Shown here: piece by piece, positions 1 through 64,000 of the stretch
Layout of the letters: each line of letters begins with the position of its first letter
Position numbering within the stretch: the stretch's first letter is position 1
DNA from: Verrucomicrobiaceae bacterium
Lineage (GTDB): Bacteria > Verrucomicrobiota > Verrucomicrobiia > Verrucomicrobiales > Verrucomicrobiaceae
Length of the DNA: 64,000 nucleotides
Assembly (NCBI GenBank): GCA_027490195.1
Contig: JAIXYN010000022.1
Span: forward strand, 62,001-126,000
Direction of reading: 5' to 3'
The notes under the pieces: model-generated
Told to the model about the DNA's origin: nothing
The model's input: only the letters and a program-made list of their open reading frames with translations
Databases searched by the model: none
Program-made: the position numbers and the translations under genes

Positions 1-799
1 CCAGCACTTGCTGAATGGCCGCCTCGGCCTCGATGAACTTTTCTCCGCCAATGAGTTGTTCCGCCCTCAGCAGATGCGCGGCAGCAAGATGGGGATTCAA
101 CTCCAGCGCCTTCTTCAAGTTCTCCGTCGCCTTCTCGCGATCACTCGATTGAAAGGCTCTCGCAAGCCCCAGCCGCAGATCAGCAGTCTCGCCATGTGCC
201 TTCAGTCCGGCACGAAACACATCCGCCGCGCGCTTCGCGTCATCTTTATCGAGCGCGAGATTTCCTTCGGCCAGATACGCCGCCTCCAACTTGGCATCCT
301 TGCCCTGCGCCAGCTTGAAATACTGCGCGATCACTTTCTGTGCATCGGCACCGAGCATCACGGCCGCCTGGCCAAGCACCACCGATTCAATAGCAGTTCG
401 ATCCTTCGCGGCCTTTGATTTCGCCGCTTCATTGATTCCCTTCAAGGACTCCGCCACCACATCCGCCCGTCCCAGCATGTGTGCCAGATCATGGCGCAGC
501 AGGAGGATTTCGAAGTGTCCCGGATACAGCACCAGCGCCTTCCCAGTTTCCTCCAGCGCCGTTTCGATCTGTCCCATTTCCCGCAGTGCCTTGATCCGCA
601 GAATCCGCCACTCCGGCGCCTTGAGTCCCTTCTCCGCCGCCGCTTCGCCAATGCGAGCCACGAGTTCATAATCCCCGCGTGCCAGCAGCTCCCCCACCGG
701 CCCCAGATTGCGCTCCTCAAAGATTTTTTCGAGATCAATCTGCTGGGCATTCGAGATCGAGATGCCCAGCAGGAGCAGAAGGAAGTAAAGCAGGCGCAT
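1..799 (-). CDS. Secreted TPR-repeat protein, 3' end outside the window
   Basis: The reverse strand is open from an ATG at 799 to the window edge, giving about 266 visible residues with no stop. The N-terminus (MRLLYFLLLLLGISISNAQ) is a typical Sec signal peptide. The rest is helical, with TPR-like pairs of the A-x-x-x-L-x-x-G/A type: segments reading REMGQIETALEETGKAL and FKLAQGKDAKLEAAYLAEG are recognisable. It is probably a periplasmic or outer-membrane-associated scaffold. The missing C-terminus could carry another domain, since TPR regions in this phylum are often fused to peptidase or unknown modules, so no specific function is offered. It diverges from the STAND gene starting at 1007, leaving a 207-bp shared upstream region. 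Confidence 0.8.
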   Translation of the reverse strand, partial: MRLLYFLLLLLGISISNAQQIDLEKIFEERNLGPVGELLARGDYELVARIGEAAAEKGLKAPEWRILRIKALREMGQIETALEETGKALVLYPGHFEILLLRHDLAHMLGRADVVAESLKGINEAAKSKAAKDRTAIESVVLGQAAVMLGADAQKVIAQYFKLAQGKDAKLEAAYLAEGNLALDKDDAKRAADVFRAGLKAHGETADLRLGLARAFQSSDREKATENLKKALELNPHLAAAHLLRAEQLIGGEKFIEAEAAIQQVL

Positions 800-1006
800 G
801 GATTCAAATCGTGTCCGAACACCCGATTCTCGCATGAGTTGTGCCGGAATGGGAAATCGTCTTTCACCCACATCCCTCCAAAGCCCAAGTCCATCTTCGA
901 GCATTGGTGATGACTAAACTGACATCCCTATCAAATTCGAGGAACTTGGTACAAGGCCTAAAAAATTCACTTTTCTGGCACTGCAAATGCCGCCAAACCT
1001 TGAGGC

Positions 1007-3673
1007 ATGCCCCGCCCACCCCGCGTCTTCATCTCCCGCACCACCGCCGGGCTTAAATCCCTCGGCCAGCAGATCGCCGAGATTCTACGCCAGCGTGGCA
1101 TTGAGGTCATCATCGAAGAGGGATTCTATCCTTCTACTCATGATATCAGAGGGATGCTCGTTGATCACCTTCATCAGTGCGATGCCGTCATCTGTCTCAT
1201 CGGCTCCGCCTATGGCACCGGACCGCACGATCCCATCACGAAGGCCGAGCAGCCCATCCACGGCCTCAAAGACCCGCGCACGAAGGACCACCTCTTTTCC
1301 TACTCCCAACTCGAACTCCTCGTCGCCCGCGACCTCGGACGCCCCATCTACACCTTCTTTATCGATGGCGATGAATTGCCCACCGCATTCGCTCCTGAGC
1401 CACCCGAGCTTGCCCACCGGCAGCAAACCTTCATCACTGAGTTCGCCAAAGACACGCGGAACACCTACGGCACCTTCAGCCAGTGGGACCAGCCCTCCGA
1501 TCCCGCGCGTGGCTTGAAGCAGGCCATTGAGGCCATCAAGTTTGAAATCACCGTCCTCGCCGGCAAGCCCACCAACCTCCCCTACACCTCCCTCGGCACC
1601 CTGTTCAAAGGCCGCGATGAGTTCCTCACCGAACTCCGCCACCACCTCACCGCCGAAGGCCCCGTCGTCATCAAAGGCAAGCGCACCATCCACGGCATGG
1701 GCGGCGTCGGCAAAACCCGCGCCGCCATCGAATACGCCTGGAAACACGCCGACGACTACCGCGCCCTCCTCTTCATCTCCGCCGACACCCCCGAGGCCCT
1801 GCACCGCAACCTCGCCTCCCTCTGCGGCCCCCTCGTCCTGAATCTCCCCGAGCAGAACGAAAAGGAGCAAGCCCTCCAAGTCGAAGCCGCCCTCCGCTGG
1901 CTGAAACTCCACCCCGGCTGGTTCCTCATCATCGACAACGTGGACACCGACGAAGCTGCCGAGGAGACCAAAGCTCTCCTCGCCAAACTCGCCACCGGCC
2001 ACGTACTCATCACCTCCCGAATCAGCGACTGGACTGGCCATGTCAAGTCGCTCGATCTCGACGTTCTCAGCGCAGCCGCCTCCATCGCTTTCCTCAACGA
2101 GCGCACCGAAGAACGCCGCCCCATAAAGGACGACGACCACGAGAAAGTTGCCGCTCTTGTCCAACTCCTCGACTGCCTTGCCCTCGCCCTGGAGCAAGCA
2201 GGAGCCCACATCAGCGCCAACTCCATCAGCTATGCCGACTACATCGCCCTCTGGGAATCCCACCGTTCCGATGCCCTAGATTGGCACGACGAGGAAACGA
2301 TGAAGTATCCCAAGAGCCTCGCCATCACCTACGAGACCAGCGTCGCCCAACTCAGCAAAAGCGCGAAAGAACTGTTCCGTATCTTATCATGGTTCGCGCC
2401 TGATCCCATTCCGCGAAGTATTCTCGACTCTCGTCCCAATCCCATGAATGAAAATCGACACTTGGGCGAAATCGAACGACTCCATCTCGCACGATACCTT
2501 GTTGATATCGGGAATGGGAAAGCATTTGCGATCCACAGGTTGAATCTGGAGATAACAAGGCAGCAGCAGATTCAAGCCACCGGGATTTCAATGTATAGTA
2601 GCCAACAGGAAATATTCAGGGAAAATGCGCGGCCTCCTGTGCCTCCCCCTGATCTCGTTTCCGCACTTCATTGGATCAATCTCGTTTACCCTTCTGATAC
2701 CGTCGATGTCCGCAACTGGCCCGTTGCCCTGCCACTTACTTCTCACGCCCTAGCCACCTCGCAGGCTGGTGTCACTTACTCCGTTTTTGAACCCACAAGT
2801 CATTTGCTCAGAGCCACCGCCCTGTTGTTCAAGACCCGCGCCGACTACAGCACCGCCGAACCCCTCTACCGGCAGGCGCTGTCCCTCGAAGAGAAGCACC
2901 ACGGTCTAGACCATCCTGATGTCGCTACGACCCTGACTGACCTCGCCAGTTTGTTAGCGGAGACGAACCGGCGCGAGGAGGCGGAGTCGATGATGCGGCG
3001 AGCATTGGCCATTGATGAAGTGTCCAGCGATTCGGACCACCTCACTTTAGTCATTTCACTGAACAACCTAGGTCGGCTGCTGCAAGAAATGAATAAACTG
3101 GAGGAAGCGGAGTTGCTCATGCGACGGGCGCTTGGAATCTTGGAATCTGCTCCGAGCTTTGACAATCCCAAGGTGGCAATCTGTCTGAACAGCCTCGCAA
3201 CGTTCTTATATTCCAAAAACCGACTTGAGGAAGCCGAGCCGCTCATGCGGCGGGCGCTAAGTCTGTCAGAAGTGGCTTTCGGCCCAGATCATCCCGTGGT
3301 TTCTGGCAGCTTAAATAACCTCGCTGGCTTCTTGTTTGCTATAAACCGATTTGAGGAAGCGGAGCCGCTAATGTGGAGGGTTCTGAGCATTGATGAAGGC
3401 TCCTTCGGCCCGGATCATCCTCTGGTCGCCAATCGCTTGAACAACATCGCACGGTTGCTGCAGGCAACGAACCGCCTGGGTGAGGCTGAGCCGCTCATGA
3501 GGCGGATGATGGAAATTTTAGTCCTATTCACTCAAGGAACTGGGCATCCGCATCCTTACTTCCAGCATGCGATGAGCAACTACACACACCTTTTGTTGCA
3601 GATGGGCCATGGAGAGAGAGAGGTGAGGGAGAAGCTCGATAAGCTCGTGGGATCAATCGTCATCCATGGTTGA
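1007..3673 (+). CDS. DUF4062 - NB-ARC (STAND NTPase) - TPR protein
   Basis: 888 residues with three parts. Residues about 5-90 (starting VFISRTTAGLKSL) match the DUF4062 type of N-terminal domain found on many bacterial STAND proteins. Residues about 195-470 form an NB-ARC-like ATPase with Walker A GMGGVGKT at 230-237 and Walker B LIIDNVD at 307-313, followed by a helical and winged-helix part (residues about 380-470). From about residue 602 there are five to six 42-residue repeats of the kinesin-light-chain TPR type, with the recurring core EEAEPLMRRAL. In characterised STAND proteins the repeats sense a ligand, the NTPase oligomerises and the N-terminal domain acts. A role in defence or programmed response is therefore plausible but inferred. 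There is no signal peptide, so it should be cytoplasmic. Codon usage changes near 2350 (see findings). Confidence 0.88.
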   Translation: MPRPPRVFISRTTAGLKSLGQQIAEILRQRGIEVIIEEGFYPSTHDIRGMLVDHLHQCDAVICLIGSAYGTGPHDPITKAEQPIHGLKDPRTKDHLFSYSQLELLVARDLGRPIYTFFIDGDELPTAFAPEPPELAHRQQTFITEFAKDTRNTYGTFSQWDQPSDPARGLKQAIEAIKFEITVLAGKPTNLPYTSLGTLFKGRDEFLTELRHHLTAEGPVVIKGKRTIHGMGGVGKTRAAIEYAWKHADDYRALLFISADTPEALHRNLASLCGPLVLNLPEQNEKEQALQVEAALRWLKLHPGWFLIIDNVDTDEAAEETKALLAKLATGHVLITSRISDWTGHVKSLDLDVLSAAASIAFLNERTEERRPIKDDDHEKVAALVQLLDCLALALEQAGAHISANSISYADYIALWESHRSDALDWHDEETMKYPKSLAITYETSVAQLSKSAKELFRILSWFAPDPIPRSILDSRPNPMNENRHLGEIERLHLARYLVDIGNGKAFAIHRLNLEITRQQQIQATGISMYSSQQEIFRENARPPVPPPDLVSALHWINLVYPSDTVDVRNWPVALPLTSHALATSQAGVTYSVFEPTSHLLRATALLFKTRADYSTAEPLYRQALSLEEKHHGLDHPDVATTLTDLASLLAETNRREEAESMMRRALAIDEVSSDSDHLTLVISLNNLGRLLQEMNKLEEAELLMRRALGILESAPSFDNPKVAICLNSLATFLYSKNRLEEAEPLMRRALSLSEVAFGPDHPVVSGSLNNLAGFLFAINRFEEAEPLMWRVLSIDEGSFGPDHPLVANRLNNIARLLQATNRLGEAEPLMRRMMEILVLFTQGTGHPHPYFQHAMSNYTHLLLQMGHGEREVREKLDKLVGSIVIHG

Positions 3674-4056
3674 GCTGCGAGATGATGGCTTGTGCGGCAG
3701 GAGGGTGAACCATTCGTCACACCGTCTGTTTTTTCTTCGCCTCCCTGGGGGACGACGATGGAGCGGTTGGTGAGGAGCTTGAGGTTGCGGCGGGTGGTGG
3801 GTTCATCGATGCTGCTGATCTCGGTGACGGGGATGGGTTCCGTGGAATTGCTGAGGGTGGCGGCGATGCGCTCATCCTCGGGCTTGAAGCGGGCGAGGAG
3901 GTCGCAGAAGATGAATTTGAGTAAATCATTGCCCTGCGGGCAACTGCGCAGGCACCCACGCCCTGGGACCTTTTACACTCATTCTGACTTCGCATCCTGA
4001 ACTGCTTTGCAATCCCCCTCATTGCCAACAGGACCAAAATCCGTTATTCTCCCACC
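3674..4056. other. Gap between STAND gene and toxin-antitoxin pair
   Basis: No intact gene is visible. The stretch contains a reverse-strand open frame with coding-like composition but no usable start (listed separately), then about 70 bp of leader before the antitoxin ATG at 4057. No convincing terminator hairpin follows the STAND gene. Confidence 0.5.
3716..3976 (-). pseudogene. Possible remnant of a protein-coding gene, 5' truncated
   Basis: Read on the reverse strand, about 3976 down to 3716 gives a stop-free frame with the composition of real protein (for example DLLKFIFCDLLARF, then ERIAATLSNSTEPIPVTEI and SSIDEPTTRRNLKLLTNRS). Third positions are strongly G/C. The frame is closed upstream by a stop near 3980 and has no plausible start codon. 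Downstream it runs on into the antisense of the STAND gene without a natural end. I do not recognise the family. The simplest reading is the internal piece of a decayed gene left between two accessory loci. A chance antisense frame in GC-rich DNA is the alternative. Confidence 0.35.
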
Positions 4057-4308
4057 ATGGACGCCATTGCTATGAATCTCGAAAAGGAGTTTGAAGCCCT
4101 CGAACCAGAGGACGCGCAGAGCATTCAGCGTGCCCTGCTAGAGATGATCCAGCTCGTTAATCGCAAGCGCGGACCAGCCCTTTCGCAGCCAATGAGGCTA
4201 ACGCAACCTTACGTCACTCAGGCAAGCCCCTTGGGCCTGAAAGTTGGCAATGGCTCGCACAAATGGTCAGACTGGATTGATGAAGCTGAGGGTCCGGGTT
4301 GGAAATGA
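4057..4308 (+). CDS. Small protein in antitoxin position (VapB-like partner)
   Basis: 83 residues, starting at the ATG at 4057 (MDAIAMNLEKEFEAL). The first half is acidic and helical. The C-terminal part contains a WSDWIDEAEGPGW segment, a composition common in toxin-binding tails of VapB-like antitoxins. It has no clear DNA-binding fold that I can name. Its stop codon overlaps the start of the PIN-domain gene in an ATGA arrangement (4305-4308), so the two are almost certainly translated together. The role as antitoxin is inferred mainly from this coupling and from gene order. Confidence 0.7.
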   Translation: MDAIAMNLEKEFEALEPEDAQSIQRALLEMIQLVNRKRGPALSQPMRLTQPYVTQASPLGLKVGNGSHKWSDWIDEAEGPGWK

Positions 4309-4748
4309 TTCTCGTGGACGTCAATATCCTGCTCTATGCCGAGGATACGACATCGCCTCACCACGCCGTCGTGTGTGCTTGGTGGGATGCCTTGATGAAT
4401 GGCCAAGACAAAGTGGCCCTATGCTGGCCCACTCTGAACGGCTTTCTGCGCATCTCGACGCATCCGAAAATCGCGACAAATCCACTGACACCTGCTGAAG
4501 CGGCAGCCAAAGTGAGCGCTTGGCTCGCTTATCCCAACACTCAGCTTGTGACTCCCGGCCTGTTCCACTGGAAGGAGTTTGAAAAGCTGATCCTCGCGAC
4601 TTCCGCGAGTGGCAATCTTCTGATGGATGCCCACCTCGCTGCCCTTGCCATCGAGCATGGCTGCGAACTCGCCTCCTGCGACACTGACTTTGCCAAATTC
4701 CCCGGCCTGCGATGGATCAATCCGCTACAGCCTCGGAGTGAGTCCTGA
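4305..4748 (+). CDS. vapC: PIN-domain ribonuclease, VapC-family toxin
   Basis: 147 residues, beginning MILVDVNILLYAED. A TTG at 4299 would give two extra residues, but the ATG at 4305 overlaps the upstream stop as ATGA and is preferred. The N-terminal Asp in ILVDVN, the central acidic residues and the C-terminal LLMDAHLAALAIEHG and ASCDTDFAKF motifs give the usual acidic cluster of PIN nucleases. Such enzymes cut RNA (tRNA, rRNA or mRNA) when freed from the antitoxin. Length and motif spacing are normal for VapC. The pair is probably autoregulated, as in other VapBC systems, but no operator was identified. Confidence 0.88.
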   Translation: MILVDVNILLYAEDTTSPHHAVVCAWWDALMNGQDKVALCWPTLNGFLRISTHPKIATNPLTPAEAAAKVSAWLAYPNTQLVTPGLFHWKEFEKLILATSASGNLLMDAHLAALAIEHGCELASCDTDFAKFPGLRWINPLQPRSES

Positions 4749-4835
4749 GTATCTATGCGCAAGAAGAAGACTGCCTCTTCATTGAGACACTCTGTGAAGA
4801 AAGGTCTGAGCCAGTTGCGGCGCAACTGGACTACT

Positions 4836-6131
4836 TTACGCAAACAAGCTCGTGATCGGCTGGCCTTTGTCGGTCACCGTGAAGGGACGCTTGGTGCTGC
4901 TGTAGAGGACGAGATCGAGCGGAAGGCCGAGGGCGTAGGCGATGGTGGCGTTGAAGTCGGGGACGCTGACTTTGTTTTCGGTGACTTCGATGCCTTTGTC
5001 GGTCTTGCCATAGACCTGACCACCGGCGATGCCGCCGCCCCAGAGGACGGAGCTGAAGGCTTTCGGGTAGTGGTCGCGGCCGTCGTTTTGATTGATCTTG
5101 GGGGTGCGGCCAAATTCGGAGGTGAGGACGACGAGGGTGTCGTCGAGCAGGCCTCGGCGTTCGAGGTCGTTGAGGAGTGTGCCCAGGGCTTGATCGAGAT
5201 CGCCACAGCGTTCGGGCAGGCGGGCACCGATGTCCTGGTGCATGTCCCAGCCGCCGAGGTTCACTTCCACGAAGCGCACGCCATGCTCAACGAGGCGGCG
5301 GGCGAGGAGGCAGCCCTGCGCGAAAGTGCCGTCGCCGTATTCGGCGTGGGTTTCGGGGGATTCCTTGCTGAGGTCGAAGGCATCGAGGTCTTCGCTCTTC
5401 ATGACCTTGATGGCGTCTTTATAGACGTCCGCGTAGGCTTTGACGTTCTTGTAATTGTAGGCCTGCTGAAAGCCTTGGTCGAGCTTGGCAGACAAGCCAA
5501 GGCGGTAGTCGAAGTCGCCTTCGCTGAGGGCTCCTGGGCGGTGGCTGTTTTGAAGTCCGCGAGCGGGATCATTGAGGATGAGCGGCTGGCACGCGGCTTC
5601 GAAGAAACCGCCACCGGGGTGCTTGCTGTCGTTGGTGATGATGACAGAGCCGGGCAGATCGGTATTGCCCTTGCCTTGAAATTTCTGCATCCAGGCCCCC
5701 ATGGTGGGATGCCGTGTGGCACCGCGCATGGTGTAGCTAGTGTGCTGGAAGTAGTTCCCCTGCGCATGCGCGCCCTGGGTGGAAGAGAGTGAATTGATGA
5801 TTGCTCCGCGATGCATCATCTTCGCGGTGTGCGGCAGCAGTTCGCCGATCTGCACGCCATCCGCACTGGTGGGGATGGTCTTGGTGCTGCCCATGGTGTC
5901 AGCACCGGGCACGCAGCCGAAGGTGTCGAGATGCGTCATGCCACCGGACATGTAGAGATAGATGACGCGCTTGGCCGTGGCGGCCTGCTTGGCTTTGCTC
6001 GATCCTTCAAAAGCAGCATAGCCGCGTGGTGCCAAGGCGCTCATCACGGAAACACCGAGACAGGTCTTGGCGATGTTTTTGGCAAAGTCACGGCGGGTGA
6101 CATCGTCACAGGAATGGAGGAGGGATTTCAT
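4836..6131 (-). CDS. DUF1501 family secreted protein
   Basis: 431 residues. The N-terminus has a Tat-like RRDFAKN motif and a hydrophobic stretch ending at PRGYAAF, so export is likely. The body shows DUF1501 hallmarks: YLYMSGGMTHLDTFG near residue 60, HPTMGAW, and the C-terminal TLVVLTSEFGRTPKIN followed by GRDHYPKAFS. The fold resembles the alkaline-phosphatase/sulfatase superfamily, but the biochemical role is unknown. It lies 18 bp downstream of the DUF1549/DUF1553 gene on the same strand. This pairing is typical of planctomycetes and verrucomicrobia and suggests that the two products work together in the cell envelope. Confidence 0.92.
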   Translation of the reverse strand: MKSLLHSCDDVTRRDFAKNIAKTCLGVSVMSALAPRGYAAFEGSSKAKQAATAKRVIYLYMSGGMTHLDTFGCVPGADTMGSTKTIPTSADGVQIGELLPHTAKMMHRGAIINSLSSTQGAHAQGNYFQHTSYTMRGATRHPTMGAWMQKFQGKGNTDLPGSVIITNDSKHPGGGFFEAACQPLILNDPARGLQNSHRPGALSEGDFDYRLGLSAKLDQGFQQAYNYKNVKAYADVYKDAIKVMKSEDLDAFDLSKESPETHAEYGDGTFAQGCLLARRLVEHGVRFVEVNLGGWDMHQDIGARLPERCGDLDQALGTLLNDLERRGLLDDTLVVLTSEFGRTPKINQNDGRDHYPKAFSSVLWGGGIAGGQVYGKTDKGIEVTENKVSVPDFNATIAYALGLPLDLVLYSSTKRPFTVTDKGQPITSLFA

Positions 6132-6149
6132 AAGGACGTGGCGTGAGGA

Positions 6150-8315
6150 TTATTGAACGAAAAGGAACTGGGACCCGGTGATGAGCGCGTGGGTGACATC
6201 GGCCACGGCTTTGTCGCCGCGCTCCTTGATGACGCCATCGAGGATGACCTGCTCATTGGCTGTGGGGGCGCGGCTCAGCAGAGCCTGATAGAGGGTGGCG
6301 ATTTTCTGCGCTGGCGAGCCGGCATTGGCGATGGCCTGATTCAATTTGGAAGCCGGGTTGTTGATCACATCAGCAGCGGGCCCATTGAGCAGGGTGAGAG
6401 CCTGCGGCACGGAGGCGTCATCGCTTGCATTCTGGATGAGTTCGCGATCGCTCTGCCCAAAGGTGCGCAGGAAGGTACCGGGGCGTGCGGGGCTGGGCTG
6501 CTCAGAAGCGCGTGAGGTGAGGCCCATGGCATCCTTGCCACTGCCGTTGCGCTTGTACGTTTTCAAGAACTCTCTGCGCTGCTCCTTGGTCATGGATTCA
6601 AGCGTTTTGGGATCAACCTGCGGCTGCTTTTCCTTCTCAGGTTTTTCGGGGCGATAGCCTTGGCGAAGATCATCGGCGCGCTCTTTGCCGAGCAGGGCAA
6701 CGAGGATGTCTTTCTCAGAGGCTTTGCGCAGGCTGCTGGCCTCTTTGGCCAGCGCTTTGCTTGCTGCCGTGGTGTCGATTCCCTTCGCCTTGTCGGCAGC
6801 CAGCTTAATTTTCATCTCATCGATCTTCTTCTGGTTGGCGTCCAGTTTGGATCGGCCTTCCTTGGCAATCTGCACCAAGCCTTCAGCTCCCTTGGATTTG
6901 ACCGTGCCGAGGAACATGGAGAGATCATCGAGATACTGGTGCAGGCGGGCATTTTCGTCATCAACGGTGTCATCGATATTTCCCTTGGAGAGCGTGACAA
7001 AGGAGTCCCAGATCTGCTCGGCGCTCATGCGGCGCAGGATGGGGCCGGTGAAGTGGTAGGTCTCGCCCAGCGGTACTTCCTCCACAGTAGCGGCGCGCTG
7101 GTAGGTGTCGGTGTTGTAAAGCACGCGCAGGAAGGATTTCAGCGAGTATTCTTTCTCGATCATCAACTGGCCGAGGTAGTCCATCAGTGCCGGATTGCTG
7201 GCGACGGTGCTGTCGGTCATTTCATCGACAGGTTCGATCAAGCCGACGCCGAAGGCTTTCTTCCACATGCGATTGGCGATCACGGTGGTGAAGCGCGGAT
7301 TCTCCGGGCTGGTCATCCAATCGGCAAAGGCATTCAGACGGGTTTCGCCGGGCTTGATCGCGGCATCCGCGCCAAACATGGTTTTGGCTTCGACTTTCTC
7401 GCCGGGCTTGGCATCGGGATATTTGTAGTCAGCGGGGAGGCTGGGGAGTTTGCCATCCTGCCACTCGGCGCTGGTGTAGCGCAGTGGTTTCATCACATCC
7501 TGCATGGCGCGTTTGACCTGCTGCATATCCTCGCGGCTGATCTTGGATTCTTCCGCCTTTTTCTCGGCCTGGAGTTTGGCCCGGTAGACTTTCTTCTCCG
7601 CGCTGCTCATGGCCTGGACGGCTTTTTTGTCCAGTTCCATGCCTTTGGTGGCGCTGCTTTTGAAATCCACGCCACGGCTTTTCGTGTCCATGCCGTAGGT
7701 GAACGCGGCCATATGGTAGTAGTCCATCTGAGACCACTTATCGAAGGGGTGGTTGTGACACTGCGCGCAGACGATGCTGGTGCCCAGGAAGACCTGCACG
7801 GTGTAGGCCAGATGATCGAGCTTGTTTTCATCCCGCTGCCAGAAACCGATGCTGCCGCTGTCCCACACACCGCCGTCGGTGGTGAGAAGGTTCTTCACGA
7901 ACTTGTCATAGGGCACGTTTGCTTTGACCTGCTGCTTGAGCCATTCTTCATAGGCTTCTGCGGTGATGCGCCCCTTGACGTTGTCGGTCAGGCGCAGCAC
8001 ATCGGCCCAATAGTTGAACATGTGGCTGGTGTAGCCATCGGAGGCCAGCAGTGTATCGATGAGCTTGGCACGCTTCTGCGGGTCCTTGGAGCTCATGTAG
8101 GCCTGCGCCTCCTCAAGGGTGGGAATGCGCCCGGCGATGTCGAGATAAAGACGGCGCACGAGCACTTCGTCGCTGGCAGGAGGATTCGCCTTGAGGCCAG
8201 CTTTCTCCCAGTCCTTGCTGAGGAGCTGGTCGATCTTCTGGCTTTCCGGCAGTGAGGCGGCTTGCAGCGAGGCAGAGGCAAGCAGGCATGCGAGGAGGAG
8301 GCGGGGGACGTTCAT
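6150..8315 (-). CDS. DUF1549/DUF1553 (planctomycete-type cytochrome) protein
   Basis: 721 residues with a Sec signal peptide (MNVPRLLLACLLASASLQA). The N-terminal half is the DUF1549 (PSCyt2) region: RRLYLDIAGRIPT near residue 55, and a CAQCHNHPFDKW heme-type CxxCH motif with Cys183, Cys186 and His187. The C-terminal half is DUF1553 (PSD1), ending with LTLLNGPAADVI and the LYQALLSRAPTANE repeat. The middle contains a lysine-rich helical linker (residues about 470-560). It is the first gene of a two-gene operon with the DUF1501 gene. A periplasmic electron-transfer or polymer-processing role is often proposed for these families but has not been shown. Confidence 0.93.
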   Translation of the reverse strand: MNVPRLLLACLLASASLQAASLPESQKIDQLLSKDWEKAGLKANPPASDEVLVRRLYLDIAGRIPTLEEAQAYMSSKDPQKRAKLIDTLLASDGYTSHMFNYWADVLRLTDNVKGRITAEAYEEWLKQQVKANVPYDKFVKNLLTTDGGVWDSGSIGFWQRDENKLDHLAYTVQVFLGTSIVCAQCHNHPFDKWSQMDYYHMAAFTYGMDTKSRGVDFKSSATKGMELDKKAVQAMSSAEKKVYRAKLQAEKKAEESKISREDMQQVKRAMQDVMKPLRYTSAEWQDGKLPSLPADYKYPDAKPGEKVEAKTMFGADAAIKPGETRLNAFADWMTSPENPRFTTVIANRMWKKAFGVGLIEPVDEMTDSTVASNPALMDYLGQLMIEKEYSLKSFLRVLYNTDTYQRAATVEEVPLGETYHFTGPILRRMSAEQIWDSFVTLSKGNIDDTVDDENARLHQYLDDLSMFLGTVKSKGAEGLVQIAKEGRSKLDANQKKIDEMKIKLAADKAKGIDTTAASKALAKEASSLRKASEKDILVALLGKERADDLRQGYRPEKPEKEKQPQVDPKTLESMTKEQRREFLKTYKRNGSGKDAMGLTSRASEQPSPARPGTFLRTFGQSDRELIQNASDDASVPQALTLLNGPAADVINNPASKLNQAIANAGSPAQKIATLYQALLSRAPTANEQVILDGVIKERGDKAVADVTHALITGSQFLFVQ

Positions 8316-8524
8316 AAATAGGGGGCGGAGGGGGACTCCAGCCGCGAAAACGCAGGACCTTCACATTTCTTACCAATAAATGAGCATAATTCGCTCAGGG
8401 TGGGGTGATGCCAGATTCACAGATCTTGATCCTGGCCATCCAGTATTTTATACAATGATCTCGCCACTAGCACGTTGTGTCAGGTATTCTCGTAATTCCG
8501 CCCCACAAACACCCTCGTTTTGCC

Positions 8525-11257
8525 ATGTCTCGTCGCTTCCTGATTGCCAGCTCAACCTTGGTCCTGTCCCTCTCCAGCCTGACGGCGGCCCCTGCAAAGC
8601 CTGAACCCAAACCTGCGCCTGCCAAGCCAGAACCGGCCAAACCCGAGCCCAAGCCTGAACCGAAACCAGAGCCCAAACCGGAGCCTACGAAGCCTGAGCC
8701 GACCAAACCCGCGCCAGCGCCCACACCGCCAGCTCCCTCCAGTCCACCCCCGACTCAGCCCGCAACGCCTGCTCCAGCCCAGGCTGCACAGCCGCAACCA
8801 ACCGTCACCCAAACGAAGAGCGAAGGAGAAAAACCCAAGCGCAAATCCGTTGCCGATTTCACCAAGGGCTTCAAACGCATCGACGGCCTCTTCCGCACCT
8901 ATCTGGATTTTGAACACGGCACCCCATGGCTCTTTGTCTCGAAGAGCCAGCTCGGCCCTGAATTCATCTATTTCAATCACAGCGTCGATGGTCCCGTGGC
9001 ATCCGGTCACAACCGGGGACGCTACGGTGACTCGCTGGTCTTCACCATGCGCAAGATCTTCGACCGCATTGAGCTTATCGAGCAAAACACCCAGCTCTAT
9101 TTCGATCCTCAAAGCGCGCTTGCCAAAGCAGAAAAGGCCAACACCAGCAGCGCCATCCTGGACACCGAAACCATTGCTGCTGAAGACGAAGAAGGCTACC
9201 TCATCCCCTGCACGAACCTGTTCCTGCGCGAAAACCTTTCCCAGGTGAAGTTCAGCAACAGCGGCGGCGACAAAGCCGTGCTGGGCAGGCTGTCTGAAAC
9301 CAAATCCAAAATTCTGCGTATCAACGGCTACCCCAAAAACACCGCCGTCACCAGCGAGTACGTGTTTGAAAATCCCATGCCCACGTGGGAGACCCAGGCG
9401 GATGTGGCGAATCCACGCTACATCACCGTCAAGGTGCAGCACACTCTCATCGCTATGCCGGAGACTGACTACAAGCCACGCCTCGACGATCCACGCATCG
9501 GCTATTTCACCCACCAGATCACTGACATGACCAGCACGGACGTGGCCCCGTACCGTGACGTCATCCACCGCTGGCGGTTGATGAAGCAGAAACCCGGCAC
9601 CGCACTGAGCGAGCCCGTGGAGCCCATCGTTTTCTGGATTGAGAACACCACGCCAGTTGAGTTCCGCGACACCATCCGCACGGCCGTGCTCAAGTGGAAT
9701 GAAGCCTTCGAGACCGCCGGGTTCAAAGACGCCGTGGTCGTCAAACAGATGCCCGATGATGCCAAGTGGGACGCCGATGACATCGAGCACAACGTCCTCC
9801 GCTGGACCAGCAGTGTGAATCCCCCCTTCGGCGGCTATGGCCCCAGCTTTGCCAATCCACGCACCGGTGAAATCCTCGGCGCAGACATCATGCTGGAGTA
9901 CAGCTTCATCACCAAGCGTCTCCTCACCAAGAAGCTCTTCGCCGATCTAGGAGCCGCGACTGAGAATGCTGGCGAAACCAAGGGCTTTGATCCCCAGCTC
10001 TGCGATGCCATCCACTCCGCCCGCAACGGCCTCATGTTTGGCCAGACCATGCTGCGTCTGCAAAAGAGCGACCGCGTGGAAGTGGACCGCCTCATTAAAG
10101 AATCCATCTATTATCTCTGCCTGCATGAAGTCGGCCACACGCTGGGCCTGAACCACAATTTCCGTGGCAGCCAGCTCCACAGCCTCAAGGACATCCACAA
10201 TGCGGAGCTCACGGAAAAGACTGGCCTCACCGGCTCCGTGATGGACTACCCGCCGATCAACATCGCGCCCAAAGGTGTAAAGCAGGGCCAGTACTTCACC
10301 ACCAAACCCGGCCCCTATGACCATTGGGTCATCAATTACGGCTACAGCGAATCGTTGGAAGATCCCATCGAAGAAGCAAAGCGTCTCGAAGCCATCGCCG
10401 CACTTTCGCACAAGCCGGAGCTGGCCTTTGCCAACGACGCCGATGACATGCGCGCTCCCGGCAAGGCCATTGATCCACGCGCCATGCTCTATGACATGAG
10501 CAGCGATTCCATCAGCTACGCGGAACAGCGCTGTGAAATCGTCCGCATTGAAATCGCCAACATCCTCAAAGATGTCTCGGATCCCGGCAAGAGCTGGCAG
10601 GAAGTCGCGCAGGCTTTTGCCTCATTGACGAAAGAAGCCAGCGGATCGCTTAACGCCATCTCACGTTATGTCGGCGGTGTGTATGTCGAGCGCGCCGTCC
10701 AAGGTCAGGCACCCGGTGCTGTGCCGTTCAAACCGGTGGAGGCTGACAAACAACGCCAGGCCCTCGCCGCGCTGGCGAAGTACGCCTTTGCTCCCGATGC
10801 GCTGGCCGCACCGCCGGAACTCTACGCGCACCTGCAGGTGCAGCGCCGTGGCTTTGATCATCATGACGAGGGTGAGGACCCGAAGCTCCATGAACGCGTT
10901 TTCAGTATCCAGCGCGGACTGCTCGATCAGCTCCTGCATCCTCACACCCTGGAGCGCATCGAAGACTCTGCACTCTATGGCAATCAGCTCAGCCTGGATG
11001 AAGTCATGAACACGCTCACCACTGCCATCTGCACGGGTGATGATCCTACCAAGCCGGTGAGCATCATGCGCCAGAATCTTCAGCTCGACTACCTCACCCG
11101 TCTGCTCAACATCGCCCACAGCGGCAGCTATTACCATGCCGTGCAGAGCGTCGCACTGCTACAGCTCGACCGCATCAAGGGTCTGACCTTTGCCAATTCC
11201 CCGGCGCATCAGCTGGCGATCAAGTATCGCATCAGGCGTGGGCTGGATGAGAAGTAG
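8525..11257 (+). CDS. Secreted zinc-dependent metalloprotease (DUF5117/DUF4953 type)
   Basis: 910 residues from the ATG at 8525 (MSRRFLIASSTLVLS); the frame is open 48 bp further upstream, but this start gives a clean signal peptide. Residues about 20-100 are a low-complexity linker of Lys-Pro-Glu-Pro repeats followed by a Pro/Ala/Gln stretch, likely a cell-wall or periplasm spanner. The catalytic motif HEVGHTLGLNHN begins at residue 534, with zinc ligands His534, His538 and His544 and general base Glu535. The surrounding architecture matches the large DUF5117/DUF4953 zinc proteases of Bacteroidetes and PVC bacteria. Substrates are unknown. It is transcribed divergently from the DUF1549/DUF1501 operon. 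Confidence 0.92.
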   Translation: MSRRFLIASSTLVLSLSSLTAAPAKPEPKPAPAKPEPAKPEPKPEPKPEPKPEPTKPEPTKPAPAPTPPAPSSPPPTQPATPAPAQAAQPQPTVTQTKSEGEKPKRKSVADFTKGFKRIDGLFRTYLDFEHGTPWLFVSKSQLGPEFIYFNHSVDGPVASGHNRGRYGDSLVFTMRKIFDRIELIEQNTQLYFDPQSALAKAEKANTSSAILDTETIAAEDEEGYLIPCTNLFLRENLSQVKFSNSGGDKAVLGRLSETKSKILRINGYPKNTAVTSEYVFENPMPTWETQADVANPRYITVKVQHTLIAMPETDYKPRLDDPRIGYFTHQITDMTSTDVAPYRDVIHRWRLMKQKPGTALSEPVEPIVFWIENTTPVEFRDTIRTAVLKWNEAFETAGFKDAVVVKQMPDDAKWDADDIEHNVLRWTSSVNPPFGGYGPSFANPRTGEILGADIMLEYSFITKRLLTKKLFADLGAATENAGETKGFDPQLCDAIHSARNGLMFGQTMLRLQKSDRVEVDRLIKESIYYLCLHEVGHTLGLNHNFRGSQLHSLKDIHNAELTEKTGLTGSVMDYPPINIAPKGVKQGQYFTTKPGPYDHWVINYGYSESLEDPIEEAKRLEAIAALSHKPELAFANDADDMRAPGKAIDPRAMLYDMSSDSISYAEQRCEIVRIEIANILKDVSDPGKSWQEVAQAFASLTKEASGSLNAISRYVGGVYVERAVQGQAPGAVPFKPVEADKQRQALAALAKYAFAPDALAAPPELYAHLQVQRRGFDHHDEGEDPKLHERVFSIQRGLLDQLLHPHTLERIEDSALYGNQLSLDEVMNTLTTAICTGDDPTKPVSIMRQNLQLDYLTRLLNIAHSGSYYHAVQSVALLQLDRIKGLTFANSPAHQLAIKYRIRRGLDEK

Positions 11258-11586
11258 AATGCCAGGAGGTGGGCAGCTTGATCCCCGCTTTTGAAGGCGG
11301 TGGCTGAGGTGGGTTCTGGGTTCACCGTTGGGTTCAGGGTCAGGTTCAGGGTCACCCGTTGGAGGCTGGGTTTTGGGTTCACGGGTTCATACCCTATATA
11401 TAGGGTATGAACCCGTGAACCCTGAACCCAATGGGTTCAAAATCCCTTTTGAACCCATTTTGAACCCAGTGAACCTAGCACCCATTGGACAGGACAGGCA
11501 TCCCATAGGCTGTGCAGGATGTGGCACAGCACGCCAATGCGCAGCGTCTGTGCTTAATTGCAATGCCTGAGTGCGTATATTAGGGC
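11258..11586. repeat. Intergenic cluster of GGGTTC / GAACCC repeats with perfect palindromes
   Basis: Between 11311 and 11467 there are eleven exact copies of GGGTTC or its complement, in both orientations, plus several one-mismatch copies. Two structures stand out. At 11375-11422 there is a perfect 48-bp palindrome (24-bp arms, no loop) centred on TATATA. At 11431-11458 there is a perfect hairpin with 12-bp arms and a four-base TCCC loop. Both neighbouring genes point the same way, so the array sits between tandem genes. It has no U-tract typical of an intrinsic terminator. It could be a REP-like repeat, a protein-binding array or an attenuator. Confidence 0.85.
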
Positions 11587-12918
11587 ATGAAATCCCTCAT
11601 CGCCCTCCTCTGCCTTCTAGCCACCGCTTCCCATGCGGCTGTCTCCGAAGGCTGGTCGCTCTGGTCTCCGCGTGATGAGGCGAAGCCTGCTGCGGAGTTG
11701 AGCCAGACTGGCGGACATGATGGCAAAGGGACGCTGATTCTTGCAACGGGTGAGGGTGAACAGTGGATCGGCTGCTGGACGAACACGCTGCCTGTCAAAG
11801 GCGGTCAGCATTACCAGTTCAGCGCGTGGAAAAAGGCCAGTGCCGTGCCCACCGCACGCCGCAGCGTGTATGCACGCGTCCTTTGGCAGGATGAGGATGG
11901 CAAACCCGTTAGCTGGGAGGAACCTGCGAACCAAGGCTACGCCAAAGGCACCATCCCGCGTGCCGAGCCGGAGTATCCGAATGTCCCAGATGGTGAAGCA
12001 AACCAGTGGACGCATTGCCAGAGCACCCTGCGTGCGCCAGTGAAGGCCAAGCAGGCGAAGATTGAACTCTACCTCCAGTGGGCGGCAAATGCGCGTGTCG
12101 AATGGAGCGATGTCTCTCTCGCTGCTGTGCCCGCCCCTGCCCCGCGCAAGGTCAGGCTGGCCACGATTCACCTTCAGCCAAAGGACGGCAAGAATCCCGC
12201 TGACAAGCCGCCGCAGTATGCGCCGCTCATCGCCGAGGCCGCCAAGCAGAAGGCTGACCTCGTCGTGCTCGGCGAGACACTCACCTACTACGGCACCGGC
12301 AAGACGATGGCCGAGTGCGCCGAGAGTGTGCCCGGACCCAGCACGGACTACTTCGGCAAGCTGGCCAAAGAGCACAATCTGTACATCGTTGCGGGCCTCG
12401 TCGAGCGCGAGGGCAAGACGCTCTACAACAGCTCTGCATTGCTCGGCCCCGATGGCTCACTCGTGGGCAAGTATCGCAAAGTGACGCTGCCTCGTGGTGA
12501 GATCGAGGCCGGCATCACTCCTGGTCATGAATATCCAGTGTTTGATACCCGCTTTGGCAAAGTGGGCATGATGGTCTGCTACGATGGCTTCTTCCCTGAA
12601 GTCGCCCGCGCTCTCACCATTCATGGTGCTGAAGTCATCGCTTGGCCGGTCTGGGGCTGCAATCCCATGCTCGCCGCCGCACGCGCCTGCGAGAACCATG
12701 TCTACATCGTTAGCAGCACCTACACGGACGCCACCAAGAACCAGTGGATGATCTCAGGCATCTTTGATCATTATGGCGATGTGCTGGCGAAGGCCGATGA
12801 GTTTGGCACGCTGGCAATCGCTGAAGTTGATCTCAATGCGCCCACGCATTGGAACAGCCTCGGGGACTTCAAGGCGCAGATCCAGAGCCATCGGCCACCG
12901 GCTTTGAAGGAGCCTTGA
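11587..12918 (+). CDS. Secreted carbon-nitrogen hydrolase (nitrilase superfamily)
   Basis: 443 residues. A signal peptide (MKSLIALLCLLATASHA) is followed by a beta-rich region, residues about 20-180, of the kind seen in carbohydrate-binding modules. The C-terminal half is a nitrilase-type CN hydrolase: catalytic Glu in VVLGETLTYY, Lys in KYRKVTLPRGE and Cys in MMVCYDGFFPE, in the usual order. Members cleave amides, nitriles or N-carbamoyl groups. An exported member with an added binding module suggests action on an extracellular or periplasmic amide, but the substrate cannot be told from sequence. The start ATG lies just after the GGGTTC array. Confidence 0.9.
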   Translation: MKSLIALLCLLATASHAAVSEGWSLWSPRDEAKPAAELSQTGGHDGKGTLILATGEGEQWIGCWTNTLPVKGGQHYQFSAWKKASAVPTARRSVYARVLWQDEDGKPVSWEEPANQGYAKGTIPRAEPEYPNVPDGEANQWTHCQSTLRAPVKAKQAKIELYLQWAANARVEWSDVSLAAVPAPAPRKVRLATIHLQPKDGKNPADKPPQYAPLIAEAAKQKADLVVLGETLTYYGTGKTMAECAESVPGPSTDYFGKLAKEHNLYIVAGLVEREGKTLYNSSALLGPDGSLVGKYRKVTLPRGEIEAGITPGHEYPVFDTRFGKVGMMVCYDGFFPEVARALTIHGAEVIAWPVWGCNPMLAAARACENHVYIVSSTYTDATKNQWMISGIFDHYGDVLAKADEFGTLAIAEVDLNAPTHWNSLGDFKAQIQSHRPPALKEP

Positions 12919-12998
12919 GGACTGAGATGCCACGCTCGTTGATTGAGCCCTTCATTTTTTTACTTTCCACAGCATCCGATTTCTGACGGAATACCAGG

Positions 12999-15995
12999 GT
13001 GAGATTCATCCTCTATTTTCTGTTCGGTGCACTCTGCGCTACACATGCGGCAGAATCAGCCGGCATGTCGCGGCTGCGTGAGTCTTTGGCGAAGGCTGAG
13101 CAGGAGCATGGAAAGGAAGCGCCCGAGGTGGCGGCATGCCTCAGCGAACTCGCGAGCCACCTCGAAGCCGCTGACAACTTTCAGGAGGCGGAGGCACTCT
13201 ATCGGCGTGCGCTGGCGATTCGGGAAAAAGCCTTGGTGGAGGGCACTTCAGACTGTGAAACGAGTCTGCACAACCTCGCGGATCTGCTGAGGCAAATGGG
13301 CAAAGAAAAGGAGTCGGAACAGCTCTATGAACGTCTGCTGACCAGCATCGAAAAGCATTCAGGCGGTGGAACATCCTTGGAAGCCGCCAAGTGTCTGGGA
13401 AGCAAGGCGGAGCTGTTTATAAGCACCCAACAATACCAATCCGCGTTCGGGGATTACCTCGCCATGCTAAAGATTCATGAGAGGCTCTCCGGCCTGAGTC
13501 ATATTGCTGTCAGTTCCAAGCTCAACAAAGTGAATGCCCTGCTGGAAAGCACTCTCACGGAAAGGGGAAGCGTGCCGCTCTACCAACAGGCACTTCAGAT
13601 TCACGATGAAGCCGTGGGCGCTGAACAATCCGAACTTGCCACCTGTCACTCGATCATCGCAGGACTGCTGATATCGCAAGGACGCAGTACCGAGGCAGAA
13701 CCAATACTCCGCCGGGCGCTGGAGAATCGAACGGCAACCATGGGGCCACGTCACCCGCTCACTGCCCAAGTGGCCTGCAAACTGGCGGAACTACTGGAAC
13801 GGACGAATCGCAGGGCGGAAGCCTTGCCGCTCTACCGTCAGGTTTTGCCCGTGCAGGAGAAAGCCTTGGGGCCGGATGCTGCCACCACATGCGCCAGCCG
13901 CATTCAGCTGGCGCAGCTCCTCAGAGAGCAAGACCTCTATCAAGAAGCCCTGCCACTGCTGCAACGCATCGTTGAAACCATTGAGCGAACCAAGGGACCC
14001 GAAGACCGCAGCCTGTTCGTGCATCTGAACCACCTTGCCAATACGCTGCGCATGCTTGACCGCTATCCGGAAGCAGAAGCAGCCTACCGCAAAGAGCTGC
14101 ATGTGGCCGAGAAGAACTACGGCATGGAAGCGCCCATGATCACCAGCTCACTGGCCATGATCGCGCAAACCCTGCGGGACATGAATCGCTGGAAGGAGGC
14201 CGTGCCGCTGCTGCGTCGTGAACTGGCGATTCACGAAAAACATCTGGGAAAAGATCATGAGACCGTGGCCTCGGATATCAGCACGCTGGCGGGTTATCTG
14301 GCAGAAGCAGGAGAGCACGAGGAGCCCGAGCAACTGCTGCTTCGCTCCTTGGCCATTTTGGAGAAGTGCAAAGGCCCGGAGGACATCCAGGTGGCTGTTA
14401 CCTTGAGGCACTACGCTCATTTCCTCGTGAATGAACAACGACCTGAGGAAGCTGAGAAGCTGTATCTGCGTGTGATCAAGATCAGCAAGAAGGCACTGGG
14501 AGCAGGACATTCGTTTACCAAGGATACCTTCGAGAGTTACGAGGCGCTGCGGCAGACACTGAAAAAGAAAGATGCTGAGGGCGAAGGCCTGCGCGCAGTC
14601 CTGAAAATGAATGGCAAGGTCTGGGACGAGAGCACGGCTGTCGCGTTCCTCAAAGAGCAGTTGTCCCATCTCCCTGCGGCCAAGTTCACGGAGACTGATG
14701 CGGCAATGCTGGTGCAGCAGATGAAAGGAAACTCGCTCGCACTGGCCATGGCGGGGGCATGCATCACGGAGCAAAAACTGACATTGGCCGAGTATGTGAA
14801 GCGATGGGAGAAAGAGTCAGCCACGCTCACGGAAAGAACAGCACCGAACGAGACATCCCCGGACAGAATCTTGGTCACGACATGGCAGATTTCCGCCAGG
14901 AGCCTGACGCCCACGGCGCGTGCGCTCATGACCTTGATGCCCTGGCTTGCTGAGGAAGTCGTGCCCCTGCCCTTTTTCACCGAGCATGCAAAGCTGGTGG
15001 CGGATGCCGCAAATGAGAAATCACCTGATGCCAAAGTAGAAGCCGGATTTGATGAATTGGAGCGTCACGGACTCATCACACAGGAGCTCTTGAGCATCAG
15101 CTGTCCTCCACCGCTGCAGGCGGTTTTGCGCCAGCAGGGTGGAGCCGAGTTTCTTGGCCGCGCGACTTCCCTCATGCATGCCATCGTGGCCAAAGACTCG
15201 GCAACGCAGCGCATGCGGCCACGTGAGTTTTGGGAACCCGTCCTTCCCCATGTTTTCAGGGTGCTGGAGTTTCAGCGTCAGTTCAATGACAAGGCCGGAG
15301 ACGCGCATATCACACGCAGCCTGCTCAATGACTTCGCTGAGTTTTTGCAGTACAAGGCGCAGTACTCCGAGGCCAAGCCCCTGCTTGCCACAGCAGAACA
15401 ACTGCTGCGACGTGCGCTGAAACTGGCGGAGGAAAATCCTGGCAATCAGCAGGCGGACCTCATCGCCTCCCTGGACAATCTCGCCCGGCTGCTTCACCGC
15501 TCCAAGCACGATGAGGATGCCGCCGCACTCTACCGACGCTCGCTGGAGTTATGCGAAAAAGCACATGGGACGGAGAATCTCGAAACAGCCGATAGCTTGG
15601 ATCGTCTTGCCCTGACTCTGGCTCCGACGAAACAGGGCAGGGACGCCACCCCTTTGCTGCGCCGGTCACTGGCCATCCGCGAGAAAGCTCTGGGGCCTAT
15701 GGACCGCGAATTGGCACTCAGTCTGGGACGGCTGGCCTTTCAACTCAACACCGGAGTCACGGTCAAGGAGGCAGAGCAGCTTTACCGCCGTGCCTTGGCG
15801 ATCGAAGAAAGCATCTATGGTGAAAACCACCCAGCCATCATCGCCAGACTCAGCAGCCTGGGCAACATGCTCAGAGCCCAGAAACGCGACACTGAAGCCG
15901 AGCCCCTTTTTAAACGCATGCGCATCATTCGCGAGAATGCGCGCATCTCCGGGCCTCAGCAATCGCCCGCAGGTGGAGTGAACAAATTGCCCTGA
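12999..15995 (+). CDS. Secreted TPR protein with an internal STAND-like helical module lacking a P-loop
   Basis: 998 residues from a GTG start at 12999; the next residues (RFILYFLFGALCATHAAES) form a signal peptide. Residues about 25-520 are kinesin-light-chain-type TPRs (core EAEALYRRALAIREKAL), and a second TPR block covers about 755-985. Between them, residues about 540-700 resemble the region after the NTPase in NB-ARC proteins: GNSLALAMAGACITEQKLTL followed by LAEYVKRWEKES aligns by eye with CLALALEQAGAHI and YIALWESH of the STAND protein at 1007-3673. No Walker A or B motif is present anywhere. It therefore looks like a derived, non-ATPase relative exported from the cytoplasm. Its function is unknown. 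Confidence 0.85.
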   Translation: MRFILYFLFGALCATHAAESAGMSRLRESLAKAEQEHGKEAPEVAACLSELASHLEAADNFQEAEALYRRALAIREKALVEGTSDCETSLHNLADLLRQMGKEKESEQLYERLLTSIEKHSGGGTSLEAAKCLGSKAELFISTQQYQSAFGDYLAMLKIHERLSGLSHIAVSSKLNKVNALLESTLTERGSVPLYQQALQIHDEAVGAEQSELATCHSIIAGLLISQGRSTEAEPILRRALENRTATMGPRHPLTAQVACKLAELLERTNRRAEALPLYRQVLPVQEKALGPDAATTCASRIQLAQLLREQDLYQEALPLLQRIVETIERTKGPEDRSLFVHLNHLANTLRMLDRYPEAEAAYRKELHVAEKNYGMEAPMITSSLAMIAQTLRDMNRWKEAVPLLRRELAIHEKHLGKDHETVASDISTLAGYLAEAGEHEEPEQLLLRSLAILEKCKGPEDIQVAVTLRHYAHFLVNEQRPEEAEKLYLRVIKISKKALGAGHSFTKDTFESYEALRQTLKKKDAEGEGLRAVLKMNGKVWDESTAVAFLKEQLSHLPAAKFTETDAAMLVQQMKGNSLALAMAGACITEQKLTLAEYVKRWEKESATLTERTAPNETSPDRILVTTWQISARSLTPTARALMTLMPWLAEEVVPLPFFTEHAKLVADAANEKSPDAKVEAGFDELERHGLITQELLSISCPPPLQAVLRQQGGAEFLGRATSLMHAIVAKDSATQRMRPREFWEPVLPHVFRVLEFQRQFNDKAGDAHITRSLLNDFAEFLQYKAQYSEAKPLLATAEQLLRRALKLAEENPGNQQADLIASLDNLARLLHRSKHDEDAAALYRRSLELCEKAHGTENLETADSLDRLALTLAPTKQGRDATPLLRRSLAIREKALGPMDRELALSLGRLAFQLNTGVTVKEAEQLYRRALAIEESIYGENHPAIIARLSSLGNMLRAQKRDTEAEPLFKRMRIIRENARISGPQQSPAGGVNKLP

Positions 15996-16009
15996 CCTCC
16001 TGCCTCATT

Positions 16010-19000
16010 TCAAGGCGGCGGAATGATCCAAACAGCACGATTTGCCTTCGGCTGAGCTTTGATGAAGGTGGCACGACCAGCACGTAGCAGGGTGGCATTG
16101 TTCTGGGAATGCAGGGAGGCATCGCCCATGGAAATCCATACGGGAACAGGCTGACCGGGCATTTGGAAAAGCCAGTAGCCTAGGTAGCCAGAGGCAGCGG
16201 GGGAGGCATCGCCTTTCCAGAGCTGCAATTGATCAGAGCTGGAAAAGGTGGTGCTGGCAACGATGGCGGCAGAGTTCAGTCCGGCATGGGCAGGTGTGGC
16301 ATCGAGCGGCCAGGGATTGGCGAAGAGATTATAGCCCGTTTGGAGCGGACGCGCGAAAGGTGTGGTGCGTACGCTGCCGGTGCTAAGCAGCGGCCCGGGG
16401 GCAGTGCTTGCGATTTGCAGCATCACACCTGTGCCTGGTGGTATGATCGCATCATTCATGCTGGCGAGCGAGGCACCGCTTAAAACCCATTGAGGAGCAG
16501 CGCCGGAGGAATAGAGCCAGTAGGTTCTGTAACCTGCGGGGGCGTAAAACAGGATCTGATCGGCGCTGGTGGCGACGGCGGAACTCTTGAAACGTGCGGG
16601 GTCAAAGACTTCGCCCAATGTGCGATGCGTGCGCACGCTGACACGGGCACCAGTCAAGTCAGCAATGACAGTCGCAGAGAGTGTGGTGTTGGGCGAGTCA
16701 GCGGCAATCAAACACGCGGCAGCAGTGATGCTCTGCAAATCGAGACGATGTCCGGCCTGCGGGCCGCTGATGATTTCGAGGTAGTAACGCTGCGCGGGAT
16801 CCATAGCAGATGCCACGGCCGCCTGCTCGCCGAGCGTGACGCTGGTGGCATTGGCGGCACTGATGCTGCCGGTAAAAAGCGCCTCATGGGTGAGATTGAG
16901 ACCGTAGCTCTGCGTGCCGGAGTGCAGGGTGGTCTGCTGCCAGCCCACGGGTGTGCTGGTGGTGGTACCGCCGCCGCTTTGCGTGACGCGCAAACGAATG
17001 ATGCCACGCTCGAGGCTTTGCCCAGGCAGAGCTTGGAGGTCTGCCCACGTCACGCGCTCCTGGCCATTGCCCTGCGTAGTGATTGCCGGTGTCGCGACGA
17101 GTGGAGTCCAGTTGATCAGATCACCGCTGCTTTCGAGCGTGAACGTGAAAGAACCCTGACCCGGCGGACGCAGCAGGGTAGCATCCACGCGGCTGTTGCT
17201 GCGCGTGACGAGCTGCAATCCCTGGCCGGGCTGAGCGATGCCGCTGGTGAGCGAGGTCCCAAGCGCCGTTTCGAGGAGATCGGAAGCACCATCGCCATCG
17301 GTGTTGGTCGTGGCCAGATTGTTGGAGAGCGCGAGGGTGGTGGGAATGATGGAAGCGAGGGTGATGCTGTTCGGCGAAGCCGCCGGTGCCGCAGGCGCAT
17401 TGACGAGCCACTGGCTTTGCGGGATCACCTCGCGTGTTTGACCGGGGCTTTCCCACAGCAGCCGGGCGGTGACGCCACCAGTGCTTTCGTAGTACTCCAT
17501 GACGACAGGGACGGCCACGCCGGCCTGCAGAGCGATGACGCCGTTGTTCCAGGTGTCGCCGTGATCGTTCCAATCATCGACGACCAACTGGCCATTGACC
17601 CAGAGGCGCACGCCGTCATCGGTGACGGGGATGAGGGTGTAAGTCTGCGTGTAGCGCGGGATGAGATAGCCGTGCCAGCGCACGCTGTAGCCATCCGCAG
17701 GAATTCGCGGGTCGGGACTGCCTGTGCCCCAGGTGTAATTGACCGTGGACTCCATGCGCGTGAAGCTGAACTGCTCGAAGTTTTTGCCGATGTAGTAGTT
17801 TCCCGTGAGGCCGTGGGTGGTAGCGGCAGGTGCATAGTTCGCACTGATGAGATTGGAAGCTGTGCTCGGATTGCCTGCGGCATCCTGCGCCATGCCAGCC
17901 GGGAGTGTGACCGTCACAAATCCAGCAGCCGTGGGCGTGACTGTGGCAGAATACACTGTGCCTGCGGAGGCCAAAGCCGTGACGATGCCGTTGGTGACTG
18001 CAAACTCGGAGGCGAGCAGGCCACTGACATCTTCATTGAATGTGGTGGTGACAACAAAGGGTGCCGTGACACTGCTGGCCGAGGTGGACAGCACCACGGC
18101 TGGCGGTGTGGTGTCGGCAGGGGCGTAGTTCACGCTGAGAAGGTTGGAGGCGGAGTTGCCCAGTTTCGTGCTGTCAGTCGCGGCTTTAGCAGGCACGCTG
18201 ACGGTGACGATGCCTTTGGCCGTGGGATTGATTCTGAAGGTATAACTCGTACCGCTGCCACTGAAGCTGGAAACAACACCGTTGGTGACGACCACATCGC
18301 TAAGCGTGAAGCCTGAGGCTGCGGCATTGAACGTAACCATAACATTGAATGCGCCAGTGACGCTCGTGGTGGCGCTGCTCAGCACAACGGCAAAGGGCAG
18401 CGGTGCCGAGATCGGGGCATCGTCGATGCTGGCCACAAACTCGGCAAGGTAGGACAATTCCGAAGCTGACAACGTCAGCCCCTTGTGCGCAGTAATGGCC
18501 TCTGACAGAGTGGCCGCCGAGCCGTCGTGGAAATAGGGTGCCGTGGCCCAACTGCCACGCAGTGTTGGCACATCTAGGCCGGTGAGCGAAGCCCCAAGGC
18601 GCTTGCCGCTGGAGGGCTTGATGGTGCCGATGTCTGCAAAGACGTTGAGCGCGCTATTGGTGAAACCCGCACCGCTGTGGCAGGAGGCGCAGTTTTGCGC
18701 GCGGAAAATCTGCTGCCCGGCAGCGGCGGTGACGCTGAGTGCCCCGCTGGTGACACGATTCGGACTAATGCCGTTGGTGGTGAGAGATTTCACATACGCG
18801 GCAAGCGCATCGAGATCCGCGCTCACTCCCGCCTTCGCATCACCGAGCGGCTGATTGCGCGTGCCGGTGTTGTACTGCGTGTTCGTCATGAGTCCGGTGC
18901 CGCCGGCCAGGGTGCGTATCTGGCCTTCAAAATCATGCACTTCATCAAAGTTTCCGGTCCAGTGCAGCATGCCGTGAGCAGCATGGCCTTTCAGCGTGAT

Positions 19001-22000
19001 GGTGTTGCGCAGGCCTTCTCCAAAGCCCGTCATATCCCACACGCGGCCATCGTGCCCGGCATCATTGTGGCAGACGGCGCAACTGATGTACTGCTGCAAC
19101 GCCAGGCGTGGGTCCTGCGCATCGTAAAAGAGCTGTTTGCCCTGCAGCACCTGGGCGGTGAGTTTTTCCGTGGTGACGGCACTGAGCGTGGCTGTGGTGA
19201 CAGGTGCGATGTTGCCGCCCTGAGTGATGCCACGCACGTCATGCACCGTGATGCTGCGGTCCATGAAGTTCTGCACATACAGCGTGTTGCCATCTGGCGA
19301 GGTGACGACGCCCTGCGGCGCACGGCCTACCGGAAAGCGGGTGATTTCCTGATGTGACCACGCATCCAGAATGGCGATCTCGCGGCTGGCTTCGAGCGCG
19401 GTGAAAACATAGATGCCATACGGATCATATGCTGCGGCGCTGGGCATGCCCGCGTTGTCAATGTCCACACGTGAAGGCAGGCTCTCCGCCTGGGTTATGA
19501 GGTCAATGCGCGAGACGATGGCGCGCACGCTGTTTTCATGGTTCAAAGGCTGACCATCGCGCAGCACGCCGCGCTGGATGTTGTCCTGCTTCGATGGCAC
19601 CCAGGCCGAGAGACCGTCGGGTGAGATGACGGCGGCACCGAGGTAGTTAGGCAGGCCGCGCGCGGACGTTGAAGTATCCGCAGCGGTGCTGGGATTGAGC
19701 AGAATGGTGCGCTGCACCGTCAGCGACGCCATGCCAATGACGACCACTTGGCCACCAGCACCCGTGAGCACCGGCGTGGCGGTGTTTTCACCGGGCACGC
19801 GGGGGGTGATGAAACGTGAGGCATACACGCGGGCGCTGTCCGCTGAGATGGAGAGATGCCGCACGGGACCACCGACATTGATCGAGGCGAGTTGCGCTCC
19901 GGTGCTGGGGTTCAATTTCAGCACGCGTCCAGTTCCTTCCAGCGTCACCCATGCCGCTGTGCGCGCCGGATCGAAGACAATGCCAAAGGGGCGTGAGCCA
20001 GACGCGACCCTCACTGTGGTGGCAACATTACGCGTGCGGGTGTTGATGATGCTGATGGTTCCCGACTCGACATTCGTCACCCATAGCCTGCCGTCCGGCG
20101 CCAAAGCCAGACTGCGCGGCGAGGTTCCAACGGGAATCTCAGCATAGCGCGCACGCGTCACCACATCAAAAGCAGTGACGCTGTTGTTGTCCGGATTCAC
20201 GCACCAGACACGGTCATTGCCAGTGGCAGATCGCTCATAGACGATGCTGCTGGAAGCTGCGGGCTTGAGCGCCGTCAGCGCGGCATGCACCGCCTGATAG
20301 AACGTGCTGGTGACCGTGATACCGGTGTCGTCAGTGGCGGTGAGCGTCACCAGATAGCGACCTGGACCGGCGTAAGTGTGCGTGATGCTTGGGGTCGTGA
20401 GCCATGCGGTCTCAGGCGTGCCATCGCCAAAATTCCATTTGTAGCGCGGATTGATGCCATTTGCGGATTGAGCGGTTAAGGTGAGCGCGCTGCCGGTGGC
20501 CTTCGGTGCGGCGGCCAGTGGCTGCAGCGTCAGCCCTGCGGTGACGTTCCAGGTGAAGGCGGCGGTGGCAGGTGTGCTGATGCCATCGCTGGCCGTAACG
20601 GTGACATTGAAGGTGCCTGCCACCGTCACAGAACCGGAGATGACTCCTGAGCCCGGCGAGATCGAAAGCCCCGTGGGCAATCCCGTGGCACTGAAAGTGA
20701 GCGGATTGTTTTCAGGATCGTTCGCCAAAACCGGCAGCGAGACCACTGCCCCGATGAGCGAGGCTTGAACTCCTGGGCTGGTGATCTGCGGCGGTTGATT
20801 CAGCACAGTGCTGGTGGCGTGGCGCAGATCGCGAAGCGCGAGGATGTCTGGCAGGGACAGCGGTGCCTGATGCAGCGTGACTTCATCCACCGCACCCGCG
20901 AAGAAGGCCGTGCCGGGGCTGTCGGCAGCGCCGACGATGAAAGGCTTGGAAGCGTTTGGCACGCAGGTGCCGGTGTCTTCGTTGACGAGAATGCCGTTGA
21001 TGTACAATCGGCGTACGCCGGTCAGGGTCGCGCCGCTGGCACTCGTCGTGCGGAAGGTGGCCGCCACATGCGTCCACTGCCCCACGGTAACGGCGCTGCC
21101 TTTCAATCCCGAAGTGTCTGCCCCAGTGCGCAATTGCCAGAAGCCATCCGCGGTCACCCACAAGCCGTAGCCTTTTTTGGTGGCGGTCGATTCATCACGC
21201 GAGGCAAGAATGCACCGCGCCGTGCCCAGCGCCGCATCACTGCGCACCCATGCGGCGATGGTGAAATCATTGGGATTCAGCGATGCGCTGTACGGCATGA
21301 CGACGCTTTGCGTGGTGCCATTGAACAACGCGCTGCTGCCCGTGCCGGGATTGCCACTGAGCGCAGGATTGATGCTCGTCGTATTCGCTCCGCCGCTCGC
21401 GCTGCCGTTGAGGGCAAACAAACCTGCGGCGGTGGATTTTACTTCGCCTGCGGTGCCGTTCCAGCTCGCTTCATCGAAGTTCCAAGTGACTACCGGATTC
21501 TCGATGGGCAGGTAAGGCGAGAGGTAAGTGCCCGCGATGATCGACACCGCTGCATCTCCCGGTTTCTTCCAGCCGACGGAGAGGTGATCGTCCCCCGAAC
21601 CATCCTTCATCAAGGCTTCGATGTAATAGCGCTTGCCGGCCTGCAGGGTGATCAAGGCGGAGGTCTGCTGCGGATACCACGTCCAGGTTTGAGGTGGTGT
21701 GTAGCCGGGCTGGCTGGAGATCTCCACGGCGTTGGCGGGATTTGCATCGGTGCTCAGTTTCAGGCTCGATTCATCATCGCTGGAGATGAAGAACTGATAC
21801 TGCCCGGTGACTGGCACGTAGAGAAAGCCGCGCAGTCGCTGGCCGGTGCTGTCGTCCCAATTTTGAGGCGATTCAAAGGACGGCTGCAGATCGCGCCCAT
21901 TCGGATTCGCTGGGAAGACGGTGTTGCTGGTCAGGCTGGCCACCGTGACGCCGCTGATGTTCGTCCAGTACTCGCGCATGATCTGGCCGCTGCCGAGATT

Positions 22001-23902
22001 GGGCAGCAGCACGATCCAGTTGAATGAAACGGAGGTCACCTGCCCTGCCGCACTTACAAGAAGCGTGCTGCGGTAGGTTCCCGGTGTGGCGGTCACGGTA
22101 CCGGAGATCAAGCCGGTCGTGGCATTGATGGCGAGTCCGGTGGGCAATCCACTCGCGGTATAGCTCAGCGTGCCGCCCGAAGCGCTGGCGCTGATGGGCA
22201 GCGAGACCACGCTGTTTTGCGTCACGCTCTGCTGCCCCGGATTCGTTACCACCGGCAGTGTGGAATTCGTGACCTGAATGATGCGTGACACGGACCACAC
22301 GCCGTTCGCATCCACGGCAAACATCATCCAGTAGCCCGGAGTGAGCACATTGATGCTCGGTGGTGCTGTGACCGCATACACGCCTGATGAGGGGTTCGTG
22401 TGCGTGAAGCGCACATGCCGCAGACCGGTGTCCACCGAATGCGTTTGCGCAGACATGCTGATGGCGCTGAAGTACTGCACGCCGTTGCTGGCGTTCACGG
22501 TGAAGATGGACGCGGGGCCGATGCGATCTGGGGCTGCCGTGATCACAGGGCGCACAGCCGGTGTGCCGTCTGCATTGAATAACTGCGGCGGTGTGAAGAC
22601 CTGCGCATCCTGATGGTCGGTGAGAGCATCGCCAGACAATCCACCGCCGCCGGACCAAACGCGGCCATCGGGCAGCAGCATCGCCAGTGAGTGGTAATTG
22701 CGCGGCACGGACATGTCCGCCACCGCACGCCATTGGCCCGTGGTGGGGTTCCAAATTTCCGGCGTGAACACCGTGCCCAGATCGCTGAAGAACTGCCCCG
22801 AGGTATTGCCACCCACGATCATCACCTCGCCGTTTGGCAGCATGACCGAGTTTGAAAAGGAGCGCGGATTCGCCATCGGCGCGGTTGGGGCCACCACGGG
22901 TGTGGCGCCATTGAGATCCACGGTGAAGGCCTTGTTCACCACCGTGCCATCATCAATGGCCGTCAATCCACCTGCCACGACCACTTTGCCCGGCGCATAC
23001 ATCGCCCATGAGCCTTGCTTGGGATAATGCGTCCCAGGAATGCTGGCCCCTGCTGAAGTCATTGCCCCAGTGCCTGTGGCGGTGATCCAGTCCAGCGCCT
23101 GATGCGGACCAAAGTGCGCCACGCGCCCATCCGGTGCCACGAGGAAGAAGGGATGCCAGTTGGTTTCAATCGCATTGGCGATGGGCGGATTTGCCACCGC
23201 TTGCCAGTTGATGCCACTCATGCGCCGCCAGCCGGAACTGGCATTCCATTGCTCGATGGTGCCGTTGCCATTCGCGCCGCCATTGCCCCCTGCGGTCAGC
23301 ACCTCTCCATTCGGCAGGGCGATGCTCGTATTGTACCAGCGGCCATCCGCCATCGTCTGCGCCGGCACCCATTCATTCGTGCGCCAGTCAAACAAGCTGG
23401 CCAGCGCCGTCCTGCCATTGATGCCGTTGCCGCCGTTCACCAGCAGGCGGCCATCCTGCAAAAAAGAAAGCCCGCCGCAAAACATGTCATGACGGCCGTT
23501 GTTGATCTCGGTAAAGAGACCTGTGGCAGGATCCCACACGGCTGCGTAGGTAAACTGCGGACCGTCTGGAAACGTCGTGCGCTGATTCGAGGCAAACGTG
23601 AGCAACCTGCCGTCTGGCAGCATGGCAGCCGATGTAGGAATGTGCGGCGTCCACGGGATGACGGCACTCCAGCTACCCTTCGTGACAAATTCCGCTGGTG
23701 AAACAGCGCCGATGCTCATCACCACGGCCTCTGCCGTAGGCGCAAGCCTTGCTGCCTCCGCCATTAAGGCATCCGTTTCGGCATGGCTGGCGACATCTGC
23801 CTTCACATATCCCGTCAGAAGAAAAACCATGAGGAACACACTCCTGTAACCGGGCGCAGAACGCCGCAGCCCTCTTTGAAACCTTGCGTAGATGCGATTC
23901 AT
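16010..23902 (-). CDS. Giant secreted copper-radical oxidase / beta-propeller / di-heme cytochrome c fusion
   Basis: 2,630 residues from the ATG at 23902; a TTG ten codons upstream is less likely. A signal peptide ends near residue 35. Domains by position: galactose/glyoxal-oxidase-like (about 40-546), a putative Ig repeat (550-630), PA14 (635-785), a LamG/concanavalin-like domain (803-1030), a second Ig repeat, PKD (1146-1208), a YVTN/NHL-type propeller (1217-1568), a di-heme cytochrome c peroxidase-like part (1574-1829) with CAVCH at 1608-1612 and CASCH at 1738-1742, two Ig-like repeats (1834-2024), a second PA14 (2029-2168), and a C-terminus resembling the verrucomicrobial TIGR02597 family. 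The five copper-radical residues appear intact: Cys142, Tyr190, Tyr403, His404 and His488. It is probably extracellular or surface-anchored. The substrate is unknown; an alcohol or aldehyde is expected for the oxidase. Confidence 0.9.
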   Translation of the reverse strand: MNRIYARFQRGLRRSAPGYRSVFLMVFLLTGYVKADVASHAETDALMAEAARLAPTAEAVVMSIGAVSPAEFVTKGSWSAVIPWTPHIPTSAAMLPDGRLLTFASNQRTTFPDGPQFTYAAVWDPATGLFTEINNGRHDMFCGGLSFLQDGRLLVNGGNGINGRTALASLFDWRTNEWVPAQTMADGRWYNTSIALPNGEVLTAGGNGGANGNGTIEQWNASSGWRRMSGINWQAVANPPIANAIETNWHPFFLVAPDGRVAHFGPHQALDWITATGTGAMTSAGASIPGTHYPKQGSWAMYAPGKVVVAGGLTAIDDGTVVNKAFTVDLNGATPVVAPTAPMANPRSFSNSVMLPNGEVMIVGGNTSGQFFSDLGTVFTPEIWNPTTGQWRAVADMSVPRNYHSLAMLLPDGRVWSGGGGLSGDALTDHQDAQVFTPPQLFNADGTPAVRPVITAAPDRIGPASIFTVNASNGVQYFSAISMSAQTHSVDTGLRHVRFTHTNPSSGVYAVTAPPSINVLTPGYWMMFAVDANGVWSVSRIIQVTNSTLPVVTNPGQQSVTQNSVVSLPISASASGGTLSYTASGLPTGLAINATTGLISGTVTATPGTYRSTLLVSAAGQVTSVSFNWIVLLPNLGSGQIMREYWTNISGVTVASLTSNTVFPANPNGRDLQPSFESPQNWDDSTGQRLRGFLYVPVTGQYQFFISSDDESSLKLSTDANPANAVEISSQPGYTPPQTWTWYPQQTSALITLQAGKRYYIEALMKDGSGDDHLSVGWKKPGDAAVSIIAGTYLSPYLPIENPVVTWNFDEASWNGTAGEVKSTAAGLFALNGSASGGANTTSINPALSGNPGTGSSALFNGTTQSVVMPYSASLNPNDFTIAAWVRSDAALGTARCILASRDESTATKKGYGLWVTADGFWQLRTGADTSGLKGSAVTVGQWTHVAATFRTTSASGATLTGVRRLYINGILVNEDTGTCVPNASKPFIVGAADSPGTAFFAGAVDEVTLHQAPLSLPDILALRDLRHATSTVLNQPPQITSPGVQASLIGAVVSLPVLANDPENNPLTFSATGLPTGLSISPGSGVISGSVTVAGTFNVTVTASDGISTPATAAFTWNVTAGLTLQPLAAAPKATGSALTLTAQSANGINPRYKWNFGDGTPETAWLTTPSITHTYAGPGRYLVTLTATDDTGITVTSTFYQAVHAALTALKPAASSSIVYERSATGNDRVWCVNPDNNSVTAFDVVTRARYAEIPVGTSPRSLALAPDGRLWVTNVESGTISIINTRTRNVATTVRVASGSRPFGIVFDPARTAAWVTLEGTGRVLKLNPSTGAQLASINVGGPVRHLSISADSARVYASRFITPRVPGENTATPVLTGAGGQVVVIGMASLTVQRTILLNPSTAADTSTSARGLPNYLGAAVISPDGLSAWVPSKQDNIQRGVLRDGQPLNHENSVRAIVSRIDLITQAESLPSRVDIDNAGMPSAAAYDPYGIYVFTALEASREIAILDAWSHQEITRFPVGRAPQGVVTSPDGNTLYVQNFMDRSITVHDVRGITQGGNIAPVTTATLSAVTTEKLTAQVLQGKQLFYDAQDPRLALQQYISCAVCHNDAGHDGRVWDMTGFGEGLRNTITLKGHAAHGMLHWTGNFDEVHDFEGQIRTLAGGTGLMTNTQYNTGTRNQPLGDAKAGVSADLDALAAYVKSLTTNGISPNRVTSGALSVTAAAGQQIFRAQNCASCHSGAGFTNSALNVFADIGTIKPSSGKRLGASLTGLDVPTLRGSWATAPYFHDGSAATLSEAITAHKGLTLSASELSYLAEFVASIDDAPISAPLPFAVVLSSATTSVTGAFNVMVTFNAAASGFTLSDVVVTNGVVSSFSGSGTSYTFRINPTAKGIVTVSVPAKAATDSTKLGNSASNLLSVNYAPADTTPPAVVLSTSASSVTAPFVVTTTFNEDVSGLLASEFAVTNGIVTALASAGTVYSATVTPTAAGFVTVTLPAGMAQDAAGNPSTASNLISANYAPAATTHGLTGNYYIGKNFEQFSFTRMESTVNYTWGTGSPDPRIPADGYSVRWHGYLIPRYTQTYTLIPVTDDGVRLWVNGQLVVDDWNDHGDTWNNGVIALQAGVAVPVVMEYYESTGGVTARLLWESPGQTREVIPQSQWLVNAPAAPAASPNSITLASIIPTTLALSNNLATTNTDGDGASDLLETALGTSLTSGIAQPGQGLQLVTRSNSRVDATLLRPPGQGSFTFTLESSGDLINWTPLVATPAITTQGNGQERVTWADLQALPGQSLERGIIRLRVTQSGGGTTTSTPVGWQQTTLHSGTQSYGLNLTHEALFTGSISAANATSVTLGEQAAVASAMDPAQRYYLEIISGPQAGHRLDLQSITAAACLIAADSPNTTLSATVIADLTGARVSVRTHRTLGEVFDPARFKSSAVATSADQILFYAPAGYRTYWLYSSGAAPQWVLSGASLASMNDAIIPPGTGVMLQIASTAPGPLLSTGSVRTTPFARPLQTGYNLFANPWPLDATPAHAGLNSAAIVASTTFSSSDQLQLWKGDASPAASGYLGYWLFQMPGQPVPVWISMGDASLHSQNNATLLRAGRATFIKAQPKANRAVWIIPPP

Positions 23903-24092
23903 ATTTGAGTGGATTTTCAAAGATGGGAACAAGCGACCATCCGGGCGCTCCTCAATTCAGTTGATTGTAAGAGAGCTTCTGTTCTCCGAACCATTGGCAG
24001 GAGTTGATAGTTCGCCCATCCTCGCTGCGAGCCCTTGCACTCACCCCGGCATTGTCTATTCTCGCCTCCCCTGTTCTTTCCCTCTTTTCGCC

Positions 24093-26126
24093 GTGGCCAA
24101 AAAGTCCTCCAAAAAATCCGCTGAAGAAGCATTCTCCCCCATCCTGCCATCCGCCGCCCCCGTGGAGCACAAGCCGGTGGACACGCTTTATGGCGACTGG
24201 TTTCTCGATTACGCCAGCTACGTCATTCTTGAGCGCGCTGTTCCCCACATCAATGACGGCCTGAAGCCGGTGCATCGCCGCATCCTGCACAGCATGGATG
24301 AGCTGGAAGACGGCCGGTACAACAAGGTGGCCAACGTCGTCGGCAACACGATGAAGTACCACCCGCATGGCGACGCCTCGATTGGCGATGCCATGGTGCA
24401 GCTGGGCCAGAAGGACCTGCTCATCGACACCCAGGGGAACTGGGGCAACACCCTCACCGGCGACAATGCTGCTGCGCCTCGATACATCGAAGCACGTCTT
24501 TCCAAGTTTGCGCTGGATGTCGTCTTCAGCCCGAAGGTCACCGAATGGGCTGCCTCCTATGACGGCCGCAACAAGGAGCCCGTGACGCTTCCCGTGAAGT
24601 TCCCGCTGCTGCTCGCGCAGGGCGTGGAAGGCATCGCCGTGGGTCTTTCCTGCCGCATCCTGCCGCACAACTTCATTGAGCTGTGTGATGCCAGCATCTC
24701 CGCACTGCGGGATGAGGAATTCAATCTGCTGCCCGATTTCATCTCCGGCGGCATCATGGACGCCAGCGACTACAACGGCGGCATGCGTGGTGGCCGCATC
24801 CGCGTGCGCGCCAAGATCGACGAAGGCCCGAAGAAGAACATCCTCATCATCTCCGAGATCCCCTACGGCACCACCACAGGCGGTGTGATGGACAGCATCG
24901 TGGCTGCGAATGAGAAGGGCAAAATCAAGATCGCCCGCGTCGAGGACAACACCTCGGACAAGGTGGAGGTCGTCGTGCACCTCCCCGTAGGCACGGACAC
25001 GGACCAGACCATCCAGGCGCTCTACGCCTTCACGGATTGCGAGATTTCACTCTCACCGAACGCCGTCGTCATTCAGGACGACAAGCCGCGTTTCATGAAC
25101 GTGAACGACCTGCTCAGGGCCAGCGCGGAGAACACCAAGAAGATCCTCGGCGAGGAACTCGGCATCCTCCTCGGCGAACTCAACGAGAAGTGGCACTTCA
25201 GCTCACTGGAAAAGATCTTCATCGAGAACCGCATCTACCGCCGCATCGAAGAAGCCGAAACCTGGGAGGCCGTGATGGAAGCCATCTGGAAGGGCCTCAA
25301 GCCCCACCTCCATATCCTCAAGCGCGAAGTCACCAATGACGACGTGGCGCGCCTGACCGAGATCAAGATCAAGCGCATCTCGAAGTTCAACAGCTTCGAG
25401 GCCGACGAACACATCCGTGAGCTGGAGGAAGAGATCGATCAGGCCGAGAAGTTCCTGAAGGGTCTCACCAAGTACACCATCCGCCACTTTGAAGAGCTGA
25501 AGAAGACCTACGGCCCCGGCCGTGAGCGCAAGACCGTTGTCAGCGGCTTTGACCGCGTGGCCGCTGCTGAAGTCATCGTGCAGGGCGAGACACTCTATCT
25601 CAACGCCAAGGAAGGCTTTGCCGGCACCAGCCTCAAGCGCGAAGGCGACCCCATCTGCAAGTGCTCCCCGCTGGACGACGTGCTCTTCTTCACCCGCGAG
25701 GGCAACATGAGCGTGACCAAGGCAGCGGCGAAGTTCTTCGTGGGCAAGAACCCGCTCTACGTCAATCTCTTCAAGAAGGACGAAAGCGCCGTTTATACCA
25801 TGATCTACCGCGACGGCCGCCAGGGCGGCCTGCTGGCCAAGCGCTTCCGCATCGGCGGCGTCACCCGCGACAAGGAATACGTCCTCACCAAAGGCACCCC
25901 CGGCAGCAACGTCCTGTACTTCATCCGTCACGAAACCGAGGAAGATTCCAACGCCCAAAACGTCGTCGTCCACCTCAAGCCCGCCCTCTACCTGCGCAAT
26001 CTCTCCATCAAATTCCCCTTCAACTCCATCGCCATCAAAGGCCGCGAGTCCCAGGGGAACATCATCACCAAGCACGCGGTGGACCGTGTGGTAAGGGAAC
26101 CGAAGAGCGGGGAAAGCGCCGAGTGA
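24093..26126 (+). CDS. parC: DNA topoisomerase IV subunit A
   Basis: 677 residues from the GTG at 24093 (then AKKSSKKSAEEAFSP). The frame is open about 200 bp further up, but the family alignment begins only at DTLYGDWFLDYASYVI. The breakage-reunion domain is complete: KPVHRRILHSM, YHPHGDASIGDAMV and AAAPRYIEARLS, with the active-site Tyr at residue 131. The C-terminal beta-propeller is shorter than in GyrA and lacks a clear GyrA box, which favours ParC over GyrA. With ParE it would decatenate chromosomes; parE is not in this window. It is transcribed divergently from the giant oxidase gene. Its last 68 bp have a diverged second copy at 26748-26815. Confidence 0.92.
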   Translation: MAKKSSKKSAEEAFSPILPSAAPVEHKPVDTLYGDWFLDYASYVILERAVPHINDGLKPVHRRILHSMDELEDGRYNKVANVVGNTMKYHPHGDASIGDAMVQLGQKDLLIDTQGNWGNTLTGDNAAAPRYIEARLSKFALDVVFSPKVTEWAASYDGRNKEPVTLPVKFPLLLAQGVEGIAVGLSCRILPHNFIELCDASISALRDEEFNLLPDFISGGIMDASDYNGGMRGGRIRVRAKIDEGPKKNILIISEIPYGTTTGGVMDSIVAANEKGKIKIARVEDNTSDKVEVVVHLPVGTDTDQTIQALYAFTDCEISLSPNAVVIQDDKPRFMNVNDLLRASAENTKKILGEELGILLGELNEKWHFSSLEKIFIENRIYRRIEEAETWEAVMEAIWKGLKPHLHILKREVTNDDVARLTEIKIKRISKFNSFEADEHIRELEEEIDQAEKFLKGLTKYTIRHFEELKKTYGPGRERKTVVSGFDRVAAAEVIVQGETLYLNAKEGFAGTSLKREGDPICKCSPLDDVLFFTREGNMSVTKAAAKFFVGKNPLYVNLFKKDESAVYTMIYRDGRQGGLLAKRFRIGGVTRDKEYVLTKGTPGSNVLYFIRHETEEDSNAQNVVVHLKPALYLRNLSIKFPFNSIAIKGRESQGNIITKHAVDRVVREPKSGESAE

Positions 26127-26188
26127 GGTGATGAGGCAGCGAAGCAGTCATGCGGTTCGCTTGGCGGCTCCGCAGCAGCTATTCTGGT

Positions 26189-26260
26189 AAGTACTCGGGA
26201 GCTTTAGCTCCCTCTGGAATGCGCGGAGCCTCCAGAACGAGCTAAAGCTCGGGAGTACTT
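26189..26260. repeat. Imperfect 30-bp inverted repeat (hairpin)
   Basis: The arms 26189-26218 and 26231-26260 begin AAGTACTC, share GAGCTTTAGCTC and end TCTGGA, with four mismatches and a 12-base loop. It lies about 60 bp beyond the parC stop. There is no T-tract, so a repetitive palindrome is likelier than a terminator, although it could still affect the parC mRNA 3' end. Confidence 0.75.
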
Positions 26261-26285
26261 CCTGAGGCCACGCCACCATATGGAC

Positions 26286-26325
26286 TGCGGTCGCGAAGTG
26301 AGGAACGAACGCAGCTACCGCTTTC
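26286..26325 (+). repeat. Solo arm of the GGAGTGCGGT MITE family
   Basis: These 40 bases are identical to the reverse complement of the right terminal arm of the element at 33028-33212 (TGCGGTCGCG ... CTACCGCTTTC). The matching second arm is not found nearby, so this is either a solo end or a relic of a deleted element. Confidence 0.8.
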
Positions 26326-26368
26326 TATGAGCGTCCTAAGCGGGAGCGCTTCGCAAGGTCAGGCTCTG

Positions 26369-26764
26369 TCACTTGGGTGGCGATGCTGGTGCAACGGACG
26401 TAATCCAAGGAACTTCGTCTTGATCATCGGCAAGGGCCTCTTCCTCCGCAATTGTGAACCATTCGCCATGGGGACCGAACACGAAATGGCTGCCATCAGA
26501 AAGCGGAAGCTTCTCAAGCTCGTGAACGGCGTAGCGGCGAATCAAGTCTGATGAAATCTCAGTGACCTGTCGAACCATGTCAGGAGCAGCACTCCCAGCT
26601 TCGGTAACGACACAGAACCGATGCCTCTTTGCATCCTGGCAAAGGTTCAACACGTACTGCTTGTCGTCTGAAACTGGGATTCGTTTCCACATAAGTGAGC
26701 CATCTAATGCCCCAACCTCAGTCACCGTAACGATCGGTGCAAGTGCTACATCATCACGAATCAT
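26369..26764 (-). CDS. Hypothetical protein
   Basis: 131 residues from the ATG at 26764 (MIRDDVALAPIVTVTE). I do not recognise the family. The sequence looks like a compact alpha/beta protein (VLNLCQDAKRHRFCVVTEAG, VFGPHGEWFTI) with an acidic tail, no signal peptide and no membrane segment. The start codon lies within the displaced parC 3'-end copy, which is on the other strand, so the gene arrived with or was trimmed by that rearrangement. Its size and its neighbours (DUF4375, zinc ribbon, DUF7832) suggest an accessory or immunity-type gene, but this is only context. Confidence 0.6.
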   Translation of the reverse strand: MIRDDVALAPIVTVTEVGALDGSLMWKRIPVSDDKQYVLNLCQDAKRHRFCVVTEAGSAAPDMVRQVTEISSDLIRRYAVHELEKLPLSDGSHFVFGPHGEWFTIAEEEALADDQDEVPWITSVAPASPPK

Positions 26765-26815
26765 GCCGTGGACCGCGTGGTGCGGGAGCTAAAGAGCGGG
26801 GAGACGGTGGGGTAG
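26748..26815 (+). pseudogene. Displaced second copy of the parC 3' end
   Basis: This 68-base stretch aligns without gaps to the last 68 bases of parC (26059-26126), at about 50 of 68 identities. Translated in frame it reads IITNHAVDRVVRELKSGETVG then stop, against IITKHAVDRVVREPKSGESAE in parC. Most base differences within the conserved core fall in third codon positions, so both copies evolved as coding sequence. It is therefore a relic of a genuine parC end, separated from parC by about 620 bp. Confidence 0.8.
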
Positions 26816-26828
26816 GCACCTTGAGCAG

Positions 26829-27167
26829 TCAGGACGGGTCTGGCGCAGGATAACCGATACCGAAAGGTCTGATGTTATCGCGGGCTCCTGGACGGGAAGT
26901 GCTACTTCGAAGCCCAAGCTCTGGGAGCATCGCGTCCGGTATGAAGCCGACGTCGCATGCTGAGCAATAGAGCGCTGAAATGAAATAGTCGTGATGCGTG
27001 AACGGCGAAGAGTCGTACTTCGCCTCGTCTGCAACCTCATAGGGTTCATAGAACCCGTAAGCGGAGTGAACGGCAAAGTTAGTGGCGATCAGTTTGGGGC
27101 GCACAGTAGTAGTCGTGCGACATTTAGGGCACGGAACAATCGGCATTGTCTTTTCACTTCGGTTCAT
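26829..27167 (-). CDS. Small zinc-ribbon protein
   Basis: 112 residues. The start ATG (27167) overlaps the stop of the upstream DUF4375 gene as ATGA, which fixes the start and implies translational coupling. Two CxxC pairs, CPKC near residue 13 and CSAC near residue 68, should bind one zinc. The region between them is aromatic-rich (YGFYEPYEV, HHDYFISALY). I do not know a characterised relative. Coupling to a DUF4375 protein suggests that the two act together. Confidence 0.7.
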   Translation of the reverse strand: MNRSEKTMPIVPCPKCRTTTTVRPKLIATNFAVHSAYGFYEPYEVADEAKYDSSPFTHHDYFISALYCSACDVGFIPDAMLPELGLRSSTSRPGARDNIRPFGIGYPAPDPS

Positions 27168-27964
27168 GGGACACGTGTAGGATTGTCATTTTCGTAATAA
27201 AGAGAGTAAGCATCGCGGAAGTTTTCTTTGATCCATGCCATCAGTTCAGGACGGGTGGAAAGAGAGCGCCGGCCCTCAATCTCGATGCATTTGCCATCAT
27301 TCAATGGCTGTTCCAGATAGCTCAGCCACTTCCCGAGCGCACCGAGACTTGAGCCGTTTCCGTAGCATTCGGCGTCCCACAGCCTTCGAAACCCATCCCG
27401 GCTGACGTAGCCTGCACGCAGTTGCTCGTCCATTTCGCGATTTAAAAGTTCTACGTTTTCTGTCTCGAAGTGATCGAGAACATAACGGTGCAACTGGGTG
27501 CGGAAGCGGGTTTTGTCCGCGTGATAGAGAGCAAAGAACTCCTGCTCGATGGAGTCATAAACGGACTCGTCGAAACCGTCTTCGAGCTGGGCATCCCGAA
27601 TGTGCTCGATGGCCTCGCTCCACTCCTGAATGGTGGCTGGGTAAGGAGGTGGGAAATGGACGGCCAGTGCCTTGTCCGCACCGGACGCAAACTCGGGAAG
27701 ACCCACCGCACGAAGAGCGTCTGGCACCAGGTGCGCCAGACGACCGTGATCCCAGTCAAACCAGGTGACCACTCCGCCATCGCACATGGCCCCGAAGAAA
27801 GTCTCGACGCAAAGCACATCGCGAATCCAGCCCGTGATGTCATCCGGATCCCCGAAGTAGAAAGCATCGTCTGTGGCATGATAGACCAGATGGCACGCGG
27901 CTTCCGGGGATCTAGCCTGCCGAATGGCCTGCTTCTGGGCTTCAGTGAGAACAAGGCGAGGCAT
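27164..27964 (-). CDS. DUF4375-like protein
   Basis: 266 residues (MPRLVLTEAQKQAIRQARS). The N-terminal half resembles the DUF4375 (DMP19-type) domain: VETFFGAMCDGGVVTWF followed by a helix with DALRAVGLPEFA. In other bacteria such domains occur often in small orphan genes and among immunity genes of polymorphic-toxin loci. The C-terminal half (residues about 130-266) is helical, with charged and aromatic residues and no signature I can name. It is the first gene of a two-gene coupled unit with the zinc-ribbon gene. No cognate toxin gene is visible, so an immunity role remains a guess. Confidence 0.65.
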   Translation of the reverse strand: MPRLVLTEAQKQAIRQARSPEAACHLVYHATDDAFYFGDPDDITGWIRDVLCVETFFGAMCDGGVVTWFDWDHGRLAHLVPDALRAVGLPEFASGADKALAVHFPPPYPATIQEWSEAIEHIRDAQLEDGFDESVYDSIEQEFFALYHADKTRFRTQLHRYVLDHFETENVELLNREMDEQLRAGYVSRDGFRRLWDAECYGNGSSLGALGKWLSYLEQPLNDGKCIEIEGRRSLSTRPELMAWIKENFRDAYSLYYENDNPTRVP

Positions 27965-28086
27965 GGAAGTGGGGGCGACTCCGCAAACTCAACATCGGTG
28001 AAGCGCGGTGCAAGGTGAACTTTAACGCAGCACGCCGTGGACTGCGCGGTGCAGCGCCCCACCCTGCAAGCCGGAGGCTTGCGCTG

Positions 28087-28433
28087 TAGCGTTTTGCAAA
28101 ACTCATTTCCGGTAAGGATGTCTGGAAATGCCCCGATGCCCATGGAGAGTCCTGATGCCTGAGGGCTGGTAGGGACGCGTTGTGCGCGTCCCTGGAATTC
28201 TTCGTCCCAGCGCTGTCTCGCGGCCCCTGCGCACCGCATCTCACCCAGCGCTCCACCTCCCGCAGCGTCCTTTGCCATCACGCTGCAGAAGGCTGCAAGG
28301 ACGGCGCACCTTTTTAGGGAGCTTGCGGGTGCGACAGACCCGAAAAGAGGGACGCGCACAACGCGTCCCTACCAGCCCTGGCGCAGCGCCGCAGGAAGGG
28401 GCATTTCGGAAATCAGTTTCGCAAAACGCTATA
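28087..28433. mobile_element. Foldback (MITE-like) element with long imperfect inverted arms
   Basis: The outer ends are near-identical inverted 27-mers (28087-28113 and 28407-28433: core TAGCGTTTTGC then ATTTCCG). Inward, both arms carry GAAATGCCCC, then GGGCTGGTAGGGACGCGTTG followed by TGCGCGTCCCT (28164-28192; opposite strand 28349-28378). No coding capacity for a transposase is present, so it would need to be moved in trans. A related partial copy lies at about 29356-29500. Confidence 0.7.
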
Positions 28434-28503
28434 CATCGGGAGTCGGCACCGGTGACTTCAACGATTTCAACGGGGGGTGGTTTCCACGCGCCATCTGTCA
28501 GGG

Positions 28504-28547
28504 GGAAACTTCCGCAACTTCAACAAATTCTGCGGGGGGGTGTACGC
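28504..28547 (+). repeat. 44-bp perfect inverted repeat, left copy
   Basis: These 44 bases (beginning GGAAACTTCCGC, ending GTGTACGC) occur as an exact reverse complement at 29550-29593, about 1.0 kb away. The pair brackets the DUF7832-like gene. Within the repeat is a TTCAAC motif followed by a run of seven G, shared in weaker form by adjacent direct repeats at about 28455-28485. Confidence 0.9.
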
Positions 28548-28639
28548 GCGTGAGGCCTGTCCAAGGCGGTCATTTCAACCTTTTCAACTCCTGCGGATTC
28601 GCGCAGCCAGCGCCGCACAGCGCATGATTGACCTAACGG

Positions 28640-29131
28640 TCATTTCCAAAACTGCCACCAAAGGCGTTTGGGTGACTGGGCCTTGGCGACGTTTGCCACT
28701 TCGCCTGCCTTCCATGCGGCGTAGCGCCCGTCGATCACCTGCTTGAGGCGACCGTAGGTCTCGTCGTTGAACGGGATGTGATACTCGGACGGCAAGGAAC
28801 CCTTGAGGGTGCCAATCATATCCTCAATGTAACGCCCGCACTCGTAGTCGAAATAGGCCGCCGCAAAGGCGTTGCCTTCGTCGGTCAGCATGTCGTCGAT
28901 GAGACAGCGGTCGAGCATCTCGAAGTAATCCAGAGCGCTGAGCCGTCCTTCGCGCACTGCGGCGTAATCGTCAGGCCATTCGGTCCGCAGCCAGTCACTG
29001 ACGAACTCGTTTTCGATGCACCAGCGAAAGAAGAAAACGATGTGATGGGAAGCATGCTCCTGGGGCAAACCGAATTTAGCCACGGCCTCGTCGTGCCACT
29101 TGGATTTGTCGTATGCCTTCGGCTGGTTCAT
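28640..29131 (-). CDS. DUF7832-like small protein, possible immunity protein
   Basis: 163 residues from the ATG at 29131 (MNQPKAYDKSKWHDEAV); a second ATG at 29179 in frame would add 16 residues that look non-coding. The opening YDKSKWHDEA followed by HHIVFFFRWCIENEFVSDW is the pattern of the DUF7832 domain, usually a single-domain protein near secretion-system toxins. The C-terminus is helical and ends in a Trp/Phe cluster. There is no signal peptide. It stands alone, flanked on both sides by repeats, including a 44-bp perfect inverted pair, which suggests it was carried in. No toxin partner is visible. Confidence 0.7.
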   Translation of the reverse strand: MNQPKAYDKSKWHDEAVAKFGLPQEHASHHIVFFFRWCIENEFVSDWLRTEWPDDYAAVREGRLSALDYFEMLDRCLIDDMLTDEGNAFAAAYFDYECGRYIEDMIGTLKGSLPSEYHIPFNDETYGRLKQVIDGRYAAWKAGEVANVAKAQSPKRLWWQFWK

Positions 29132-29355
29132 TTCAAGATAAGTGTAGCGTTGTCTGATATGGCTCCACAAGGCGCACATGCGCAGAGACAGCGCTCTTTA
29201 TGCGACAAGGATGAATGGTCTGGCAAGATGAAAGGATGGTTTTTCACTTGTTGGCCAAAAGGGTGCTGAGGCTTGCACCATTGTGCATTCTATTGAACTC
29301 ATGATCAGGCACTTCATACCATAGAGTGACATAACACCTTCTCCCGAATTTCATG

Positions 29356-29500
29356 GAGACGTGCACCGCCCTCAGGACGGCGCACCTTTTTCAGCGCCTG
29401 CGGTGCGACAGCCCCGAAATCACGGACCCGCAGCAGCGGTTCCCTACCACCCCGATGCGCCGCGCCGGATGGTAGGGACGCGTTGTGCGCGTCCGTAGAT
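29356..29500. mobile_element. Partial foldback element related to 28087-28433
   Basis: It shares the blocks GGACGGCGCACCTTTTT, GGTGCGACAG followed by CCCGAAA, and GGTAGGGACGCGTTGTGCGC with the element at 28087-28433. It lacks the outer TAGCGTTTTGC ends, so it looks like a degraded or truncated copy. Confidence 0.55.
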
Positions 29501-29549
29501 TTCTTTGTCACGGCTTCCGGCTTGCCGGGATGGGCAGCTCTCAGTGCGT

Positions 29550-29593
29550 GCGTACACCCCCCCGCAGAATTTGTTGAAGTTGCGGAAGTTTCC
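29550..29593 (-). repeat. 44-bp perfect inverted repeat, right copy
   Basis: Exact reverse complement of 28504-28547. Perfect identity over 44 bases in otherwise diverged repeat sequence points to recent duplication or gene conversion. Confidence 0.9.
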
Positions 29594-29622
29594 TCGGCGG
29601 AGTCACCGGCAGCAGCGCAGGG

Positions 29623-29979
29623 TCATGCGGCTGCGCGCTGGTAAAACTGGAAGCAGACGCCTGATGGCACAATGAGATGAAACTCGTGCCTGCCCCAGGG
29701 CTTGAGTTCGAGCGGACCGACCTTGGCCGGTATCGCCCGATACTCAGCGTAAAGGGCCTCCAGGTCGGAGACGCCGATGCTGAAACTCGCGTTGTCGGCC
29801 CAGTTCTGGTTGTCGTTCACGACGAGGTTGAGGGACACGCCATCGCGCTCGATGCCGGCCATGCCATCGCCCTGCCAGAGAATGGAGAAACCCAGGTGCT
29901 CCGTGTAGAAGCTCAGCGCCTCCGCCAAGCTGCCGCAGGTTGGAATCAGGGGAGTGATGGAGTGGAAGGAGGCTTTCAT
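29623..29979 (-). CDS. VOC / glyoxalase-bleomycin-resistance superfamily protein
   Basis: 118 residues from the ATG at 29979 (MKASFHSITPLIPTCGS). In-frame starts at 30009 and 30015 would add 10-12 residues and would sit 6-12 bp after the upstream stop, so they cannot be excluded. The betaalphabetabetabeta pattern is clear: ALSFYTEHLGFSILWQGDGMAGIERDG in the first half, with HEFHLIVPSGVCFQFYQ at the end supplying a typical metal-ligand or substrate-binding strand. Members include dioxygenases, isomerases and drug-binding proteins; nothing here decides between them. It follows a small membrane protein gene on the same strand. Confidence 0.82.
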   Translation of the reverse strand: MKASFHSITPLIPTCGSLAEALSFYTEHLGFSILWQGDGMAGIERDGVSLNLVVNDNQNWADNASFSIGVSDLEALYAEYRAIPAKVGPLELKPWGRHEFHLIVPSGVCFQFYQRAAA

Positions 29980-30021
29980 GAGCGTGGCTTCAATGAGGTG
30001 CGTCTGCATGCACACGGACAG

Positions 30022-30351
30022 CTAGAAGCGGGGGATGCAAAGATAGAGGAACCATAAGGCGAGCGGCACCAGGCCAAGCCGCGAAAGCGGACGGCTCCAC
30101 CGACCAATGATGGCGGTGATCAAAGCAAGACCGACGGCAGTTACCAAACTGAGCGTTTCTGCAATGCGAACCTCCGCCCGCATGTGGAGCTTCGGAACCC
30201 TGGGGGCGTCTTGGAGAAACATTCCGATGCCGAAGGACGCCACCACCCAAACATAAAGGGTCAGGGCGGCTGTCATGACCCACAGAGTCCAGAACAGCGT
30301 GCGAACTAAACGTTCCCGGCTTGGCATGGCGGCTTGAATCGACGGCATCAT
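30022..30351 (-). CDS. Small membrane protein
   Basis: 109 residues from the ATG at 30351 (MMPSIQAAMPSRERL). The longer frame up to 30504 begins in sequence without coding character. Three hydrophobic segments are visible: about residues 18-42 (TLFWTLWVMTAALTLYVW), 65-83 (SLVTAVGLALITAII) and 90-107 (GLVPLALWFLYLCI). No family is recognised. It lies just upstream of the VOC gene and may be co-transcribed with it. Confidence 0.6.
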   Translation of the reverse strand: MMPSIQAAMPSRERLVRTLFWTLWVMTAALTLYVWVVASFGIGMFLQDAPRVPKLHMRAEVRIAETLSLVTAVGLALITAIIGRWSRPLSRLGLVPLALWFLYLCIPRF

Positions 30352-30457
30352 AACTCGATGATTGCAGAAAAAGCGCGGAAACGCACGACGCCTCAAGCTC
30401 AGCCACTGAACGGGGCAGCACAAGGATGAACTTCTGAACCGTAACACGCTGGGCAAC

Positions 30458-30479
30458 GGCGGCTGGAGGACCAGCCGCC
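30458..30479. repeat. Perfect 9-bp stem-loop
   Basis: GGCGGCTGG and CCAGCCGCC enclose an AGGA loop. It lies beyond the purB stop (30523, reverse strand). There is no T-tract on either side, so it may stabilise the 3' end or be a short REP-like palindrome rather than a classic terminator. Confidence 0.6.
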
Positions 30480-30522
30480 CTACCTGCGGTGGGCATTCGT
30501 GCACGGGCGCTCGATTGAAACC

Positions 30523-31950
30523 CTACAGAATCACACCCGGCTCATACTTCGCGGCGTGCGGGTACTCCTTCTTGATGGCGGCCACATGCTCGCAGAAGGC
30601 GTCCACCTGCTGGGGGGCGTCGCCGGCGTTGGCTTTACCGTCTTTGACGAGGCGCTGCATGTCTTCGGCGGTGAGGGTGAGGCGCACGTCTTCCACGAGG
30701 CGGGCGAGGAGATCGTTCTCGCGAACCTTGCCGGTGCGCATGTCCTTAGCCACCTGCACGGCGTGCTCTTTGATCACTTCGTGGGCGGTCTCGCGACCCG
30801 CGCCCGCTTTGACGGCTTCCATCATGACGGTGGTGGTGAGGAGGAATGGCAGGTAGCGCATGAGCTCCTGCTCCACGACGGCTTCAAAGACTTCCATCTG
30901 ATTGAGCACGGTGAGCAGCGTTTCCAGCAGGCCGTCCATAGCCAGGAAGGCGTCTGGCAGCATGACGCGGCGGACGACGGAACAGGAGACGTCTCCTTCA
31001 TTCCATTGATCGCCCGCCAGACCGGAGGCCATGGTGAGGTAGCCTTTGAGGATGACGTGCAGGCCGTTGATGCGCTCGCAGGAGCGGCTGTTCATTTTGT
31101 GCGGCATGGCGGAGGAGCCCACCTGCCCTTTCGCGAAGCCTTCGCTGGCGAGTTCCTGCCCGGCCATGAGGCGCAGCGTGCGCGCAAAGCTGGAGGGACC
31201 GCTGGCCAGCTGGCAGAGCGAGGCGACCACCTGCAGATCGAGGCTGCGCGGATACACCTGCCCCACGGCATTGAAGGCCGCCGGCATGCCGAGATGCTTC
31301 AGGATGCTGCTTTCCAGCTCCGCCGCTTTTTTCGCGTCACCATTAAAGAGGGTGATCTGATCCAGCCGGGTGCCCACGGCACCCTTCAGCCCACGCGCCG
31401 GGTAGCTGGAAATGAGATGCTGCAGATCGCCAAAGGCCACGAGCAGCTCCTCGCCGAACATCGCCAAGCGCTTGCCCAGGGTGGTCACCTGAGCGGCCAC
31501 ATTGTGCGTGCGGGCGGTCAGCGGAATGTCACGCGTCTCAGCCGCGCGCCGTGCGAGACCTACGAGGGCGGCCACGGTTTTGTTGCGTACCTCTAATAGA
31601 GAGCGGAAGACCTGCAGCTGCTCCACATTCTCCGTGAGGTCGCGGCTGGTCATGCCTTTATGAAGGTGCTCGTGGCCTGCGAGGTCGCAGAATTCCTCGA
31701 TACGTGCCTTCACGTCATGCCGCGTCACGCGCTCGCGCTCCATGATGGAGGCCACATTCACCTGGTCCTTCACCTTCTCATAGGCCTCGATCACGCCATC
31801 CGGCACGCCGATGCCTAAATCACGCTGACCTTTCAGAACTGCGATCCAATAATCGCGCTCCAGTCTGACTTTCCCTTCAGGCGACCAGAGGGCGCGCATG
31901 GAGGCGGTGGCGTAGCGTTCGGCAAGGACATTGGGGATGGAATCAGACAT
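30523..31950 (-). CDS. purB: Adenylosuccinate lyase
   Basis: 475 residues from the ATG at 31950 (MSDSIPNVLAERYAT); an ATG at 31962 would add four residues. The fumarase/aspartase superfamily signature GSSAMPHKMN carries the catalytic-serine loop. The N-terminal LAERYATASMRALWSPEGK and the central GMTSRDLTENVEQL are typical of PurB. The enzyme removes fumarate from SAICAR and from adenylosuccinate in purine synthesis and acts as a cytosolic homotetramer. Length is normal for the longer PurB subgroup. It stands alone, with no other pur gene in the window. Confidence 0.95.
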   Translation of the reverse strand: MSDSIPNVLAERYATASMRALWSPEGKVRLERDYWIAVLKGQRDLGIGVPDGVIEAYEKVKDQVNVASIMERERVTRHDVKARIEEFCDLAGHEHLHKGMTSRDLTENVEQLQVFRSLLEVRNKTVAALVGLARRAAETRDIPLTARTHNVAAQVTTLGKRLAMFGEELLVAFGDLQHLISSYPARGLKGAVGTRLDQITLFNGDAKKAAELESSILKHLGMPAAFNAVGQVYPRSLDLQVVASLCQLASGPSSFARTLRLMAGQELASEGFAKGQVGSSAMPHKMNSRSCERINGLHVILKGYLTMASGLAGDQWNEGDVSCSVVRRVMLPDAFLAMDGLLETLLTVLNQMEVFEAVVEQELMRYLPFLLTTTVMMEAVKAGAGRETAHEVIKEHAVQVAKDMRTGKVRENDLLARLVEDVRLTLTAEDMQRLVKDGKANAGDAPQQVDAFCEHVAAIKKEYPHAAKYEPGVIL

Positions 31951-32388
31951 GAGACGATTCATCTAGGCCAAGCGCAGCGAGTTGGCAAATCGGTGTTGCC
32001 ACACAGATTCACTGCAATGAATCCACTCCCACCGGTGCTGACGTAACGCTTTGGAATACAAAGACTCATCGTAGTTGCCATGGAGTAAAAATTCAGATGT
32101 GTGGACTGGCTTTATTCCACACGCTCGTTGCTCTGTGTTCTGGATTGATATCAATTGTATGAAATTCTTCAGGATTTCCGAACTTTTTTAGCTGACACAC
32201 ACTTTTGGTTTGCAATTGTGGCAATAATTCGCAAATCTACCAATTATCCCGAACCACACATTTAGCTGAACACCAACAATCACATTGTAATAATAGAAAT
32301 TATCACCCAAGGCTGTTAATAACTTCCCTTCGCGACTCAATTTCGATTTACAGCTGATTGCAGGCAACACGACACACTCCCAAACTTT
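31951..32388. other. AT-rich divergent upstream region
   Basis: About 440 bp between purB (reverse) and the HTH-receiver gene (forward). It is clearly richer in A/T than its surroundings, especially 32100-32380, and carries no credible gene. It must hold the promoters for both genes, but I could not place convincing -35/-10 boxes. Confidence 0.5.
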
Positions 32389-32955
32389 ATGGCCGATCTA
32401 GCAGCACCTGAACTCATGACCGTGAAAGAGACCGCGGAATACCTCCGCATTCCTCTTCCGACGGTTTATTACCTCGTCCAGCGTGGCCAGTTGCCTGCTG
32501 TGCAAATCGGTGGCCGCTGGCGCATCAAGCGCAGCCTGCTTGATCGTGATGTGCTGCGCAAGGAAGACGAAGCAGGTCAGCCCACGGTCATGGTGGTCGA
32601 TGACGATCCCGCCCTGCAGGCCCTCTTCAAACAGTTCCTCAAGAAGGCTGGTTTCGGGCGCTTGGTGGTCGGCACCGGCGCTGAAGCCATCACGATGGCG
32701 AAGAAGCAGAAGTTTGACTTCGTCTTCCTCGACCTCAAGCTTCCAGACGTTCCCGGAGACGAAGTTTACTCGCAGCTCAAGGCGCTCTACCCGGATCTCC
32801 CGATTGTGGTGATCACCGGCTACCCTGACAGCGAAATTCTCAGCCGCATTCTTTCCCATGGCCCGGTGACGGTGATCAAGAAGCCGATCGAATACGATCA
32901 GCTCAATCTCGCGGTGAAGCAGCTCGGCCACAAAGGCGCCGAAGCCGCTGCCTGA
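32389..32955 (+). CDS. Excisionase-type HTH fused to a response-regulator receiver domain
   Basis: 188 residues. Residues 10-55 are a helix-turn-helix of the excisionase/MerR-like (HTH_17) type: LMTVKETAEYLRIPLPTVYY, then IGGRWRIKRSLLDRDV. Residues 65-185 are a CheY-like receiver with all key residues: Asp71/Asp72, phosphoacceptor Asp115 (FVFLDLKLPD), Thr143 and Lys164 (VIKKPI). The order, DNA-binding part first and receiver second, is the reverse of most response regulators. No histidine kinase gene is nearby, so it is an orphan regulator. A strong intrinsic terminator follows at 32988-33019. Confidence 0.9.
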   Translation: MADLAAPELMTVKETAEYLRIPLPTVYYLVQRGQLPAVQIGGRWRIKRSLLDRDVLRKEDEAGQPTVMVVDDDPALQALFKQFLKKAGFGRLVVGTGAEAITMAKKQKFDFVFLDLKLPDVPGDEVYSQLKALYPDLPIVVITGYPDSEILSRILSHGPVTVIKKPIEYDQLNLAVKQLGHKGAEAAA

Positions 32956-32987
32956 GTCTAGACAGCCAAGTCACTCTACCCACTTCA

Positions 32988-33019
32988 GCCCCGTCAGCCT
33001 TGCTGGCGGGGCTTTTTGT
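32988..33019 (+). terminator. Intrinsic terminator after the HTH-receiver gene
   Basis: GCCCCGTCAG (32988-32997) pairs with CTGGCGGGGC (33003-33012) with one G-T type mismatch and a CCTTG loop, followed by TTTTTGTTTTT. This is a textbook rho-independent terminator 33 bp beyond the stop codon. Confidence 0.9.
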
Positions 33020-33027
33020 TTTTATTT

Positions 33028-33212
33028 GGAGTGCGGTTGCACAGCGAGGAACGAGCGGAGCTACCGCTTTCGAACGTCTCTTGATGGATGTGATCTGACC
33101 GGCTTGCGAAAATCCCACGGCTCCCGCCCTCGGACATCCCACGGCGCACATGAGCGGAACAGCCCGTCGAAAGCGGTAGCTGCGTTCGTTCCTCACTTCG
33201 CGACCGCACTCC
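33028..33212. mobile_element. 185-bp MITE-like element with 45-bp inverted ends
   Basis: Left end 33028-33072 and right end 33168-33212 are inverted and match at 39 of 45 positions, from GGAGTGCGGT to CTACCGCTTTCG. Flanking ATTT/AAAT extends the symmetry by four bases. No coding capacity is present. One arm recurs exactly (40 bases) at 26286-26325, and a diverged relative lies at 37130-37280. It sits directly behind the terminator of the HTH-receiver gene. Confidence 0.8.
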
Positions 33213-33240
33213 AAATGGCCAGCATCTCCTCCCAGCCCTC

Positions 33241-34176
33241 TCACACCGCCGCCGCCGAGAAAAACACCTTCTCCGCCGTGCCGCGCAGCATCCAGGCCTT
33301 GTCCTCTTCACTGAGGAAATCGAGGCGATCACGCATGATTGCAATGGCGTTGTGGTAGTTGTGCCCGTGCTCCACTTGGAAGGGGCAGTCGCTGGCCCAC
33401 ATCACACGCTGGGGGCCGAAGGCATCCCGCACCTGCCGGACCAACGTGCCCATGTCGTTATAGGGAGCCTTCTTGGCACCCAGGGCGTAGAAGGCGGAGG
33501 CCTTCACGTGCGTTTTGGCATGCCGTGCCAGACGCAGTAGGTTTTGCACTTCCTCAGGCTTGGCCACACCTGCCATGCCGAGACGGGCGAAGTGATCCAC
33601 CACCACGCCCGTTTCCGGGTACCACTCACACATCTTGTCCAGCAGCGGCAGCGTGTCCGGATTGATCAGTGGGCAGACGTTCACCTTCAGTTCTGCCGCT
33701 GTTTTCCAGAGAGTCGCCATGCCCGGGGAGCCCAGCCAGTCGGAGAGGTTCTTCACCTTGCCGGGGCTGATGCGGAAGCCGCGCACGCCCTGCTTCACCA
33801 GGCTGCGCATGGTTTCAGCCAGCCCTGCAGCATGCTCGTCCACGATGGCCACGCCGCTGAAGACACCTGGATGCGCGCGCATCATGTCCAGCATGTAGCT
33901 GTTGTCCGTCTGGTAGTAGCTCATCTGGATGAGTACGATGCGGTTCACGCCCTCCGGCTTGCAGTGGGCAAACAACTGCTCCGGCGTGAAGCTCGGCGGC
34001 CGCATGTCGCTGACGGCAAACCCACGTGCCAGCGGATACTTCTGCACATCGGGCGTCCACACATGCACATGCGCGTCGATCCAGTTCCCTTTTCCTGAAG
34101 GTGCGAAAAGATTGCAGCCCGTGAGAGCGGCAGCAGCAGAGGAGGCAAGGAAGGAGCGGCGTGTCGAGTTCATCAT
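33241..34176 (-). CDS. Exported amidohydrolase-family lipoprotein
   Basis: 311 residues from the ATG at 34176 (MMNSTRRSFLASSAAAALTGC). The Tat motif RRSFLAS is followed by a lipobox LTGC, so export and lipid anchoring are likely. The body is an amidohydrolase-2 (TIM-barrel) domain: WIDAHVHVWTPD with the first metal-binding His pair, GVNRIVLIQ, GVRGFRI, VVDHFARLG and MWASDCPFQVEHG near the end. Relatives hydrolyse lactones or decarboxylate aromatic acids; the exact substrate is unknown. The start is 75 bp from the divergent LOG gene. Confidence 0.88.
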   Translation of the reverse strand: MMNSTRRSFLASSAAAALTGCNLFAPSGKGNWIDAHVHVWTPDVQKYPLARGFAVSDMRPPSFTPEQLFAHCKPEGVNRIVLIQMSYYQTDNSYMLDMMRAHPGVFSGVAIVDEHAAGLAETMRSLVKQGVRGFRISPGKVKNLSDWLGSPGMATLWKTAAELKVNVCPLINPDTLPLLDKMCEWYPETGVVVDHFARLGMAGVAKPEEVQNLLRLARHAKTHVKASAFYALGAKKAPYNDMGTLVRQVRDAFGPQRVMWASDCPFQVEHGHNYHNAIAIMRDRLDFLSEEDKAWMLRGTAEKVFFSAAAV

Positions 34177-34250
34177 CACTAATCGTAGCGAAGTACTTCC
34201 CTTTTGCGCAAGCCTTTGCACCCGCAGCAGAAATCATTCATCATGCCACC

Positions 34251-34850
34251 ATGTCCCGACTGCGCCGAATCTGTGTTTACTGTGGCTCCTCCTCTGGCAG
34301 CGATCCCCGCCATCGCGCCGCCGCGCATGATCTGGGCGCGTTTCTCGCGCAGCAAGGCATCGGCGTCGTCTATGGCGGTGGCAATGTGGGCCTGATGGGA
34401 GCCATTGCGGACGGTGCCCTCTCTCAAAAGGGAGAAGTGATCGGCGTGATCCCGAAATCCCTCATGGAGAAGGAACTTGGCCATGGCGGCGTGACGCAGC
34501 TCCACGTCGTCGGCAGCATGCACGAGCGCAAGCAACTGATGGTGGACCTCAGCGACGGCTTCATCGCCCTACCGGGAGGCTTTGGCACGCTGGATGAGCT
34601 GTTCGAGACCCTCACCTGGCTGCAACTCTCCTTTCACGACAAACCCGTGGGCCTGCTCAATGTGGGCGGCTTTTTCGATGGGCTGATCGATTTCATCGCC
34701 CACATGAGTCAGAGCGGCTTCCTCAAACCCGAGCACGCCGCCTGCGTCCTGGTTGAGACTCAATCCGCAGCCCTGCTAGCCCGCATGGAGGCCTTCCGGC
34801 CGCCAGATTTGGGCAAATGGATCGAGAAGCTGGCCGCTGAGGCGCGCTGA
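34251..34850 (+). CDS. LOG family protein (cytokinin riboside 5'-monophosphate phosphoribohydrolase type)
   Basis: 199 residues from the ATG at 34251 (MSRLRRICVYCGSSSG); the 90 bp of open frame upstream overlaps the divergent gene and is ignored. The LOG signatures are VYGGGNVGLMG and ALPGGFGTLDELFE, the latter being the PGGxGTxxE nucleotide-binding motif. Family enzymes cleave the N-glycosidic bond of nucleoside 5'-monophosphates, including cytokinin ribotides. In most bacteria the physiological substrate is uncertain. Size is standard. Confidence 0.93.
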   Translation: MSRLRRICVYCGSSSGSDPRHRAAAHDLGAFLAQQGIGVVYGGGNVGLMGAIADGALSQKGEVIGVIPKSLMEKELGHGGVTQLHVVGSMHERKQLMVDLSDGFIALPGGFGTLDELFETLTWLQLSFHDKPVGLLNVGGFFDGLIDFIAHMSQSGFLKPEHAACVLVETQSAALLARMEAFRPPDLGKWIEKLAAEAR

Positions 34851-35599
34851 TGTGAGCCTCAAGAGTGCAGCTTCGCGAGGCGACTCCTTTCCTACCCTGC
34901 GCAAGGGTGGCTTGTTCGCAGGATTTACCTTCGTAAAGCAGAGTTCTTGACAGGTTATTCACACCGCTTTGGGAATTCTCATTTCTGGGTTTGGCAGCAT
35001 CATCTTCTCAAGGACCGGTACCAATGATTATCGGCTCTTCGCCTACAGAGGGTAGGACGTGGAACCCTTGTTTTTGAATCGTGGAACACACCAAGGGCGC
35101 TGCGTAATGAAACATTTTCGACACCCATCATGACTAGAGCAGGTTAAAAATCACTTCTTAAAGAGGACTGCTGAAGCCCCGCTAAATGATGATTTATCAA
35201 TCTGATTTTCAATTGTTTAGATCAACTTTTCATCAAGCCACATCACTTGATCTTGCCTGATTTTTGAGGGCGGCCAAGCCCTGGCAATGGCTGTGAAAAT
35301 GTCACCCACTCGTGATTTGAGGCAGGGCCGTTCACCCTGCACCTTTCCTGCTCATTTTCTGGGTCTGTCAAACTTCCAGCTTGCGTTTCAAAACCTTTCA
35401 TTTTTGACAATCAAGAGTCACCCTTGCCCAGAGCGCGCAGATTTTATGTGAATCATTCACGAATTGTTCACACCTCATGTTGAAAATCTTTTTCGGTCGC
35501 ATTTACCTCACCTAAATCATTGATTCTGGGCGGTAAGAAGCCGTACTTCGCCCTTGTTGCAGAGGCGAGTTCCGGTAGCCTCGCCCGCCCCTTGCCACC
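34851..35599. other. Long gene-free intergenic region
   Basis: About 750 bp with lower GC than the flanking genes. I see no credible coding frame, tRNA or repeat copy. There is an imperfect palindrome at 35447-35472 that begins TGTGAA and ends TTCACA, which could be an operator for the downstream oxidoreductase. The size and base composition would allow an unannotated small RNA, but no structure was strong enough to call. Confidence 0.45.
35447..35472. promoter_or_regulatory. Possible operator: TGTGAA...TTCACA palindrome
   Basis: The outer TGTGAA and TTCACA half-sites are symmetric, and an inner GTGAATCATTCAC is also palindromic. It lies about 130 bp upstream of the oxidoreductase ATG. CRP/FNR-like regulators bind comparable half-sites, but no regulator gene is adjacent. 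Confidence 0.3.
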
Positions 35600-36610
35600 A
35601 TGAACGCTTATCACATCACCGGAACCACCGGGCTCGACTCCCTGCGGGCCGTGACCCTGCCAGACCCCACTCCAGGCCCCGGGGAGGTTTTGGTCCGCAT
35701 CCGCGCCACCTGCCTCAACTACCGCGACTACATGAACGTCATGGGCATCCGTGGCGTGACCGGCCCGGTGCCCCGCATTCCCTGCTCCGATGGCGCGGGT
35801 GAGGTGGCGGCTGTGGGTGCAGGCGTCACCCAGTTCAAACCCGGCGACCGCGTCGTCTGCCCCTTCATGCCTACCTGGCTGGAGGGTGAATTCAGCCAGA
35901 CTCATGCCTCCGGGGCGCTCGGCGGTGCCGTGGACGGCCTATTGCGCGAGCTGGCGGTCATCCGCACCGAGAGCCTTCTGCCCATCCCCGACTACCTTTC
36001 CACCGAAGCCGCCGCCACCCTGCCCTGCGCCGCTGTCACCGCCTGGGATGCCCTGCACTGCCGAGGCGGCTTGAAAGCCGGGGAAACCGTTCTCATTCTC
36101 GGCACCGGCGGCGTCTCGGTCTTCGCCCTGCAGTTTGCCAAGCTGGCCGGTGCCCGCGTGCTGGCGACCACTAGCAGCGATGAGAAAGCCAAACACCTCC
36201 TCAAGCTAGGAGCCGATGCCGTGCACAACTACAAGACCGATCCCGACTGGGACACCTGGGCCGTGAAGCAAACTGGCGGCCGGGGCGTGGACAAAGTCAT
36301 CGAGATCGGCGGCGCAGAAACACTCAACCGCTCCCTCAAAGCCACCCGCTTCGGTGGCCACATCGCCCTCATCGGCGTGCTCACCGGCACCAGCGCGGAA
36401 GTGCAGACCGTGCAGATCCTGCGCAAAGGAATCCGGCTGGACGGCATCTACGTTGGCTCACGCGAGATGTTTGCCCAGATGCTCACCGAAATGGAGCGCG
36501 TGAAATTGCAGCCGGTAATCGACTCCACCTTCGAGTTCAACGGCGCTCCGGCAGCCTTCCAGCGGATCGCAAGTGGGAAGCACTTTGGGAAGATTGTGAT
36601 TCGGGTGTGA
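35600..36610 (+). CDS. MDR-family NAD(P)-dependent oxidoreductase (zinc-less, quinone-reductase-like)
   Basis: 336 residues. The N-terminal GroES-like domain contains LRAVTLPDPTPGPGEVLVRI and GDRVVCPFMPTW; the Rossmann domain contains LILGTGGVSVFALQFAKLAG and the Gly-rich turn for NAD(P). The structural-zinc Cys cluster of classical alcohol dehydrogenases is absent, which favours a quinone-oxidoreductase or enoyl-reductase type. The C-terminus (SGKHFGKIVIRV) is the normal family end. It is monocistronic as far as can be seen. The substrate is not predictable. Confidence 0.9.
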   Translation: MNAYHITGTTGLDSLRAVTLPDPTPGPGEVLVRIRATCLNYRDYMNVMGIRGVTGPVPRIPCSDGAGEVAAVGAGVTQFKPGDRVVCPFMPTWLEGEFSQTHASGALGGAVDGLLRELAVIRTESLLPIPDYLSTEAAATLPCAAVTAWDALHCRGGLKAGETVLILGTGGVSVFALQFAKLAGARVLATTSSDEKAKHLLKLGADAVHNYKTDPDWDTWAVKQTGGRGVDKVIEIGGAETLNRSLKATRFGGHIALIGVLTGTSAEVQTVQILRKGIRLDGIYVGSREMFAQMLTEMERVKLQPVIDSTFEFNGAPAAFQRIASGKHFGKIVIRV

Positions 36611-36639
36611 GGAGGCAGGTGGCGGAAACAGTGCCGTGA

Positions 36640-37065
36640 TTAGGAGTAGCGAATGATGATCGAACTCGAACCACCTTTGGGGTCGTAGTTCGAGGAGATG
36701 TCGCCCCATGGGTAGTGGCCAAGCCGAATGCCAAGCTCGCGAGTGAGCCAATCCTCGTGGAACGCCTTACGGGCAAGCTCTTGCTCCTCCGACCAATCTG
36801 ACCACGACGTTCCGAAGCGTTCGGAGAAGTGCGTGAGATTGAGCGACTGAAGTTGCTCACCATGAAACTGAAGCACGACACAAAGGCGAGAACTGGCCTG
36901 GGCGATGTCTTGAAGACGATAGGTGCACCATAGACCGTTTCGGACAACAACCGATGCGCCGTCAAAAGCTGGCGTCTTAAGAAATTGTGAACACGACAGA
37001 GAGGCCGAGATCGAAGCACCAATCTCAGGAAGCGTGATGCCGCCAGTTTCTTTATCAAGAGTCAT
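36640..37065 (-). CDS. Hypothetical protein, possibly immunity-like
   Basis: 141 residues from the ATG at 37065 (MTLDKETGGITLPEIGASI). No domain is recognised. It appears to be a mixed alpha/beta protein with a short aromatic C-terminus (GHYPWGDISSNYDPKGG then SSSIIIRYS). There is no export signal. It lies between a housekeeping-type oxidoreductase gene and a MITE-like element, and its size and isolation resemble the other small accessory genes around 26-29 kb. The frame is free of competing long frames and has a normal start, so I consider it real. Confidence 0.55.
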   Translation of the reverse strand: MTLDKETGGITLPEIGASISASLSCSQFLKTPAFDGASVVVRNGLWCTYRLQDIAQASSRLCVVLQFHGEQLQSLNLTHFSERFGTSWSDWSEEQELARKAFHEDWLTRELGIRLGHYPWGDISSNYDPKGGSSSIIIRYS

Positions 37066-37129
37066 GTCAAGGAGAGCTTTTAATGGTCATTGAATTGAGG
37101 AGGCAGCAGAGATCAAGCTCGTCGCGACG

Positions 37130-37280
37130 GCGTCTTGGAGTGCGGTGGCAAAGATGCACGGCGCAAGCCTGCATCGACGACACCGCTTTCGCGGGGTCTT
37201 GAACATTCTTCGAAATCAGCACCCCGTCCGGCCTGCGAAAGCGGTGCCGCGCTGAGGCTTGTCACCGTACTCCAAGACGC
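37130..37280. mobile_element. 151-bp diverged MITE-like element
   Basis: The outer ends GCGTCTTGGAGT (37130) and ACTCCAAGACGC (ending 37280) are exact inverted repeats. Both arms continue as CGGTG and finish with ACCGCTTTCGC (37181-37192 and complement at 37235-37245); the left arm has about 17 extra bases. It shares the TTGGAGTNCGGT start and ACCGCTTTCG end with the element at 33028-33212 and so belongs to the same family. It has no coding capacity. Confidence 0.75.
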
Positions 37281-37307
37281 TTCGCGCATGCGATAGTGCT
37301 GCCGCAT

Positions 37308-39857
37308 CTACCGCCACAACAACCCCGAAAACTTCTTCGCCACGGCCTGCCGATGCTTGGGCCATTCACGCGCGACAAAGGCAGGCCAGTCCTTCGTGGT
37401 GGCCAGCTTCTTCCCATCCGGCGTGCAAAGAATGAGCATTACCGGCAGCCGACCCTCGCACAGCATCGGGTGCTCCGTGAGCGCAAAGCACTCGTGCAGC
37501 TTCACCTGCACTTCCGGTGACTCGCTCGCATAGGATACCTTCAAAGTCCCACCCGCAGGCCACGGGATGGAGAGCGGCACCAGTTCATCCAGCCAGCTCA
37601 CCTGCCCCTGGGCCAGATGCTGATGGAAGGCAGCCATCAGCGGCGCGGCCTGGGCTTCCTTGACCAAAGAGAGGCCTTTGAACGCACGGCCGAGGCACGC
37701 GGTGATGGCCTCTACATCAAAGCGCGGAAACTCCAGTTCGGGCAAGGTGGCGTGAACGAGATCCACCCGAGCCATGAACTGCTTCAGCCGATGATCCATC
37801 AGCGGTAGGTCAAAGGCCCCGGCGCGCTGCGCCTCCGCGAGGCAACGCCCGCTGGCGATGGGATCAAGATCCCGCTGCTGCGCCTTCTGCTCGATCACGA
37901 GGTCGCGGTAACGCACCACTTTCATCGCGGCCACACGCTTGTTTTGCGCATCAAACAGATGCTCCACCGTGGTGGTCAGGTGCTGCGGAAACATCTCCGC
38001 GATCCACGCCGGCTGCACGGCGGTGGCGAGACTGAGCAGTGTCAACGGCACAGGACCACGCGAGGGCGCTTCCCGCAGATTCGCAGCCACGAAAAAGGCG
38101 GCTTCCTGCACCACGCTCTCCCGCACGAGCTGGCCTTGGCGCTGCTCGGTGAGCTCGCACTCGAGCTTTCCGGGTACGCGGCGTTTGGCCAGTTGATCCA
38201 CGAAGCCGGCCATGAGGCAGCGCAGCAGGGCTTCGTCACCTTTGGCCGTGGTCCCGCCATCGCGATCATACAGCCGCTGCTGCTGCGCGGCATGCAGGAT
38301 CTGCTGGCAGGTCTGCTCCACCTGCCGGGCCACCTGCGCATTGATGCCGTGGCTGCGGCAGCGCTCGAAGCTGAAACCGTTCTCTTTGGCAAATTCATAG
38401 GCCCGCATCAGCGTGATGAAGTCGGAATCCCCGCTGTCCTCAAACATCTCGCGCAGACCCTTCATTTGCGCATCATCGCGGTCCAACCGCGCCAGCAAAT
38501 CACGCCCACTGACGAGGGCGGCGCACAGGGCCGCATCCGGCACGCAGCCGCGCTGGCTGGCCTCGATGAGCATGCGCGAGTAGCGCGGGTGCATCGGCAG
38601 GCGCAGCATCTGGCGGCCCACCGGGGTGAGTTCCGCCCTGCCCTCGTGCAGGGCTCCCAGCATCGTCAGCAGCTTCTCGGCGCGCACCACGGCCTGCGGA
38701 TCGGGTTTGTCCAGCCAGTCAAAAGTGGCCGCTTCCTGGATGCCGAGCGAGTGCAGCAGCAGCACGACCTCCGCAAGATCACTGCGCTGAGTCTCCGGCG
38801 TATTTCGCTCCTCGCGGGTCTGGTGGCCGATGGAGGTCCACAGGCGATGACAGGTGCCCGGTGCCGTACGGCCCGCACGGCCCTTGCGCTGATCTGCACT
38901 GGCACGGCTGATCGGTTCCAGCAACAGCGTGCCGATGCCACGTTCTGCATCGTAACGAGCCACACGCGCCACACCGCTGTCCACCACATGGCGGATGCCG
39001 TCGATGGTGATGCTGGTCTCCGCCACGTTCGTCGCCACGATGACTTTGCGCAGCGAGTTCGGCGCAAAAGCGCGGTCCTGCTCCTGCGGCTCCAGTTCGC
39101 CATGCAAAGGAATGCAGGCCACACGCTCCTGCGTTCGCAGACCTCTCAAGGCATCCAACGTGCCATTGATCTCGCCGCGCCCCGGCATGAAGACGAGGAT
39201 GTCGCCGGGCTCGCCTTCATACAGGATTCGCTCCACCGCCTCCGCCGCCTGCACGGTAAACGGACGCTGATCAGGCACCGGCAGATAGCCCACCTCCACG
39301 GGAAAGCTCTGCCCTTCGGAAACGAGGATCGGACACGAATTCAAATACACCGCCACCGGCTCCGCATCGAGCGTGGCGGACATCACCAGCATCACCAGAT
39401 CGGGCCGCTGGCTCTGCTGCAAATGCTTCACCAATGCCAGCGCCACATCGCTGAGCAGATTGCGCTCGTGGAACTCATCAAACACCACCGCGCCGATCTT
39501 CGACAGCGAGCGATCATCCTGCAGCCAGCGCAGCAGGATGCCCTCTGTGACAAAGCAGATGCGCGTACCGACGCTTGTGTGGTCATCAAAGCGAATCTGA
39601 TAGCCCACCTCCGCGCCCAGCTTGCCCCCGCGCTCAGAGGCCACACGTGCCGCCACGGTGCGTGCCGCCACGCGACGCGGCTGCAGCACCACGATCATCT
39701 TGTCTCCCGCCACGCCTGCATCCAGCAGCATCTGCGGCACCTGCGTCGTCTTGCCCGAGCCCGTCGGTGCCACCAACACCAGCCGGTTGCCGCCTTGCAG
39801 CGTGCGCAGGATGTCGGCGTTAATTTTCCAGATGGGGAGCGCGGTGGGGGCAGGCAT
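37308..39857 (-). CDS. hrpB: ATP-dependent RNA helicase HrpB
   Basis: 849 residues (MPAPTALPIWKINADIL). This is a DEAH-box helicase: motif I APTGSGKTT at 30-38, motif Ia LQPRRVAARTVA, motif II DEFH at 127-130 (the HrpB variant of DEAH), motif III SAT at 160-162, and motif VI QRKGRAGRTAPG. The C-terminal half contains the helicase-associated winged-helix/ratchet region and the HrpB-specific tail (LNxLVPLSIPWPAGG-like). Length is normal for HrpB. Its role in bacteria is poorly defined, probably in RNA metabolism. It is divergent from the secreted protein at 39961. Confidence 0.95.
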   Translation of the reverse strand: MPAPTALPIWKINADILRTLQGGNRLVLVAPTGSGKTTQVPQMLLDAGVAGDKMIVVLQPRRVAARTVAARVASERGGKLGAEVGYQIRFDDHTSVGTRICFVTEGILLRWLQDDRSLSKIGAVVFDEFHERNLLSDVALALVKHLQQSQRPDLVMLVMSATLDAEPVAVYLNSCPILVSEGQSFPVEVGYLPVPDQRPFTVQAAEAVERILYEGEPGDILVFMPGRGEINGTLDALRGLRTQERVACIPLHGELEPQEQDRAFAPNSLRKVIVATNVAETSITIDGIRHVVDSGVARVARYDAERGIGTLLLEPISRASADQRKGRAGRTAPGTCHRLWTSIGHQTREERNTPETQRSDLAEVVLLLHSLGIQEAATFDWLDKPDPQAVVRAEKLLTMLGALHEGRAELTPVGRQMLRLPMHPRYSRMLIEASQRGCVPDAALCAALVSGRDLLARLDRDDAQMKGLREMFEDSGDSDFITLMRAYEFAKENGFSFERCRSHGINAQVARQVEQTCQQILHAAQQQRLYDRDGGTTAKGDEALLRCLMAGFVDQLAKRRVPGKLECELTEQRQGQLVRESVVQEAAFFVAANLREAPSRGPVPLTLLSLATAVQPAWIAEMFPQHLTTTVEHLFDAQNKRVAAMKVVRYRDLVIEQKAQQRDLDPIASGRCLAEAQRAGAFDLPLMDHRLKQFMARVDLVHATLPELEFPRFDVEAITACLGRAFKGLSLVKEAQAAPLMAAFHQHLAQGQVSWLDELVPLSIPWPAGGTLKVSYASESPEVQVKLHECFALTEHPMLCEGRLPVMLILCTPDGKKLATTKDWPAFVAREWPKHRQAVAKKFSGLLWR

Positions 39858-39960
39858 GAAGTGGGGCGCTCGCTATAAACCAGAACTTCATCTTTTTCGA
39901 CGAACGATGGTGGATTCCATCCAATGCCTGCGTTTCGTCGGTTCACCCAACCCACCAACC

Positions 39961-40587
39961 ATGCACCGCCTTTCCTCCCTCCTCCTCGCCATCTCCCTCT
40001 GCGTCGCACCAGTTTCTCAAGCGGAGGATTTGAAAGCCGTCGACGCCAGTCTCGACGGTTACCGTTTCGAATTCGCCTGCAAGGACCCCATGCCGGAAAA
40101 CCCCAAGCCCGGTGCTGACGGCATCTCCGCACGTGCCACGAACGATCCCGCCACCAACGACAAGTTCACCGACGTGCGTAAGTTTGGCGGCGAGCCCGGC
40201 AAACGCTACATGGCCACCCTCCGCGTGCGCGGCGTAGTGGAGCCTATGATGTACAAAGACGGCCAGCAGGTGGGCGAATACTTCTACATCGGCGGCGCAC
40301 CCAACAACGCCACCTACAACATTTACCAGCTCACCGTCTCCGCCCCGGCGCAGCATTTTTTCTTCAACCGCCAGGACAAGGTGGGCCACAAGATCTTCAC
40401 CATCGACTACACGGCCACCATCGAGATCGAAGGCGGTGCCACGCTCACCCTTCACGGCAACGGCCAGAATGGCCACATGATCACCAACTTCGCCAAACTC
40501 GTCGTCCCCGAAGTCTCCCCTGCCCCGCAGCCCTTCAACGGCCAGTTCATCCAGCTCAATGTGGTGGATGTAGCGGAGGTGAAGTGA
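39961..40587 (+). CDS. Secreted protein of unknown function
   Basis: 208 residues from the ATG at 39961 (MHRLSSLLLAISLCVAPVSQA, a signal peptide). The open frame starting at 39622 is antisense to hrpB and is not used. The mature part is beta-rich: RYMATLRVRGVVEPMMY, GEYFYIGGAPNNATYNIY and HKIFTIDYTATIEIEGG then TLTLHGNGQNGHMI. That suggests a lectin- or galactose-binding-like sandwich, but no named family is clear. It precedes the sulfatase gene by 25 bp on the same strand, so the two are probably co-expressed; a carbohydrate-related role is an inference from that. Confidence 0.75.
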   Translation: MHRLSSLLLAISLCVAPVSQAEDLKAVDASLDGYRFEFACKDPMPENPKPGADGISARATNDPATNDKFTDVRKFGGEPGKRYMATLRVRGVVEPMMYKDGQQVGEYFYIGGAPNNATYNIYQLTVSAPAQHFFFNRQDKVGHKIFTIDYTATIEIEGGATLTLHGNGQNGHMITNFAKLVVPEVSPAPQPFNGQFIQLNVVDVAEVK

Positions 40588-40612
40588 GTTCAGCAGCCTT
40601 TGATTTCCTACC

Positions 40613-42322
40613 ATGTCCAACCGCCTTTTGCTCTCAATCGCGACTCTGTTCCTGGCGACAGCCTTAGCAGATGCCGCCGCGCCCAACATCATCCTCATCA
40701 TGTCGGATGACATGGGTTTCTCGGATCTCGGTTGTTACGGGGGAGAAATCCAAACGCCGAATCTGGACCGCCTCGCTAAGAGTGGCGTGCGGCTAAGCCA
40801 GTTTTACAACACTGGGCGCTGCTGTCCCACTCGCGCCTCGTTGCTGACCGGGCTTTATCCGCATCAGGCGGGCATCGGGCACATGATGGAAGATCGCGGT
40901 CACGACGGCTATCGCGGCGATCTGAACAACCGCTGCGTGACCATCGCTGAAGTGCTGAAACCAGCGGGCTACCGGACGTATGCGGTAGGCAAATGGCACG
41001 TCACCAAGCATGCGCAGCCAGAAGGCCCCAAGCACAACTGGCCGCTGCATCGCGGCTTTGACCGCTTCTACGGCACCATCACCGGCGCAGGCAGCTTTTA
41101 CGATCCAGGCACTCTGACGCGCGATGACACGATGATCTCGCCCTTCGCCGATCCTGAGTACCAGCCGAAGCAGTATTACTACACCGATGCCATCAGCGAC
41201 CATGCGGTGCGCTTCATTGACGAACATGCCACCGCGCAGAAGGACAAACCCTTCTTTCTCTACATGGCCTACACCGCCGCGCACTGGCCCATGCACGCGC
41301 TGCCAGAAGATGTGGCTAAATACAAAGGCAAGTATGACGTGGGCTATGAATCCGTGCGGCAGGCACGCTTTCAGCGCATGAAGGACATGGGCTTGATCGC
41401 CAAAAATGCGAAGATGAACCCCACCGTGGGTGATTGGACATCCGTTAAAGATCGTGCGTGGGAGACTCGCTGCATGGAGGTCTTCGCCGCGATGATCGAC
41501 CGCATGGACCAGGGAATCGGCCGCGTGGTGGGCACGCTGGAAAAAAACGGCATGCTGCAAAACACGCTCATTCTCTTTCTCCAAGACAACGGCGGCTGCC
41601 AGGAAGGCATCGGCCGACAGGCGAAATCGCCTGCTTTCAATGAGAAGACCTTCCCCGTCATTGGCCAGGATGCGATCCGCCTCGATGTCATCCCCAAACA
41701 AACACGCGACGGCCAGCCGGTAAAGCAGGGCCAGGGCATCATGCCGGGCGGACCCAACGACTACATCGCTTATGGCGAAGCCTGGGCCAATGTCTCGAAC
41801 ACACCGCATCGCGAGTACAAGCATTTTGTTCATGAAGGCGGCATCTCCACACCGCTGATCGCCCACTGGCCCTCTGGAATTCCAGTGGCACAGCATGGCA
41901 AGATCGAACCGCAGCCCGGCCACCTCATTGATCTCATGGCAACCTGCGCCGACGTGGCCGGAGCCAAATATCCCGCCGAACTCAACGGGCAGGCCATTCA
42001 GCCAATGGAAGGCATGAGCTTGATGTCCGCCTTTGAGGGCCGGAGTTCAGGAACCCGTTCCATCTTCTGGGAGCACGAAGGCAACCGCGCTCATCGAGCC
42101 GGGCCGTGGAAGCTCGTAGCAAAGGAAAACCAGCCCTGGGAACTTTACAACATTGATCAAGACCGGGCGGAGTTGCATGACCTCGCTGCGGCTGAACCAG
42201 ATCGTGTCAAATCCATGGCCGCAGCATGGGAAACTTGGGCAGCACGTTCACAAGTGCTGCCAGTCGGCACATGGAAAAAACAGACTCCACCCAAAAAGAG
42301 ACGCAAAAACGGGAAGGAGTAA
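40613..42322 (+). CDS. Secreted arylsulfatase-type sulfatase
   Basis: 569 residues with a signal peptide (MSNRLLLSIATLFLATALADA). The sulfatase core begins IILIMSDDMGFSDLGCYG. The CxPxR signature CCPTRASLLTG starts at Cys70, the residue expected to become formylglycine, so an anaerobic or aerobic maturase should exist elsewhere in the genome. GKWHVTK and the C-terminal WELYNIDQDRAELHDLA are also typical. Such enzymes desulfate glycans or small sulfate esters. The lysine-rich C-terminus (WKKQTPPKKRRKNGKE) is unusual. It is preceded by a secreted beta-rich protein. Confidence 0.93.
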   Translation: MSNRLLLSIATLFLATALADAAAPNIILIMSDDMGFSDLGCYGGEIQTPNLDRLAKSGVRLSQFYNTGRCCPTRASLLTGLYPHQAGIGHMMEDRGHDGYRGDLNNRCVTIAEVLKPAGYRTYAVGKWHVTKHAQPEGPKHNWPLHRGFDRFYGTITGAGSFYDPGTLTRDDTMISPFADPEYQPKQYYYTDAISDHAVRFIDEHATAQKDKPFFLYMAYTAAHWPMHALPEDVAKYKGKYDVGYESVRQARFQRMKDMGLIAKNAKMNPTVGDWTSVKDRAWETRCMEVFAAMIDRMDQGIGRVVGTLEKNGMLQNTLILFLQDNGGCQEGIGRQAKSPAFNEKTFPVIGQDAIRLDVIPKQTRDGQPVKQGQGIMPGGPNDYIAYGEAWANVSNTPHREYKHFVHEGGISTPLIAHWPSGIPVAQHGKIEPQPGHLIDLMATCADVAGAKYPAELNGQAIQPMEGMSLMSAFEGRSSGTRSIFWEHEGNRAHRAGPWKLVAKENQPWELYNIDQDRAELHDLAAAEPDRVKSMAAAWETWAARSQVLPVGTWKKQTPPKKRRKNGKE

Positions 42323-42369
42323 AAAAATAAGATGCAATATTGAATTTGGAACAAAACGTGCTTCCATAC

Positions 42370-42798
42370 ATGCCTATGGACCTCTCCAAAATTGCTCTCG
42401 ATCTTCCTATGCTTAAGTTGAGTTTGGCAATCGTCGGCGGCCTGCTCATCATCGCCATGGTGCGGATTATGTTTCTGCTGCGCACCAACTCCCGCCTGCG
42501 TGACAGCACCTCCAAAATGGAACAGCAAGTGCTCAACCAGCATCAGGCGCTCCTCTCGGTCCGCTCCGACTCAAATGCTTGGCGCGGAGAACTGCAGCGC
42601 ATGTTTGACTCTTTTCGTGCGGAGTTTTCCAAACGTCTCGAAGAATCCGAACAACGTTACCAGGAGGTGCAGCAGCGCTGTGAGACCGCCGTCAAGCCGG
42701 CTGAAGTGTTTTCTCCACCGCCACCCGCCGTGCTTGCCAAGATTGTAACCCCCGAAGAGAAACCCGTGCTACCTGTTCCAGCACTGAACATTTCCTGA
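42370..42798 (+). CDS. Membrane-anchored coiled-coil protein, paralogue 1
   Basis: 142 residues from the ATG at 42370 (MPMDLSKIALDLPML); a TTG at 42340 would add ten residues. One transmembrane helix (about residues 15-38, LSLAIVGGLLIIAMVRIMFLL) is followed by a positively charged stop-transfer segment, a coiled coil to about residue 105 and a proline-rich tail. It shares layout and local sequence (MVR.F/MLLR.N.R at the membrane exit, then KMEQQ/KMEKQ) with the next gene and probably arose by duplication. Function is unknown. Confidence 0.75.
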   Translation: MPMDLSKIALDLPMLKLSLAIVGGLLIIAMVRIMFLLRTNSRLRDSTSKMEQQVLNQHQALLSVRSDSNAWRGELQRMFDSFRAEFSKRLEESEQRYQEVQQRCETAVKPAEVFSPPPPAVLAKIVTPEEKPVLPVPALNIS

Positions 42799-42897
42799 AG
42801 CACGCCTTCGCAGAAAGCCCTGCAGAATTGAAATTCTGCTAAAGCGAAAGACCTCCCACAAGATTGATTTAGAACAACATTTGCCGCATACACAGGA

Positions 42898-43533
42898 ATG
42901 AATAGTGAACTGCCTCAGGACGTCCTGGTTTTGCTCATCGGTCTCAGCATCGTTTCAGGTTTGTTTTTAATTTCCATGGTGCGCACCTTTCGGCTCCTCC
43001 GTGACAACCACCGCATGGAAGTTGAAATCGCCAAGATGGAAAAGCAGTCTGTGCTGCAACAGCTGGAGGTCACCGCTGTCCATCATGACGCCATGTCCTG
43101 GAGAGCCAAAACCCAGCGTCAGTTTGATGCCCTGCGCAGCGAACTTTCTCACCGCCTGCTGCAGGTGGATCAGGGTGGTGCCAATGTCCTGAAGGAAATG
43201 GATGCGGTGCACCAGCAGACGCTGGCCGTCGCACTCGCAAAAATCTCAGAACTCGAAGCCGCGCTGTCAGCCAAGCCGGCAGCCGTGGCACTTCCACCGT
43301 TAGTCACTCCCGCGCTGCCCAAGCCGCCCCCACCTTCCCTGCCTGTGCTGCCAGCCGTGGATTCGTTGCGCATCCAGTCTCTTGAGGCAGAACTTGCTGC
43401 AGCAAAGGCGGAAATCGCCAGCGGCAGGCTTCACAACGCGGCGTTGCAGCGTGCCTTGCTGCTTGCTCGGCGCAAAGTATCGGTACCAGCCACGCGGAAA
43501 AGCGCCACGCGCAGCACGGTGCGCAGTGCCTGA
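42898..43533 (+). CDS. Membrane-anchored coiled-coil protein, paralogue 2
   Basis: 211 residues (MNSELPQDVLVLLIGL). One N-terminal transmembrane helix (residues about 8-30) is followed by MVRTFRLLRDNHRMEVEIAKM, matching paralogue 1, then a long coiled coil, a proline-rich linker (LPPLVTPALPKPPPPSLP) and a second coiled-coil segment with a basic end (ARRKVSVPATRKSATRS). It could tether or space envelope components. No catalytic motif is present. It lies upstream of the YqjD/YqjE-like genes and pilT. Confidence 0.8.
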   Translation: MNSELPQDVLVLLIGLSIVSGLFLISMVRTFRLLRDNHRMEVEIAKMEKQSVLQQLEVTAVHHDAMSWRAKTQRQFDALRSELSHRLLQVDQGGANVLKEMDAVHQQTLAVALAKISELEAALSAKPAAVALPPLVTPALPKPPPPSLPVLPAVDSLRIQSLEAELAAAKAEIASGRLHNAALQRALLLARRKVSVPATRKSATRSTVRSA

Positions 43534-43646
43534 GCGAAGAAATCGCCCAACTGTTTTTTCCTCTCGCCAACGTTGAGAGACCGTCTTTAATCAGAGATGT
43601 TTGGCAGGCGCAGAGCCTTGCATGACTCCCCACCCCCTTTCGCACC

Positions 43647-44012
43647 ATGACTGACACCCCCACCGCAGAATCCGCCTTCGGCAGCAGTCCGCCCTATGAC
43701 CCTTTTCAGGCCGCGAAGGCCAGCGCTTTGAAAGCCGCCGAAGAACTGCGTGCCGCAGCAGCGCAGAAGGCGTCCGAATTCCGCAATGCAGCAGAATCGC
43801 GGGCACAGCACTTCCGCGACACCGCTGAGCAGAAGGCCACCGACATCAAGGAAAAGGCCGGTGAATTCGCCGACCACACTTTCAGTGAAGCACGTGTGCG
43901 CTATGATGATCTGCGTGCCGAGGCGGAAAAATTCGCCCGGGAGAAGCCGCTTCAGGCCCTTCTCACGGCATTTGGCATTGGTTTTGTCGTCGGGGCCATT
44001 CTGCGTCGCTGA
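43647..44012 (+). CDS. YqjD/ElaB-like (DUF883-type) protein
   Basis: 121 residues (MTDTPTAESAFGSSPPYDPF). A long Ala/Glu/Lys-rich amphipathic helix, residues about 20-95, precedes a C-terminal membrane anchor in LLTAFGIGFVVGAILRR, the characteristic end of the ElaB/YqjD family. In enterobacteria these inner-membrane proteins bind ribosomes in stationary phase. Here only the architecture supports that. The next two genes also fit a yqjD-yqjE-type operon. Confidence 0.82.
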   Translation: MTDTPTAESAFGSSPPYDPFQAAKASALKAAEELRAAAAQKASEFRNAAESRAQHFRDTAEQKATDIKEKAGEFADHTFSEARVRYDDLRAEAEKFAREKPLQALLTAFGIGFVVGAILRR

Positions 44013-44036
44013 TCTTCCATCGCGCCCCACCCCTTC

Positions 44037-44438
44037 ATGAACCTAGGCACGCCGCCCGCCCCCGAGGAACGCGCCAGCGCAACAGGACTGCTGCGTGCCG
44101 TGGCCTTGTACATCGAGGCACGTGGACGCCTGTTGCATATTGAAGGTCAGGAAGCAGGCAGCCGCCTCACCAATCTCTCCGGCATGTTCATGCTGGCCTT
44201 TGCAGCCTTTGGCATCGGCTGGATGCTGGCCGCTCCCGCACTGGTCTATATCATTGCCGAATCCAACGGCTGGCACTGGACGAGGGTGGCTCTTGCCGGC
44301 GCTGGCATTCATCTTTTTCTCGGCCTGCTGCTGCTCGCCGGGTTGAAATCCAGGCTGCGCGGCATGCAGCTCTTTGGGGAATCCTTAAATCAACTCAGTC
44401 GCGATCGCGAATGGCTCACACGCAACAAGAACGACTGA
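44037..44438 (+). CDS. YqjE-like (phage-holin superfamily III) membrane protein
   Basis: 133 residues (MNLGTPPAPEERASATGLLRA). Two transmembrane helices (about residues 50-75 and 85-105) follow an N-terminal amphipathic helix with YIEARGRLLHIEGQEAG, the usual layout of YqjE/DUF1469 proteins. It starts 24 bp after the YqjD-like gene and overlaps the next gene by 28 bp, so it is part of one operon. Confidence 0.8.
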   Translation: MNLGTPPAPEERASATGLLRAVALYIEARGRLLHIEGQEAGSRLTNLSGMFMLAFAAFGIGWMLAAPALVYIIAESNGWHWTRVALAGAGIHLFLGLLLLAGLKSRLRGMQLFGESLNQLSRDREWLTRNKND

Positions 44439-44812
44439 CACCAAAGCAGCAGGCATTGCGTGATCTTGAGGAGGCCCGTGGGTCTCTCGCGTATCATGCC
44501 TCGCATGCAGCAGAGGAATGGAGCCCGAAGGCCCTCATCACCCGCAGCGTTGAGAAACACCGGGCGCTGTGGATTGGTGCCGCCAGTGTCGCGGGGCTGG
44601 CAGTGCTGAAAGCTGTCTGGCCATCGCGTGGCGCAGCCCACCGACATGCAGGTTCCCTGAGCGGCGCACAAAGAAGCGGTTTGTTTGCTCTGCTCCTCAG
44701 TCCGCTTCTCGGTCTCGCCCGTAAATCCTTGTTGAATTACGGCACCCAAATATTTGAAACTTATCTGCGCCAGAAAATTTCTCCGAACGCCCCGGATTCG
44801 GAAATAGTCTAG
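44411..44812 (+). CDS. YqjK-position small protein
   Basis: 133 residues (MAHTQQERLTPKQQALRDLEE), overlapping the previous gene by 28 bp. The N-terminus is a charged helix; a short hydrophobic segment lies near residues 53-70 (ALWIGAASVAGLAVLKAVW) and a second near 90-108. It has no clear family match but occupies the position of yqjK in yqjD-yqjE-yqjK operons. The translational overlap supports a joint role at the membrane. Confidence 0.72.
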   Translation: MAHTQQERLTPKQQALRDLEEARGSLAYHASHAAEEWSPKALITRSVEKHRALWIGAASVAGLAVLKAVWPSRGAAHRHAGSLSGAQRSGLFALLLSPLLGLARKSLLNYGTQIFETYLRQKISPNAPDSEIV

Positions 44813-44827
44813 CGTCATCATCATTTC

Positions 44828-45931
44828 ATGTCCGATACCAACCAACCCCCACAAGATCTGCTTCCTGTTTTAGGCTCCGTGGATGACTACCTGCGTTTTT
44901 GCATGGAGTATGATGCATCTGATTTGCATCTCGCCACCGGTGCGCAACCTGTATGGCGGCGCTACGGCAATCTGCAGCCCATCTGGGACAATGCCGCTCT
45001 GCTGACCCCTGAAGATGCCCGTCGCCTCGCCTACGGCTTCCTGGGAGAAGCTCAGGTCAAACAGCTTGAATCTCGCGGCGATGTCGATTTCGCCTACTCC
45101 CCAGCATTCGGTCGTTTCCGTTCCTCCGTCGTTCAGCAGCGCCTGGGCATTGACATGGTGTTCCGCGTTATCAAGACGCAGATCAAATCTGTTGAAGATC
45201 TCGGACTGCCCGCCACGGCCAAAACACTCACCCGCTTCCACAACGGCCTGATCCTCGTCACCGGTCCTGTCGGCTGTGGCAAATCTACTACCCTGGCCGC
45301 ACTGGTCGATTCCATCAACGAGGAGCGCCAGGATCACATCATCACCCTGGAAGACCCGATTGAGTACATCCTTGAGCCGAAGGGCTGCCACGTGAATCAG
45401 CGCGAAGTACACACGCACACGGCCTCCTTTGCTGCCGCGCTGCGCGGTGCGCTGCGTGAAGATCCGGACGTGATCATGATCGGTGAAATGCGCGACCTTG
45501 AAACCATCTCGCTGGCGATCACGGCTGCGGAAACGGGCCACTTAGTGCTGGGCACGCTGCACACTAGCAGCGCCGCACGTACACTGGACCGTGTACTGGA
45601 TGTGTTCCCCATCGATCAGCGTGATCAGATCCGCATCATGGTGTCTGAATCCCTGCGCGGCATTCTTTCCCAGCAGCTGGTGCCGAGACTCGACGGCAAT
45701 GGCCGCGTGATGGCGCTGGAAGTGCTGGTGAACACGCCGGCCGTCGGCAACTGCATCCGTGAAGGCAAGACCTACATGCTGGCAGGTGTGATGCAAACCG
45801 GCAAAGGCGTCGGCATGATCACCATGGATGACTCGTTGCGCAATCTCTACGCCGCCGGAGAGATCAGCCGCGAAGAATGTGAGTTCCGCTCAGAGGACAA
45901 GATCATGATGAAGAAATTTTTTGAATCCTGA
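44828..45931 (+). CDS. pilT: PilT-family twitching ATPase, first of a tandem pair
   Basis: 367 residues (MSDTNQPPQDLLPVLGSVDDYL). Secretion ATPase of the PilT/PilU type: Asp box SDLHLATGAQPVWR, Walker A GPVGCGKST at 146-154, and the conserved IGEMRDLETISLAITAAETGHLVLGTLHT block containing the Walker B and His boxes. Walker A has Cys at position 150 where Ser/Thr is usual, which should not prevent activity. PilT powers retraction of type IV pili from the cytoplasmic side. The C-terminal ending KKFFES is short. No pilin or assembly gene is in this window. Confidence 0.93.
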   Translation: MSDTNQPPQDLLPVLGSVDDYLRFCMEYDASDLHLATGAQPVWRRYGNLQPIWDNAALLTPEDARRLAYGFLGEAQVKQLESRGDVDFAYSPAFGRFRSSVVQQRLGIDMVFRVIKTQIKSVEDLGLPATAKTLTRFHNGLILVTGPVGCGKSTTLAALVDSINEERQDHIITLEDPIEYILEPKGCHVNQREVHTHTASFAAALRGALREDPDVIMIGEMRDLETISLAITAAETGHLVLGTLHTSSAARTLDRVLDVFPIDQRDQIRIMVSESLRGILSQQLVPRLDGNGRVMALEVLVNTPAVGNCIREGKTYMLAGVMQTGKGVGMITMDDSLRNLYAAGEISREECEFRSEDKIMMKKFFES

Positions 45932-45969
45932 GGCCTTCAGCCACGCCAACCGACAACTGCGAACGTCTC

Positions 45970-47073
45970 ATGCCAATCATTGATCAATATTTCCAGAAGC
46001 TCATCGAACTGGGCGGATCCGACCTCCACCTCAGCCAGAAGCAGCCGCCCAAGGTGCGCGTACATGGCAGCATCAAACCCATCTCCGACCAAATCCTGGA
46101 CGAGCGCCTCATGGAGACCATGATGCGTGAAATCTGCGAACCCCGCGCGTGGGACCGCTACAAGGAAAAGGGAGACCTCGACTTTGCCTACGAGATGGAT
46201 GCGGACAACCGCTTCCGCTGCAACTACCTGCGCCAGCAGCACGGCTACGCCGCCGTGTTTCGTATCATTCCCACCAAGATCGCCAGCCTGGAGCAGCTCG
46301 GCATTCCGCCCGTGGTCAAGGAGTTCGGCCACATGCGCAGCGGCTTGGTGCTCGTCACCGGCCCCACCGGCTCGGGCAAATCCACCACGCTGGCCGCGCT
46401 GCTGGATTACATCAACACCAACTTCCGCCGCCACATCATCACGATCGAAGAACCGATCGAGTTCGTGCACCGCAACAAGAAGAGTATCATCACCCAGCGT
46501 GAGGTGCCCATCCAGACCCCGTCGTTTGCCGACGGCCTGCGCGCTGCTCTGCGTGAAGATGCGGACATCGTTCTCGTGGGGGAAATGCGCGACCTTGAAA
46601 CCATCTCACTCGCCCTTACTGCGGCTGAGACCGGCCTGCTCGTCTTTGGCACCCTGCACACCAACAACGCCCGCAAAACCGTTGACCGTATCATTGACGT
46701 CTTCCCGTCTGATCAGCAGAGCCAGGTGCGCACCATGCTCGCCGCCTCGCTCAAAGGCGTGGTCGCCCAGCTCCTCATGAAAAAGTCGGATGGCAAGGGC
46801 CGTGCCGCCGTGAATGAAATCATGGTGTCCAATCCAGCCGTCGGCGCCATCATTCGTGAAGGTGCCACGCAGAAGCTCTACGACGTCATCATCGGCGGCA
46901 AATCCCAAGGGATGCAGTTCATGGACGAAGCCATCTGGCAGAAGCTCCGTGACGGCTACGTCACCCCGATGGAAGCCTACATGAAGGCCATCGACAAGAA
47001 TCGCTTCAAAGCCTTCCTTCCCCCTGAGGATGCCGGACTTGCCGTCGCCAGTGGTGGCGACGCCAACAAATAG
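45970..47073 (+). CDS. pilT: PilT-family twitching ATPase, second of a tandem pair
   Basis: 367 residues (MPIIDQYFQKLIELGGSDLHL). Walker A GPTGSGKSTT is at 131-140, followed by the same GEMRDLETISLALTAAETG block. Clearly paralogous to the gene 38 bp upstream, with the same length; in other bacteria one copy corresponds to PilT and the other to PilU, which assists retraction. The two probably form hetero- or sequential hexamers. The C-terminal tail (PPEDAGLAVASGGDANK) is unlike that of the first copy. Confidence 0.93.
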   Translation: MPIIDQYFQKLIELGGSDLHLSQKQPPKVRVHGSIKPISDQILDERLMETMMREICEPRAWDRYKEKGDLDFAYEMDADNRFRCNYLRQQHGYAAVFRIIPTKIASLEQLGIPPVVKEFGHMRSGLVLVTGPTGSGKSTTLAALLDYINTNFRRHIITIEEPIEFVHRNKKSIITQREVPIQTPSFADGLRAALREDADIVLVGEMRDLETISLALTAAETGLLVFGTLHTNNARKTVDRIIDVFPSDQQSQVRTMLAASLKGVVAQLLMKKSDGKGRAAVNEIMVSNPAVGAIIREGATQKLYDVIIGGKSQGMQFMDEAIWQKLRDGYVTPMEAYMKAIDKNRFKAFLPPEDAGLAVASGGDANK

Positions 47074-47150
47074 GCAGCAGCAGATTGGCAGCTAAGCAGT
47101 TGAGTCTTGCCGCAGCTTCTGCGGTGAATTATCATCGTTTTAATTCAAGG

Positions 47151-48458
47151 ATGAGCACGGCTTCCGCGGACCATTCGTCAGACCAGCCGCAACGCACCAG
47201 TCATCAGCCTGGCCCGTTGGCACTCCTTGCTGCCACGGCGATTGGAGGAGTCATTGCTACACGCATCGGCAAAGCCCCCTTGCTCTTTGCCGCCGGAGCT
47301 GCTGCAATGGCAATGCTGCAGCAGAAAAAGACCGCTGCTCCTCAGGCCAAGCCTCAGATCCAGCCGCCGCCAGAACCACCGCTTGAAATCCCCGCGCAGA
47401 GCCTAGTTGAGCAGTGGCTTTCCCGTCAAATCAGTCGCGAAGAGCAGGCCCCGGTCGTGGATTTCACCACTGACGACGTCACGCCGAGCGAGCCCGAAGA
47501 CGATTACCGCCCAGAATCATTTCTTTTGGATGAGTCTGACGAAATCTACCGATCACAGCCTCCGCACAACGATGCCTTTGCCGGCCTCACAGAACCCAAG
47601 CAGCAGCCGATTCAAGAGCCTGCCCCGCAGATCACGGAGATCGAAGCGGAGCCGGAAGCCCCGCCTCCAACACCGCCAGTCCTATTGCAGACGCCGCCCC
47701 CTGCCCCGCCCACACCTCCCGCTATGGCAGATGCCGCATGGACTCTAGGTGTCGATCCCATGCCGAGCCTGAACGACAACGCGCCCTATGTCGCTCCCGC
47801 CACCAGCCTTTTCTTCAGCACACCCGCACGCCAGGAAGTCCCCATTGGTGCCATGGAGCCACCGCGCTCCAACATGTTCTCCACCTCCCCTGTGCAGCAT
47901 GAAGAACCCGGACCACCGCTCTTTTTTTCCACGGCGGTTTTCCAGGGAGCGGCATTCCCGGATGAAATCCAGGTCGCTCCCTTATTTGAACCCGTCCCCC
48001 TCATGCCTTCATCGGCTCCATTCGCTGAGGTTCCAGTGTGGCAACCAGCACCATTGTTCGAACCTCTGCCCGCTGCGGCAGCTGCGCCAGAGATCTCGCT
48101 AGAGCTAGCTTCTCCAGGCGAGGCCTCATTCGATCCGCCCCTCACCGCAGCGCCCCACAATCCCTGGCAGTCTGAGCCGGACGTCTTTGCGATGACACCC
48201 GCATCTCCTATCCAGACTCAGACGGCAAGCACCGTGGTAGATGCCGAGATCATTCTACGGCCCCGTGCGCCGATGCAAAACTCCGTCACCGCGAAATCCA
48301 AATTCATCCCTCAGAGCTTCGGCAAACCATTCTCCAGCGAGGACAGCGCCCCCCCTCCTGCCGAGGGTGCCAACCAAGCTCAGTTTCATGGATCACTGCA
48401 ATCTCAGCATGATCCCAAAGCTCGCCCCGCCTGGCGCTCCTGGTGGAGGGGTGACTGA
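47151..48458 (+). CDS. Proline-rich protein with one membrane segment
   Basis: 435 residues from the ATG at 47151 (MSTASADHSSDQ); the frame continues upstream through a TTG at 47085, but this ATG precedes the first recognisable feature. A hydrophobic stretch at about residues 22-58 (ALLAATAIGGVIATRIG and LFAAGAAAMAML) is followed by about 350 residues rich in Pro, Glu and Ala with recurring LFFST and PLFEP motifs. It looks intrinsically disordered. There is no family match. It follows the pilT pair by 77 bp and converges on lnt with a six-base gap. Confidence 0.65.
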   Translation: MSTASADHSSDQPQRTSHQPGPLALLAATAIGGVIATRIGKAPLLFAAGAAAMAMLQQKKTAAPQAKPQIQPPPEPPLEIPAQSLVEQWLSRQISREEQAPVVDFTTDDVTPSEPEDDYRPESFLLDESDEIYRSQPPHNDAFAGLTEPKQQPIQEPAPQITEIEAEPEAPPPTPPVLLQTPPPAPPTPPAMADAAWTLGVDPMPSLNDNAPYVAPATSLFFSTPARQEVPIGAMEPPRSNMFSTSPVQHEEPGPPLFFSTAVFQGAAFPDEIQVAPLFEPVPLMPSSAPFAEVPVWQPAPLFEPLPAAAAAPEISLELASPGEASFDPPLTAAPHNPWQSEPDVFAMTPASPIQTQTASTVVDAEIILRPRAPMQNSVTAKSKFIPQSFGKPFSSEDSAPPPAEGANQAQFHGSLQSQHDPKARPAWRSWWRGD

Positions 48459-48464
48459 GCCCTC

Positions 48465-50216
48465 TCAGGGAATCGCGTTCTTCTTTCGGCTCAATCTGCT
48501 GTAAACCCACACGGCCACGCAGATGCCCAGCAGCGTCAGCGCAAACCAGTCACCGAATCGCGCATAGAGCGTTAAGTGACCCTCACGCGGCACCTTGACC
48601 TCGCCGGGTAGAGTGCCTTCGATGAAGGATGAACCGGACTCGGGATCTTTCAGCCTGGAGGTGATGCGGCCGCAGGTGTCGATGAAGCAGCTCACGCCCG
48701 TATTCGTGGCACGGACCATGGGGCGGCGCAGCTCGATGGCGCGGAAGAGCGCGTTGATCATGTGCACTTCGGGTTCTTCACTTTGTAGGAACCAGCCATC
48801 ATTGGTGATGTTCACGATCATCTGCGGTGCCTGGCGCACAAACTTGCGCGCCAGACTGCCCACGGTGTCTTCAAAACAGATGAGCGGGATGATCTGCACC
48901 TGCGGCTGCTCCAGCAGCATCGGCTCGGTTTTCACTCCTGGTGTGAAGGCTCCTTCGAACATGCTTTGAAAGAAGGAAAACGGTGGGATGTTGCGCAGCG
49001 GGAGGTATTCCCCGAAAGGAACCAGGTGCACCTTGTGGTAATCTTGCCGATGTTCATAGCTGCCACGAAACAGCACGGCGGAGACATACCCGATTTCATC
49101 GCTCTCATAAAGATCCGTCCCGAAGAAGAGGCTGAAGTCTCCCGCCTGAAGCATGTCATTGAAATAATTCTGATGAAAGTCCTTGGGGAGATAGTGATAC
49201 CTGTCCTCCAGGTTCATCGGTAGTGCACTCTCCGGCCAGATGACGAGATCGGTCGCCGTCTTGCCCTCCTTCGCCGTGCCATACATGCGGGTGAACTGAT
49301 CGAGGTGCTGATACGTTTGTTCAGCAAGCCTGCCCGTCGCTGCATCCACCAGCGCCACGTTGGGCTGAACGAGTACGGTTCGCACGGTGATGCTGTCCGG
49401 CTCTTTCGCCGTGAGTTTCAGCATGCCGTAGCTCGCCGTGATGAGCATGAGGATCAGGGCCACGGTGAAGTCGAGCCGGGTCTTGCACGTCCCCTCCCCG
49501 CGATAGGCGAGGATGAGGCGCGTCAGCGTGTTCCAGGCCGTGCAGGTGACGAAAACCGGGAGGAAGGACAAGCCGAAGACGCCGACAAGATCCGCCGCCT
49601 GCACCAGCGGCAGATTGCCATGCATCGCCACACCCAGACCGTTCCAGCCAAAGCCGGTGAAGACCGTGGTGCTGCGCAGCCATTCACACGCGACCCACGC
49701 CGCCGCTGCCAGAAATGAACAGGCCAGCGAATGCAGCGTGCTCGGCCACCACGCGTCTTTGGTCAGCGTGGTCATATTCGGCCGGGCAAAACGATGCGTG
49801 AACCAGGCCCACAGACCAAAGTAAACCGCGCAGTAGCCGGCGAGACCGATCAGCGCGCCCCATCCTGTCAGCTCCGGCAGCAATCCCGACCAAGAGTCAT
49901 CGCGCGCATTCCCCAGCCTGACCCGCGCCGAGTGGTGCACCCACTTTAGATTCACCAGGAAAAAAGCCAGCCCAGCAAGATAGCCGCGCCAGAACGGACG
50001 CACCTTGACGCCCGCCAGATCCTTCCAAGGCCATAGAACGGCAAGCAGCGGCAGGAGCCAGAGCCAGACTGCGAGATTGGAATTCCAGCCTGGAAAGGCG
50101 AACGTCAAAATGATCCCACTGAGCAGCGGGGCGATGAGCATGAACAGGCGCAGGCGTTTTGTATCAGTCACGGGGCTGGGATCATGCCGCCGCCAGACGA
50201 AAAGCCAAACGTACAT
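48465..50216 (-). CDS. lnt: Apolipoprotein N-acyltransferase
   Basis: 583 residues. Several N-terminal transmembrane helices (about residues 25-270) precede a nitrilase-like periplasmic domain: catalytic Glu in LVIWPESALPMN, Lys in YHKVHLVPFGEYLP and Cys447 in PLICFEDT. NITNDGWFLQSEEPEVH is the usual lnt motif after the cysteine. A C-terminal helix closes the protein. It acylates the N-terminal Cys of lipoproteins, the last step of their maturation, in the cytoplasmic membrane. The lipoprotein at 33241-34176 would be a substrate of this pathway. Confidence 0.94.
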   Translation of the reverse strand: MYVWLFVWRRHDPSPVTDTKRLRLFMLIAPLLSGIILTFAFPGWNSNLAVWLWLLPLLAVLWPWKDLAGVKVRPFWRGYLAGLAFFLVNLKWVHHSARVRLGNARDDSWSGLLPELTGWGALIGLAGYCAVYFGLWAWFTHRFARPNMTTLTKDAWWPSTLHSLACSFLAAAAWVACEWLRSTTVFTGFGWNGLGVAMHGNLPLVQAADLVGVFGLSFLPVFVTCTAWNTLTRLILAYRGEGTCKTRLDFTVALILMLITASYGMLKLTAKEPDSITVRTVLVQPNVALVDAATGRLAEQTYQHLDQFTRMYGTAKEGKTATDLVIWPESALPMNLEDRYHYLPKDFHQNYFNDMLQAGDFSLFFGTDLYESDEIGYVSAVLFRGSYEHRQDYHKVHLVPFGEYLPLRNIPPFSFFQSMFEGAFTPGVKTEPMLLEQPQVQIIPLICFEDTVGSLARKFVRQAPQMIVNITNDGWFLQSEEPEVHMINALFRAIELRRPMVRATNTGVSCFIDTCGRITSRLKDPESGSSFIEGTLPGEVKVPREGHLTLYARFGDWFALTLLGICVAVWVYSRLSRKKNAIP

Positions 50217-50313
50217 TCCGTGATTTTATCGACGTCCGATTCCCCCCAAAAGTTGTCTGCATACCGGGCTGGTCAAATGACGTTATTTCGAGCGATAATC
50301 CAACCTACCAACC

Positions 50314-53100
50314 ATGAAAGCACTCCTGCTCGTTCTATTCTCTGCCGTTTTCGCCCATGCTGCGCCCACTGGCCCCATCCGCGTGCTCTATATGGATATC
50401 GAAGGTAAGGAGCAAACTGCCGTCGGCCCGCTGCATGAAGCCATGCGTGATCTGGGACGCGATGCCATCTGGTTTGACTATGCCAAGGAAGAACTTCCAG
50501 CCGACAACTACGACCTCGTCGTCAAACCCGGCAACGATTTGAGCCGCGATGCCATCCTTTCCAAACTTAGCGCTGAGCGCAAAGCCAGCTACGAAGCCTT
50601 CCTCAAGCAGCGCGACCCCGAGGAGCGCAAGAAGCACCCGCAGGTGGCCAATTACGAAAAGCGCCCCGAACCACTCACGCTGCAACTACCCATGAGCGTG
50701 AAAGCCAGCATGGAGCGCACGCAGGTGCCAGCGGATTGCGAACTGAAACTCTTCGCCAGTGAGCCGGACATTGCCAAGCCCATCGCTTTCGCCTGGGATG
50801 AGCGCGGCCGCTGCTGGGTGGTGGAAACGCGCGACTACCCGCATGGCGTCACCGACAGCGGCGAAGGCCAGGACAGCATCAAAATCTGCGAAGACACCGA
50901 CGGCGATGGCAAGGCGGACAAGTTCACTGTCTTCGCCGACAAGCTCAACCTCCCAACCGGCATCGTGTTTGCGCGCAAAGGCATCATCGTGGCCGCGCCG
51001 CCGAAGTTCATCTATCTCGAAGATACCAACGGCGACGACAAAGCCGATGTGCGTGAAACCGTGATCGACTGCTGGGGCATCCGTGACACGCATGCGCAGG
51101 CCAGCAATCTGCACTACGGCTTCGACAACTGGCTGTACGGCTGCGTGGGCTACAGCGGCATCGAAGGTTATGTGGGCGGCAAGAAGCACCAGTTCGCCAT
51201 GGGCACGTATCGTTTCAAGCCTGACGGCAGCGCCATTGAGTTCCTGCATCAGTTCACCAACAACGCCTGGGCGCACAGCACCAATGATGCGGGCGATCAG
51301 TTTGGTGGCACCGCGAACGGCGCACCCATCTTCTTTGGCGGCATCCCTGGAACCGCCTACCCCGAAGGCTCACGCGGCATGACGGCCAAGAAGATCAACG
51401 TCGTTGATACCTGCCACACCATCACGCCGAACTTCCGTCAGGTGGATGTCTTCGGCGGCTACACGGCAGCAGCCGGCAGCAATTTTATCTACAGCAACAA
51501 CCTGCCCAAGCGCTTCCAAGGCAAGGCCATGGTCTGCGAACCCACGATGAAGGTCGTCTCCCTCTTCGATGTGGAGCCCGATGGTGCCGGCTGGAAGGCG
51601 CTGGACTTCATGAACATCTACGCCAGCAGCGATGAGTGGAACTCCCCCGTCCACGCCGAGGTCGGTCCCGATGGCGCGGTATGGGTGGCCGATTTCGAAA
51701 ACTTCATCATTCAGCACAATCCCACCCCCAGCATGGAACGCGGCGGCTTCGTGGCCACCACCGGCAAAGGCGGCGCGCATGAGAATGACATCCGCGATCA
51801 CAGCCGTGGGCGGATTTACCGCATCGTTGCCAAAGGAACCCATCCCAAGGCGGAGAAGCCTGCACTGACGGCCAGCACACAGTATGCGCGCCTTACCGCG
51901 CAGCGCCAGATGGTCGAGAGCACCGAGAGTGTGGATGTGAAGAGCATCGACCACGCAGTGCTGGACGCTAATGACAGCAAGGCTGCCATCCACGCCTTAT
52001 GGAGTCTGCAAGGACTGGGCAAACTTGATGAAGCCACCCACAAAGCCGCGCTTCTCTCCAAGGACGCGGGCCTGCGCCGCAATGCCATTCGCGCCCTCGG
52101 CAGCGATACCAAAGCGCAGTCGCTTCTATTTGGCACCGGTGTCATCAGCGATGCCGACCTCCATACCCGCCTCGCCGCATTCGTAAAGCTCGCCGACTTC
52201 CCCACCACGCCGGAGATTCAAACGCTGGTGAAAAAGCTCGCCATTGATCCTGTGGTGAAGAATGACGAATGGCTGGCCGAAGCCGCCAAGATGCTGGGCA
52301 AGAAACACAAAGCCCTGAGCTACAAGGAAGGTCCGAATCTCCTGCCGAACCCCGGCTTTGAAGAAGTGGCGGAAGGCTCCAAAACGCCAACCGGTTGGAC
52401 GCTGCGCAATTACGGCACAAAGCCCGGCAATGCTGGGGCCGAATGGAGCATCGTCATCGATCAGAAGATGGTGCACAGCGGCAAGCAGTCCTTCCGCGTC
52501 ATCACCCGCGATGATGCCGACACCAGCTTCTTCGCCGACGTGCCGCTGAAGCCGAACACGGAATACAAGCTAAGCGCCTGGGTCAAGACCCACGGCTTCC
52601 GTGGCAAAGCCAGCCTCAATGATCACCTCGGCCGCGCTGAAACCAGCAAGCTCACCCGCACCCAGGACTGGACCGAAGTCGATGTGACTTTCAACAGCAA
52701 GATCCGCGACAAGGCGAGCATCAACCTCCTCCACGTGGGCAAAGGCGACACCTACTTTGATGATGTGCGCCTCGTGGAACTGATTCCCGAAATCGAAGAA
52801 GATGAATCCAAACTCGCAGGTGATTTGAAGCGCGGTGAAAAAATCTTCTGGGAGCACCCCGTGGCCGCCTGCAAAAACTGCCACATGCTCAAAGGCCAGG
52901 GCAGCGCCGTCGGCCCCGCGCTGGATGGCATCGCCACGCGCAAAGACGCCGCCTACATCCTCGAAAGCCTCACCAATCCGAACGCCAAACTCGCCGAAGG
53001 CTACACCGCCACACCGATCTCTCCGATGCCACCGATGAACCTCATCTTGAAGCCCCAAGAGTTCGCCGATGTGAAAGCATTCATCATGAGCCTGAAGTGA
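50314..53100 (+). CDS. PVC-type CxxCH secreted dehydrogenase-like protein
   Basis: 928 residues with a signal peptide (MKALLLVLFSAVFAHA). Residues about 120-490 form a soluble-glucose-dehydrogenase-like beta-propeller (FAWDERGRCWVVETRDYPHG, CEDTDGDGKADK, LPTGIVFARKGI) as in the membrane-bound dehydrogenase family of planctomycetes and verrucomicrobia. Short HEAT-like helices follow, then a carbohydrate-binding-type sandwich (FEEVAEGSKTPTGWTL) and a C-terminal cytochrome c with CKNCH at 853-857 and a distal Met in MPPMNLIL. It is periplasmic or surface-exposed and presumably passes electrons from an unidentified substrate to the heme. It heads an operon with an esterase and a DUF1501 gene. Confidence 0.93.
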   Translation: MKALLLVLFSAVFAHAAPTGPIRVLYMDIEGKEQTAVGPLHEAMRDLGRDAIWFDYAKEELPADNYDLVVKPGNDLSRDAILSKLSAERKASYEAFLKQRDPEERKKHPQVANYEKRPEPLTLQLPMSVKASMERTQVPADCELKLFASEPDIAKPIAFAWDERGRCWVVETRDYPHGVTDSGEGQDSIKICEDTDGDGKADKFTVFADKLNLPTGIVFARKGIIVAAPPKFIYLEDTNGDDKADVRETVIDCWGIRDTHAQASNLHYGFDNWLYGCVGYSGIEGYVGGKKHQFAMGTYRFKPDGSAIEFLHQFTNNAWAHSTNDAGDQFGGTANGAPIFFGGIPGTAYPEGSRGMTAKKINVVDTCHTITPNFRQVDVFGGYTAAAGSNFIYSNNLPKRFQGKAMVCEPTMKVVSLFDVEPDGAGWKALDFMNIYASSDEWNSPVHAEVGPDGAVWVADFENFIIQHNPTPSMERGGFVATTGKGGAHENDIRDHSRGRIYRIVAKGTHPKAEKPALTASTQYARLTAQRQMVESTESVDVKSIDHAVLDANDSKAAIHALWSLQGLGKLDEATHKAALLSKDAGLRRNAIRALGSDTKAQSLLFGTGVISDADLHTRLAAFVKLADFPTTPEIQTLVKKLAIDPVVKNDEWLAEAAKMLGKKHKALSYKEGPNLLPNPGFEEVAEGSKTPTGWTLRNYGTKPGNAGAEWSIVIDQKMVHSGKQSFRVITRDDADTSFFADVPLKPNTEYKLSAWVKTHGFRGKASLNDHLGRAETSKLTRTQDWTEVDVTFNSKIRDKASINLLHVGKGDTYFDDVRLVELIPEIEEDESKLAGDLKRGEKIFWEHPVAACKNCHMLKGQGSAVGPALDGIATRKDAAYILESLTNPNAKLAEGYTATPISPMPPMNLILKPQEFADVKAFIMSLK

Positions 53101-53113
53101 AGAAGCACCTGAC

Positions 53114-54007
53114 ATGACACACGCCGCCTGCGCTCTCCTGATTTGCCTCTCCGCCTTCCCTGCCCTGGCGCAGCCTGCCCCCGGACAACCGCGCCCGGCA
53201 TGGGGACCCATCGTGCTGAGGGAGGATGACAAGCCAGCCTTTCCCGCACCGCCCGAAGGTTGGGACAAGCGGCGGGAAGACATCCCGCACGGCATGCTGA
53301 CGATGATCGAGTACGAGTCCAAGACCGTGGGCACACGACGCCGGATGAATGTGTGCACACCACCGGGTTATACGCCGGAGAAAAAACTACCGGTGCTATA
53401 TCTGCTGCACGGCATCGGCGGAGATGAGACGGAGTGGGAGCGTTTTGCACAGCCCGATGTACTGCTGGACAACCTTATCGCGGATGGAAAGGCCGTGCCG
53501 ATGATCGTGGTGATGCCGAATGGCCGGGCGCAGAGGAATGATCGTCCCACGGGTGATGTGATGAAGCACGCGCCGGCGTTTGCGGTTTTTGAGCGCGATC
53601 TGCTTGAGGATGTGATCCCGACCATTGAGGCTCGCTATGCTGTGCAGGCGGACCGCGAGCACCGTGCGCTGGCCGGACTCTCCATGGGTGGCGGGCAGAC
53701 ACTCAATTTCGGACTGGGTCATTCCGAGCTCTTTGCGTGGGTGGGCGGCTTCTCTTCAGCACCCAACACGAGGCCATCCGCTGAACTCATGCCGGACGCA
53801 CAGGCGGCGAAGCACCTCAAACTGCTCTGGCTTTCCTGCGGCAGCAGGGACGGGCTCATCCACATCAGCCAGGATGTGCATGCCTGGCTGAAGAGCCAAG
53901 GCGTGCCGCATGTGTGGCACGTCACCGACCACGCACACGACGGCGCGGAGTGGAAGCAGGCGTTGTATTATTTCCTGCAGCAGCTCTCTTTCAGCCCGGC
54001 CCCATAG
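53114..54007 (+). CDS. Secreted alpha/beta-hydrolase esterase (CE1/feruloyl-esterase-like)
   Basis: 297 residues with a signal peptide (MTHAACALLICLSAFPALA). Esterase-D/CE1 features: YLLHGIGGDETEW (oxyanion region), nucleophile Ser190 in AGLSMGGGQTL and a C-terminal His in TDHAHDGAEWK. Such enzymes release acyl, feruloyl or acetyl groups from polysaccharides. It starts 13 bp after the CxxCH protein gene. With the DUF1501 gene behind it, the group could handle one extracellular substrate, though nothing in the sequence names it. Confidence 0.9.
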   Translation: MTHAACALLICLSAFPALAQPAPGQPRPAWGPIVLREDDKPAFPAPPEGWDKRREDIPHGMLTMIEYESKTVGTRRRMNVCTPPGYTPEKKLPVLYLLHGIGGDETEWERFAQPDVLLDNLIADGKAVPMIVVMPNGRAQRNDRPTGDVMKHAPAFAVFERDLLEDVIPTIEARYAVQADREHRALAGLSMGGGQTLNFGLGHSELFAWVGGFSSAPNTRPSAELMPDAQAAKHLKLLWLSCGSRDGLIHISQDVHAWLKSQGVPHVWHVTDHAHDGAEWKQALYYFLQQLSFSPAP

Positions 54008-54079
54008 GCAAAGAATGCATCTAGCACCAAGCTGCCACGCTGAAAGTCCCTGCTGAAGCCGACGTATAAGTGACATCTC

Positions 54080-55507
54080 ATGTCGTTCTCGTCCTCCGCC
54101 TCCCCCCATCGCTGCTCCGGCCCGTTGTCGCGGCGGAGCTTTCTCAGCCTGGGAACCCTCGGACTTACAGGATGGTCACTGAGCGACACCTTGCGCGCAG
54201 AGACGATTGCCAAGTCGGCGGGAAAACGGCTCAAGGACAAGTCCGTCATCTTTGTCTGGCTGCCGGGCGGCATGTCGCAGCTCGAGAGCTACGACATGAA
54301 GCCGAACGCGCCGGTGGAGTATCGCGGCGTGCTCAATCCGATCCGCACCAAGGTGCCCGGCACGCACATCAGCGAGCTGTTTCCAATGCAGGCGAAGATC
54401 GCCGATAAGTTCAACATCATCCGCAGTGTGCATCACGAGTTTGCGGATCACGGCGGCGGACATAAGCGCTTCATGACCGGGCGCAATCCCGCTCTGCCGG
54501 TCGGATTCGTCAATGATGCGCCCTCGGTCCAGTCGATCATCACTCGCAAGCTTCAACGCGCAGGACAAGCCATGCCAGCCTGTGTGGCTGGTGTGGATCG
54601 CGGTCGCAGCGGCATTGATGTGTTCTCAATGGGTGCGGCCTATCTCGGGCCTTCCGCATCGCCCTTCATGGTGGTGGGAGATCCCAGTGCCAAAGATTTC
54701 AAGATCGAGAACATCGGCCTGACGCCGGACATGGAAGCCCGCATGGACGACCGCATGCACCTGCTCAAGGGCATGGACAATCTGCAGCGCGAGATGGACC
54801 GCAGCGGCCTCATGGAGGCCATGGACAGCTTCAGCCAAAAAGCGTTTGGCATGCTCACCACGCCTTCGGTGCGTGATGCCTTTGACCTTACGAAGGAATC
54901 CACCCAGACTCGCGAGCGCTACGGCTACAGCACCTACGGCCAGCGCGGTCTCATGGCGCGGAGGCTTGTGGAGGCGGGCTGCCGTTTTGTGACGATGGTC
55001 TGGGAGAATCCCTTCTCCACGACCATCCCGAAGAACTGCACCTACAACTGGGACAGCCACGCGGTGAACTGCGACATGTATGCCGACGCCCGCTGGCGCA
55101 TGCCGGTGTATGACCAAGCTGCATCCGCATTGATCGAGGACATCCACCAGCGCGGGCTGGATAAAGACGTGCTCGTCATCATCACCGGAGAGTTTGGCCG
55201 CACGCCCAAGATCAACACTCAGATCGGCACCCAGACCGGCGTGAGCCAGCCCGGGCGCGACCATTGGCCCAGTGCGATGTCCTTCATCGTCAGCGGTGGC
55301 GGCATGCAAACGGGACAGGTCATCGGCGCGACGAATCCACGGGCCGAATACCCCATTGAGCGTCCGCTGAGTCCGAACGACCTCTGGGCCACGGTGTATC
55401 AGCATTTAGGCATTGATCCCGAAGACACGTTTGACGACTTCCAGGGCCGCCCCATGCCCATCCTGCCCTTCGGCGATCCCATCAAGGAACTCCTGCCACT
55501 GGTATGA
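54080..55507 (+). CDS. DUF1501 family secreted protein, second copy
   Basis: 475 residues with a Tat motif (SRRSFLSLGTLGLTGW). DUF1501 motifs are present: FVWLPGGMSQLESYDMKP, HHEFADHGGGHKRFMTG, VIITGEFGRTPKIN and GRDHWPSAMSFIV. It is clearly paralogous to the protein at 4836-6131 but about 44 residues longer, and has a different partner: an esterase and a CxxCH dehydrogenase-like protein rather than DUF1549/DUF1553. Last gene of a three-gene secreted operon. Biochemical function unknown. Confidence 0.92.
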   Translation: MSFSSSASPHRCSGPLSRRSFLSLGTLGLTGWSLSDTLRAETIAKSAGKRLKDKSVIFVWLPGGMSQLESYDMKPNAPVEYRGVLNPIRTKVPGTHISELFPMQAKIADKFNIIRSVHHEFADHGGGHKRFMTGRNPALPVGFVNDAPSVQSIITRKLQRAGQAMPACVAGVDRGRSGIDVFSMGAAYLGPSASPFMVVGDPSAKDFKIENIGLTPDMEARMDDRMHLLKGMDNLQREMDRSGLMEAMDSFSQKAFGMLTTPSVRDAFDLTKESTQTRERYGYSTYGQRGLMARRLVEAGCRFVTMVWENPFSTTIPKNCTYNWDSHAVNCDMYADARWRMPVYDQAASALIEDIHQRGLDKDVLVIITGEFGRTPKINTQIGTQTGVSQPGRDHWPSAMSFIVSGGGMQTGQVIGATNPRAEYPIERPLSPNDLWATVYQHLGIDPEDTFDDFQGRPMPILPFGDPIKELLPLV

Positions 55508-55765
55508 GGCCCTGATGAACGCAGATTTAGGAAACCAGGAATAACTGTTTGCAGTAGCTTGTCAGGGATCACATATGAAAGCATGCAAGAGTTCATGCAT
55601 AACGCCCCTGTCTTAGCAAGGTTTTCACTATTGGAACTACCGCGCTGGGGAGCTTCAAAATCAATGATCGGGGGCGGCGGCTTTGCAGCCGTCAAAAACT
55701 GGCGATTTGGCTTTAGGCGTCTCGTCTTCAATCGCCCGCTCAATCAGTAAAAATCGTCCTCCACC

Positions 55766-56737
55766 ATGCCAGCCTGCCAGATTCTTGTTTTTCAAGACTC
55801 TCCTACGAACCGGCAGGAGCTTGCAGAATGGTTGTCACGGAACGCACCGGACACGCTTGATGTCTCCGGCTGGTGCCGTCGCATGGGATACTGGTGGGAT
55901 GAGAACCCTTTTTCCTCAATCGCTGCTGATCGCGGATGGGTCATGCGGCATGAGGGCCGCCTTGTTGGCTTCATGGCGCTTATTCCCGCTGGCTATGCGG
56001 TGAGCAGCACACTCACGCCCGCCATGATCGCTTCCACCTGGTGCGTGGAGGAGGCTCATCGCAATGCCAGCCTGCCCATGCTGATGAAGCTGCGACGGCT
56101 GGCGGAATGCACACTGATGGCGGATACCACGCCGACTCCTGAAGTACAGATGATGCTGCAAAAAATCGGCTGGACGCCTACCAAGGACATTACACGCCAC
56201 TTCGTGCCGCTGGGCCTTTTTGCACTGCCATTTCGGGGAAAATGGCCAGGATTGGCTTCCGGCAAAAAGCTGACACGAGACCCCTCAGAAGTGCGCAGCA
56301 TCGCCGCCAACTTTCAGAGGCCGGATCGCATCGAAAAATGGATTACACCGGAGTATCTGCGTTGGTTCGCCGCCTCGCCGATGCGGCGCCATGAGTTCAT
56401 TGGCGTGCTGGATGCCTCATGCTGCCTCTCCAGCTACCTGTTCCTGACCCCGAAGAAAATCCGCGGCATCCCTGGCTGGATGGAAGTGGATCATTTTACA
56501 ACCTGCGATGACTTCTCCGAGATTTACGCCCTCATTGGCGAAATCGTGCGGAAGCCCTCACTGCTTGGAAGCGAACGTCTTCTCTCCCTCGCCAGCTTTC
56601 CTGGCGATGACTCCTGGGATGGCGCGCCCATTTTGCATCGACGCGCAGAGCAGGTCGCGCATCACTTCTCCATTCCTGAGGCGATTAAGACGCTGCCAAA
56701 GCAAAGCGTGCTCGCAGAGGGAGACTGGGGAATTTAG
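55766..56737 (+). CDS. GNAT-fold acyltransferase-like protein
   Basis: 323 residues from the ATG at 55766 (MPACQILVFQDSPTNRQEL). The middle carries a GNAT-like pattern: WVMRHEGRLVGFMALIPAG (beta-strands 2-4 and turn), STWCVEEAHRNASLPMLMKL (helix 3) and PEVQMMLQKIGW. Acyl donor and acceptor are unknown. Its 3' end overlaps by four bases the convergent carrier-protein gene, which belongs to a ligase/decarboxylase operon. An acyl-transfer role in the same pathway is a reasonable but unproven reading. No signal peptide. Confidence 0.75.
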   Translation: MPACQILVFQDSPTNRQELAEWLSRNAPDTLDVSGWCRRMGYWWDENPFSSIAADRGWVMRHEGRLVGFMALIPAGYAVSSTLTPAMIASTWCVEEAHRNASLPMLMKLRRLAECTLMADTTPTPEVQMMLQKIGWTPTKDITRHFVPLGLFALPFRGKWPGLASGKKLTRDPSEVRSIAANFQRPDRIEKWITPEYLRWFAASPMRRHEFIGVLDASCCLSSYLFLTPKKIRGIPGWMEVDHFTTCDDFSEIYALIGEIVRKPSLLGSERLLSLASFPGDDSWDGAPILHRRAEQVAHHFSIPEAIKTLPKQSVLAEGDWGI

Positions 56738-56982
56738 ATGAGCTTCTCGATCACCGCCTGAAGGTGGCTCCCGGTGGCAAAGGTGTCCGCCGTCATGAGT
56801 TCATCGGGAATCTGCACGCCGAACTGCTGTTCGATTTCCATTAGCAGATCGATGGAGGCCATGGAGTCGAGGCCAAGCTTGCCAAGATCCTCATCCATCG
56901 GCACCTCGGCGCTGGGCGCTAGGAAGCGGAGCTTCGGGCGGAGGATTTCCTGGAGTTTCTGAGGTAGATCGGTCGCGGTCAT
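56734..56982 (-). CDS. Acyl/peptidyl carrier protein
   Basis: 82 residues from the ATG at 56982 (MTATDLPQKLQEILR); a GTG three codons earlier is less likely. The carrier motif GLDSMASIDLLMEIEQ contains the Ser that takes 4'-phosphopantetheine, followed by the acidic helix II and FATGSHLQAVIEKL. It is 50 bp downstream of the decarboxylase gene on the same strand and should be the carrier to which the AMP-ligase loads its substrate. It is not the fatty-acid ACP by context (no fab genes). Confidence 0.9.
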   Translation of the reverse strand: MTATDLPQKLQEILRPKLRFLAPSAEVPMDEDLGKLGLDSMASIDLLMEIEQQFGVQIPDELMTADTFATGSHLQAVIEKLI

Positions 56983-57032
56983 TGGAAACACTGATTAGAA
57001 TGCATGAAAAAAATTCTCCAGCACTGGAAGAT

Positions 57033-58217
57033 TCAATTCTCGATCACCTGGCTGCCGCGAAAAGCAACTTCCTCGGGCCTCTGGTGGCTGAGGAAGCCCA
57101 GCAGGCTCGCTGTCAGGCCATAAGCTCCCACATTCGGCACGGCGAGCAGATCGCCGACCTCAACAGGCGGCATCTTTTGGCCACGCGCCAGGCTGTCTAG
57201 CGGGCTGCACAGAGGACCCACGACATCGGCAACGATCTCGCCTTCTCTTTCAGCCGTCAGATTGACCAAGGTGAGCGCAGACCGCGGGATGCGACCGAGG
57301 CCGGACATGCCACCGAGGTGATGAATGCCGGTGTCGAGCACGACGAAGGTCTTCGATCCGGCCTTTTTCACATCCAGCACGGTCGTGATCAGCGTTCCGC
57401 TGCTGCCGCAGAGGTAGCGGCCACTTTCAAAGCAGAGCTGGGTCTTGCCATGCAGCGGCGAGGCTTTCCACACGGCATCCAATGCTTCGCGCAGCCCCGC
57501 CAGGTCACTGCCCGCCGAGTCGCTCGCATAGGGCCAGGGGAAGCCGCCGCCAGCGTTGACGACTTGGCATTCAAAGCCTAGCGCAGTCGAAACCCGCGTC
57601 GCCGTCTCCAGGGCGCATTGTGTGTTCTTTGCCAGCGCCTCCACAGAGCCCACCTGGGTGCCGAAGTAAACATGGACACCGTTGACCTTTAAGTTCGGCA
57701 GTTTCAGCCGCTGCGCCGCGCCATCCGCGAACAGCAGCGCCTCATCAAATCCGAACTGGCTTTCCACGCCGCTCATCGCCAGCCGGGCATCAGGAGCCTT
57801 TTGTGGATTCACACGCAGCATGGCGGTGATCTCCACCCCGGCCTGGACCGCCATCTTGGACAACCGCCCGGCATCCGTGTAGCTCTCGCAGGAAAAATGC
57901 GTCACATCATTCTCCAGCATGCGTGCGATCATCTTTTCGGACTTGCCCGGTCCGCCGTAAACGATGCCATTCTCAAAGCCCGCTTTTTGCGCCGCCAGAA
58001 GTTCCCCATCCGAGGTTATCTCCGCCCTCACACCCTGCTTCCTCAGCTCGCGTGCGATGGCAGGAAGTGGATTGGCTTTAAAAGAGTAGTACAGCGGCGA
58101 ACCCTCTGGCAGCGCTGCTTGCAAGGCCTGCAGTCGCTCATTCACCGCATCCAAATCATACGCGTAGAGCGGTGAACCGTACTTTTCGATGAGTTGGCGG
58201 GCGAAATCGGCGTTCAT
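57033..58217 (-). CDS. PLP-dependent decarboxylase, fold type III (DapA-pathway/ornithine type)
   Basis: 394 residues (MNADFARQLIEKYGSPLYAYD). Alanine-racemase-like barrel with PLP lysine Lys47 in YYSFKANPLP, the phosphate-binding Gly-rich loop NAGGGFPWPYA and a Cys in VVGPLCSPLDSLA near the second active site. This matches LysA/SpeC-type decarboxylases of diaminopimelate or related amino acids. It is the second gene of a ligase-decarboxylase-carrier operon, starting 3 bp after the ligase stop. Similar trios occur in exosortase-associated and siderophore-like clusters, where the enzyme acts on a carrier-related amino acid. Confidence 0.9.
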   Translation of the reverse strand: MNADFARQLIEKYGSPLYAYDLDAVNERLQALQAALPEGSPLYYSFKANPLPAIARELRKQGVRAEITSDGELLAAQKAGFENGIVYGGPGKSEKMIARMLENDVTHFSCESYTDAGRLSKMAVQAGVEITAMLRVNPQKAPDARLAMSGVESQFGFDEALLFADGAAQRLKLPNLKVNGVHVYFGTQVGSVEALAKNTQCALETATRVSTALGFECQVVNAGGGFPWPYASDSAGSDLAGLREALDAVWKASPLHGKTQLCFESGRYLCGSSGTLITTVLDVKKAGSKTFVVLDTGIHHLGGMSGLGRIPRSALTLVNLTAEREGEIVADVVGPLCSPLDSLARGQKMPPVEVGDLLAVPNVGAYGLTASLLGFLSHQRPEEVAFRGSQVIEN

Positions 58218-58220
58218 AGC

Positions 58221-59777
58221 TCAAAGGATCGCGCGAAGGGCTTTCCGGTCGATCTTTTGATTCCCGGTTTTTGGAAGTTCCGGAAGCAAAAACACCCGGT
58301 TGGGTACTTTGGCGGGTTCAAGCTTAACGCTGAGCGCTTGGATGATTTGCGACTCGCCGAGCGAAGATTCCGAGACACTCACAAACAGGCACAGCAGATC
58401 CTTAGCCTCGTCTTTGATGCATCCTGCAGCCACGATGCCTGGAATAAGGCAGGCTTCCTCCTCCACCTCAGCAGGACTGAGGCGATGGCCCTTGTGCTTG
58501 ATGAGGAAATCACTGCGTCCATGAATGTACAAGAAGCCATCCACATCCACGCTGCCGAAGTCCCCACTGCGAAGCACACGTGTGCCGTCGAGCACGGGAT
58601 AGCGCTTCGCTGTCTCCTCTGGAGCCCGCCAGTAGCCGAGTGCGAGGTGTGGGCCACGAATGCAAAGCTCGCCTGTCACGCCGGGAGGCAGACGTTTGCC
58701 GTCATCGTCAACGGCGAAAACCTCCGTGCCATCCAGCGGCCTGCCGACAGACTCAAGTTTAGCATCCAACTCGTCAGGCAGCAGAATGGAGACGCGTTTG
58801 CACTCCGTGAGGCCATACATCGGATAAACGAGAGCCTGCGGAAACAACTCGCGAAGGCTGGCGATGTAACTTTGCGGCAGATGATCGCCCGTGCTCGTGA
58901 TGATGCGTATTTTGGGCAGTGGCACCGGGCGGTATCGCTGCATCTTGATAAGGCCGCCAAACAGGGTCGGCACGCCTGGCAGCACACTGATCTCCTGTGC
59001 CGCAAGAATCCGCAGCAGCTCCGGCCCGGCATGCTCCGGCTTGCCAATAAAGATCGACGCCCCTCTGATGGCGGCATAAAAGACCTGGTAGAGGCCATAA
59101 TCAAAACTCAGAGGCAAGAAGATCGCCACCCGATCCTCCGCCCTGTATGGCAGTCTCGCCTGGATTGCGGCGGAGACGAAGCGGACGTTGTCATGCGTCA
59201 AAATCACGCCGCGTGGCGTGCCTGTGGAGCCGGAGGTGAAGACGAGGAAGGCAGGATCAATCTTCAACCCGGGATACGGCACGACTGGCGGTTCCTCCTC
59301 AGCGATCAAATCGGCGAAGTGGCAACCTTCATTCTCGCAGCCGACCCAAACGAGCGACGTTTCTCGGAATTCTTCACGCAGCCAGGCTGTGGCAGAATCC
59401 AGCAGTCCAAGCTTCGGTTCCGTTTGCGACAAAATACGTCGCAGCCCCTCCGGTTTGATTTGAGGGTGCAGTATCACCGAGATGGCACCGATCTGCGCCA
59501 CAGCAAAAAAGAGGAGCACCGTCTCGATGCGATTGTCAGTGACCATCACCACACGGTCATTGTGTCCGATGCCCTGCCTGCTAAGCCAAGCCGCGATGCT
59601 ACAGATGCGTCGCCAGGTCTCCGCATAGGTCAGCTCCTGTGAACCATCCCTAAAATAGATGCTTTCCGGCCACCTGCGGGCACCTTCACGCACATACTCA
59701 GCGATGCACCAAGCCGCTTCGAGGCCATCGAGTTCCGAAGGCGACAGAAATGGAAGCGTGGAAGTGTTCGAAGGCAT
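58221..59777 (-). CDS. AMP-forming acyl/aminoacyl ligase
   Basis: 518 residues (MPSNTSTLPFLSPSELDGL). ANL superfamily: P-loop TSGSTGTPRG at 181-190, YGLTEC motif, GELCIRGPHLALGYW and SGDFGSVDVDGFLYIHGRSD, with the catalytic Lys508 in KTGNQKIDRK at the C-terminus. It activates a carboxylate as an adenylate and passes it to a thiol, here most likely the phosphopantetheine of the neighbouring carrier protein. It resembles exosortase A-associated ligases by gene neighbourhood. First gene of the operon; promoter presumably within 59778-60029. Confidence 0.92.
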   Translation of the reverse strand: MPSNTSTLPFLSPSELDGLEAAWCIAEYVREGARRWPESIYFRDGSQELTYAETWRRICSIAAWLSRQGIGHNDRVVMVTDNRIETVLLFFAVAQIGAISVILHPQIKPEGLRRILSQTEPKLGLLDSATAWLREEFRETSLVWVGCENEGCHFADLIAEEEPPVVPYPGLKIDPAFLVFTSGSTGTPRGVILTHDNVRFVSAAIQARLPYRAEDRVAIFLPLSFDYGLYQVFYAAIRGASIFIGKPEHAGPELLRILAAQEISVLPGVPTLFGGLIKMQRYRPVPLPKIRIITSTGDHLPQSYIASLRELFPQALVYPMYGLTECKRVSILLPDELDAKLESVGRPLDGTEVFAVDDDGKRLPPGVTGELCIRGPHLALGYWRAPEETAKRYPVLDGTRVLRSGDFGSVDVDGFLYIHGRSDFLIKHKGHRLSPAEVEEEACLIPGIVAAGCIKDEAKDLLCLFVSVSESSLGESQIIQALSVKLEPAKVPNRVFLLPELPKTGNQKIDRKALRAIL

Positions 59778-59956
59778 CGAGAAACAAAAGCGCCAACAAC
59801 GTTAAGAGCCGAATATTTGCCGCGCAACCAGATGAGTTTAATTTTCACAAAATTAATACCCTTCGGAATCCTCCCGGGAGCCGATCAAGGAACATCTGCC
59901 GCTGGCGTCAACGACAGAGAATCCGAAAAAGAGGGCAGCAACGTTAGTTTGACCTG

Positions 59957-59973
59957 AAGGCCAGTCTGGCCTT
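59957..59973. repeat. Perfect short palindrome in a divergent promoter region
   Basis: AAGGCCAG and CTGGCCTT flank a single T. It lies between the ligase operon (reverse) and the peroxiredoxin gene (forward), 57 bp before the latter. It could be an operator; there is no T-tract for termination. Confidence 0.45.
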
Positions 59974-60029
59974 GATAACCAGACTCCCGGCCACCCGGCC
60001 TGAACGCAACCCACACCCACACAACCTCT

Positions 60030-60500
60030 ATGGCACTCTCCGTCGGCTCCAAAGCCCCTGGCTTCACCCTCAAATCGAAATCCGCCACCGGTCTTAGCGA
60101 TGTCTCGCTCCCATCTGGCAAGAACACCGTCCTGCTGTTCTTCCCCCTCGCTTTCACGGGCGTCTGCACCCAGGAACTCTGCGACATCACCGCAGGTCTC
60201 AGTTCCTACAGCGACCTGAACGCCGATGTCATCGGCATCAGCGTGGACAGCCCTTTCGCACAGGAAGCCTGGGCTCAGAAGGAAAAGATCGGCATCACTC
60301 TGGTCAGCGACCTGAACAAGGAAACTACCAAGGCTTATGACGTGCTCTTCCCGGGCCTCGCCGGCATTGGTGACACCTCGGCTCGTGCCGCTTTCGTTAT
60401 CGACAAGGATGGCGTCATCCAATACGCAGAACAGACCGCCACACCGAAGGATCTCCCTGACTTCGCCGCCGTGAAAGCCAAGCTGGCAGAACTGTCGTAA
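60030..60500 (+). CDS. Peroxiredoxin (AhpC/TSA, redoxin type)
   Basis: 156 residues (MALSVGSKAPGFTLKSKSATG). Thioredoxin-fold peroxidase with the PxxxTxxC active-site motif PLAFTGVC; the peroxidatic Cys is Cys46 and Cys51 five residues later may be resolving. It reduces hydrogen peroxide and organic peroxides in the cytosol using thioredoxin-type donors. Length is normal for the AhpE/Prx5-like group. An intrinsic terminator follows at 60526-60558. Confidence 0.93.
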   Translation: MALSVGSKAPGFTLKSKSATGLSDVSLPSGKNTVLLFFPLAFTGVCTQELCDITAGLSSYSDLNADVIGISVDSPFAQEAWAQKEKIGITLVSDLNKETTKAYDVLFPGLAGIGDTSARAAFVIDKDGVIQYAEQTATPKDLPDFAAVKAKLAELS

Positions 60501-60525
60501 TCGACCTGCAGCCGTAAACAATCAG

Positions 60526-60558
60526 ATGCCATGTGGTGATGAGTCACATGGCATTTTT
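60526..60558 (+). terminator. Intrinsic terminator after peroxiredoxin
   Basis: ATGCCATGTG (60526-60535) pairs perfectly with CACATGGCAT (60545-60554) around a nine-base loop and is followed by a T-run. It lies 26 bp beyond the stop codon. Confidence 0.88.
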
Positions 60559-60617
60559 GTTGCTGACCAAGCAGGTAGGACGTGGCTTCTTTCCCTTCGT
60601 TTCCCACCTCTCCACAC

Positions 60618-61037
60618 ATGGCCGCTCACGCTGATCAATTCTCCATCCCCACCCGGGGCAAGGGCACCTATGAAATCACCGAGCGCTGTCAGGAGATCGT
60701 GCGTGTCAGCGGCATTCGCACAGGCACGGTCACTGTCTTCGTGCAGCACACGAGCGCGAGCCTGGTGATTTACGAGAATGCTGATCCATCAGCGCGCACC
60801 GACCTCCACAGTTTCTTTGACCACCTTGTACCAGAGGATACCCCCTATTTCGTTCACACCTACGAAGGGCCAGATGACATGCCGAGCCACCTGCGCATGG
60901 CACTGACCCGCACCTCCGAAGTCATTCCAGTGGTCAATGGGCGCCTAGCCCTCGGGACATGGCAGGGCATTTTACTTTTTGAGCACCGTCGCGCACCGCA
61001 CACGCGGAGCATTGTGGTCAGCGTGGTGGGGGAATGA
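60618..61037 (+). CDS. yjbQ: YjbQ family protein (UPF0047)
   Basis: 139 residues from the ATG at 60618 (MAAHADQFSIPTRGKGTY); a GTG at 60582 would add 12 residues but the family length supports the ATG. The typical motifs are VQHTSASLVIYENADPSARTDL near residue 60 and RLALGTWQGILLFEHRRAPHTR at the end. Members show weak thiamine-phosphate synthase activity in vitro; their physiological role is uncertain. Small cytosolic protein, no operon partner visible. Confidence 0.92.
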   Translation: MAAHADQFSIPTRGKGTYEITERCQEIVRVSGIRTGTVTVFVQHTSASLVIYENADPSARTDLHSFFDHLVPEDTPYFVHTYEGPDDMPSHLRMALTRTSEVIPVVNGRLALGTWQGILLFEHRRAPHTRSIVVSVVGE

Positions 61038-61113
61038 AAATGACGAAACCAGAATGCGGAATGATGAATGAAATCCGAATGCACCAAAATTTCGGGCTTC
61101 GGTCATTCATTAG

Positions 61114-61410
61114 TTATTCCTCCCCCAGCGCCTTCAAATAATCAAACGTGTACAATCCCGTATTGTGCCCGTCGCTGAAATCAAACTGGATCGCGTAACC
61201 GCCGATCATGCGCCAGTCCTTCACGGTGACGCCGGGAAAGTGCTTTTGATTGGTGCCGCCGATCTTTTTACCGAGGAGATCTCGTTCACCGGTATTCTCG
61301 GCGCTGGGTGAGGCGGCGCGCAGTTTTTCCATAGCGATGAACTGCTCCGTGCCGTCGTTCCAAACGAGGGCAACTTCTGTTCCGATGAGTTCCAGGCGGG
61401 TCGGTGTCAT
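61114..61410 (-). CDS. DUF971 (GBBH-like N-terminal domain) protein
   Basis: 98 residues (MTPTRLELIGTEVALVWNDG). The whole protein is the DUF971 domain, with LELIG, VWNDGTEQFIAMEKLRAASP and GGYAIQFDFSDGHNTGLYTFDYLKAL motifs. These small proteins are often found near Fe-S or amino-acid genes but have no assigned function. It lies where rpoA would be expected after rpsD, on the same strand but separated by a terminator-like hairpin at 61437-61466. Confidence 0.92.
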   Translation of the reverse strand: MTPTRLELIGTEVALVWNDGTEQFIAMEKLRAASPSAENTGERDLLGKKIGGTNQKHFPGVTVKDWRMIGGYAIQFDFSDGHNTGLYTFDYLKALGEE

Positions 61411-61436
61411 GAGAGAATGGCTACGAGCTGGGTAAG

Positions 61437-61466
61437 CAAAAGGGACGCTCGAAAGCGTCCCTCTTG
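61437..61466 (-). terminator. Intrinsic terminator after rpsD
   Basis: On the reverse strand AGGGACGCT, a TTCG tetraloop and AGCGTCCCT form a perfect 9-bp stem, followed by TTTGC. It lies 25 bp past the rpsD stop and likely ends the ribosomal operon. The T-run is short. Confidence 0.75.
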
Positions 61467-61491
61467 AAGAATGATGGCTAATCCAGAGGGA

Positions 61492-62106
61492 TTAACGGGA
61501 GTAAAGCTCGACGACGAGCTGCTCGTTGGCGATCGGGTTGATCTCTTCGCGCACTGGGACGCGATTGACCACACCGCTCATCTTGTCGCGATCGACGGTC
61601 ATCCAGTCAGAAGCAGGAGTGCCCTGGGTCATTTCAAGGAAACGACCGATGAGCTGCTGACTGCGCTGGCTGCTGCTGCGGGCAGCGACGACGTCACCAG
61701 GCTTGACTTGGTAGCTGGCGATGTTGACCACTTTGCCATTCACAGTGATGTGACGATGGCTGACGAGCTGACGGGAAGCGAAACGGGTATTGGCGAAGCC
61801 CATGCGATACACGACGTTGTCGAGGCGCAGTTCGAGCATCTGAAGCAGGTTTTCACCGGTCACGCCCTTGCGGCGCTGTGCTTCAGCGAAGAAGCGGCGG
61901 AACTGCTTTTCCATGAGGCCGTACTGATAGCGCAGCTTCTGCTTTTCAGCGAGGGCGGTGCCGTATTCAGAGGTCTTGCGGCGGGTGTTACGAGCACCGT
62001 GCTGTCCTGGTGGGAAGTTACGGGTTTCGAGAGATTTGGAAGGACCGAAAAGCGCAATGCCGAAACGGCGATTGATTTTTTCGCGAGGACCTGTGTAGCG
62101 TGCCAT
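61492..62106 (-). CDS. rpsD: 30S ribosomal protein S4
   Basis: 204 residues (MARYTGPREKINRRFGIALFG). It contains the S4 RNA-binding domain (LDNVVYRMGFANTRFASRQLVSHRHITVNGKVV) and ends KMSGVVNRVPVREEINPIANEQLVVELYSR. The N-terminal zinc-binding Cys motif of C+ forms is missing, so this is a C- type S4. It assembles early in the 30S subunit. It follows rpsK by 27 bp; unlike the classical alpha operon, no rpoA follows. Confidence 0.97.
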   Translation of the reverse strand: MARYTGPREKINRRFGIALFGPSKSLETRNFPPGQHGARNTRRKTSEYGTALAEKQKLRYQYGLMEKQFRRFFAEAQRRKGVTGENLLQMLELRLDNVVYRMGFANTRFASRQLVSHRHITVNGKVVNIASYQVKPGDVVAARSSSQRSQQLIGRFLEMTQGTPASDWMTVDRDKMSGVVNRVPVREEINPIANEQLVVELYSR

Positions 62107-62133
62107 AGTGGGTAGGAGAAAGGAGCTGAAAAA

Positions 62134-62682
62134 TTAGACGCGACGTGCTTTTGGCGGACGGCAGCCGTTGTGTGGGATGGGAGTCACGTCCTTGATGGTG
62201 GTCACTTCGACACCGAGGGCCTGAACGGCACGCACAGCGGACTCACGGCCGGAGCCAGGACCACGAAGGCGGACTTCAGCTTCACGCAGGCCATGGCCCA
62301 TCGCCTGACGGCAGGCATCCTGAGCAACCACCTGAGCGGCGTATGCAGTGCCTTTACGGGAACCACGGAAGCCCATCTTGCCAGCGGTGGACCAGCCGAT
62401 CACACCACCCGCACGGTCAGTGATCGTGACGATGGTGTTGTTGAAGGTGGCGTAAACGTGGACGAGACCTTGGGAGACGTTTTTGGAACCCTTGGCCTTG
62501 ACGACCTTCTGTTCGGCAGCTTCACCACCGATTTCGAGCCAGATGCTCTGGGAAACCTGCTTGTCACCACTGGTGGAAGCGCGCTGATCTACTGGAGCAG
62601 CGGGAGTGCTAGGTGCAGGAGCTGCTGCGGCAGGGGCAGGAACTGCTGCTTCAGGTGCGGTGGGGGTCGTTTCTTCAGCCAT
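62134..62682 (-). CDS. rpsK: 30S ribosomal protein S11 with Ala/Pro-rich N-terminal extension
   Basis: 182 residues. The conserved S11 core ([60 protein letters not shown]) fills residues about 68-182; S11 is usually about 130 residues. The first 65 or so residues are Ala/Pro/Thr-rich and look disordered, so the protein is roughly 50 residues longer than usual. The frame is continuous and no internal start is obvious, and the start fits the spacing to rpsM (33 bp). Confidence 0.95.
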
Positions 62683-62715
62683 GATATGTAGACGTGGTCG
62701 TTGCTAAAATTCAGA

Positions 62716-63090
62716 TTACTTCGCCTTCTGGGCACCCACAGTCTTACGAGGACCTTTACGAGTACGAGCGTTGGTGTGCGTGCGCTGGCCGCGCACTGGC
62801 AGACCACGACGATGACGATGAGCACGGTAGCAGTTGATACCAAGGATGCGCTTCATGTGCATCTGAAGCTCACGACGAAGGTCACCTTCGATCGGAATCT
62901 TCATCCCCTGAACGGTCTGGGTGATCGCAGCGATTTGTTCGTCGCTCAATTCACCTGCCCGAATGTTCGGGTCGATATTGGTAGCAGCAAGAATCTTGCG
63001 GCTGACGGAAAGCCCAATGCCGTAGATATACGGAAGTGAGTATTCGATTTTCTTTTCGTTCGGGATTTCGACTCCAAGCAGGCGGGCCAT
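62716..63090 (-). CDS. rpsM: 30S ribosomal protein S13
   Basis: 124 residues (MARLLGVEIPNEKKIEYSL). Typical S13: YIYGIGLSVSRKILAAT, and the C-terminal GLPVRGQRTHTNARTRKGPRKTVGAQKAK that contacts tRNA in the P site and S19. It follows rpmJ and precedes rpsK. Confidence 0.97.
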   Translation of the reverse strand: MARLLGVEIPNEKKIEYSLPYIYGIGLSVSRKILAATNIDPNIRAGELSDEQIAAITQTVQGMKIPIEGDLRRELQMHMKRILGINCYRAHRHRRGLPVRGQRTHTNARTRKGPRKTVGAQKAK

Positions 63091-63120
63091 AATTCAGTGT
63101 ATTGGGATTTAAAGAAAGGA

Positions 63121-63234
63121 TTAACCCTGACGCTGTTTATGGCGTGGATTTTTGCAGACAACACGGACAACACCTTTGCGGCGGATAACACGGCAAAGTT
63201 CGCAGAGAGGTTTAACGGAGGTACGGACGCGCAT
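63121..63234 (-). CDS. rpmJ: 50S ribosomal protein L36
   Basis: 37 residues read from the ATG at 63234 to the TAA at 63123-63121: [19 protein letters not shown], then a KGVVRVVC block and NPRHKQRQG. The CxxC, Cys and His residues of the C+ zinc-binding form are present. It is the first gene of the rpmJ-rpsM-rpsK-rpsD run, 30 bp upstream of rpsM. Confidence 0.95.
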
Positions 63235-63405
63235 ACAGGAGTAGTGAAAGAAGGTGAGTCTGGGGGAACTCAAAACCCTGCTTTTGGAGCAGGGGGCAGG
63301 ATGTCTAACACAGACGAAAAGAGGCGCAAGCTGGAATTTGATGAGTTATTCACATTTGTGGAGAGCAGTTGCCCCCGCTTCGATGAAAGGCATCATGCAC
63401 GCCTG

Positions 63406-64000
63406 ATGAAAAACGTTCTCTGTTTTGGCGATTCTAACACCTGGGGCTTCAAGCCCGACAGCATCTCTCTCCCCTACCCCGAACGCCACCCGCATGACGT
63501 GCGCTGGACTGGAATTCTGGCCCGTGAACTCGGCACCAGTTTCCGCGTGATCGAAGAAGGACAAAACGGCCGCACCACGGTTCACGACGACCCTTTTGCC
63601 TTGGCACGTAATGGCAAGACGGTGCTGCCAGCCATCTTGGAATCCCACAAGCCGCTGGATCTGGTGGTGCTGATGCTTGGCACAAACGACCTCAAAGCAG
63701 TGTTTGGTGTTTCTCCCGGAGAGATCGCCACGGGTGTCAAAATGCTGGCTCAAATGATCTTGGGCAGCGATGCCGGCATCGGCAACAAAGCACCCAAATT
63801 ACTGCTACTCTGCCCGCCGGCTATCGGAGATCAACTGCACTTGCCAGACGTCGCCGCCAAATTCCCCACCGGTCAGAAAGACAGTCGCAGACTGCCCAAG
63901 TATTATGAGGCTGTTGCCAGTTCACTCGGCTGTGGCTTCCTCAATACGCAAACATTGATCGAGCCCGGCAGCGACGGCATTCATTTAGATGCAGCTGCGC
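63406..64000 (+). CDS. SGNH/GDSL hydrolase, 3' end outside the window
   Basis: At least 198 residues from the ATG at 63406 (MKNVLCFGDSNTWGFKPDS). All four SGNH blocks are visible: Ser in CFGDSNTWG, Gly in EEGQNGRTT, Asn in LMLGTNDLK and the DGIHL Asp/His pair near the visible end. It lacks a signal peptide and resembles arylesterase/lysophospholipase-like SGNH enzymes. Only the final helix should be missing at the window edge. Substrate unknown. Confidence 0.9.
   Translation, partial: MKNVLCFGDSNTWGFKPDSISLPYPERHPHDVRWTGILARELGTSFRVIEEGQNGRTTVHDDPFALARNGKTVLPAILESHKPLDLVVLMLGTNDLKAVFGVSPGEIATGVKMLAQMILGSDAGIGNKAPKLLLLCPPAIGDQLHLPDVAAKFPTGQKDSRRLPKYYEAVASSLGCGFLNTQTLIEPGSDGIHLDAAA

Follow-up and report, generated by a model that had tools for sequence, protein, structure and literature searches.

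A conserved fusion of a copper-radical oxidase with a hydrazine synthase-like propeller and di-heme module in Verrucomicrobiota

We identified, in a Verrucomicrobiaceae genome, a single protein that joins an intact copper-radical oxidase to a propeller and di-heme module resembling the beta and gamma subunits of hydrazine synthase (HZS). The fusion is genuine and conserved, and on the evidence of the open literature it is undescribed: we found no published description of an oxidase–di-heme fusion in the open-access literature, subscription journals being mostly outside the scope of that search, and its constituent parts all belong to known families. The conservation of the fusion across relatives makes a functional link between its two halves likely. 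The explanation we prefer, tentatively and at somewhat less than an even chance, is that the oxidase carries its own redox partner.

Results

The window analysed here is a stretch of 64,000 nucleotides from contig JAIXYN010000022.1. On its minus strand, positions 16010–23932 form a single open frame of 2640 codons with a TTG start, within which an ATG at 23902 would give a protein of 2630 amino acids. We number residues from the TTG; the numbering of an initial annotation, made from the letters of the sequence, is lower by 10. That annotation had read the gene as one polypeptide combining a copper-radical oxidase with a di-heme cytochrome, and both the open frame and the Pfam and NCBIfam domain searches bear this out. 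The N-terminal Pfam matches are Glyoxal_oxid_N, Kelch and GO-like_E_set; after the YVTN propeller, CCP_MauG, Cytochrom_C and RoxA-like_Cyt-c match, followed by Big_12 and PA14. The two heme motifs, first placed at 1608–1612 and 1738–1742, lie at 1618–1622 and 1748–1752 in our numbering, and about 1,030 residues of linker domains and propeller separate the oxidase from the hemes. In the L070 protein, a relative with a short linker, the oxidase-to-di-heme stretch takes up about 1,250 residues. The features are as follows.

16010..23902, minus strand: whole fusion gene (open-frame reading; frame open to the TTG at 23932)
23798..23902, minus strand: predicted Sec signal peptide with hydrophobic VFLMVFLLTGYVKA (from reading the sequence)
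22265..23680, minus strand: copper-radical oxidase, galactose-oxidase fold with C-terminal E-set, residues 85–556 (Pfam, PDB search, model)
22010..22255, minus strand: He_PIG Ig-like domain (Pfam)
21524..21991, minus strand: PA14/GLEYA region, ends approximate (Pfam)
20843..21322, minus strand: LamG domain, Laminin_G_3 (Pfam)
20303..20509, minus strand: PKD domain (Pfam)
19163..20287, minus strand: YVTN-type propeller of seven blades, top PDB match hydrazine synthase beta (NCBIfam, model, fold search)
18407..19162, minus strand: di-heme cytochrome of the CCP/MauG superfamily, hydrazine synthase gamma-like (Pfam, NCBIfam, profile search)
19067..19081, minus strand: heme 1 motif CAVCH, residues 1618–1622 (sequence, alignment)
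18959..18961, minus strand: Trp1658, at the position of the conserved inter-heme Trp in bacterial cytochrome c peroxidases (alignment)
18677..18691, minus strand: heme 2 motif CASCH, residues 1748–1752 (sequence, alignment)
18485..18487, minus strand: His1816, predicted to ligate heme 2 axially, where peroxidases have Met and MauG has Tyr (alignment)
17852..18115, minus strand: Big_12 Ig-like domain, with a second stretch before it (Pfam)
17414..17815, minus strand: second PA14 domain (Pfam)

The last 460 residues (16013–17395, minus strand) have no Pfam match and are possibly a surface-anchoring region. Elsewhere in the window, a gene at 6150–8315 (minus strand) encodes PSCyt2 and PSD1 domains.

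The five copper-radical residues, Cys152, Tyr200, Tyr413, His414 and His498, are invariant in the aligned oxidase domains (43/43) and kept in 20 further relatives that are more distant or unfused. They align with those of the galactose oxidase of Pseudoarthrobacter siccitolerans (9g8h, the top PDB sequence match of the domain, E 4e-96) and of a Colletotrichum copper oxidase, and with those of 6ryv. The initial annotation was therefore right to call the active site intact (Cys142, Tyr190, Tyr403, His404 and His488 in its numbering), and we rejected a degenerate oxidase because the catalytic residues are invariant. The structural model (pLDDT 87.8, pTM 0.90) has a kelch propeller and an E-set fold, and in a fold search it matched 9g43 with Z 54.5 and 1.9 Å over 472 residues, fungal galactose oxidase with Z about 51 and fungal glyoxal oxidase with Z 40.4; judged from this model, the closest characterised enzymes by fold are galactose oxidases, ahead of fungal glyoxal oxidase. 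The domain thus shares both its fold and its five copper-radical residues with AA5 oxidases (9g8h/9g43, 1gof, 6ryv, GlxA), and a thioether cross-link, bound copper and activity are predicted. It differs from them in having no aligned counterpart of the galactose oxidase Trp that we take to be number 290, whose position is an alignment gap, in a Trp before the Tyr predicted to be cross-linked, which is also invariant in 43 of 43 relatives and in the 20 further ones, and in belonging to a multidomain, heme-bearing chain of 2,600 residues.

The C-terminal module resembles hydrazine synthase beta-gamma (5c2v) in its order, a seven-bladed propeller and then a di-heme unit of CCP/MauG fold. The best structural match of the propeller is the HZS beta subunit (Z 38.2, 24% identity), and a profile search with propeller and di-heme domain together retrieved an archaeal YVTN surface-layer protein (3.8e-42), HZS beta (1.8e-21), HZS gamma (9.9e-20) and the CcpA structure 3o5c (4.5e-19), which we take to be from Shewanella. 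The NCBIfam hydrazine synthase beta-gamma model matches both parts at 64 bits against a cut-off of 1250, and the window protein further differs from hydrazine synthase in its N-terminal oxidase. Within the di-heme domain, Pfam CCP_MauG and Cytochrom_C score above cut-off and the RoxA-like match is short. The di-heme part of the propeller–di-heme model has low confidence; a fold search with that model gave propellers and no cytochrome among the matches listed and is uninformative on the cytochrome part.

Both CxxCH motifs, Trp1632, His1657, Trp1658, Glu1669, His1802 and His1816 are invariant in all 44 aligned sequences. The segment TLSEAITAH, ending in His1816, aligns without gaps to TLEEAVNTM of 3o5c, with His where Met stands, and this Met is presumably the axial ligand of the C-terminal heme of the peroxidase. 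A profile alignment to MbnH, unlike the gapless alignment to 3o5c, puts His1816 elsewhere; the corresponding stretch in the MbnH of the same genome is TLEEVVEHY. By the gapless alignment, all 44 sequences carry His1816 where a peroxidase has its axial Met, and where MauG has its axial Tyr the window type likewise has His, the acidobacterial type described below having Tyr. The NPxEM motif is absent and its catalytic Glu unaligned; in the profile alignment the invariant Glu1669 lies one residue away at most. Replacement of the axial Met by an invariant His suggests a bis-His electron-transfer heme, with His expected as the distal ligand of heme 2 as in hydrazine synthase, so that peroxidase activity should not be assumed; a heme 2 of this predicted kind would favour electron transfer over peroxidase function. 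HZS gammaII is bis-His, as is the C-terminal heme of RoxA, which is without peroxidase activity (PMC12607021, PMC6797691). The initial description of this part as cytochrome c peroxidase/MauG-like accordingly needs qualification: superfamily, inter-heme Trp and the two CxxCH motifs are those of bacterial di-heme cytochrome c peroxidase, MauG and MbnH, the axial Met or Tyr has given way to His, and HZS gamma matches equally.

In the GTDB family of the window genome, 37 of 68 genomes encode the oxidase E-set domain, one of them in a stand-alone oxidase of 539 amino acids (G061) and the others in long frames or frames cut by contig ends. A sample of the phylum had the domain in 8 of 388 genomes, three of them new ones with both halves in one frame. 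Cultured strains of Brevifollis, Roseibacillus and Haloferula carry the fusion, which extends beyond the family to other Verrucomicrobiota, one gammaproteobacterial genome and one Acidobacteriota genome; named relatives include Brevifollis gellanilyticus, Roseibacillus persicicus, Haloferula luteola and Prosthecobacter, and further ones come from MAGs of Opitutaceae and Spartobacteria, one MAG of Cocleimonas and the Acidobacteriota genome L199. In the kind of survey of other genomes that the initial annotation had proposed, paired CxxCH motifs about 125–130 residues apart behind an intact oxidase recurred in about 45 long frames, which excludes a chance joining. An assembly artefact or frameshift merging two genes was also considered and rejected, the same fusion being present in dozens of assemblies that include named strains. 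No near-identical plasmid copies were found by megablast.

All propeller–di-heme fusions form one clade of the oxidase tree (53 rows, support 100/98), and the propeller–di-heme tree, from a quick tree search, is broadly congruent with it. Both halves share one frame in every clade member on a long enough contig except L134 (8839–15702, plus strand), where an in-frame TGA, a sequencing error or a true split, cuts the oxidase from the propeller–di-heme part. In another fusion frame (L040, 2047–9003, minus strand) an extra CxxCH stands at open-frame position 34, possibly upstream of the true start. Beside the fusion clade (grouping support 93/70) stand gammaproteobacterial oxidases, at least one of them unfused, and five acidobacterial oxidases, four of which are in frame with a different di-heme domain. 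This acidobacterial domain reaches 41–54 bits with a model of the window-type di-heme domain, against 355–417 for two window-type members on which the model had not been trained; with an MbnH model it scores higher, at 73–89 bits. In the acidobacterium L200, a di-heme gene adjoins a stand-alone oxidase. The oxidase tree and the domain scores suggest that oxidase and di-heme were joined on more than one occasion, in at least two separate and probably independent pairings. The window genome itself has a second fusion copy (L032 5285–14215, minus strand; G000:C100), with a legume lectin in place of PA14 and LamG, and a third propeller–di-heme protein of 2406 amino acids (L084 4315–11535, minus strand; G000:C71) with a non-oxidase N-terminus, so the propeller–di-heme module does not require an oxidase partner.

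Directly upstream of the fusion, at 53 loci (some being one genome from two collections), lies a gene encoding a protein of about 600 amino acids with MbnP and MbnH domains. It typically ends 69–210 bases before the oxidase homology begins, which leaves space for little beyond a signal peptide. Pfam MbnP and CCP_MauG score above cut-off in this protein and the NCBIfam cut-offs are missed; the WxW motif that gives the NCBIfam MbnP family its name is present in 49 of 51 MbnP parts. Outside the clade of the window copy this arrangement is found in most relatives, and its presence in Opitutaceae, Roseibacillus and Haloferula indicates that the linkage is probably ancestral in Verrucomicrobiota. 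There is no MbnP–MbnH gene beside the window fusion gene, whose neighbours are a divergent topoisomerase IV/gyrase A-type gene upstream and a convergent TPR gene downstream, nor beside the fusions of the rest of its clade or of the L032 clade; the absences group in the tree. The window genome has one MbnP–MbnH gene, unlinked (G000:C2), and no remnant of a lost fusion was seen beside it. Across the family, MbnP is found in 35 of 36 genomes with the fusion and in 14 of 32 without it, counts that ignore kinship.

Discussion

At rest, copper-radical oxidases are inactive, with copper as Cu(II), and the removal of one electron activates them; the Colletotrichum oxidase is activated by a peroxidase encoded alongside it, and activity on wax alcohols was observed only with the two enzymes together (PMC9770985). 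A built-in di-heme partner would be the simplest bacterial analogue of this tandem. In both systems a copper-radical oxidase is genetically tied to a heme protein, the fungal one by separate genes and with a class II peroxidase, the window protein in one polypeptide and with c-type hemes. We propose that the oxidase, secreted or periplasmic and associated with carbohydrate, would act at a copper–tyrosyl-radical site on an alcohol or aldehyde group, probably of a polysaccharide bound through PA14 and LamG, and that the di-heme unit would exchange electrons with it. Electrons could flow in either direction: the di-heme unit may oxidise the resting Cu(II)-Tyr by one electron to the active radical, or it may pass electrons on to a soluble cytochrome. 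MbnP–MbnH, co-encoded in most relatives and present as an unlinked copy in the window genome, may handle the copper.

We favour this relay or activation by the di-heme unit because the fusions form one clade with broadly congruent trees, because active site and heme motifs are invariant, and because separate acidobacterial pairings, the axial His, peroxidase activation in the fungal tandem and the upstream MbnP–MbnH gene point the same way. Against it stand the roughly 1,030 residues between oxidase and hemes, whose contact appears in no model, the low confidence of the modelled di-heme part with its predicted heme ligands, and the module carried on a non-oxidase N-terminus in L084. The bis-His heme of HZS has a low potential of about −310 to −360 mV (PMC12607021), and a heme of this kind would serve poorly as the oxidant in forming a tyrosyl radical; electron removal would suit it better. 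A bolder version, in which a covalent hydrazine synthase-like relay defines a new oxidase class by switching the radical on or making the enzyme a cytochrome-linked dehydrogenase, with MbnP–MbnH supplying copper, we consider somewhat unlikely.

The initial annotation had offered two joint functions, self-contained peroxide handling or oxidation linked to an electron chain, and the latter, extended to activation, fits better. Removal or use of peroxide would have the oxidase yield H2O2 and the di-heme part consume it, working like a cytochrome c peroxidase or like MauG. MbnH and MauG enzymes do use peroxide, the CCP_MauG and Cytochrom_C matches and the conserved inter-heme Trp agree with such a role, and the acidobacterial fusion has a more MbnH-like di-heme domain; the axial His and unaligned NPxEM Glu of the window type leave self-contained peroxide handling unsupported, and RoxA and HZS gamma, with their bis-His second heme, are non-peroxidases. 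We therefore regard this explanation as rather improbable. It is also unlikely, if slightly less so, that oxidase and cytochrome work independently as passengers of a large secreted targeting scaffold. Accessory domains are indeed freely shuffled, as in the paralogue with legume lectin for PA14 and LamG, and the propeller–di-heme module is found without oxidase too. However, the two halves stay joined clade-wide while the linker domains vary, and a related acidobacterial oxidase is fused to a second, different di-heme domain.

We give still less credence to an N-terminal heme that is itself catalytic beside the oxidase, working either as an oxygenase in the manner of RoxA or on NO like HZS gammaI, and that receives electrons from the bis-His heme. 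The RoxA-like_Cyt-c match, the beta-gamma model match at 64 bits, far below cut-off, and HZS beta as best fold match would accord with it. Fused beta-gamma-like homologues are reported to be common in environmental bacteria, some with an inter-heme Trp; against this explanation, those published are without residues required for HZS function (PMC12758564).

Little is known of how copper-radical oxidases are activated, loaded and controlled in vivo, the fungal tandem peroxidase being the clearest case. With oxidase and hemes on a single conserved chain, and often with a predicted copper-binding protein and its MauG-like enzyme encoded before it, these questions become testable within one operon and in strains available in culture. 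The fusion further points to a use for the hydrazine synthase beta-gamma-like module, which is widespread, and offers a candidate biological context for MbnP–MbnH outside methanotrophs.

Copper binding by kynurenine occurs in MbnP with MbnH. The kynurenine formed from Trp in CorA and MopE, whose genes are each transcribed together with that of a di-heme protein, binds copper (PMC3912023). The upstream gene of the relatives, encoding MbnP and MbnH domains, resembles the MbnP/MbnH, CorA/CorB and MopE/SACCP pairs; it differs from them in that a single chain carries both domains, in scores under the NCBIfam cut-offs and in its place before an oxidase gene. Its role may exceed copper loading of the fused oxidase, since at two loci (L093 7247–11571, minus strand; L098 4933–9339, plus strand) a glucose/sorbosone-dehydrogenase-like gene, in one case with a CBM96 match, comes right after the MbnP–MbnH gene. 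A frame of 849 amino acids is placed likewise in L102. In an acidobacterium (L207 7561–9828, minus strand), a MauG-like protein carries an additional single-heme domain as well as a copper-binding CusF domain, with an MbnP gene nearby.

Follow-up and report, generated by a model that had tools for sequence, protein, structure and literature searches.

Stand-alone adenylation enzymes that work beside an ACP and a PLP decarboxylase are known from the pathways of vicenistatin (VinN-VinL-VinO), fluvirucin (FlvN-type) and the bolagladins (BolO-BolC-BolN). In the vicenistatin pathway, 3-methylaspartate is loaded on the ACP VinL by VinN and then decarboxylated by VinO (PMC11284099), Asp230, Ser299 and Arg331 are the substrate-binding residues of VinN (PMC7756342), and VinM adds alanine, which protects the amine (PMC11284099, PMC7756342). 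The butirosin system (BtrI-BtrJ-BtrK, with BtrO and BtrH) also builds its unit on an ACP. BtrO hydroxylates the ACP-bound unit in this pathway; BtrJ is not known to be a VinN-type ligase, nor BtrH to be a GNAT. BtrK is described as a glutamyl-ACP decarboxylase acting on glutamyl-BtrI (PMC7857480). A ligase and a decarboxylase of the same broad families are likewise paired in exosortase A-associated gene sets. A double GNAT arrangement is found in Eis and in N-myristoyltransferase (NMT), and for NMT the C-terminal carboxylate has been proposed to be the general base that deprotonates the amine (PMC4964394).

We analyzed a locus from a Verrucomicrobiota host in which a predicted adenylation enzyme (LIG), a decarboxylase (DEC) and an ACP are accompanied by a double-GNAT acyltransferase-like protein (GNAT). 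The locus resembles the vicenistatin-type cassettes in its Asp/Ser(Thr)/Arg substrate code and in the predicted decarboxylation on the carrier (PMC11284099, PMC7756342), and the butirosin system in that the unit would be built on an ACP and that BtrK is the nearest solved structure to DEC. It differs from the vicenistatin cassette in its host phylum, in ending in a double GNAT instead of VinK, and in lacking a second, VinM-like ligase beside the trio and, in the genome that contains the window (the whole 64,000-nucleotide stretch of DNA analyzed here), an NRPS condensation domain. Each part belongs to a known kind; the literature searched gave no conserved module in which such parts are combined with a double GNAT and no NRPS.

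Organization of the locus

The host genome (G000) has a size of 7.0 Mb and a completeness of 95%, and among named relatives, Verrucomicrobiaceae and Prosthecobacter-like MAGs come closest to it. All four ORFs of the locus are intact:

LIG, 58221-59777, minus strand: 518 aa; predicted VinN-like amino acid:ACP ligase, stand-alone adenylation enzyme; PF00501
DEC, 57033-58217, minus strand: 394 aa; fold-III PLP decarboxylase, BtrK/VinO-like; PF02784/PF00278
ACP, 56734-56991, minus strand: stand-alone carrier, 82-85 aa; PF00550
GNAT, 55766-56737, plus strand: 323 aa; double-GNAT acyltransferase-like; no Pfam match

The tight LIG-DEC-ACP operon proposed in a preliminary description of this DNA was borne out, with all three genes on the minus strand and spacers of 3 bp between LIG and DEC and of 41 or 50 bp between DEC and ACP. 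The ACP gene may start at the listed GTG (56991) or at an in-frame ATG three codons downstream (56982), and the longer spacer, which is the one given earlier, corresponds to the ATG start. The coordinates also agree with the earlier reading that the GNAT gene converges on the ACP gene, the stop codons of the two overlapping by 4 bp. A tie between GNAT and the neighboring DUF1501 gene was dropped, since DUF1501 has 94 matches in the host genome and such an adjacency is expected by chance.

LIG, DEC and ACP resemble enzymes acting on carrier-bound amino acids

LIG matched PF00501 (1.3e-77), and its top solved structure was 3wvn (3.4e-85), which we take to be VinN. In the alignment, VinN Asp230, Ser299 and Arg331 correspond to Asp226, Thr296 and Arg328 of LIG, where Arg328 lies within an ECKR motif and Thr is a conservative replacement for Ser. 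The same substrate code (S/A-FD, a hydroxyl residue, ECKR) was present in 49 of 49 aligned LIGs, among which the window was entered twice, and in 14/14 additional loci. This sequence comparison predicts that LIG is most likely a VinN-type amino acid:ACP ligase. A LIG paralogue on contig C15 of the host genome lacks the VinN-type code.

DEC matched PF02784 (6.2e-30), with BtrK (2j66, 5.3e-52) as its top solved structure. In a maximum-likelihood tree DEC grouped with BtrK against LysA with a support of 100/100, the long BtrK branch leaving the exact placement unsure. The corresponding motif reads GPLCSPLD in DEC versus GPICESGD in the LysA of relatives, among which [GA]PxCESxD was seen in 8 of the 11 LysA loci scanned, and the lysA model scored DEC at 224.2 bits against a cut-off of 297.9. 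A role of the decarboxylase in lysine biosynthesis was rejected, given the score below the cut-off, the missing CES motif and the tree. DEC is predicted instead to act on an aminoacyl-ACP, being closer to BtrK than to LysA and having a stand-alone ACP next to it. This carrier matched PF00550 (7.9e-10) and has its phosphopantetheine serine in a GLDSM motif; GLDS[ML] was found in 68 of the 73 ACP matches above 60 bits among the compared loci.

Relation to exosortase-associated and NRPS systems

TIGR03098 and TIGR03099 were the top NCBIfam models for LIG and DEC, respectively, yet both remained at about half of their cut-offs (284.5 versus 592.35 bits for LIG and 256.5 versus 478.45 bits for DEC). 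Among 106 genomes from the phylum, none passed the TIGR03099 cut-off, and a LysA candidate on contig C59 of the host genome reached 226 bits with the same model, so that the TIGR03099 label carries little information. The host genome contains two exosortases, on contigs C24 and C59, neither of which is the contig of the window, and no HMM match to LIG, DEC, ACP or GNAT was detected in the 14-16 kb around either of them. With such scores and such distances, the kinship to exosortase A sets suggested earlier did not hold. As far as tested, the accompanying statement that the window contains no exosortase and no NRPS was correct: the exosortases lie elsewhere, and no NRPS condensation domain was found in the host genome at its 95% completeness, which sets aside a siderophore or NRPS use. 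Among ten DEC-positive genomes tested, the condensation domain was missing from that of the window and from three others.

The four-gene island recurs while its flanks change

Gene neighborhoods were compared at 23 loci, some of them short and some representing the same place fetched twice, using greedy ORF calls for the surrounding genes and HMM matches listed only from 15 or 30 bits up. The LIG-DEC-ACP order with an opposed GNAT persisted in most of the 23 loci, whereas the ribosomal-protein flank of the window was common to its closest relative (L041) only and was found in none of the other 22. An arrangement that reappears between differing flanks is more than coincidence; no further gene of the window was conserved alongside the islands. 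A cultured relative that has the island is Brevifollis gellanilyticus (L053). The exceptions were L049 and L057/L149, with no GNAT in the compared stretch, and L056, with no LIG; in two genomes (G023 and G008) LIG was not beside DEC. The convergent 322-aa gene of L057, which occupies the usual place of GNAT, is not a GNAT homologue.

The loci came from two overlapping collections, one of 58 loci, which often cover the same organisms and are not independent. Most Streptomyces and Micromonosporaceae LIG-DEC-ACP loci contained a second ligase, and the gene neighbors in the Streptomyces loci mostly gave no Pfam match. In the window-type islands (80-96% DEC identity), each with one LIG match, no second, VinM-like ligase was found.

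A survey of 288 Verrucomicrobiales genomes (DEC at E <=1e-55, GNAT family at E <=1e-10) detected DEC in 44 genomes, the GNAT family in 57 and both in 43, with GNAT alone in 14 and neither in 230; the one genome with DEC and no GNAT was G006. The GNAT family was therefore present in 43/44 DEC-positive genomes, although these are related and do not count as independent events. By a tally of coordinates, 38 of these 44 genomes have GNAT next to LIG, DEC or ACP, which splits into 23/29 in the family of the window (G235 confirmed) and 15/15 in a second family, f3. At 14 loci of f3, GNAT follows LIG on the same strand and DEC-ACP is sited elsewhere. In three genomes (G155, G156 and G267) GNAT and DEC were on different contigs, and GNAT still had the pathway-type residues described below. 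Solitary GNAT paralogues also occur without DEC, and the GNAT family is not confined to the pathway.

Predicted fold and diagnostic residues of the GNAT

By its structural model (pLDDT 93.9), GNAT is a double GNAT of the Eis/N-myristoyltransferase type. The model superposed on Eis2 with a Z score of 16.1 (rmsd 4.0, 290 aligned) and on NMT with a Z score of 15.1 (rmsd 6.3, 291 aligned), and the Eis/NMT matches, at 3.6-6.5 A rmsd and 6-14% identity, spanned nearly the whole model, the C-terminal end of which superposed on the chain ends of NMT and Eis. The protein thus shares with these enzymes the double arrangement and the position of the C-terminus, and is set apart from them by its low identity, the lack of a Pfam match, the predicted ACP donor and a degenerate P-loop. 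The latter, R-N-A-S-L-P, is a half fit to the consensus Q/R-x-x-G-x-G/A, with the Arg kept and the glycines replaced. The C-terminus reads EGDWGI, and an EGD motif (once DGD) was located within the last 3-5 residues in 33/33 aligned GNAT proteins. By analogy with NMT, we propose that this C-terminus may supply the general base through its carboxylate.

The alignment and tree of 33 proteins, with near-duplicates omitted, comprised 19 trio-linked and 13 solitary GNATs and one (L129) outside both groups. A single branch with a support of 99/99 parted the trio-linked from the solitary rows. Arg99 of the P-loop was present in 19/19 trio-linked and 0/13 solitary proteins, and position 120 was acidic in all 19 of the former (18 with Asp and one with Glu), whereas all 13 of the latter had His there. 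One DEC-free genome (G222, L200) had a GNAT of mixed type. The 43/44 co-occurrence, the LIG-GNAT linkage in f3, the 99/99 split and the residues at positions 99 and 120 together place GNAT in the system of the trio.

Proposed pathway and alternatives

The four genes probably form one pathway, in which an aminoacyl-ACP is made, decarboxylated and moved by GNAT to an amine acceptor; within it, we infer the substrate, the order of the steps, the direction of the GNAT reaction and the acceptor. LIG would use ATP to activate a dicarboxylic amino acid at the carboxyl distant from the amino group and would load this residue on the ACP phosphopantetheine; L-aspartate is the most likely substrate, and 3-methylaspartate or glutamate are possible ones. 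DEC would strip the alpha-carboxyl from the tethered residue, giving an omega-aminoacyl-ACP, or beta-alanyl-ACP in the case of aspartate. Because VinN and BtrK are the nearest structures to LIG and DEC and the substrate residues of VinN are kept, an omega-aminoacyl-ACP is most likely what the trio makes, and this product is probably beta-alanyl-ACP derived from aspartate. The double GNAT would then move the unit from ACP to an acceptor amine, possibly on a sugar, and the C-terminal carboxylate of GNAT is the candidate base. The aminoacyl-ACP is proposed as the donor on two grounds: the island retains no further gene of the window, and the glycines expected at a CoA site are missing from the P-loop. 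The preliminary description had suggested that a small amine or aminoacyl unit is handed to an acyltransferase, and the likeness to VinN and BtrK and the linkage of GNAT support such a unit on the carrier and, probably, its transfer. A more specific version is put forward tentatively, as a rather doubtful one: the double GNAT would accept a beta-amino (or GABA-like) acyl group directly from ACP and, with its own C-terminus as the base, join it through an amide to an amino sugar in a glycan or glycolipid of the cell surface.

The main rival to transfer off the carrier is N-acylation on it: GNAT would use acyl-CoA to put a protecting group or a lipid tail on the free amine of the omega-amino acid while this is bound to ACP, and an enzyme outside the cassette would release the product. 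An NMT-like fold suits transfer from acyl-CoA to an amine, the trio-linked GNATs retain the P-loop residue Arg99, and carrier-bound N-acylation has a known example in vicenistatin biosynthesis and a proposed one in that of bolagladin (PMC11284099, PMC7756342). However, the islands share no other gene with the window, so that a linked release enzyme is missing, and the P-loop glycines that bind the CoA pyrophosphate are absent; we consider this route unlikely. It is improbable that a PKS or NRPS receives its beta-amino starter from the trio, in the manner of vicenistatin or the bolagladins, even though the parts of the trio are of the VinN/VinO/VinL type and a second ligase is present in most Streptomyces and Micromonosporaceae loci: the window-type islands lack this ligase, four of the ten DEC-positive genomes, including that of the window, lack a condensation domain, and the flanking genes of the window are not conserved with the island.

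The convergent GNAT might also be an unrelated neighbor kept by genus-level synteny only, as the solitary paralogues of DEC-free genomes and the separate contigs of GNAT and DEC in three genomes would allow. The f3 arrangement, in which GNAT directly follows LIG in the same orientation at 14 loci and DEC-ACP lies elsewhere, the near-complete co-occurrence and the otherwise unconserved flanks make this explanation very improbable. Hardly credible is an exosortase A-type accessory role on a PEP-CTERM glycan; the first-ranking NCBIfam models and the two exosortases of the genome speak for it, and the half-cut-off scores, the failure of every surveyed genome of the phylum to pass TIGR03099 and the absence of any component near the exosortases speak against it.

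Under the proposed pathway, the decarboxylation of carrier-bound amino acids, known from a few antibiotics, would have a place in a recurrent four-gene module in a phylum the chemistry of which is little known. A GNAT family with no name in Pfam gains a testable role, and Arg99 and Asp120 tell its pathway members from the solitary paralogues, with the C-terminus singled out as well. If GNAT draws on ACP, the range of donors known for Eis/NMT-type enzymes would be widened. If the envelope-glycan version is true, a side-chain chemistry like that of butirosin would have been turned to envelope decoration in Verrucomicrobiota, a pathway not found in the literature searched.

Glycosyltransferase and monooxygenase neighbors

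In f3, a GT4-type glycosyltransferase gene lies directly behind GNAT in 14/14 loci, and a linkage of GNAT with a glycosyltransferase was seen in this family only. Close homologues of the f3 enzyme were absent from the genome of the window, and its genus gave only remote matches (22-26%), so we do not extend this linkage to the window. With antisense ORF clusters set aside, a GT4/GT2 protein was present near DEC-ACP in 10/14 Verrucomicrobiales loci.

Some related loci are butirosin-like in having a luciferase-like monooxygenase beside ACP, which could hydroxylate the unit, as BtrO does in butirosin. No homologue of this enzyme was found in the host genome, and 2 of 56 relatives had one. The gene was located behind ACP in five distinct Verrucomicrobiota loci (L049, identical to L211, and L050, L052, L063 and L065) and was also present in L079 and L089, the former of which, from Paenibacillus pinihumi, combines the trio and the monooxygenase with a weak BtrH_N match.

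Variant arrangements of the trio and solitary GNAT paralogues

The ligase (LIG), decarboxylase (DEC), carrier (ACP) and double-GNAT acyltransferase (GNAT) genes, or related copies, were placed as follows (L, compared locus, followed by its coordinates).

L079:3113-9461, Paenibacillus pinihumi: butirosin-like set, then LIG-DEC-ACP
L073:3446-9469, Myxococcus eversor: LIG-DEC-ACP
L186:21-2886, genome G188, contig start: monooxygenase fragment, GNAT, ACP and second GNAT, grouped
L126:4878-5423, L127:12960-13502, L208:10097-10636, L210:5053-5592: short LIG-like pieces
L113:6150-7154: solitary GNAT, example from L111-L126
Window 54080-55507: DUF1501 copy, immediately upstream of GNAT

Outside Verrucomicrobiota, the Paenibacillus trio was preceded by a pair of ACPs, a protein resembling class II tRNA synthetases, a luciferase-like monooxygenase and a weak BtrH_N match, a set similar to that of butirosin, and the Myxococcus trio by a fused reductase/hydrolase/AurF-type N-oxygenase protein. 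The G188 group, with one in-frame TAG within one of its GNAT matches, lay apart from LIG and DEC. No LIG adjoined DEC-ACP-GNAT in genomes G008 (L020/L056) and G023 (L022/L051), where the ligase position was not found. At four loci, the short LIG-like piece (ORF of ~235 aa) lay upstream of a full-length LIG.

The solitary GNATs, often located behind DUF1501/DUF1549-type genes, lacked the P-loop Arg and carried His in place of Asp120. DUF1501 is a very large paralogue family in the window's genome, with 94 protein matches genome-wide.
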